This document shows, one piece after another, positions 1-26,468 of a stretch of DNA of 26,468 bases (its first letter is position 1; the number at the start of each line of letters is the position of its first letter). Source of the stretch: a virus; the IMG/VR virus record IMGVR_UViG_3300001097_000865, positions 1 through 26,468 of that record; one strand, given 5' to 3'. A model generated the notes under the pieces. That model saw only the letters and a program-made list of their open reading frames with translations. It ran no database searches and was not told where the DNA came from. Made by a program: the position numbers and the translations under genes.

Positions 1-1
1 A

Positions 2-235
2 AATGATTTAAACCCACAATCAAAATCATTTTACAAGGATATCCCAACAGATGAAGAAAAAAGAACGTTAATGTGTTACAAGGTTGAAAAAAATGGTTAT
101 GGCAGTACTACTTATAAAATATTTAGTAATCCGAACAGCTTGACAAACAATGAGATGGCGCTTGTATGTGATTCTGGTAATTTGTGTTTTGGGTACAGAG
201 GCTCTTATCCTATGATAACTATTCATACAGATTAA
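2..235 (+). CDS. 3' end of a gene of unknown function (truncated by the window edge)
   Basis: An open frame runs in from the left edge without a stop and ends at TAA 233-235, giving the last 77 residues of a protein. The visible part is polar, rich in Asn, Lys and Tyr, and ends in a short beta-like stretch (GSYPMITIHTD). I do not recognise a family. The stop lies 32 bases before the next start, and that gap holds the AAAAAGGAG ribosome binding site of the next gene, so the two are probably co-transcribed. An internal ATG at about codon 24 has no clear ribosome binding site, so I treat this as the tail of a longer gene. Confidence 0.6.
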   Translation, partial: NDLNPQSKSFYKDIPTDEEKRTLMCYKVEKNGYGSTTYKIFSNPNSLTNNEMALVCDSGNLCFGYRGSYPMITIHTD

Positions 236-267
236 CGACACAAAATAATATTTAAAAAGGAGATAAT

Positions 268-735
268 ATGAGAATTAAGGAAATTAAAGAGGTATTTGAT
301 GTAAAAAAATCAAATGCGACACAAATAAGCGGAGACAATGATAGCCAACTTGGAATGTCTCAAATATTAAGTGTTTTACCTGAGTGGGGTAGATATGATG
401 GATTTTTCATAAAAACAGATACAGATAATTACATGGTGTTAATCAACAATGACCAATCTTGTTGTGAAAATTGGGGATACTTTTCTACCGAAGATGATTT
501 TGATTCATTCATTGGTGCAGAGTTATTAAGTGTTAGACTTACAGATACGGCATTGAAGAAAGAAAAAGTTGAAAATGCGGCTAGATATTTAGACTGTGGT
601 GGTATTCAATTTGTTGATTTTGAAACATCGGAAGGTGTATTCCAACTAGTTGTATACAACTCTCATAATGGATACTATGGTCATAAGATTATGGTAGTAA
701 AAAATAATGAAATATTATTAAAAAGTATACTATAG
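268..735 (+). CDS. Hypothetical phage protein, possibly of the DUF7448 type
   Basis: This encodes 155 residues starting at ATG 268, with AAAAAGGAG about 8 bases upstream. The central part carries a conserved-looking block with the pattern QSCCENWGYF, followed by an acidic stretch and GGIQFVDFETSEG, and ends with a Tyr/His-rich strand (YNSHNGYYGH). From memory this pattern (CCE..GYF, then a beta-rich half ending in HNGYYGH) matches a common small phage protein family of unknown function catalogued as DUF7448. No signal peptide or membrane segment is visible. It sits among short accessory genes at the start of the cluster. The function is unknown and the family assignment is a recollection, not a search result. 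Confidence 0.75.
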   Translation: MRIKEIKEVFDVKKSNATQISGDNDSQLGMSQILSVLPEWGRYDGFFIKTDTDNYMVLINNDQSCCENWGYFSTEDDFDSFIGAELLSVRLTDTALKKEKVENAARYLDCGGIQFVDFETSEGVFQLVVYNSHNGYYGHKIMVVKNNEILLKSIL

Positions 736-817
736 TAGGTTGCACAGTTATAAAGACATCATGCGGTAAGGTAAATTAATTAAATATCTTAGGAGACTAT
801 ATCTAAAGGAGAATAAT

Positions 818-1186
818 ATGATTGACATGGAAAGCGTAGAAGAGATAACAAATAAATTAAATGAATTGAACAACAAGAATTTAAGTAAACTTGATTTTGA
901 ATCGTTTAAAAATATGGTTAAGTATGACGGAGCATTACCCACGAAAGAAGAATTAATTGTCATAAACGAATACCTTAATAATTTTTATGACCCACAAGAT
1001 GGGGATAACAACTGTATTTTTTGTGAAGAACCGCCATCTTTAAGCTGGGTGCTTCTTCACGGAACAGCAATTGACAGTCATACTGGATTAAACTGGAGAA
1101 TATATCATTACTTAATTATAAATGGCGAGGATAGGAAATTCGTAAAGTCGTTACAATATCATCCAAGTGTTTATTATAATATATAA
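818..1186 (+). CDS. Hypothetical small phage protein
   Basis: This encodes 122 residues from ATG 818 with a good AAAGGAG ribosome binding site. The N-terminal 70 residues are charged and probably helical. The C-terminal part has a short Cys motif (CIFCEEP) and a beta-rich segment with SWVLLHGTAID and WRIYHYLI. Two cysteines alone do not define a zinc site. I do not recognise a named family. It lies 82 bases after the previous gene, and that gap contains a second ribosome-binding-like AGGAG (around 791) with no start codon behind it. Confidence 0.7.
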   Translation: MIDMESVEEITNKLNELNNKNLSKLDFESFKNMVKYDGALPTKEELIVINEYLNNFYDPQDGDNNCIFCEEPPSLSWVLLHGTAIDSHTGLNWRIYHYLIINGEDRKFVKSLQYHPSVYYNI

Positions 1187-1212
1187 ACGGAATGAAGGGG
1201 TGTTGTGGTTGA

Positions 1213-1776
1213 ATGTTATTAGATGAAAATAAAGCTCCTAGAGGAGAAAGTCGCAATCATTACGAACTTAAACAAATATCTAAATATCTAGCTAGGCAGA
1301 AAGGTTGTTGCATCATAGCCGAAGAGGTTACAGGATTTGCAGATAAAACCATATCTAATAAAAAAGGCATAGTCGATGTGGCTGGAATTAAAATTATAAA
1401 TAAAAAATATAGTGAACTTCCAGAAATAATAACTTATGGCTTTGAGGCAAAGTCATCTCTGTCTGATTTTAAAAATGGTTTTAACGCTGGAGCTAACTAT
1501 ACATATATAATAGCTCCCAAAGGTATTATAGATAAAAGTTTAATACCTTTAAACATAGGATTTTACGAAGTTGATTTAAACAATTACAAGATAGGTTTTA
1601 ATGAAATTTTATATGGTATAGAATTAATTAAGAAACCACAGAAAAGACACGTTAGGAAACATTATAAAACATTGTTCATGTCTATGAAAGCAGTAGCTAC
1701 AAGGGCAACAAATCAAGACATATTTAGTAACCCCAAAATAACAATAGAAGAGAAAAAAAGAAAAAGGAGAAAATAA
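1213..1776 (+). CDS. PD-(D/E)XK nuclease-like protein (MmcB-like)
   Basis: This encodes 187 residues. ATG 1213 is the earliest possible start because an in-frame TGA lies directly before it; an AAGGGG box sits about 11 bases upstream. The order of motifs fits the PD-(D/E)XK nuclease fold: a helix with a conserved Glu (around 15-18), a strand with Asp55 (GIVDVAG), then E78-A-K80 on the next strand (YGFEAKSS) and a helix with DFKNGF, followed by YIIAP and GFYEVD strands. This arrangement resembles MmcB-like DNA-repair and Holliday-junction-resolvase-like proteins. The tail is very basic (last residues KKRKRRK), which suggests nucleic-acid contact. It may process recombination intermediates; the family call is by motif only. 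Its stop overlaps the next start by one base (TAATG). Confidence 0.7.
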   Translation: MLLDENKAPRGESRNHYELKQISKYLARQKGCCIIAEEVTGFADKTISNKKGIVDVAGIKIINKKYSELPEIITYGFEAKSSLSDFKNGFNAGANYTYIIAPKGIIDKSLIPLNIGFYEVDLNNYKIGFNEILYGIELIKKPQKRHVRKHYKTLFMSMKAVATRATNQDIFSNPKITIEEKKRKRRK

Positions 1777-2075
1777 TGGGCAAAAAATACAGAAGTAAAA
1801 GAGAAATATTACTAGATATTAAGTATTCTAAATTGTTAGAATTAACTAAAAATGTCAGTAATTCCGATTATGATGGAAAAGAAGTGCGAATAACATTTGC
1901 TGATTTTCAAACTAGAATAGAGAATAACGAACTATCTAACTTGTTTATTAATTGGATTGCTGACAATATAAATAAAACCTTTATAGCTAAAAAATCTCAC
2001 TTAGAATACGTATACAGTCTAGAGGGTGTAGATAATTGGCTTTTTAGTATAAGAGATTTAGAATTAGTAGACTAA
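1776..2075 (+). CDS. Hypothetical protein, translationally coupled to the nuclease-like gene
   Basis: This encodes 99 residues starting in a TAATG overlap with the upstream gene; AAAAAGGAG lies inside that gene's last codons. The N-terminus is basic (MGKKYRSKREILLD), followed by a mostly helical, charged protein with aromatic residues near the end (DNWLFSIRDLELVD). There is no signal peptide, membrane segment or recognisable motif. The one-base overlap suggests coupled translation with the nuclease-like protein and perhaps a shared function, but this is inference from layout only. Confidence 0.65.
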   Translation: MGKKYRSKREILLDIKYSKLLELTKNVSNSDYDGKEVRITFADFQTRIENNELSNLFINWIADNINKTFIAKKSHLEYVYSLEGVDNWLFSIRDLELVD

Positions 2076-2088
2076 GATTGGAGAAAAT

Positions 2089-3378
2089 ATGGATTATACA
2101 GGATTTGTAACTAGAATTAAAAATATAAGACCTCATTCAAACGCAGATAGACTCAATGTAGGTACGTGTTTTGGTAACAGCGTAATAGTATCATTAGAAA
2201 CAGAAGAAGAAGAGTTAGGTTTATATTTCCCTACAGATGGACAACTAGGAGTGGAGTACTGCGAGACAAATAATTTACTTAGGAAAAAAGATGCAAGTGG
2301 TAAAAATATAGGTGGTTATCTAGAACCGAATATAAGACATGTTAGAGCTTTAAAACTTAGAGGAGAAATAAGTGATGGTTTATTTATGCCACTTGAAAGT
2401 TTGAGCGATTTTACTAATGTTTCTAAACTTAAAGAAGGAGATTTAATAAGTGTTTTAAATGGGGTGGAAATCTGCAAAAAATATATCCCTGTTATGAAAA
2501 TGGTAAGAAGTCAACCTACTCAGCCTAAAAACAAGATTAGAGATACTATTAGCTATCCAATGTTTGCACAACATGGCGATACTACTCAATTAGTGTATAA
2601 TCTACATCAATTTGAGATTGGAGATGTGTGCTATATGACTTTAAAAATGCACGGAACTAGTGGTCGTACAGGTTTTTTACAAAAAGAGGATAAAAAATAT
2701 TACAAAGGAATTAAGAAACTCTTTAGCAAGACCAAATTTTCTGTTAAAAAAACATGGGAATATATAACAGGAACTAGAAGAACTATTAGAGAGAGTTTTG
2801 AAGGGGGCTACTACGGAGACGATTCATTCAGAGAAGTACATCATAAAAAATTCGTAGACAAATTACAAAAAGGCGAGATAATTTATTATGAAATAGTTGG
2901 ATACCATGCGGAAAATAGTCCTATTATGGGTACTGTTTCGAATGAAAAAACCAAAGATAAAGAATTTATTAAAATATATGGCGATACTACAACTTATTCT
3001 TACGGTTGTGACAATGGAAAAAGCGATATTTATATTTACAGAATCACGATGACTAATGAAGATGGATACAAGATTGATTATCCTTGGGGATTAGTACAGA
3101 TTAGAGCTGAACAACTAGGGTTAAAAACAGTAATGGAGTTAGATAGATTTATTTTTACAACAGAGGAAGATTTAGTAGAAAGAGTCGCAAAACATTCTGA
3201 CGGAGTTGACCCAATTGGTAAAACCCATATTAGAGAAGGTGTAGTAGTTAGGATTGAAGGTAAAGATAGTTTTAAAGCATTTAAACATAAAAATTTCAAT
3301 TTTAAATGTTTAGAGGGAATTGTTAAGGATGCTGGTATTGTAGACATTGAGGAACAAGAAGAGATAAAAGGAGAATAA
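2089..3378 (+). CDS. RNA ligase, KxHG type (DraRnl/Rnl5-like) with N-terminal OB domain
   Basis: This encodes 429 residues. Residues 1-130 look like the OB/tRNA-binding-like domain seen in Deinococcus-type RNA ligases (IRPHSNADRL at 13-22, then an acidic strand-rich region). The nucleotidyltransferase domain follows. Motif I is K186-M-H-G-T-S, with Lys186 predicted to be the adenylated residue; YYEIVG (266-271) fits motif III/IIIa; EGVVVR (383-388) is motif IV; and KHK (399-401) is motif V. A lysine-rich insertion of about 60 residues lies between motif I and motif III. The enzyme should seal RNA nicks with ATP via a covalent AMP intermediate, for example in repair of tRNA or mRNA cleaved as host defence. 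No polynucleotide kinase/phosphatase partner is seen nearby. Start is ATG 2089 behind TTGGAG. Confidence 0.88.
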   Translation: MDYTGFVTRIKNIRPHSNADRLNVGTCFGNSVIVSLETEEEELGLYFPTDGQLGVEYCETNNLLRKKDASGKNIGGYLEPNIRHVRALKLRGEISDGLFMPLESLSDFTNVSKLKEGDLISVLNGVEICKKYIPVMKMVRSQPTQPKNKIRDTISYPMFAQHGDTTQLVYNLHQFEIGDVCYMTLKMHGTSGRTGFLQKEDKKYYKGIKKLFSKTKFSVKKTWEYITGTRRTIRESFEGGYYGDDSFREVHHKKFVDKLQKGEIIYYEIVGYHAENSPIMGTVSNEKTKDKEFIKIYGDTTTYSYGCDNGKSDIYIYRITMTNEDGYKIDYPWGLVQIRAEQLGLKTVMELDRFIFTTEEDLVERVAKHSDGVDPIGKTHIREGVVVRIEGKDSFKAFKHKNFNFKCLEGIVKDAGIVDIEEQEEIKGE

Positions 3379-3382
3379 TATT

Positions 3383-3838
3383 ATGATTAAAAAAGAAATA
3401 GCTATAGAAATAGACACAATTATTGAAACTACTATGACACTTGATGAATTTCATGATAAGTTTATTGAGTTCGCTGAGTTAAATGGTTCTTATTGTTACG
3501 GTCAATTTAAAGAAATAGAAGACGAAGAACTCCAAGAAGAAGAGGTTTTAGAAAAAATTCTATGTTCTGCCGTTTATTTTGATGATGGAGTCACTTATAG
3601 ATATGAGCAGAATTATTTAGAAACAGGTTTTGTTATTTGTGGTAGAAGACATAGCGACTGTTTTAGGACTCTGTACAATTTGGGTAAAAGCCATACTGAT
3701 TATAAATTGACAGAGGGCTTTGTAACAGATGTAAACAGATTTGTAGACAGAGTTGAAGCTAGAAAAGTTGCTATTAAAAGTCGTCAAGTGAAAGACGTAA
3801 ATGTAGCCTATGAACTGTATTCAAAAGATTTGTATTAA
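3383..3838 (+). CDS. Conserved phage protein of unknown function
   Basis: This encodes 151 residues starting 4 bases after the RNA ligase stop, with AAAAGGAG inside the end of that gene. The N-terminal 55 residues are very acidic. The rest carries TGFVICGRRHSDCF (about 80-93) and a C-terminal block GFVTDVNRFVDRVEA...LYSKDLY. This combination (a GRRH..C motif followed by G-F-hydrophobic-T, FVDR, EA and LYS-E/D-DL at the end) recurs in many phage proteins that I remember as uncharacterised. I cannot assign a reaction. The conserved Arg-His-Cys cluster could be a ligand or active site. Confidence 0.75.
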   Translation: MIKKEIAIEIDTIIETTMTLDEFHDKFIEFAELNGSYCYGQFKEIEDEELQEEEVLEKILCSAVYFDDGVTYRYEQNYLETGFVICGRRHSDCFRTLYNLGKSHTDYKLTEGFVTDVNRFVDRVEARKVAIKSRQVKDVNVAYELYSKDLY

Positions 3839-3853
3839 GTTAAGGAGTATATC

Positions 3854-4084
3854 ATGGAAGGTATTTATGACTTATTAAATTATGGTCTTAAAATTTATAA
3901 ATTAATTAGTTCTTTTAACCATCTTAGTTTTTCATTAGAAGAGATAGCAGAAAGATTTGCGGTTCTAGAAAAAATAAGCGAGGAAGATTCTTACTTCATT
4001 GTGAAAGATATATTCGACAAAAGTGTCTACTATGAACTGTTAGAGTTCAGTGGAGTATCCTATAAAATGAAAGAAGGGAGATAA
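3854..4084 (+). CDS. Hypothetical small protein
   Basis: This encodes 76 residues from ATG 3854 behind TTAAGGAG. The predicted product is mostly helical with two hydrophobic/aromatic patches (YDLLNYGLKIYKLISSF and IVKDIFDKSVYYELLEF) and several Glu/Lys pairs. There is no cysteine motif, signal peptide or clear membrane segment. It is tightly placed between neighbours (15 bases before, 2 bases after) and shares their spacing and codon use. No family is recognised. Confidence 0.65.
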   Translation: MEGIYDLLNYGLKIYKLISSFNHLSFSLEEIAERFAVLEKISEEDSYFIVKDIFDKSVYYELLEFSGVSYKMKEGR

Positions 4085-4086
4085 TA

Positions 4087-4380
4087 ATGGGCAAAGTAGA
4101 ACAAAAATACATTGAACATTTAAGAAGATTTATTTTAATACACTCTTATATCTATTACAATCTAAATGACAATGCAGTAGATGATAAATATTATGACAAA
4201 ATGTCTCGTGAACTAGTAGAACTTCAATCTAAGTATAAGGATGAAAATACAATGTACCACAAAGTATTTGAAGACTTTGACGGGAACACAGGTTTTGATT
4301 TGATTGGAAAGTTGGATGCAAAGGATTTAGAATATATAAAAGTAATAGCTCTTTATGTTTTAAAGGAGAGTAGGCGCTAA
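4087..4380 (+). CDS. DNA ligase LigA domain-Ia-related small protein
   Basis: This encodes 97 residues. Residues 12-48 follow the pattern of domain Ia of bacterial NAD+-dependent DNA ligase: a helix, then Y23-Y24, D33, Y36-D37 and a second helix (RELVELQSKY). In E. coli LigA the matching positions are Tyr22, His23, Asp32, Tyr35 and Asp36, which contact the NMN half of NAD+. Here the His position is Tyr. There is no adenylation, OB, zinc or BRCT domain, so it cannot be a complete ligase. Similar short phage proteins are known as 'LigA-related' without a proven role. It may bind a nucleotide or partner a ligase; the nearby RNA ligase is a candidate by position only. Start ATG 4087 is behind AAGGGAG. 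Confidence 0.72.
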   Translation: MGKVEQKYIEHLRRFILIHSYIYYNLNDNAVDDKYYDKMSRELVELQSKYKDENTMYHKVFEDFDGNTGFDLIGKLDAKDLEYIKVIALYVLKESRR

Positions 4381-4381
4381 G

Positions 4382-4579
4382 ATGGATATAACAAGTTTAG
4401 TTATAATTATTAGGTATGGGTGCAAGACAAATACAGTGACCTGTAATAATGACAATACCTGTTATTGTGATAAATACTGTGTTTACCGTGGTAATTGTCA
4501 AAGAGAGAGAGATTTAAGATTTAAGAATAAAGAAAAAATTGATAGGAGAAAATATGATGGGAGAATATATGATAAGTGA
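4382..4579 (+). CDS. Cysteine-rich miniprotein
   Basis: This encodes 65 residues. The middle third holds six cysteines (spacing roughly C-x6-C-x6-C-x-C-x3-C-x5-C, ending in CVYRGNC), followed by a strongly basic tail (RERDLRFKNKEKIDRRKYDGR). The Cys cluster suggests one zinc site or a disulfide knot, and the basic tail suggests nucleic-acid binding. The start ATG 4382 follows the previous stop by one base, and AGGAG lies 13 bases before it, a little far. The 3' end overlaps the methyltransferase start by 26 bases. No family is recognised; the overlap and weak spacing leave some doubt that it is translated well. Confidence 0.55.
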   Translation: MDITSLVIIIRYGCKTNTVTCNNDNTCYCDKYCVYRGNCQRERDLRFKNKEKIDRRKYDGRIYDK

Positions 4580-5321
4580 TTATTTTTTACATAATGAGAA
4601 GATTTGTAATATATATCAATATGATGCGATAGATTTGATTAAACATCACAAACACATTGGCACAAAAGTAGATGCTATAATTACTGACCCTCCATACAAT
4701 ATATCTAGGGATAATAATTTTACCACTATGGGAAGACAAGGCATAGATTTTGGAGAATGGGATAAAGGGTTCAATCAGTTAGATTGGATTAAAGAGTCCT
4801 ATGATTTGTTGAAAGATGGTGGTTGTTTATTTATTTTTAATGATTGGAAGAACTTGGGGGAAATAGCTAAATATGCTGAATCTTTAGGGTTTATCATAAA
4901 AGACATGGTACGTTGGGAAAAAACTAATCCCATGCCGAGGAATAGAGACAGAAGGTATGTGACAGATTTTGAAGTGGCAGTATGGTTAGTTAAGCCTAAA
5001 GGCAGATGGACATTTAACAGACAGTCTACAACATATGATAGGTGTAAATATGTTTATTCAATTACTCCGAGAGGGGAAAAAATTGATAAAGGTCACATCA
5101 ATCAAAAACCTTTAGGGCTAATGAAAGAAATAATACTAAGACATACTAACGAAGCAGATGTAGTATTTGACCCTTTTATAGGTTCTTGTACTACAGGGGT
5201 GGCTTGCATGGATTTAAATAGGAATTTTATAGGAGGAGATAACAACGAAGATTCCTATAATTTGAGTAAAGAAAGAATAATCAATTTTAAAAAAGTACTA
5301 GAAACAAAAAATAATATTTAA
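4554..5321 (+). CDS. Orphan DNA adenine-type methyltransferase, beta class
   Basis: This encodes 255 residues. The catalytic motif DPPY (45-48) comes first and the AdoMet-binding motif (DPFIGSCTTGVA) lies near the C-terminus, the order of the beta-class N6-adenine/N4-cytosine methyltransferases. The adenine-binding region is followed by WEKTNPMPRNRDRRY and by HINQKPLGLM, both typical of this family. The FxGxG motif reads F-I-G-S-C, with Cys in place of the last Gly. The frame is open upstream to a TTG at 4539, but AGGAG (4544-4548) points to ATG 4554 or 4557, so I chose 4554. No restriction enzyme lies next to it, so it probably protects phage DNA or alters regulation. The recognition site cannot be read from sequence. 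Confidence 0.88.
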   Translation: MMGEYMISDYFLHNEKICNIYQYDAIDLIKHHKHIGTKVDAIITDPPYNISRDNNFTTMGRQGIDFGEWDKGFNQLDWIKESYDLLKDGGCLFIFNDWKNLGEIAKYAESLGFIIKDMVRWEKTNPMPRNRDRRYVTDFEVAVWLVKPKGRWTFNRQSTTYDRCKYVYSITPRGEKIDKGHINQKPLGLMKEIILRHTNEADVVFDPFIGSCTTGVACMDLNRNFIGGDNNEDSYNLSKERIINFKKVLETKNNI

Positions 5322-5336
5322 ATATGAAGAAAAAGC

Positions 5337-5365
5337 TTGACAAATAGACAAAAGTATGATACAAT
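5337..5365 (+). promoter_or_regulatory. Strong sigma-A-type promoter before the SSB-like gene
   Basis: TTGACA (5337-5342), a 17-base spacer and TACAAT (5360-5365), with TG at 5357-5358 giving an extended -10. It lies just after the methyltransferase stop and 50 bases before the SSB-like start. A nearly identical copy occurs at 19154-19182, which argues that it is a real recurring phage promoter. Confidence 0.88.
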
Positions 5366-5414
5366 GGTATTTGTTGGTTAAACAAAATAATTATTAATGA
5401 AAAGGAGATTAATT

Positions 5415-6386
5415 ATGGCTGTTAAAGAATTAAGAGAATCGAAACAAAGTAATAAGGTAGTGGGTTTATTGAAAGAGATGAATCTTGAAGTGAAAGATGC
5501 AAAAATGACAATGGAAAATGGTGAGGAAAAAGACACTAAAGCTATCAGAGGGTATATTGTTATTTCAGCAATGGAAAAAGACATCAAAATCAAACTTAAT
5601 CAAAAGAAAATTAAAAAGAATGGGGAACAAAACAAGCTTTATAAAGGATATGCAACTATTATGGATACTTACGTGTCTATGGCAGATGTTCTGAACAAGT
5701 ACAAAGATTTGGACTTACCAGATGATTGGAAAACAGAAGTTACCGTAGTTAAATGTTACCCTAAATTTGGCGAACAAGCCTTCAATACGGATAGTGGATT
5801 CTTAGTATACACAGATTTACAGGGAATGTCCATAAACAGTGAAAAAGGCGCTTACACTGAAACAGCGACTTTTCAATTAGAAGGTTATTTTTCTAAAATC
5901 GTAGAAGAAGTAGACGAAGAACAAGAGGAGACAGGAAGATTACTTGTAGAAATGATTATAACTACTTGGGGTGGACGTGCTTTCCCATTGGATTTAGTAG
6001 CGCAAGATGAAGTGGTTGTCGAGTATATTTTAGAAAATTATGAAGTCGGTTTAACAGGTACAGTTTGGGGAGATATTGATTTTACAGAAACAGAAAAAGT
6101 GTCCGTAGTCAAAGGATTCGGTAAAGATTTAGAGACGAAATCTACTAAATTTAAAAAAGAACTTGTCATAGAAGGTGGAGCAGAAGAACAATATGACGAA
6201 GATGACGATTTATCTTTAGATAAGGATTTAATTAAAAAAGCTATGAATGAACGTGCAATATTCCATGATGAGAGAAGAAATGAAGGCTCTGGAGAAAGTA
6301 AAAATAACAAAAAAGGTTTTACTCCTAAACCTAAAACTAAAGCTAAGAAAAACGTAACTGTAGATGATGATGACCTTCCTTTCTAG
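5415..6386 (+). CDS. Candidate ssDNA-binding protein with SSB-type acidic C-terminal tip
   Basis: This encodes 323 residues. The frame has an earlier ATG at 5397, but the AAAAGGAG box lies between the two and is correctly spaced only for ATG 5415. The bulk is a beta-rich domain (about 45-245) without a recognisable canonical OB signature. It is followed by an acidic linker, a basic Lys-rich stretch (about 290-312) and the end DDDDLPF. The last residues match the DDDxPF tip by which bacterial SSB proteins recruit partners. Its place directly before a Sak4-type ATPase and the replication genes also fits an ssDNA-binding role. The fold itself is not identified, so the function is inferred from the tail and context. 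Confidence 0.7.
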   Translation: MAVKELRESKQSNKVVGLLKEMNLEVKDAKMTMENGEEKDTKAIRGYIVISAMEKDIKIKLNQKKIKKNGEQNKLYKGYATIMDTYVSMADVLNKYKDLDLPDDWKTEVTVVKCYPKFGEQAFNTDSGFLVYTDLQGMSINSEKGAYTETATFQLEGYFSKIVEEVDEEQEETGRLLVEMIITTWGGRAFPLDLVAQDEVVVEYILENYEVGLTGTVWGDIDFTETEKVSVVKGFGKDLETKSTKFKKELVIEGGAEEQYDEDDDLSLDKDLIKKAMNERAIFHDERRNEGSGESKNNKKGFTPKPKTKAKKNVTVDDDDLPF

Positions 6387-6398
6387 GAAGGTGTCATC
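6369..6398 (+). other. RNA hairpin across the stop codon of the SSB-like gene
   Basis: GATGACCTTCC (6369-6379) pairs with GGAAGG plus TCATC (6386-6391 and 6394-6398), with a two-base bulge (TG) and a 6-base loop that contains part of the TAG stop (6384-6386). No T-run follows directly, so it is not a clear terminator. It may protect the 3' end of the message or set the ratio between this gene and the next. Confidence 0.5.
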
Positions 6399-6420
6399 CA
6401 ACATACAAACCCAACATACA
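6398..6420. repeat. Short tandem direct repeat, 10 bases twice
   Basis: CCAACATACA occurs at 6398-6407 and again at 6411-6420, separated by AAC, in the 59-base gap between the SSB-like gene and the Sak4-type gene. It directly abuts the hairpin across the stop codon. The purpose is unknown; it could be a binding site for a regulator on DNA or RNA. Confidence 0.55.
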
Positions 6421-6445
6421 GATATTTTTATAAAAGGAGAAGATT

Positions 6446-7543
6446 ATGGCAATAGCGAAGAGAAAGAAATATAGTATCGACACACCAGAAATAAGCACAG
6501 TTACAAAAGATTTGAGGGGTAAGGCTATACTAGTTTATGGCTCTAACTCACTAGGTAAAACAAAACAAGCTACAAGAGCTTGCAAACCATATTACTTACC
6601 GTTTGAAGCTGGTATTAATGCTATTTCTGGTGTAAATTTTCTACCATTGCACAATAAATGGTCTAATTTTAAGAAAATTAACAAACAATTAACTGACCCT
6701 AGAAAATTAGAAAAGAATAAAGAAAAATACCAAACAATCATATTTGATACAGTATTTGCCGCATCAATGATGTGTCAAGATTATTTATGCCAAAAAAATG
6801 GGGTTGAAGACATCAGCAAAGGGAACAAAGGTTACGGATTGTGGAAGGATTATCAAACAGAGTTTTGGAAAGAGATTAATAAATTAACTAACTCTGGCTA
6901 TACTGTTTATTTTATTTCGCATGAAGGTCAGCGTACGTTCACAGATGAAGAAGGAGAAGATTACACTAAAATTTTCCCAACTGGCGATACACGTTCTATA
7001 GACCCAATTATAGACTTGTGCGATATTGTTTTATACTTGAAGCCTAATGGACTAGATAAGTCTGGCCAAGAAAAACTTAGTTCGGCATTCATGGTTAACA
7101 CTAAAGAATATCTAGCACGCTCTAGATTTGATTACATGCAAACGAAACTAGAAGAATTTACAATTGAGAATTTAGAAGAAGCAATTAGACTCGCTGTAGA
7201 AAAAGAAGAAGAAGTTAACGGCAAACAAGCTGTAACTACTTTTGAAGAACAAAAAGTAGAGTTGATAGAAGAAGAAATGCCTTTTGATGAATTAGTGGCA
7301 GAAATTAAAAGATATGCAACTATGTTATTTAAACTTGATAGATTTGAAGAGTATACTGACATAACAAATGAGTATCTAGGTGATGGCAAAGGCGTAGGCG
7401 AAGCAAAAGAAACGCAAAAACAACAATTAGAGATGATTCTTTTTGATTTAGAAGATGAGTATGAAGATACTCTAGAAGGTTATGAATATAATCTAGAGGA
7501 TGCTGATGACGAGAATGAAGATGAAGATGATGATGAGGAATAG
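6446..7543 (+). CDS. Sak4-type RecA-fold phage recombination ATPase (AAA_24 family)
   Basis: This encodes 365 residues. Walker A is G32-SNSLG-K38-T39, Walker B is the hydrophobic strand ending in Asp101 (QTIIFDT), and a sensor-like strand ends in ISHE (157-160). This order and size fit the P-loop domain of Sak4-type phage recombinases, which act with an ssDNA-binding protein in strand annealing or exchange during replication-linked recombination. The C-terminal 140 residues are an acidic, largely helical extension ending in a run of Asp/Glu, longer than I expect for the core family. It is preceded by a gene with an SSB-like tail, a pairing known from other phages. Start ATG 6446 follows AAAAGGAG. 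A terminator closes this two-gene unit. Confidence 0.85.
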   Translation: MAIAKRKKYSIDTPEISTVTKDLRGKAILVYGSNSLGKTKQATRACKPYYLPFEAGINAISGVNFLPLHNKWSNFKKINKQLTDPRKLEKNKEKYQTIIFDTVFAASMMCQDYLCQKNGVEDISKGNKGYGLWKDYQTEFWKEINKLTNSGYTVYFISHEGQRTFTDEEGEDYTKIFPTGDTRSIDPIIDLCDIVLYLKPNGLDKSGQEKLSSAFMVNTKEYLARSRFDYMQTKLEEFTIENLEEAIRLAVEKEEEVNGKQAVTTFEEQKVELIEEEMPFDELVAEIKRYATMLFKLDRFEEYTDITNEYLGDGKGVGEAKETQKQQLEMILFDLEDEYEDTLEGYEYNLEDADDENEDEDDDEE

Positions 7544-7551
7544 ATTTTAAT

Positions 7552-7581
7552 GGGGTGGGATTAATCCCGCCCTTTTCTTTT
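7552..7581 (+). terminator. Rho-independent terminator after the Sak4-type gene
   Basis: GGGTGGG (7553-7559) pairs with CCCGCCC (7566-7572), one G-U pair, around a 6-base loop ATTAAT. It is followed by TTTTCTTTT (7573-7581). The GC-rich stem stands out in this AT-rich window. Confidence 0.92.
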
Positions 7582-7600
7582 AAGCAAAGGAGTATGCGTT

Positions 7601-8131
7601 ATGGCTAGAAAAGCAACTTGTCCTCATTGCAATCAATTTATAGAAATTGACGATGGATTCAAGAAATTTCAAAATAGAAAATATCATTTAATTTGTTATA
7701 AATTAGCGATGGAAGAAATCTACGAAAATAATAAAAAAGACATAGACCCTAAACAAGAACTTTATGAGTACATATGTAAAGTATATGGTACACAAGAGGT
7801 TAGTCCGATGATTAATTCGCAGATAGAAAGATATATGACTGAGTATCCCACTTGGAAATATAGTGGTATATTGTACACAATAAGATATTTAACAGAGGTA
7901 GAAAAAACAGACATTAAAAACAATCCTAATATCAGAGGGGTTGGATTTTTACCTTATAAATATGACTTAGCGAAACAACATTTTTTAATAGTTAAGAGCG
8001 CTAATGACAATTTAAATGAACAATTGAAAAATAAAACTATTAAAGATTTTGTTATTGATAAGAAAATAAGACTTAAACCAATAAATTACGATAACAATGA
8101 CAAAGACATTATAAAAATCGAAGATTTGTAG
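7601..8131 (+). CDS. Zinc-ribbon protein in helicase-loader position
   Basis: This encodes 176 residues with an N-terminal metal-binding motif, C7-PH-C10 and H29-LI-C32, which looks like half of a LIM or treble-clef finger. The remainder is helical and charged, with PTWKYSGILYTIRYL and GVGFLPYKYDLAKQHF as the most conserved-looking parts. It lies immediately upstream of the DnaB-type helicase (10 bases), the position often held by a helicase loader or replisome organiser in phages of Bacillota. I do not recognise a loader family, so that role is inference from position. Start ATG 7601 is behind AAAGGAG and just after a terminator, so it begins a new unit or is reached by readthrough. Confidence 0.72.
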   Translation: MARKATCPHCNQFIEIDDGFKKFQNRKYHLICYKLAMEEIYENNKKDIDPKQELYEYICKVYGTQEVSPMINSQIERYMTEYPTWKYSGILYTIRYLTEVEKTDIKNNPNIRGVGFLPYKYDLAKQHFLIVKSANDNLNEQLKNKTIKDFVIDKKIRLKPINYDNNDKDIIKIEDL

Positions 8132-8141
8132 AGGGTGAGAT

Positions 8142-9710
8142 ATGAAAGACAAAATGATAGTATTGAATATAATAGGTTGTCTTCTTAAAAAACCAGATTT
8201 ACTTTTTGAGGAAGAATATAATTTAAAAATAACAGACTTCCCAGAGAAATTTCATCAAATCGTATTTGCCGCTATAAACAATATGGTTCATAGTGGAGTG
8301 AGAAATATAACTTCAATAGAAATTGATAATTTTTTACTACAATACGACAAACAATATAAAACTTTTACAGACAATGAAGGAATAGATTTTTTAGAAAAAT
8401 CAAAAAAATTAGCTAATATTAGAAATTTTGATTTTTATTATAAGAGATTAAAAAAAATAAGTTTACTCAATAGCTTAGATTCTGATGGATTTGACATAAG
8501 GGAAATAATAGACGAAGACGAATTGGACGTTAATATTAAGGAAAGAATGCAATCTAATTTTGATGAAATGTCAATAGAAGAAATAATTAATACATATGAT
8601 GCCAAAATAATTAAACTAAGGGAAGAATACACAAATAATATAGATATAAAGGTGATACAAGCTGGAGAGGGACTATTAAATCTAAAAGAAGAATACAAAA
8701 TAACTCCAGAAATGGGTATGGGCGGTGGAAGTAACTTATTAAATACAATCACAAGAGGATTAAGATTAAAAAAGTTCTATTTAAGGTCTTCCCCATCTGG
8801 CGTTGGTAAAACTCGTTTAGCTGTTGGAGATATATGTAGGCTATCTGTTTGTAAGTATTATGACTGGAATACACATGTGTGGATAGAAACAAATGTTTCT
8901 GAGCCTAGCTTGTTTATAACTACAGAGCTAGAAAAAGAAGAAATACAGACATTAATATTAGCTAATGTTTCTGGAGTGAATGAAGAGAAGATACTGGATG
9001 GTAAATATAGCGAAGAAGAAGAAGAAGTGGTTAATAAAGCCATAGAGATTATAGCTCTTGCTCCATTTTGGATAGAAGAACAACCAACATTTTCAATACA
9101 AGATATAGAGAATGCGATTAAAAGAAATAAAATAGAAAACAAAATAAGGTACGTGTTCTTTGATTACATCTTTATGTCTATTAAAATGCTGATGGATATA
9201 ACATCGAAAACAAATGGAGTTAAATTAAGAGAAGACAATATTTTGTATATGTTTTCCGATAAAATGAAAGAATTATGTAATAAACTTAATGTTCATATAA
9301 ATTCTTCCTCGCAGTTAAACGGAGATTGGGAGAATAAGAAAAACGCTAACCAGAATTTATTACGTGGCGCTAAAGCGTTAGCCGACAAATTGGATATAGG
9401 TTCTATAGTTTTATTGCCAACAGAAACAGATTTACAAGCTATAAGACCTATAATACAATCGATTGGAGGATTCATGCCAGAACCGAATTTAGTATACCAT
9501 ATTTACAAAGTCAGAAGAGGTAAGTTAAATAATATCAAGTTGTGGGTCTATTTTGACTATGGCACTTGTAGAACTACCGACCTCTTTGTAACAGATAATG
9601 ATTATAATTTAATAACTGTAGAATCAACTACAATAGAAAAAATATTGGAATTAACAGAAGACAAGAACACTGATAGTGATGATAACGATGTGGATTGTTT
9701 CAGATTCTAG
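8142..9710 (+). CDS. dnaB: Replicative DNA helicase, DnaB type
   Basis: This encodes 522 residues. Residues 1-110 resemble the DnaB N-terminal helical domain (IIGCLLKKPDL, FPEKFHQIVF). Residues 110-190 form a helical linker. The RecA-type motor domain begins about 195 with GGGSNLLNTITRGLRLKKFYL and Walker A SPSGVGKT (217-224). Then come ITTELEKEEI, Walker B strand YVFFDY, the H3-like SSSQLNG and LRGAKALADKLD, all in DnaB order. It should be the hexameric helicase that unwinds the fork 5' to 3' and recruits the downstream primase. The C-terminal tail is acidic (DKNTDSDDNDVD). Start ATG 8142 follows GAGGGTGAG. It is larger than typical DnaB (about 450 residues). Confidence 0.88.
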   Translation: MKDKMIVLNIIGCLLKKPDLLFEEEYNLKITDFPEKFHQIVFAAINNMVHSGVRNITSIEIDNFLLQYDKQYKTFTDNEGIDFLEKSKKLANIRNFDFYYKRLKKISLLNSLDSDGFDIREIIDEDELDVNIKERMQSNFDEMSIEEIINTYDAKIIKLREEYTNNIDIKVIQAGEGLLNLKEEYKITPEMGMGGGSNLLNTITRGLRLKKFYLRSSPSGVGKTRLAVGDICRLSVCKYYDWNTHVWIETNVSEPSLFITTELEKEEIQTLILANVSGVNEEKILDGKYSEEEEEVVNKAIEIIALAPFWIEEQPTFSIQDIENAIKRNKIENKIRYVFFDYIFMSIKMLMDITSKTNGVKLREDNILYMFSDKMKELCNKLNVHINSSSQLNGDWENKKNANQNLLRGAKALADKLDIGSIVLLPTETDLQAIRPIIQSIGGFMPEPNLVYHIYKVRRGKLNNIKLWVYFDYGTCRTTDLFVTDNDYNLITVESTTIEKILELTEDKNTDSDDNDVDCFRF

Positions 9711-9722
9711 AAAGGAACTTTT

Positions 9723-10832
9723 ATGGATAAAAACGAGATAAAAGAAAAACTATCTAAAGAAGATATTACAAAAATAGTTATGAGTATGGGTAGTGCTGAA
9801 CCTAAGACAGATATGAATGGAGATTTAATCTTTCAGTCTGTTTGTCATGGAAGCACTAGCTACAAAATGTATTATTTCGTAGATTCTAAAAACTTTCATT
9901 GTTATACACAATGTCACGACAATTTTGATATATATGAGTTAGTCTCTAGAGTCCATTCTAATCCATCTTTCATAGAAAATGTTAGATATGTAGCTGACTT
10001 TTTTGGGTTTGAATTTAGTTCACAAAGACCAAAAGGTTTTTTAAGAGAAATTAAATACACTGACGATTGGGATATGATTGATAGATATAACAGAATATAT
10101 GACAGAATAAATAAAGAAGAAGAGATAATACAAGACAAACATTATAACGAACACTTGTTAAAACTATTTTCAGAATTATATTATTGTGGTTGGATAGAAG
10201 AAGGGTTATCTGTAGAGTCAATGCAAAAATACGGTATACTCTATAGACAATCTGAATCAGAAATAATCATTCCATACAGGGAAATTACTGGAGGATTAAT
10301 AGGGATACGTTCTAGGACACTTATTAAACATAAAGTAGACAGTGGTTTTAAATATATGCCTACTTCTATACAAGGGAAATTTTATACCCATGCTGTCTCT
10401 AATGCGTTATACGGTTTGAATATAAATCATGAAGTTATAAGAAGAATACATAAAATAATGTTAGTAGAAGGAGAAAAAACAGTAATTAAATGTCATACAT
10501 TTTATGGTGAAAATAACTTTACAGCGGGATTGTCTAGTTCTAGTCTTAGTGAAGAACAGAGAGATATTATATTAAGCTTAGGTGTAAGTGAAGCCATATT
10601 GGCTTTTGATAAACCATCCGAAGAAATTTGGAACAATGAAGAAGAAAAAGAGAAATATATAAACAATATTCTAAAAGTGGCTTATATGTTATCTCCTTAT
10701 ATGACTGTTTATGTATTATGGGATGATTATGGATTGTTGGATTTTAAAGATAGTCCAGCAGACAAAGGCAAAGAAGTGTTAGAAGAGTTAATGAAAAACA
10801 AACAAGAAGTAGAAAGTAGAGAGGAAGACTAA
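9723..10832 (+). CDS. dnaG: DnaG-type primase (zinc finger plus TOPRIM)
   Basis: This encodes 369 residues, well short of cellular DnaG (about 600), consistent with loss of the helicase-binding C-terminal domain. Residues 30-70 form a CHC2-like zinc finger with C41-H42 and C60-x3-C64; the spacing differs from the usual CxxH and CxxC. After an RNA-polymerase-core region (EIIIPYREITGGLIGIRSR) comes the TOPRIM domain with VEGEK (248-252, Glu249 the likely metal ligand), an ILAFDKP strand (Asp296) and KDSPADKG near the end. It should make RNA primers at the fork. It follows the helicase gene by 12 bases and is preceded by AAAGGAAC. Confidence 0.85.
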   Translation: MDKNEIKEKLSKEDITKIVMSMGSAEPKTDMNGDLIFQSVCHGSTSYKMYYFVDSKNFHCYTQCHDNFDIYELVSRVHSNPSFIENVRYVADFFGFEFSSQRPKGFLREIKYTDDWDMIDRYNRIYDRINKEEEIIQDKHYNEHLLKLFSELYYCGWIEEGLSVESMQKYGILYRQSESEIIIPYREITGGLIGIRSRTLIKHKVDSGFKYMPTSIQGKFYTHAVSNALYGLNINHEVIRRIHKIMLVEGEKTVIKCHTFYGENNFTAGLSSSSLSEEQRDIILSLGVSEAILAFDKPSEEIWNNEEEKEKYINNILKVAYMLSPYMTVYVLWDDYGLLDFKDSPADKGKEVLEELMKNKQEVESREED

Positions 10833-10835
10833 ATT

Positions 10836-12623
10836 ATGAAATATAACGTCATTGGTAGTAACGATTACATATTCGATTTAAGAGCGAGTATATTTGAAAA
10901 CAGGGGTATAGACAGAAAGGACATAGAAAAATTTTTAAACCCAACTAGAATCGTTGAAAATAGCTACAAAAAATTAGATAATATTATCACAGCTGTTAAA
11001 GTATTGAAAAAACATTTAGAAAACAAAAGCAGAATACATATTATTGCAGATAGTGATTGTGATGGATATTGTTCTGGCAGTGCAATGTATTTAGCTTTGA
11101 AGGAAATATATCCGCTGTATAATTCACATTTAACTTGGAACATCCACGAAGAAAAAGCACACGGTATAGTCATAGAGGAGTTAGAAGAGTTTAAAAATTC
11201 GAAAGGCAAATATAACTTTGATTTATTAATCGTGCCTGATGCTGGAAGCAGTGATGTAAAAGAATGTAAAATACTTAAAGAATTAGGTATAGATGTTATC
11301 ATATTAGACCATCATGAATCCGATGTAGAGAATGATTATGCTATTGTAGTAAACCCTCAGTTATCCCCTAATTACCCTAATAAAGAGATTTGCGGAACAA
11401 CAGTGGTATATAAATTTCTTCAAGCTTTAGATAAGGAACTTAAATGCTCTGTGGCTAATAATTATATTGATTTGGTTGCGGTTGCCACAATTTCTGATAT
11501 GATGGACACAAGAGAGTTGGAGAATAGATATTATATTAATCAAGGGTTGAAAAAAATAAAAAATCCTTTTGTACAAGCACTTATTAAGAAACAATCTTTC
11601 TCTATGAAGCGTACCAATATTAAAGGTATTGGCTGGTATATAGCTCCACTTATAAACGCAGTAACCAGAGTTGGAACTGTCGCAGAGAGAAAAGATTTAT
11701 TCAGAGCTTTTACTGACACAGAGTTACAAATTATATATAAAAGAAGTAAAAATGCGGAAGAACAGTTAGTCTATTTATACGAAGATATGGCTAGACAATT
11801 AGTCAATATAAAATCTAGACAAGACAGATTAAGAGATAAAGTATCCCCTACACTATTACTATCTGCCAATGAAAACAATGTATTAAATATTATTAAAATG
11901 GATGATGATGTAAAATACAAACATATGAAAGGCGTACTAGCTATGAAAGTTGCTAGCAACATTAACAGACCTACTTTGTTGTTCGTAGAAAGAAAAGTAG
12001 AAGTAAACGGAGAAATTAAAACAATATTACAGGGCTCTGGTCGTAATTTAGATTATTACTTTATAGATAATTTAAGGGACGAATTAATAAGCAGTGGGTT
12101 GTTTATAAATGCGGCAGGTCACGGTAATGCTTTTGGATTTTCATTGTTATTAGAAAACAAGGATAAAGCCATTGAATTTTTTAATAAAAAATATGAAAAC
12201 CATGAAAATAGCGTGACAGTAGATTTTGAAATTAATAGTAGTAAATTACAAAAATCGTTAGTGAAAACATTTGACAATTTGAAAGATATATGGGGACAGT
12301 CATTTAAAGAGCCAAAAGTAATTATTAAAGATGTAGTAGTTAAAAACGCAGTAATCAATGAAAAAAAGAGTTTACTTTCTTTTGTCAATGAAGACACAGG
12401 TATAGAATATAAATTGTTTTTCCCTAATGAAAAAGTTATTTTAGACTTGACAAATGAAGAAAAAGATGTTACAATAGATGTAATAGGTGGTTTGGATATA
12501 AATGAGTGGAATGGAGACAAGACATACCAAGTGGTTATAGAAGATTATGAGATAACAGACTCTAGAAAAGTCAAAAAATTTAAAAATGGAAAAGGCAAAG
12601 GGAAAGATGATTTCTTCTTTTAA
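10836..12623 (+). CDS. recJ: RecJ-type single-strand DNA exonuclease (DHH/DHHA1)
   Basis: This encodes 595 residues with the full DHH set: motif I D72-S-D74-C-D76-G, motif II VPDAGSSD (Asp135), motif III D158-H159-H160, and motif IV ATISDMMD (Asp221). The DHHA1 domain has AAGHGNAFGF with His429. An OB-like C-terminal domain follows and the end is basic (KKFKNGKGKGKDD). RecJ degrades ssDNA 5' to 3' with Mn2+/Mg2+ and acts in recombination and repair. In a phage replisome it may resect ends for Sak4-mediated annealing or process lagging-strand ends. Start ATG 10836 lies 3 bases after the primase stop, with GAGGAAG inside the primase end. The gene closes with a hairpin. Confidence 0.92.
   Translation: MKYNVIGSNDYIFDLRASIFENRGIDRKDIEKFLNPTRIVENSYKKLDNIITAVKVLKKHLENKSRIHIIADSDCDGYCSGSAMYLALKEIYPLYNSHLTWNIHEEKAHGIVIEELEEFKNSKGKYNFDLLIVPDAGSSDVKECKILKELGIDVIILDHHESDVENDYAIVVNPQLSPNYPNKEICGTTVVYKFLQALDKELKCSVANNYIDLVAVATISDMMDTRELENRYYINQGLKKIKNPFVQALIKKQSFSMKRTNIKGIGWYIAPLINAVTRVGTVAERKDLFRAFTDTELQIIYKRSKNAEEQLVYLYEDMARQLVNIKSRQDRLRDKVSPTLLLSANENNVLNIIKMDDDVKYKHMKGVLAMKVASNINRPTLLFVERKVEVNGEIKTILQGSGRNLDYYFIDNLRDELISSGLFINAAGHGNAFGFSLLLENKDKAIEFFNKKYENHENSVTVDFEINSSKLQKSLVKTFDNLKDIWGQSFKEPKVIIKDVVVKNAVINEKKSLLSFVNEDTGIEYKLFFPNEKVILDLTNEEKDVTIDVIGGLDINEWNGDKTYQVVIEDYEITDSRKVKKFKNGKGKGKDDFFF
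12447..12475 (+). promoter_or_regulatory. Candidate internal promoter within recJ
   Basis: TTGACA (12447-12452), a 17-base spacer and TACAAT (12470-12475), with TG at 12467-12468, all inside recJ codons (LTNEEKDVTI). Boxes and spacing match the promoters at 5337 and 19154, including AAAT after the -35. It would read toward the polymerase gene but through the hairpin at 12630. It could also be chance from AT-rich codons. Confidence 0.45.
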
Positions 12624-12629
12624 ACCAAC

Positions 12630-12664
12630 ATTAGGTAGACAAGCTAGATATTTGTCTACCTAAT
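12630..12664 (+). terminator. Terminator-like hairpin after recJ
   Basis: ATTAGGTAGACAA (12630-12642) pairs perfectly over 13 bases with TTGTCTACCTAAT (12652-12664), with a 9-base loop. It begins 6 bases after the recJ stop. Only a short T-rich tail follows (TT, then AAAG), so termination may be partial and the hairpin could act as an attenuator or message-end protector. Confidence 0.72.
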
Positions 12665-12692
12665 TTAAAGAAAGAATTGAACTACTCACGGT

Positions 12693-12722
12693 TTGTAACT
12701 ATCCCATTTGGACTAGTATAAA
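12693..12722 (+). promoter_or_regulatory. Weak candidate promoter before the polymerase gene
   Basis: TTGTAA (12693-12698), an 18-base spacer and TATAAA (12717-12722) lie between the recJ hairpin and the AAGGAAGTG ribosome binding site of the polymerase gene. Box scores are modest and only the position favours it. Confidence 0.35.
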
Positions 12723-12736
12723 GAAGGAAGTGAATT

Positions 12737-15700
12737 ATGGATTACGAAAGATGTGAGCTATGCGACAAATTAACAGGTGGTGCTGGGCGATTAGATGATT
12801 CAATTGTATGCAGTGAATGTAATAAGGTTATATGTGAAGATTGTGGTAAGAATATAATAAACAGCGAGGTTGTGTGTTTGGAATGCCTTGGTTTTAATCT
12901 GTCCGATGAAGAGTTTTCTGAGCTACACGGACATACAGAAATGTCAAACTTTAGACTTCTAGACTCTATAAACAAAGTTGAAGACTATGTTAACTATGCT
13001 TATAAAATGGGTTTAAATGCTGTAGCAATAACTGACCATGAAACTGTTTCAGCACACATAAAAGGTATAAAAGCGTATAAGGAAATAAAGAAGAATGATG
13101 CTGACACTAATTTTAAATTAATATTAGGAAACGAAATATATTTAGTTGATAAAATGAAAGAGCTTCCATCAGATAAAATAGATTATCATCACTTTTTATT
13201 ACTAGCAAGGAATAAAAAAGGGCATAAAGTAATAAGAGAATTGTCATCTAGAGCTTGGTCTAACTCTTATACAGATAGAGCAATGGAAAGAGTACCGACT
13301 TTAAAGAGTTGGGTAGAAGAAATGAAAGACGAAATAAAAGGGAACGTCTACGGGAGCACAGCGTGTCTAGGTTCTGAATTTTCTAAATTGGTTTTAGAGT
13401 ATTTAGACACAAATAGCTTAGGAGTCAAGCACGAAATAAACGATTTTATAAAATGGAATATAGATATATTCGGAGCTGATGGTTTCTTTATAGAATTGCA
13501 ATCAGCGACAACAGTAGAACAAATTGAATATAACAAGTTTGCGATAGTAATAGCCAAAGCATATTCTTTAAAATGGATAATAACCAATGATATACATTAC
13601 CTTAATAAAACTAAGAGAAAAGTGCATAGCAACTATTTAAAATCTAAACAAGAAGAAAGAGAAGTAGACTCTTTCTATAACAACACTTATTTTAAAAACA
13701 TAAAAGAAATGCAAGAACAAATGGATTATCTGTCAGATAAGGATTTTAAAGATGGTATTAATAACACTGTGTTCATTAGCAATAACATAGAGACCTATGA
13801 TTTGAATCACGAAGTTATAGTGCCAGAACTAACCTTGCCAGAATTTGAATTGGATAATATTTTTTCTTTATATTACGATAAGTATGAATATATTAATAAG
13901 TTTGCCAATAGTATGTTTAATCAAGATAAATACATGTTGTATTTGATTGAAAAAGGATTCAAGAGGTTTAACCAAAAATACAATGAAGAAAATTTAGCGA
14001 GAATAGATATAGAATTAAAACAATTATGGAATATTAGTATAAAACTAGGGCAACGATTATCAGCTTATTATAACCTCACAGAAAGATTAGTAGAAATAAT
14101 GTGGGATGATAATTTAGGAAATAGTCTTGTAGGAGTCGCTAGAGGTAGTGTTACAGGTTTTTATACTTGCTATCTAATGGAAATAATTCAAATAAATCCT
14201 ATCGAGTACGATTTACCTTATTGGAGACATATAAGCGAGAGTAGACCAGAGCTTCCCGACATTGACCTTGATTCACAATCAAGTAGAAGGGCTTTTATAT
14301 TCGATTCCATAAAACAAGAAATTGGGTATGAAAATGGTTTGAATATTATAACATTTACAACAGAAGCTACCAAATCAGCATTGTTAACAAGTTGTAGAGG
14401 ATTGGATATAGATATAGATTTAGCACAAGAAATGTCTGATTTAATTCCTTCTGAAAGAGGTTTCCTATGGTCTTTGAAAGATTGTATTTATGGCAACGAA
14501 GAGTTAGGTAGGAAGGTAGTTACACAACTGGTAAACGTGCTTAAAATCCATGAAAATCTAATAGAAACAGCCTTGGGGATAGAGGGGCTAATAAACGGAC
14601 GTTCTTCTCATGCAAGCGGTTTTTATATCTTTAAAAACGGTTTTATAGAACAGAATGCTTTAATGAAATCTCCTAAAGGTCAATTTATTACACAATTTAA
14701 TATGGAAGACTCGGATTATTTAGGTGGTCTTAAAGTAGACTGTCTTACAATTAAAGCTTTAGACAAACAAAGAAAAACTTTAGATTTACTAATGGCAGAT
14801 GGATTGATAAAATGGCAAGGTACTTTAAAAGCCACTTACGATGAATATTTATTGCCTAGTGTAATAAATTTGAATAATGTTGAAATGTGGGCAAATATAA
14901 ACAATGAAGTAATCACAGATTTATTCCAATTTGAAACAATGATGGGTTCTCAAACTATTAAATTGTTACAACCTAAGAATATAGAGGAAATGGCAATAGG
15001 GAATTCAGCTATGCGACTTCAAGCAGAAGATGGTGGCCAGTCTCCGTTGGAAATGTTCGCTATGAACAAAAATAATATTGATATTTGGTATAAAATGGCT
15101 AGAGAATATGGTCTCACAGAAGAAGAAATTAACATTTTAGAGAAGCACTTGGGAAAAAGATACATGTTAGCTATAGAACAAGAAGATATAATGGAACTTT
15201 CAATGGACGAAAAAATATCTGGGTTCGATTTAGTTAAAGCAAATAAGCTTAGAAAAGCAGTAGCTAAGAAGAAAAAAGATATATTATCACAAGTAAAAGA
15301 GATTTTTTATGAAGGAGGTTTAAAACTAAACACTAGAGAAAAATTTCTAGATTTTGTATGGGATAAAGCTATAATGTTACAAGCTGGGTACGGTTTTTCG
15401 AAAAATCACACTGTTCCTTATTCTATGATAGGTGTTCAAGAGGCTTGGTTAGCTACTAATTACAGTCCCATCTATTGGAATACTGCTTGCCTTACAATAA
15501 ATTCAGAGTCTAGTCAAGAAGAATTATTCGATGAAGATGATAAAAATACGAAAACTACACAATACGGTAAAATAGCTAAAGCTATAAGTCGTATGCAAAG
15601 CAGAGGTATAGCAGTAACTTTGCCTAATATAAATAAAGCGAATTTTGAATTTACTCCAGACAGTGAAAATAATAAAATTATATTTGGGCTTAAAGGTATA

Positions 15701-16837
15701 TCTCATGTTAATGACGATTTAGCTAACAACATAATTAAAAATAGACCTTTTAAGGATATAGTCGATTTTATAGATAAAGTAGAGCCTACTAAAATACAAA
15801 CAATATTTTTAACTAAGGGGGGAGCTTTCGACACTTTCCTAGAAGACGGAGCTAGAGAAGATTTAATGAAAGAAATACTAAAAATCTTTGCTGTAAAAGA
15901 AATTGGAGAAAATGTTAAAGAAAGCTTGACAATGAGTAACTTTAATGCTATAATAGAATTGGGCATTTTACCAGAAGATGAAAAAATATTTATAAGGCAT
16001 TGGAAATTTAAAAAATACGTATTGCAAAATTGCTTTAAATGTGGTAAAATAAGAAACAAATTATATTATAAAACAAACAATGCTTCTAAATTATTTTTTG
16101 AACAGTTCTATTGTCCTAATTTAGAAAAAGATTCGGATTATTGGTACGAAGAAGACGTGTTGCATTTCTATAAAAGCTCTTATGATAAGGTTTATCTAGA
16201 AATGGAAGATAAAATAAGAGAATTAATAAATACCGAAGATTTTATAAATACTTATAATCAGTCTTCAATTGATTCGTTAGCAAATGAAAGCTGGGATAAG
16301 TACTGCGATGGTACAATAAGCAAATGGGAAATGGACTCTATAAGTTATTATTACCACGAGCACGAATTAGCCAACATACAAAAATCAAGATACAACATAA
16401 GTGATTTTGCTTCGTTACCAGAAGAGCCTTTATATTCTATGGAATTGCATAAAAAAAGTGGCAGAGAATGGAAAAAATACGATTTAAGTAGAATAAGTGG
16501 TACTGTTCTAGATGTAAACAAATTAAAACATATTGTCTATATATTGACAACAGATGGTGTAGTTAATGTAAAATTCTATGGAGGTAGTTTCGTAAACTAT
16601 AATAAAACTTTATCACAAACGGTTTATGATGAATCTAAAAAGAAAAACGTTAAAAAAAGAGTAGAAGAATCTTGGTTCAAAAGGGGGAATAAAATAATGG
16701 TAGCTGGTTTTAGAAGTGGCGATTACTTCATTCCTAAAAAGTATTACAACTCTGTATTCAATCATACAGTAGCTAAAATAGAAGAAATAAACAATGATGG
16801 AAGTTTAGTTATAAATACAGAGAGAATTAAGATATAA
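12737..16837 (+). CDS. dnaE: DNA polymerase III alpha subunit, DnaE type, with extra N-terminal Cys module
   Basis: This encodes 1366 residues. Residues 1-52 form a module with four CxxC pairs (Cys 6/9, 25/28, 33/36, 47/50), not usual for DnaE. The PHP domain (about 60-290) keeps ligand-type residues His64, His66, Asp100, His101, Glu133, His151/152, Cys210, Asp285 and His287, so it may be an active proofreading nuclease. The family-C palm has GVARGSVTG and PDIDLD (507-512, catalytic Asp508 and Asp510), with Asp668 in LKVDCL as the likely third acidic residue. The tau/beta-binding region is followed by an OB-fold (about 1260-1366). There is no DnaQ-like insertion, which excludes PolC. It copies the phage genome; no clamp gene is seen here. 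Start ATG 12737 is behind AAGGAAG. Confidence 0.92.
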   Translation: MDYERCELCDKLTGGAGRLDDSIVCSECNKVICEDCGKNIINSEVVCLECLGFNLSDEEFSELHGHTEMSNFRLLDSINKVEDYVNYAYKMGLNAVAITDHETVSAHIKGIKAYKEIKKNDADTNFKLILGNEIYLVDKMKELPSDKIDYHHFLLLARNKKGHKVIRELSSRAWSNSYTDRAMERVPTLKSWVEEMKDEIKGNVYGSTACLGSEFSKLVLEYLDTNSLGVKHEINDFIKWNIDIFGADGFFIELQSATTVEQIEYNKFAIVIAKAYSLKWIITNDIHYLNKTKRKVHSNYLKSKQEEREVDSFYNNTYFKNIKEMQEQMDYLSDKDFKDGINNTVFISNNIETYDLNHEVIVPELTLPEFELDNIFSLYYDKYEYINKFANSMFNQDKYMLYLIEKGFKRFNQKYNEENLARIDIELKQLWNISIKLGQRLSAYYNLTERLVEIMWDDNLGNSLVGVARGSVTGFYTCYLMEIIQINPIEYDLPYWRHISESRPELPDIDLDSQSSRRAFIFDSIKQEIGYENGLNIITFTTEATKSALLTSCRGLDIDIDLAQEMSDLIPSERGFLWSLKDCIYGNEELGRKVVTQLVNVLKIHENLIETALGIEGLINGRSSHASGFYIFKNGFIEQNALMKSPKGQFITQFNMEDSDYLGGLKVDCLTIKALDKQRKTLDLLMADGLIKWQGTLKATYDEYLLPSVINLNNVEMWANINNEVITDLFQFETMMGSQTIKLLQPKNIEEMAIGNSAMRLQAEDGGQSPLEMFAMNKNNIDIWYKMAREYGLTEEEINILEKHLGKRYMLAIEQEDIMELSMDEKISGFDLVKANKLRKAVAKKKKDILSQVKEIFYEGGLKLNTREKFLDFVWDKAIMLQAGYGFSKNHTVPYSMIGVQEAWLATNYSPIYWNTACLTINSESSQEELFDEDDKNTKTTQYGKIAKAISRMQSRGIAVTLPNINKANFEFTPDSENNKIIFGLKGISHVNDDLANNIIKNRPFKDIVDFIDKVEPTKIQTIFLTKGGAFDTFLEDGAREDLMKEILKIFAVKEIGENVKESLTMSNFNAIIELGILPEDEKIFIRHWKFKKYVLQNCFKCGKIRNKLYYKTNNASKLFFEQFYCPNLEKDSDYWYEEDVLHFYKSSYDKVYLEMEDKIRELINTEDFINTYNQSSIDSLANESWDKYCDGTISKWEMDSISYYYHEHELANIQKSRYNISDFASLPEEPLYSMELHKKSGREWKKYDLSRISGTVLDVNKLKHIVYILTTDGVVNVKFYGGSFVNYNKTLSQTVYDESKKKNVKKRVEESWFKRGNKIMVAGFRSGDYFIPKKYYNSVFNHTVAKIEEINNDGSLVINTERIKI
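15926..15954 (+). promoter_or_regulatory. Consensus promoter inside the polymerase gene
   Basis: TTGACA (15926-15931), a 17-base spacer and TATAAT (15949-15954), with TG at 15946-15947, is a full consensus sigma-A promoter with extended -10. It lies in polymerase codons around residues 1064-1073. It would make a message for the polymerase C-terminus and the RecD2 gene. A functional role is inferred from sequence quality only. Confidence 0.55.
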
Positions 16838-16848
16838 TGAGAATAGCT

Positions 16849-16875
16849 GTGCTTTGTATACATAAAACAAAGTAC
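16849..16875 (+). other. Hairpin before the recD2 ribosome binding site
   Basis: GTGCTTTGT (16849-16857) pairs with ACAAAGTAC (16867-16875), 9 bases with one G-U pair, around a 9-base loop. It lies in the 53-base gap between polymerase and helicase genes, 5 to 10 bases before the GAGGAG box. No T-run follows, so it is more likely a processing or translation-control element than a terminator. Confidence 0.4.
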
Positions 16876-16890
16876 TAGAAAGAGGAGAAT

Positions 16891-19164
16891 ATGGATAAAA
16901 AAGCTAGAGTACAATTTACTAACTGTAGATACCCAAGAAATAAAATACAAGATGGAGATTGGGCGATATTAATAGGTGAATTAATAGAAGGTGATTTAAT
17001 ACCTAATAGAAACAATCAATTTATTTTTAAGGGTATTGTTCCAGAAATAGAATTCTTTGAAACCTATAAAGTTGCTGTCGAATTAGTACAAGACGAACAG
17101 TGGGGCATACAATATAATTTGTTATGTCCTCCTGTGCTAGAAGTAAACTTAAATAATGAATCGGAGCAAGACAAGTTCTTACAAGTTATCTTGACTGAAA
17201 CTCAATTCAAAAATTTACACGAAGGAATAGAAAATCCTTTTGAAGCTATAAAAAATGAAGATTGGGATAAATTGACTTCTGTAAAAGGTATAAAAGAAGC
17301 AACAGCTAAAAAAATAATAGATAAATATAAGTCTACTATAGATTTTAGCAATGCGTATATAGCTTTAAAAGAATATAAGTTAACTGACAATATGATTAAA
17401 AAGTTATTAGATAATTATGTTAATCCAGATATCCTTTTACGTAAAATCAAAACCAATCCTTATATTCTAGCTGATGAAATTGATGGTATCGGTTGGTATA
17501 GGGCTGATAAAATAGCTCTTGCTTCTGGAATAGAAGAGCTAAGTAATTTTAGAATAGAAGCTTATATAAAGCACTATTTGGAACGAAGAGCGCAAGATGG
17601 AGATAGTTGGGTAAAACCATTTGACGTTATGGAAGGTTTGTGGGAGTATGTTAGTCCAGATTTAAAGAAAGAACATACTAAACCTTCTTTTGATGAATTG
17701 CATGAAAAAGGTATAATTACATGGGACGAAGAAAAAACATTTGTCGCATTATCTAAGTACTACAACTTAGAGTCAAGTTTAGCGAAAGACTTTATAAGAA
17801 TAAAGAATTCTACTAATGAATTTAATTGTGAAAATTTTGAAGAAGTTGTTAAAAAGATAGAAACTGAACAAGATTGGGAGTATACAACTCAACAATTAGA
17901 AGGGATAAAAACAGTTATAGAGAATCAAGTTGTTGTTATTACAGGATGTGCTGGTAGTGGTAAGAGTTCTGTAGCCAATGCTATGCTTAGAATTTTCCCG
18001 AACTCTCCAAAAGGTCTTTGTGCCTTGGCAGGCAGAGCATCTGCTAGACTATCTGAGACGACAGGTTTACAAGGTCAAACAATACACAGACTATTAAGTT
18101 ATAGTCCAGTAGAAGGTTATATACACAATAGGAATAATCCCGTTCCCTATGAAATTGTGTTGTTAGACGAAACTAGTATGGTCGGTGGGAACTTATTCCA
18201 CCGTTTGTCACAAGCAATAAAAAATGGGTCTAAATTCATCATGTTAGGCGATGATGGGCAATTGGAGAGTATAGGAACTTTAAATGTTTTTAGAGATATA
18301 ATGGATAGTGGAGTTATACCTGTGGTAAGACTTACAGAAATACACAGACAAGCTAAAAAATCTGCAATAATAACTGAAAGTATCAAAGTCAGAAATGGTG
18401 AACCGCTGTTCAAGAGTGGTTGGATAGGTACAGAAATAAGAGGAGAACTACAAGATTTAAAATTACACGTTTACGAAGAGTCTTATGAAACTCCTTTTGC
18501 TATCATGGAAAATTTTAAAGAGCAGTATAAAAAGTATAACAATAATATAATGGATGTACAAATAATAGTACCCGTTAAGATTAAGGGAGATGCTAGTGTA
18601 CATGAAATGAATTTATTAGCACAAGATTACTGTAACGGAACGGAATTTAGTAATAGTGTTACAATTCCTAGATTTATAAAAAAAATAGACTATTCTTATG
18701 ATTTAAGAGTTGGGGACAAAGTAATAAATAAAAAAAATAACAAGAAAACATTGAACAGAAGAGATATATCAACTCCTATCTGGAATGGAAATTTAGGGAT
18801 AATAAAAGAAATAAACTCTATAAGAAAAGAGATAACAATTGACTTTGAGGAACAAGGAGAAGTAGTAGTACCTAAAAAATATTGGGTTGATATTGAACTC
18901 GGCTATGCTATCACTGTACATTCAATGCAAGGCTCACAAGTTAAAAGTGTAATAATAGGAATAGATTATTCTGGTTATAGATTATTAACAAGAGAGTTAC
19001 TCTATACAGCTATTACAAGGGCACAAGATTACTGTGTGATTTGCGGACAAAGTAAAGCAATATGTTACGCAATTGATAATAGTAATGTTCCTACAAAGCA
19101 AACTTTCTTACATAAATTTCTTAAAGATATTCAACAAGAATACGAGAAAGTACTTGACAAATAG
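16891..19164 (+). CDS. recD2: RecD2-type 5'-3' DNA helicase
   Basis: This encodes 757 residues. The N-terminal 300 residues match the RecD2 layout: an OB-like start, then helix-hairpin-helix repeats (SVKGIKEATAKKII about 130-143; DEIDGIGWYRADKIA about 195-209). The superfamily 1B motor has Walker A G352-CAGSG-K358-S359, Walker B with LLDETSMV, motif III LGDDGQLESIG, motif IV-like LTEIHRQ, and motifs V/VI AITVHSMQGSQ and LLYTAITRAQDYCVICG. RecD2 enzymes unwind DNA 5' to 3' and act in repair and fork restart without RecBC. Here it probably serves replication-linked recombination with Sak4 and RecJ. The -35 box of the next promoter lies inside its last codons. Confidence 0.9.
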   Translation: MDKKARVQFTNCRYPRNKIQDGDWAILIGELIEGDLIPNRNNQFIFKGIVPEIEFFETYKVAVELVQDEQWGIQYNLLCPPVLEVNLNNESEQDKFLQVILTETQFKNLHEGIENPFEAIKNEDWDKLTSVKGIKEATAKKIIDKYKSTIDFSNAYIALKEYKLTDNMIKKLLDNYVNPDILLRKIKTNPYILADEIDGIGWYRADKIALASGIEELSNFRIEAYIKHYLERRAQDGDSWVKPFDVMEGLWEYVSPDLKKEHTKPSFDELHEKGIITWDEEKTFVALSKYYNLESSLAKDFIRIKNSTNEFNCENFEEVVKKIETEQDWEYTTQQLEGIKTVIENQVVVITGCAGSGKSSVANAMLRIFPNSPKGLCALAGRASARLSETTGLQGQTIHRLLSYSPVEGYIHNRNNPVPYEIVLLDETSMVGGNLFHRLSQAIKNGSKFIMLGDDGQLESIGTLNVFRDIMDSGVIPVVRLTEIHRQAKKSAIITESIKVRNGEPLFKSGWIGTEIRGELQDLKLHVYEESYETPFAIMENFKEQYKKYNNNIMDVQIIVPVKIKGDASVHEMNLLAQDYCNGTEFSNSVTIPRFIKKIDYSYDLRVGDKVINKKNNKKTLNRRDISTPIWNGNLGIIKEINSIRKEITIDFEEQGEVVVPKKYWVDIELGYAITVHSMQGSQVKSVIIGIDYSGYRLLTRELLYTAITRAQDYCVICGQSKAICYAIDNSNVPTKQTFLHKFLKDIQQEYEKVLDK

Positions 19165-19182
19165 GGAAAAATATGATACAAT
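19154..19182 (+). promoter_or_regulatory. Second copy of the strong early-type promoter
   Basis: TTGACA (19154-19159), a 17-base spacer and TACAAT (19177-19182), with TG at 19174-19175. From the -35 box to the GG after the -10 box it differs from the 5337 copy at only a few spacer positions. The -35 box overlaps the end of the RecD2 gene. It drives the small genes at 19221 and 19676. Confidence 0.88.
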
Positions 19183-19220
19183 GGAAATATGACTAATAAG
19201 TCAAAAAGAAAGGTGGTCAA

Positions 19221-19664
19221 ATGAAAACGTTGAATGACTATATAGGGAAACTAGAAAGGGGATTTGGCAATTACAAAATAGGCTTTATATCAAGCACTCA
19301 AAAGAGGGCTAATTTAATGCTACGCACTATGATTTACCACATGGACGAAGATGACAAAAAAAATGCGACTATACTACACATGGACGATAATTTTTCACTG
19401 ACAGTAAGATATGGCAATGTGTTGTATATTGCGATTTCAATCGGAGATGAAGAAGTTAGAGGCTTGCGATTTGACCAAATTATATATGACCCTGATATTT
19501 ATTGTAATAAAGTTACAACTTGTGTAAAATGCAAGGGAGAAAATAGTTTAAAAGATTGTTTAATACAAAAGTTGGTTACTTTTAGTTCTTTACCAGAATG
19601 TTTTAAATTTTTAGAAATACAATCTTGGGACTGGCAAGAAGAAGACACTAATAACGGCAAATAG
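19221..19664 (+). CDS. Small protein with Walker-B-like motif and Cys cluster, function unknown
   Basis: This encodes 147 residues from ATG 19221 behind AAAGGTGG. The first half has a strand and helix (YKIGFISSTQKRANLMLRTM) and then LYIAISIGDEEVRGLRFDQIIYD (to Asp90). The pattern RG-L-R-F-D-hydrophobic-D resembles the Walker B neighbourhood of terminase and helicase ATPases, yet there is no Walker A loop. Residues 95-113 carry four cysteines (C95, C101-VK-C104, C113), a possible zinc site. It is the first gene behind the second strong promoter and 39 bases from it, so it is probably highly expressed early. It could be a degenerate P-loop fold with a binding or inhibitory role; this is inference. 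Confidence 0.75.
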   Translation: MKTLNDYIGKLERGFGNYKIGFISSTQKRANLMLRTMIYHMDEDDKKNATILHMDDNFSLTVRYGNVLYIAISIGDEEVRGLRFDQIIYDPDIYCNKVTTCVKCKGENSLKDCLIQKLVTFSSLPECFKFLEIQSWDWQEEDTNNGK

Positions 19665-19675
19665 GAGGAATAATA

Positions 19676-19987
19676 ATGAATATATTCAACGGAGATAATA
19701 TGGAACATAGCAATGAAGATGAAAGTTATAAGGTATTAATGTTTAGTGTGGAAGTGGATGCTATGTCCGTACTAAGTGATTCAATGATGACAGAAGTTAA
19801 AGTCAATTGTCAGAGTTTTATGACCGACAAACAATATGAAGATTTTCAAGAAGGATTAGAATTATGTTGTGATGCAGTCGTAGGTGCAATGAGAGAGATG
19901 GTAATGACTAGAATGATAAGCGACCTTGAAGAGGGCTCTGGACTAGAACAAACTAGCGAAGAAGATGAAGACGAAAGCTATGAATAG
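19676..19987 (+). CDS. Small acidic hypothetical protein
   Basis: This encodes 103 residues from ATG 19676, with AGGAGG about 7 bases upstream; a later in-frame ATG (19700) lacks its own box. It is rich in Met and Asp/Glu, mostly helical, with CCDAVVGAMREMVMTRMISDL as the most hydrophobic segment and a very acidic end (SEEDEDESYE). It is the second gene of the short unit between the promoter at 19154 and the terminator at 19998. Its acidity and expected strong early expression would fit a host-takeover or DNA-mimic protein, but nothing in the sequence proves this. Confidence 0.72.
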   Translation: MNIFNGDNMEHSNEDESYKVLMFSVEVDAMSVLSDSMMTEVKVNCQSFMTDKQYEDFQEGLELCCDAVVGAMREMVMTRMISDLEEGSGLEQTSEEDEDESYE

Positions 19988-19997
19988 AAAGGGATTT

Positions 19998-20030
19998 ATA
20001 AAGGCATAGTTAAATTTATGCCTTTATTTT
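19998..20030 (+). terminator. Rho-independent terminator closing the two-gene early unit
   Basis: ATAAAGGCATA (19998-20008) pairs perfectly with TATGCCTTTAT (20017-20027) around an 8-base loop, followed by TTTATT. It begins 10 bases after the stop at 19985-19987. Confidence 0.85.
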
Positions 20031-20046
20031 ATTAAAAGGTGTTTCT

Positions 20047-20211
20047 ATGGAACAAGAAGATTATCTAAAAGCATATGGGATGTGTCCCATATGCTTAAGA
20101 GAATTAAAAACGAGAAAAATAACTGAGGAACATGATGATAATAGAAGTCACAACCAAGAAATTATAATACATTACTGTGAAATACACGGCGACATAACGG
20201 AAATTAATTAG
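20047..20211 (+). CDS. Small zinc-ribbon-like protein
   Basis: This encodes 54 residues from ATG 20047, with AAAAGGTG 6 bases upstream; its TAG stop (20209-20211) overlaps the AGGAGG of the next gene. It carries C-P-I-C near residue 13-16 and C-E-I-H in the last 12 residues (HYCEIHGD), so C-x2-C and C-x2-H could bind one zinc. The context between (LRELKTRKITEEHDDNRSHNQE) is highly charged. Ribosome binding site, tight spacing and conserved-looking metal ligands support a real gene. No family is recognised. A 12-base perfect inverted repeat lies within its first codons. Confidence 0.72.
   Translation: MEQEDYLKAYGMCPICLRELKTRKITEEHDDNRSHNQEIIIHYCEIHGDITEIN
20069..20096 (+). other. Perfect 12-base inverted repeat in the start of the zinc-ribbon gene
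   Basis: AAGCATATGGGA (20069-20080) pairs without mismatch with TCCCATATGCTT (20085-20096) around a 4-base loop TGTG. It begins 22 bases after the A of the start codon. As RNA it would form a stable stem in a ribosome's path; as DNA it could be an operator. No T-run follows, so it is not a terminator. Confidence 0.7.
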
Positions 20212-20221
20212 GAGGATTAAA

Positions 20222-20566
20222 ATGGAAAAGATTAAAGTAAACAAAGAAACTTTAGATTCAATCAGACAATACTTATTAGTCAACAAGGAATTTATAGAGG
20301 AAAATTTTGATATGGATACTATAGACGAGCATGAAGCTACTGCTTATTTTTTATTAAATTTACATAATAAATTATCAATCATATCTGAGTCAACTTGTGA
20401 TTTAACAAGTAGTGCTCATATCGCAAGTGTGTATATTGAGCATATAGAAGACTTCCAAAGAAAAGAAAACAATAGAGTTATCCAAGAAGCAGTAAATAAA
20501 ATTCTTGCAACGGGTTCAGATAAATTAGTCGAAATAAAAACGTTTATAGATAACCTAGAGATATAG
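20222..20566 (+). CDS. Hypothetical helical protein
   Basis: This encodes 114 residues from ATG 20222 behind TTAGGAGGA. It is predicted to be nearly all helical with alternating Glu/Lys and hydrophobic positions (IRQYLLVNKEFIEENF, AHIASVYIEHIEDFQRKENNRVIQEAVNKIL), possibly a short helical bundle or dimer. It has a single Cys and no signal peptide or membrane segment. It lies 14 bases before the ribonucleotide reductase gene and is probably co-transcribed with it; no functional link can be shown. Confidence 0.7.
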   Translation: MEKIKVNKETLDSIRQYLLVNKEFIEENFDMDTIDEHEATAYFLLNLHNKLSIISESTCDLTSSAHIASVYIEHIEDFQRKENNRVIQEAVNKILATGSDKLVEIKTFIDNLEI

Positions 20567-20580
20567 TAAGGGGGAATAAA

Positions 20581-22926
20581 ATGGAAATTATAAAAAGAGA
20601 CGGTAGGAGAGTTGCATACGATGGCAGTAGAATTGTATTAGCTATCCAAAAAGCCATGGCAGATATTGGAGAGATTGATAGCGATATTGTAGATGATATT
20701 GAAGATGACATTATGTCAAAAGTTGCTTCGACAGATGAGTTTTGGTCTGTTGAAGAGATTAGCGATGAAGTTGAAAAACAATTAATGGAACACAAGTTAT
20801 TTAATGTAGCTAAGACCTACATTCTATATAGGAACAGAAAAAAAGGGGAACGGAAATTAAAGAAAGAGTTTGTTTATCTAAGTGATAATTTTCTAACTAA
20901 ATACAAACATAGAAAAAGCCCATTTCCAAATCAACTTGGCGAGTTTGTGTATTATAGAACCTACTCAAGATATTTAGAAGAGTTTAATAGAAGAGAATAC
21001 TGGTGGGAGACCGTTGCTAGAGCTGTCGATTATAATGTATCCCTAGTTAAATATGAGTCCAATCAAGTTGCAATCCAAGAAGCAGAGAATTTATATGACA
21101 ATATGTTCAACCTAAAACAATTCTTATCGGGCAGAACAATGTTTACAGGCGGAACAGAAGCAAGTAAGCTATATGGAATGAGTAATTATAATTGTAGTTT
21201 TACGATTATAGATGACTTTACAGCTTATAAAGATATGTTTTACCTTCTTATGATTGGTTCAGGTGTTGGTTTTAGGGTTCTAAGAGAAGATGTTCACAAA
21301 TTGCCCAAGTTAAGAACGGATATAGACGTAATTCATAAAACATATGTAGCGAAGCCGAAACACAAAAGACAAGAATATACATCTTTAATATTTACTGGAA
21401 GTGTAGCGGAGCTACTTATAGGCGACAGTAAAGAAGCATGGACAGATGCTTTGTATAAATACTTCGAGTTACACTTTGATAGAAAGTATAAAGGTGTTAA
21501 AAATATTATCATTAATTATAATGATATTAGACCCAAGGGAGAGAGACTCAAGATTTTTGGTGGGTATAGCTCTGGGTACGAGAGTATGTTAAAAATGCTG
21601 ACGAAGATAGATATGATAATTAAATCAAATAGGGCATTATTATATAAAAAACTTACCCCTCTAGAATGTTCTGATATCTCTAACATAATAGGTGAAAATG
21701 TCGTGTCTGGAGGCGTTAGAAGGACTAGCGAAATATGTTTGTTCGACTCTGATAACGATGAAATTAAATATTGTAAGTCTAATCTATTTAAGCCAAATGA
21801 AAATGGAATATGGGAAATAGATGAGTCAATATCCCACAGAAGAATGAGTGACAACTCAATCCAATACTGGGAAAAACCAACCAGAGACGAATGGCACAAT
21901 CACGTAGAAACTATGAAGGTGTCTGGTGAACCAGCTTTCCAAAATATGGTAGCGGCAAAACTTAGAAGAGAAGATGCTCAAGGTGGCAATCCTTGTATGG
22001 AAATAATTCTAAGAAAAATGGGCGTTTGTAATCTAACAGAAGTCAACGTTATGGGATTTGTAGAAGAGAATGTTTTAAATATTAGAGAATTGATAGAAGC
22101 TCAAAGAATGTCTGCTAGAGCTGGGTATAGAATGGCGAGTATAGACTTTGAACTCTATAATTGGGATATAGTCAACAAAGAAGACATGCTGATTGGTTGC
22201 TCTTTAACTGGGTGGCAAGATATGAAGAATGCTACCGATATGTCGCTAGAAGACGAGATTTCACTTATGAAGTTACTAAAAGATGTAGCTATAGAAGAAT
22301 CTGATAAAATGTCAATTCGTTTGGGAATGAACAAATCTAAACTACACACTACTATAAAACCTAGTGGCACTCTTAGTCAACTACCAACGGTTTCAAATGG
22401 ATGTCATTGGAGTCACAGTCCCTACTATATTAGAAGAGTTAGAATTAGTGCGATTGACCCATTGTCTAAAGTAGCTAGAGATTTAGGTTGGAATTGGAAT
22501 CCAGAGGTTGGTCAAACAGTAGAAAATATGGACACTATAGTAGTAGATTTTTATGTGAAATCACCAGAAGGAACTACTAAATATGACATAACCGCTATAG
22601 AACAATTGGAACAGTATAAGCTATTTATGACTCACTACGCAAACCACAATGTATCTATAACAGTACACGTTAGAGACCATGAGTGGAAGGAAGTTGAGGA
22701 TTGGTGTTATGAGAATTGGGATGTTTTAGTAGCAGTTTCTTTCTTATCGCTAGACAATAGTTTTTACCAATTGATGCCTTATGAATCGATTACGAAAGAG
22801 CAGTATGAGGAAGCAATATTAAAGCAAAATAAGTTCAACCCTGAATTACTATTAAACTATGAAACAAGAGAAGATTCTGATTTAGATGAGTCGGAATGTG
22901 CCGATGGGCACTGTCCTACTCGATGA
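20581..22926 (+). CDS. nrdJ: Class II (B12-dependent) ribonucleoside-triphosphate reductase with ATP-cone
   Basis: This encodes 781 residues. Residues 1-85 form an ATP-cone (IIKRDGRRVAYD... VEEISDEVEKQLM..YILYR), the allosteric activity domain. The rest follows the monomeric adenosylcobalamin-dependent enzyme of Lactobacillus leichmannii: NYNCSF (Cys205, active-site pair), N470-P-C472-M-E474 (thiyl-radical Cys with Asn and Glu), Cys483 exactly 11 residues later as in the model enzyme, PSGTLSQLP, and a C-terminal C773-x4-C778 pair that shuttles electrons. No residue of the catalytic set is missing. It makes dNTPs from NTPs, needs coenzyme B12 from the host, and works with or without oxygen. 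Start ATG 20581 is behind AAGGGGG. A palindrome follows the stop. Confidence 0.93.
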   Translation: MEIIKRDGRRVAYDGSRIVLAIQKAMADIGEIDSDIVDDIEDDIMSKVASTDEFWSVEEISDEVEKQLMEHKLFNVAKTYILYRNRKKGERKLKKEFVYLSDNFLTKYKHRKSPFPNQLGEFVYYRTYSRYLEEFNRREYWWETVARAVDYNVSLVKYESNQVAIQEAENLYDNMFNLKQFLSGRTMFTGGTEASKLYGMSNYNCSFTIIDDFTAYKDMFYLLMIGSGVGFRVLREDVHKLPKLRTDIDVIHKTYVAKPKHKRQEYTSLIFTGSVAELLIGDSKEAWTDALYKYFELHFDRKYKGVKNIIINYNDIRPKGERLKIFGGYSSGYESMLKMLTKIDMIIKSNRALLYKKLTPLECSDISNIIGENVVSGGVRRTSEICLFDSDNDEIKYCKSNLFKPNENGIWEIDESISHRRMSDNSIQYWEKPTRDEWHNHVETMKVSGEPAFQNMVAAKLRREDAQGGNPCMEIILRKMGVCNLTEVNVMGFVEENVLNIRELIEAQRMSARAGYRMASIDFELYNWDIVNKEDMLIGCSLTGWQDMKNATDMSLEDEISLMKLLKDVAIEESDKMSIRLGMNKSKLHTTIKPSGTLSQLPTVSNGCHWSHSPYYIRRVRISAIDPLSKVARDLGWNWNPEVGQTVENMDTIVVDFYVKSPEGTTKYDITAIEQLEQYKLFMTHYANHNVSITVHVRDHEWKEVEDWCYENWDVLVAVSFLSLDNSFYQLMPYESITKEQYEEAILKQNKFNPELLLNYETREDSDLDESECADGHCPTR

Positions 22927-22965
22927 TAAAGTTTCTAAAAGACATAGCTTGGTAAAAAGGTTTCT

Positions 22966-23003
22966 ATATATATCTATAGGTAGAAATGCCTATAGATATA
23001 TAT
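22966..23003. other. Perfect 15-base inverted repeat after nrdJ (terminator or operator)
   Basis: ATATATATCTATAGG (22966-22980) is repeated inverted at 22989-23003 around an 8-base loop TAGAAATG. The arm is almost all A/T, followed by TTATTATTT rather than a solid T-run. It could end nrdJ transcription weakly. Because its right arm covers the -35 position of the promoter at 22993-23021, it could equally be an operator. Confidence 0.7.
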
Positions 23004-23021
23004 TATTATTTGTGATATAAT
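22993..23021 (+). promoter_or_regulatory. Candidate extended -10 promoter before the membrane protein gene
   Basis: TG at 23013-23014, one base, then a consensus TATAAT (23016-23021). The -35 position 17 bases upstream reads TAGATA, which is poor and lies in the palindrome's right arm. Extended -10 promoters can work without a good -35. It would start transcription about 30 bases before the AAGGAGG of the gene at 23060. Confidence 0.5.
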
Positions 23022-23059
23022 TAAATACAAAGAGAGGTAATTAAAAAAGGAGGATAATT

Positions 23060-23347
23060 ATGATAGTACTGTTTATTTTATTAGTAATTGTACATGTGTT
23101 ACTTAGCACTTATATTTTTACAGTAGCAAAAGAATTTGCATTAGTAGTAGTGAATAGAAACTTTAACACTAATTTTTCTTACAAACTAGCAATTAGAGAC
23201 ACCCCTTTAATTATTATTTGTTTTCTACCGATTTTGAATATGATTGTATTATACGGTATAACATTTAAAGTGGACAAAGTGGAAGAACGCCTTATTGAAA
23301 AAATAAAACAAATTCTTCCAGACGAAAAAAACAGAAGGAGGTTTTAA
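23060..23347 (+). CDS. Small membrane protein with two predicted membrane helices
   Basis: This encodes 95 residues from ATG 23060 behind AAAAAGGAGG. Helix 1 is about residues 2-31 (IVLFILLVIVHVLLSTYIFT and following) and helix 2 about 49-68 (TPLIIICFLPILNMIVLYGI), joined by a short polar loop. The C-terminal 27 residues are charged (KVDKVEERLIEKIKQILPDEKNRRR), probably cytoplasmic and helical. It has no holin-type signature beyond size and topology and lies in a nucleotide-metabolism cluster, not next to an endolysin. It may alter the host membrane early in infection. No family is recognised. The next gene starts 2 bases after its stop. Confidence 0.78.
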   Translation: MIVLFILLVIVHVLLSTYIFTVAKEFALVVVNRNFNTNFSYKLAIRDTPLIIICFLPILNMIVLYGITFKVDKVEERLIEKIKQILPDEKNRRRF

Positions 23348-23349
23348 AA

Positions 23350-23829
23350 ATGACTTTTAACGAGATGCACAAAGCGGTTAAAGAAGATAGTTTAAAAAAC
23401 AGAAGACGAAAAGTATATGTAATGATAGAGATTACAGAAGAGATAATTAATAAGTTCCAAGAATCAATCAAATTAGAAAAGCAGGGAAGGATAGATGCTC
23501 TAACCCTAATAAGGAAGGTCAGAGAGGAACATAAATTAACCAAAGAGTTCCTATTAGCACTTGAAAATAGAGATTTAGATGTTATAGAGCAAGATATAAA
23601 AATAGCATACTGTGATAAATTTCTCCCAAAAGATATAATTACTGAGGAAGATATCACAATGTGTATTAAAACTGCTTTTGATTTAATATCAAAAGAGAAA
23701 AAAATAGAAAAACCATCTATGAAAAACATGGGAGACATTATTCACTTGGTTAAAGAATTATCAGAAGGTGCTATTGAAGGTAGACTTTTGTCAGAAACAA
23801 CTAGAAAATTTATAAACGATAATAAGTAA
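23350..23829 (+). CDS. GatB/YqeY-like protein
   Basis: This encodes 159 residues from ATG 23350 behind AGGAGG. From about residue 25 it follows the layout of the YqeY family: a helical N-terminal part with DALTLIRKV, then ENRDLDVIEQDIKIAYCDKFLPKDIITEEDI (family pattern: YLPxxLSxEE), and a C-terminal SMKNMGDIIHLVKEL.EGAIEGRLLSE, matching the family's S-x-K-D-M-G-K-V-M...G-x-x-D-G-K. YqeY proteins share the tail domain of GatB, the tRNA-dependent amidotransferase subunit, which contacts tRNA. Their cellular role is not settled. It has about 25 extra residues in front, very basic (KNRRRKVY). Presence in a phage cluster together with an RNA ligase is notable. Confidence 0.75.
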   Translation: MTFNEMHKAVKEDSLKNRRRKVYVMIEITEEIINKFQESIKLEKQGRIDALTLIRKVREEHKLTKEFLLALENRDLDVIEQDIKIAYCDKFLPKDIITEEDITMCIKTAFDLISKEKKIEKPSMKNMGDIIHLVKELSEGAIEGRLLSETTRKFINDNK

Positions 23830-23849
23830 AAGAGAGGTCGAGGTTACAA

Positions 23850-24437
23850 ATGGACAATGAGATTATTATTATAGGTGGATTTACTAATGCTGGAAAAGAT
23901 TTTTCTAGCAATATATTAGTAGATAGATATGGTTACAATTTTGTAATATCTACTACAAGCAGACCAATGAGAAGTTACGAAACCCAAGATGACCCCTATC
24001 ACTTTGTAGATAATAAAACCTTTTTGCAGAGAGTAGAAGATGGTAAATTTATAGAGTACAGGTCTTACGAACCTAAAGTCAAAGATGGGGAACAAGGAGT
24101 AGTATGGTACTATGGAGTAGAAAAAACAGAGATAAAAGATAATAAGAAATATGTTGTTGTATTAGACCCATTGGGCACAAGAGAATTTAAAAAACATTTT
24201 AAAGATAGAGCTATCTCATTCTTTCTAGACTTAGAAGAAGAATTAAGACAGCGAAGGAATATTGATAGAGGGGACTATCTAAAAGAAGAATGGAACAGAA
24301 GGAATAAAGATGACAAAGAAAGATTTACAAAAGAGATTATAAGAAGAGATTTTGATTATAAAGTTTATAGTCTTAGAGCAATGTCAGTAGTTGATTTTAT
24401 ACTAAACGTAATTGGAGGTTCAAAAAATGAGATATAA
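23850..24437 (+). CDS. Guanylate-kinase-like (deoxy)nucleoside monophosphate kinase
   Basis: This encodes 195 residues. The P-loop is G-G-FTNAGK-D (9-17) with Asp in the usual Ser/Thr place. TTSRPMRSYETQDDPYHFVD (35-54) matches the guanylate-kinase nucleotide-binding segment (TTRxxRxxE..G.DYxFV), followed by a GK-type FIEY (60s) and YYGV where guanylate kinases bind GMP. A lid-like ELRQRRNIDRGD comes later. It should phosphorylate (d)GMP or a related dNMP for dNTP supply, together with the reductase upstream and nucleotidase downstream. The exact substrate cannot be set from sequence. Start ATG 23850 is behind AGAGGTCGAGG. Confidence 0.85.
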   Translation: MDNEIIIIGGFTNAGKDFSSNILVDRYGYNFVISTTSRPMRSYETQDDPYHFVDNKTFLQRVEDGKFIEYRSYEPKVKDGEQGVVWYYGVEKTEIKDNKKYVVVLDPLGTREFKKHFKDRAISFFLDLEEELRQRRNIDRGDYLKEEWNRRNKDDKERFTKEIIRRDFDYKVYSLRAMSVVDFILNVIGGSKNEI

Positions 24438-24663
24438 TATTACAGCTGGATTTAAAAACAATAATTGGAAAGAGTGTTGGGTAGTAGAAATCGGTACAGG
24501 CAATTTAGAGTGTACCCCTTATGAAAAGAAAGCAACAGATTTTTATGACTTCCAAGAGGAAGACACGGAAAAATTTTTAAAGAAGTGGGATTGCACCTTC
24601 GGCAAAACTGGTAAAAAAAGACTCATTAAAGATACTATGGACGATAAAGAAGGAAAATCATAA
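24427..24663 (+). CDS. Hypothetical small protein overlapping the kinase gene
   Basis: This encodes 78 residues. The frame is open to a TTG at 24412, but GGAGG (24414-24418) sits 8 bases before ATG 24427, so I chose that start; it overlaps the kinase gene by 11 bases. The protein has a beta-rich first half (YNITAGFKNNNWKECWVVEIGTGNLECTPYEKKATDFYDF) and a charged second half with WDCTFGKTGKKRLIKD. It has three cysteines without regular spacing. The stop overlaps the next start (TAATG), so all three genes are coupled. No family is recognised. Confidence 0.7.
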   Translation: MRYNITAGFKNNNWKECWVVEIGTGNLECTPYEKKATDFYDFQEEDTEKFLKKWDCTFGKTGKKRLIKDTMDDKEGKS

Positions 24664-25292
24664 TGGGAGAGTTTAAAAAAATAATTTATTTAGACGTAGA
24701 CAATACTATTATAAATAGTAAAAAAAGAGTGGCAGAAATTTATAACCAATATTATAGACTCGAAGATGATTCAAGTATTAAGTGGGAAGATGTTGTCAAT
24801 TATAATTTTGATATAGAATCAAAAATAATCAAAGAGATTTTTGACCGTTTTGATTTTTACAAAGGTATAACTGGTGGAGCAGATATAGTAGAAGATTGTC
24901 TAGAGACACTAGAAATCTTAAAAGAAAGAGGATATAAAATAATCATATATTCTAAAGGGACATTATTAAACATACAATATAAAACAGAGTTTCTAAACAA
25001 TCGTTTTGGGCATTTAATAGATGGTCATATCTTTATTGGCGCTAGCAATGTAACAATGGGTAAAAATCAAGTGGACATGTCTGGAGGAATATTAATAGAC
25101 GACCATATTGATAATCTTACTGACAATAACGCTTTATATAACATATGTGCAAGATTGTTTAACCAAGATGAAAAATGGAATAAAGATTGGAAAGGTAAAA
25201 CGATAAGACATTGGAGTGAGTTATTGCCAATTATTAACAGTATAGAACGGTACGAGAAACTAGTAAAAGAAATACAGTCAAATCAAAAATAG
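24663..25292 (+). CDS. 5'(3')-deoxyribonucleotidase-like HAD phosphatase
   Basis: This encodes 209 residues with HAD-superfamily motifs: motif I D11-V-D13-N-T (nucleophile and acid/base), motif II Ser97 in IIIYSKG, motif III Lys134 (MGKNQVDM), and motif IV ILIDDH (Asp146/147). The small cap and overall length fit the NT5C-type 5'(3')-deoxyribonucleotidases found in many phages. It would hydrolyse (d)NMPs to balance pools or remove host nucleotides, working opposite the kinase two genes upstream. Start ATG 24663 shares bases with the previous stop. It is the last plus-strand gene before the bidirectional terminator. Confidence 0.85.
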   Translation: MGEFKKIIYLDVDNTIINSKKRVAEIYNQYYRLEDDSSIKWEDVVNYNFDIESKIIKEIFDRFDFYKGITGGADIVEDCLETLEILKERGYKIIIYSKGTLLNIQYKTEFLNNRFGHLIDGHIFIGASNVTMGKNQVDMSGGILIDDHIDNLTDNNALYNICARLFNQDEKWNKDWKGKTIRHWSELLPIINSIERYEKLVKEIQSNQK

Positions 25293-25297
25293 ACAAA

Positions 25298-25333
25298 AAA
25301 AAAGTAGACACCAATTAAGGTGTCTACTTTTTT
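25298..25333. terminator. Bidirectional rho-independent terminator between convergent genes
   Basis: A 15-base perfect stem, with core GTAGACACC (25304-25312) and GGTGTCTAC (25319-25327), a 6-base loop AATTAA, an A-run on the left arm (25295-25303) and TTTTTT on the right (25328-25333). It serves both strands and the stop codon of the minus-strand gene abuts it. Confidence 0.95.
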
Positions 25334-26246
25334 ATTTATTATTTTTTAAATCTTCATGAATCCTTTTTAACAATTCGAATACCAACCAATTTTGAGCTTC
25401 TTCATCTAATTTTTTAGCCCATAAATCATAGTCGTTAATGAATCCATTATCACGTAGATAATTTAATCCAACTAATTTATAATTAACTGCTACAGTCGGA
25501 TATACAAAGTTTATACTTACTTTTTCAATTACTATGTCTTCTTTAGAATATAACATAATTGCTTGTGGGATTGGTCTTTCCCCACCGACTAAATTATTAA
25601 CAATAGTCATCACGCCATTCTCATTTATAACTAACTCAACAGAGCCTCCTCCATCAGCATTAATTGCCAACTCACAGTCTAAAAATAACATTATTTCTGC
25701 TTGTTGGTCACAAGTTAAGCCTTTATCATCTTTTGTTCTTCCGTCTGTCACTACTTGCAGTATTGTGCCATCTTTTTTTTGCCCTATCATGGTTCTAGGC
25801 TGGGGATGATTAGAGTGGTCAAACTTGTCGCCCTTGCGTATGTCTTTTTTACCGTTTATAACCAAGGTATAGCCCAAACTTGATACCCAAGAAGCTTTAG
25901 GATATTTGACTTTAATATCAGAAGCTACAATATCATCTATAATAAATTCTCCATCTTGATAAATTAACTCATTAAATCTATCGTTTTTTACTGTATCGCC
26001 AAATACAAATCCAGAGTCTCTATAATCTAACCCCACTGTATCAGATTTATTAATAAATGAAAAATACATTCCATTTGAAGAAGCTACAGGTTTGTATCCG
26101 TTCTTTTCATACCAAGGATGTTTAATTTTTGTCAAAGGAATCCTATTATATGACCCCACACTAGACACAATTATTTTTTCTTTTATTGGATTATATTCAA
26201 GTGCGTATATATCTGTATCATAAGCCCTAAATGTATATAATTTCAT
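25332..26246 (-). CDS. Phosphodiester glycosidase family protein (NAGPA domain)
   Basis: This encodes 304 residues on the minus strand. It shows the NAGPA-family signature in order: an N-terminal strand with SSNGMYFSF (56-64), PRTMIGQ (150-156), VVTDGRT (166-171), KGLTCDQQAEIMLFLDCELAINADGGGS with DGGGS at 198-202, and a C-terminal helical extension. This family includes the mammalian enzyme that uncovers mannose 6-phosphate and bacterial/phage proteins thought to act on phosphodiester-linked sugars in surface polymers. No signal peptide is visible, so in a phage it may be part of the virion or be released by lysis. ATG 26246 is preceded by GAAAGGAG. It is convergent to the replication cluster and may start a different module. 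Confidence 0.85.
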   Translation of the reverse strand: MKLYTFRAYDTDIYALEYNPIKEKIIVSSVGSYNRIPLTKIKHPWYEKNGYKPVASSNGMYFSFINKSDTVGLDYRDSGFVFGDTVKNDRFNELIYQDGEFIIDDIVASDIKVKYPKASWVSSLGYTLVINGKKDIRKGDKFDHSNHPQPRTMIGQKKDGTILQVVTDGRTKDDKGLTCDQQAEIMLFLDCELAINADGGGSVELVINENGVMTIVNNLVGGERPIPQAIMLYSKEDIVIEKVSINFVYPTVAVNYKLVGLNYLRDNGFINDYDLWAKKLDEEAQNWLVFELLKRIHEDLKNNK

Positions 26247-26275
26247 AATGTGTTTCTCCTTTCTAATATAAATTA

Positions 26276-26301
26276 AAAGTAGGAGATTTAACCCCTACTT
26301 T
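26276..26301 (-). terminator. Terminator-like hairpin on the minus strand
   Basis: AAAGTAGG (26276-26283) and CCTACTTT (26294-26301) form an 8-base stem. On the minus strand it is followed by TTAATTTATAT. It lies at the end of the small minus-strand frame 26300-26395 and before the glycosidase gene. Confidence 0.6.
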
Positions 26302-26395
26302 AAACTTGAGCTACTACCTCATTAGCAAATAATATTGATTCAACGTCATCTTGCGTAATTATGCTACCCACCACGCCCTTTTTTGTTTTAATCAT
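26300..26395 (-). CDS. Possible 31-residue protein
   Basis: On the minus strand, ATG 26395 to TAA 26300 encodes 31 residues with a basic start (MIKTKKG) and an amphipathic second half (TQDDVESILFANEVVAQ). It ends exactly at a terminator-like hairpin and begins 20 bases after the stop of the preceding minus-strand frame. No ribosome binding site is seen close to the ATG. Length and the 'G-x-I-T-x-D-D-V' pattern recall very short proteins found next to phage tail or lysis genes, but I cannot assign it. Confidence 0.4.
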   Translation of the reverse strand: MIKTKKGVVGSIITQDDVESILFANEVVAQV

Positions 26396-26415
26396 TTATA
26401 TTAATAGTCTATTTG

Positions 26416-26468
26416 TTAACTTTCCCCTTCTTTTATTACTACTATTTTATCATCTTTGCTGTTATCAA
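26416..26468 (-). CDS. Possible 3' end of a minus-strand gene (truncated by the window edge)
   Basis: On the minus strand the frame enters from the right edge and ends at TAA 26418-26416. Only about 17 residues are visible (ending DDKIVVIKEGES). The position just before the 31-residue frame and the same orientation as the glycosidase gene fit the C-terminus of the next gene in that module. The piece is too short for a family call. Confidence 0.35.
   Translation of the reverse strand, partial: DNSKDDKIVVIKEGES

Follow-up and report, generated by a model that had tools for sequence, protein, structure and literature searches.

Why does a phage DNA polymerase open with eight paired cysteines directly ahead of its PHP domain, and do those residues belong to the protein at all? 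The question arises from the IMG/VR virus record IMGVR_UViG_3300001097_000865, which we analysed as a single window of 26,468 bases. The features around the start of the polymerase gene are as follows.

10836..12623, + strand: RecJ-like exonuclease gene just upstream of dnaE, an arrangement matching yorK-yorL of SPbeta
12724..12734, + strand: ribosome-binding site AAGGAAGTGAA for ATG 12737 (pairing with the 16S 3' end, −10.6 kcal/mol)
12737..16837, + strand: DnaE-type C-family DNA polymerase of the SPbeta YorL / PHROG 405 type, 1366 aa
12737..12886, + strand: eight-cysteine module, four CxxC pairs, acidic (residues 1-50 of DnaE)
12887..12919, + strand: linker from the last CxxC to the PHP domain (residues 51-61)
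12920..13504, + strand: PHP domain (residues 62-256; Pfam PF02811, E 5.5e-25)

The polymerase and its cysteine-rich N-terminus

The polymerase has four Pfam domains, all over cut-off, in the order PF02811 (residues 62-256), PF07733 (402-670), PF17657 (697-863) and PF14579 (957-1035), corresponding to the PHP, DNA_pol3_alpha, finger and HhH series of DnaE. PHROG 405 matched residues 56-1347 (E 4.9e-229), and the top-listed named relative was YorL of SPbeta (NP_046685.1), a polymerase of the same type with 43% identity across residues 58-1366. Residues D508, D510 and D512, which we take to be the PDIDLD-type catalytic palm aspartates, were invariant in all ten aligned sequences, the window's included. 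Because none of the NCBIfam models for cellular DnaE reached its equivalog cut-off (the best, PRK05673, scored 373 bits against a required 1002), we regard the protein as a phage-type relative and not as a cellular DnaE equivalog.

The neighbourhood also resembles that of SPbeta, where yorI (replicative helicase), yorJ and yorK (RecJ-like) lie upstream of yorL; the window has a helicase gene, a primase-like gene and the RecJ-like gene in the matching order, although yorJ itself is annotated as hypothetical. YorL, however, lacks a cysteine module and begins four residues ahead of the first histidine of its PHP domain. DnaE replicases of SPbeta-type phages seem to be little studied, judging by the few papers that we found.

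All nine residues that we take to be the expected metal ligands of the PHP domain, with positions and roles as we assume them, are present (H64, H66, D76, H101, E133, H152, C210, D285 and H287), the last two falling outside the Pfam limit of the domain. Seven of these ligands did not vary in an alignment of 60 N-terminal regions, and D285 and H287 were replaced in a single row (locus L207). In a predicted model most residues of the PHP domain had pLDDT above 90, and the modelled PHP fold matched structures of DnaE (from E. coli, M. tuberculosis and others) and of Geobacillus PolC. An intact ligand set is not proof of activity, for which PolC is an example (PMC3666897). Some C-family polymerases with the complete set are exonuclease-active, and E. 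coli, with a degenerate site, relies on epsilon (PMC3919608).

The initial annotation placed four CxxC pairs within the first 50 residues and ahead of the PHP domain, and this was borne out. The cysteines are C6, C9, C25, C28, C33, C36, C47 and C50, spaced C-x2-C-x15-C-x2-C-x4-C-x2-C-x10-C-x2-C (inter-pair gaps of 15, 4 and 10), and codons 1-50 coincide with 12737-12886. A DNA pattern for this spacing had a single match in the window, at 12752-12886, and 100 shuffles gave none. Cysteine makes up 1.14% of the 7442 residues counted in the open reading frames of the window, which gives a binomial probability of about 1e-7 for eight or more in 50 residues. The other 1316 residues of DnaE carry ten. 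None of the 72 other open reading frames (of 73 with at least 50 aa) had more than one CxxC pair per 54 residues. Residues 1-54 are acidic, with 11 D/E, five K/R and no histidine.

Further cysteine motifs were observed in the window. The open reading frame at 4382-4579, which comes nearest to the module by plain cysteine number, has six cysteines in 50 residues and no CxxC. Near the C-terminal part of the polymerase lies NCFKCG...FYC (16031-16114), a CxxC plus one cysteine at residues 1099, 1102 and 1126, a motif that was absent from nine aligned relatives.

Start site and reading frame of the module

We compared four in-frame start codons for pairing with the 16S 3' end, using an anti-SD sequence that we assume to be correct. 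Pairing at ATG 12737 (−10.6 kcal/mol) was the strongest, followed by TTG 12878 (codon 48; −7.7), GTG 12872 (−5.9) and ATG 12941 (−3.2); for 150 random positions the median was −2.9 and the 5th percentile −7.4 kcal/mol. By codon-usage likelihood, frame 0 of the module ranked first among the six frames (0.074 bits/codon, with the runner-up at −0.318). This score lies slightly below the lowest 48-codon window in the rest of dnaE (0.086; mean 0.290) and rises to 0.262 bits/codon when the cysteine codons are left out. A promoter scan near the dnaE start returned one site where 2.0 were expected.

The initial annotation had recognized that a start at a later codon would remove the module, and the best candidate for such a start is TTG 12878, with the cysteine-rich stretch lying outside the protein. 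It is a minor rival on account of its Shine-Dalgarno pairing, which is fair and just past the 5th percentile of random positions, and of the 16-residue leader that it would leave, which is inside the range of 1-28 residues among 59 aligned relatives. The low codon score of the module with cysteine codons included also favours it. We nevertheless consider this start very unlikely, since the pairing at ATG 12737 is stronger, frame 0 outscores the other five and becomes dnaE-like once cysteine codons are removed, and the shuffles did not reproduce the eight-cysteine pattern. With a single frame of 1366 codons, the best ribosome-binding site at its first ATG and a coding-like frame, the proposed N-terminal fusion of the module to DnaE is supported, and we regard it as very probably genuine.

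The gap that separates the recJ stop codon from dnaE contains a 14-pair hairpin (12630-12664) with no mismatches and one G-U pair, and the 121-nt stretch that contains it had a folding z-score of −2.95. A terminator scan reported none at this hairpin.

Distribution among relatives and other cysteine additions

Relatives were collected from four alignment-based scans of viral contigs (the best 80 each of 446, 502, 445 and at least 582 matches), a genome contig scan (20 loci) and three protein searches of annotated phages (the best 60 of 1322, 60 of 605 and 60 of 661 records). A set of 297 loci reduced to 174 distinct N-termini, the window's included; the HxH of the PHP domain was located in 167 of the 174, and a few loci were seemingly frameshifted or cut. 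The initial annotation had raised the possibility of the same fusion in other phage DnaE proteins, and here the outcome was negative: four CxxC pairs ahead of the PHP domain were found in none of the other 173 N-termini, which represent the best-listed relatives. We accordingly rejected a fusion conserved across phage DnaEs.

The alignment gave the same picture, with the module in none of the 59 relatives, which begin 1-28 residues upstream of the HxH (median 9). Ten named phage relatives start 4-14 residues ahead of it. In a scan of 398 Bacillota genomes, none of the 30 best loci, by frame length mostly cellular DnaE, had a CxxC upstream of the PHP domain, and among plasmids none of the best 30 of 97 records matched ahead of residue 54. 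The annotated-phage record with the smallest query start listed, H135, matched from residue 42, and Gut-P1 matched from residue 45. Both were rejected as carriers: the H135 sequence in the frame of the match start is unlike the module, and Gut-P1 is without it.

The sole other copy found was IMG/VR 3300000405_000128 (locus L002), identical over 8869 of 8869 bases, and a scan with the 59-aa N-terminus recovered this contig alone. Its identity supports the assembly, if it derives from separate reads. Because it is identical in nucleotide sequence, it carries no evolutionary information on conservation of the cysteines.

A tblastn search with the module alone gave four matches among phages, none with an E value better than 7, and no plasmids. 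A DNA scan for the exact spacing returned, among the matches listed, 234 within the returned loci, 33 of them open frames; the 30 that we inspected were cysteine-rich, often repetitive and shared at most four non-cysteine identities with the module. When the 398 Bacillota genomes were searched, 18 had matches at E ≤ 0.05 (best 0.0019). Of eight loci inspected, five were zinc-finger-like proteins that we take to be of FmdE type, aligned to about residues 15-52 of the module, and the other three frames were short or hard to interpret; we treated these genome matches as generic zinc-finger resemblance. A fused neighbour gene was also rejected as the source, as the genes that precede dnaE in the 13 relatives inspected included some with CxxC and none that was module-like. 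Within the relatives examined, the module is a lineage-specific addition.

Two other groups of relatives carry different cysteine-rich elements at the same point.

L126 4426-4515, L430 and L431 3001-3090: six-cysteine leader ahead of the PHP domain, six cysteines per 27 residues
L026, L103, L118-L121 and L152: single CxxC just upstream of the dnaE HxH

The DnaE proteins of L126 and L431 (IMG/VR 2708742532_000007 and 2799112248_000007) resemble that of the window in having a cysteine-rich leader but differ in cysteine number, spacing and tree position. Their common leader reads MCKTCELHK[G/R]DVWICTCEGECTCRIELHAH, with all six cysteines kept. L126/L430 and L431 are identical at 1257 of 1343 residues (94%), and their first 30 codons differ at four nucleotides, two of these being silent changes in cysteine codons. 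In the second group, which includes a Paenibacillus dendrobii record (L103), a lone conserved CxxC lies some nine residues upstream of the HxH. Pfam gave no match to either of the two leaders when they were tested. A quick tree of 66 rows, with SH-aLRT support only, implied at least three changes between states with and without cysteines and placed the window apart from both groups. These two groups belong to a set of 15 rows in which several forks are unresolved, so it is not firm that they arose independently of each other. The end branch of the window is long (0.88 changes per column) and therefore gives no date for the addition.

The cysteine motifs of these two groups, at the same PHP-proximal point as the module, hint at repeated additions. 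It is conceivable, as a speculation to which we attach little weight, that phage DnaEs of the YorL type repeatedly acquire cysteine-rich metal-binding elements at the PHP N-terminus, three kinds being seen here. Such elements might respond to zinc as docking sites or switches, governing a built-in PHP proofreader or linking it to a partner particular to the phage. The distribution also bears on the idea that the module is a young, near-neutral addition from a stray zinc-finger gene that still has no replication role. Its lack in the relatives examined fits that idea, and the nucleotide identity of the known copies offers no measure of selection; against this stand the four intact cysteine pairs and the comparable additions in the two other groups, and we consider it improbable.

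In nine loci (L009, L102, L105 and L107-L112), dnaE matched in two or more pieces, with breaks mostly near residues 499-509, where the palm aspartates lie, or near 884-891. The pattern looks as though these sites were used by inteins, introns or endonuclease genes.

Possible fold and role of the module

Four CxxC pairs would most naturally be read as sites for two zinc ions. The eight candidate ligands come in pairs, the second and third pair being just four residues apart, and this spacing likens the module to double-zinc cross-brace fingers (FYVE, RING and B-box), which presumably share the pattern CxxC...CxxC-x4-CxxC...CxxC. FYVE/RabBD, RING and B-box matches were weak and below every cut-off, and the likeness to these proteins is one of spacing, the module being in a phage context. 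The Pfam values, all below cut-off, were E 0.015 for zf_RING-like (15.7 bits against a cut-off of 27, the best cross-brace score), 0.03 for Trim66 B-box, 0.031 for piccolo and 0.037 for B-box, followed by DUF7573 (0.068), Siva (0.1), DZR_2 (0.12) and DZR (0.52). A double zinc ribbon was not supported, as DZR and DZR_2 were both under their curated cut-offs. NCBIfam and PHROGs gave no matches to the module. Sequence matches in the PDB were likewise weak, to a C2H2 zinc-finger protein (E 0.031), rabphilin-3A (0.065) and synaptotagmin-like protein 4 (0.25); the best of these by E value and the weak genome matches, which look like another kind of zinc finger, do not point to a cross-brace. AlphaFold2, run without metals or alignment depth, gave three helices for the module alone at pLDDT 54, and residues 1-50 in the context of the PHP domain had pLDDT of about 48-57. 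This low pLDDT lends no structural support to the proposed fold.

Four CxxC pairs would also suffice for two iron-sulphur clusters in a redox sensor. The typical spacing of bacterial ferredoxins is CxxCxxCxxxCP, from which the module differs, and its weak matches are mostly to zinc fingers, so we regard iron-sulphur ligation as highly improbable.

Our preferred reading, which we hold with moderate confidence, is that the module is translated as part of a YorL-type phage DnaE and forms an accessory domain, specific to this lineage, on its N-terminus, probably a two-zinc finger, with a docking surface near the PHP domain. Its basis as observed here is the frame, the likely start, the cysteines, the absence from the relatives examined and the full expected set of PHP ligands. 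The eight cysteines would most likely hold two zinc ions, the fold would most likely be a small cross-brace or treble-clef finger, and the module may hold a phage replisome partner near the PHP side. A precedent for contact at this side is E. coli Pol III, in which the tail of the exonuclease (the proofreading subunit) wraps the PHP domain (PMC3642679).

The initial annotation had suggested DNA binding or protein contact, for instance with the primase or helicase. Protein contact is plausible, although the results point to neither primase nor helicase in particular, and we favour docking over a grip on DNA because of the acidic composition and the position directly ahead of the PHP domain. A DNA-binding zinc finger could grip the single-stranded template, the primer or the exiting duplex and so raise processivity; the protein is a DNA polymerase, and small Cys4 fingers are frequently nucleic-acid binders. 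The charge balance and lack of histidine in residues 1-54 would be unusual for a nucleic-acid binder, however, and make this role unlikely.

The position of the module would also suit a structural or metal-handling cap that stabilises the PHP N-terminus or aids metal loading. The module lies directly ahead of the first ligands, H64 and H66, nine of nine expected ligands are present, and two other groups have different cysteine-rich N-termini at this point. Yet 58 of the 59 aligned relatives (the exception being L207) keep all nine ligands and none of the 59 has the module, so a cap is not generally needed, and we find this role doubtful.

Extra domains N-terminal to the PHP domain have been described in other C-family polymerases: Bacteroidetes DnaE1 has an exonuclease joined to the PHP N-terminus, and PolC has OB and NTD regions ahead of it (PMC3919608). 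The DnaE of the window shares this arrangement, although those additions are exonuclease or OB/KH-like domains of cellular enzymes, whereas the window's is a cysteine module in a phage. The same source describes a Lar-like predicted zinc domain in the second DnaE1 of Desulfococcus oleovorans (PMC3919608). That accessory domain is comparable to the module in being a predicted zinc domain on a DnaE; as described there, however, it is rubredoxin-like and replaces the C-terminal domain, while the module is N-terminal.

If a private zinc-type domain does adjoin the PHP site, it would give a concrete handle on replisome attachment or regulation in such phages. Because the module is confined to a single lineage, it allows limited generalisation, unless the recurring cysteine additions at this point prove functional.

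Elsewhere in the window, two small cysteine-bearing open reading frames gave weak metal-finger matches below the Pfam cut-offs, a PHROG 4680 protein (7601-8131) to LIM and the frame at 20047-20211 to a zinc ribbon.
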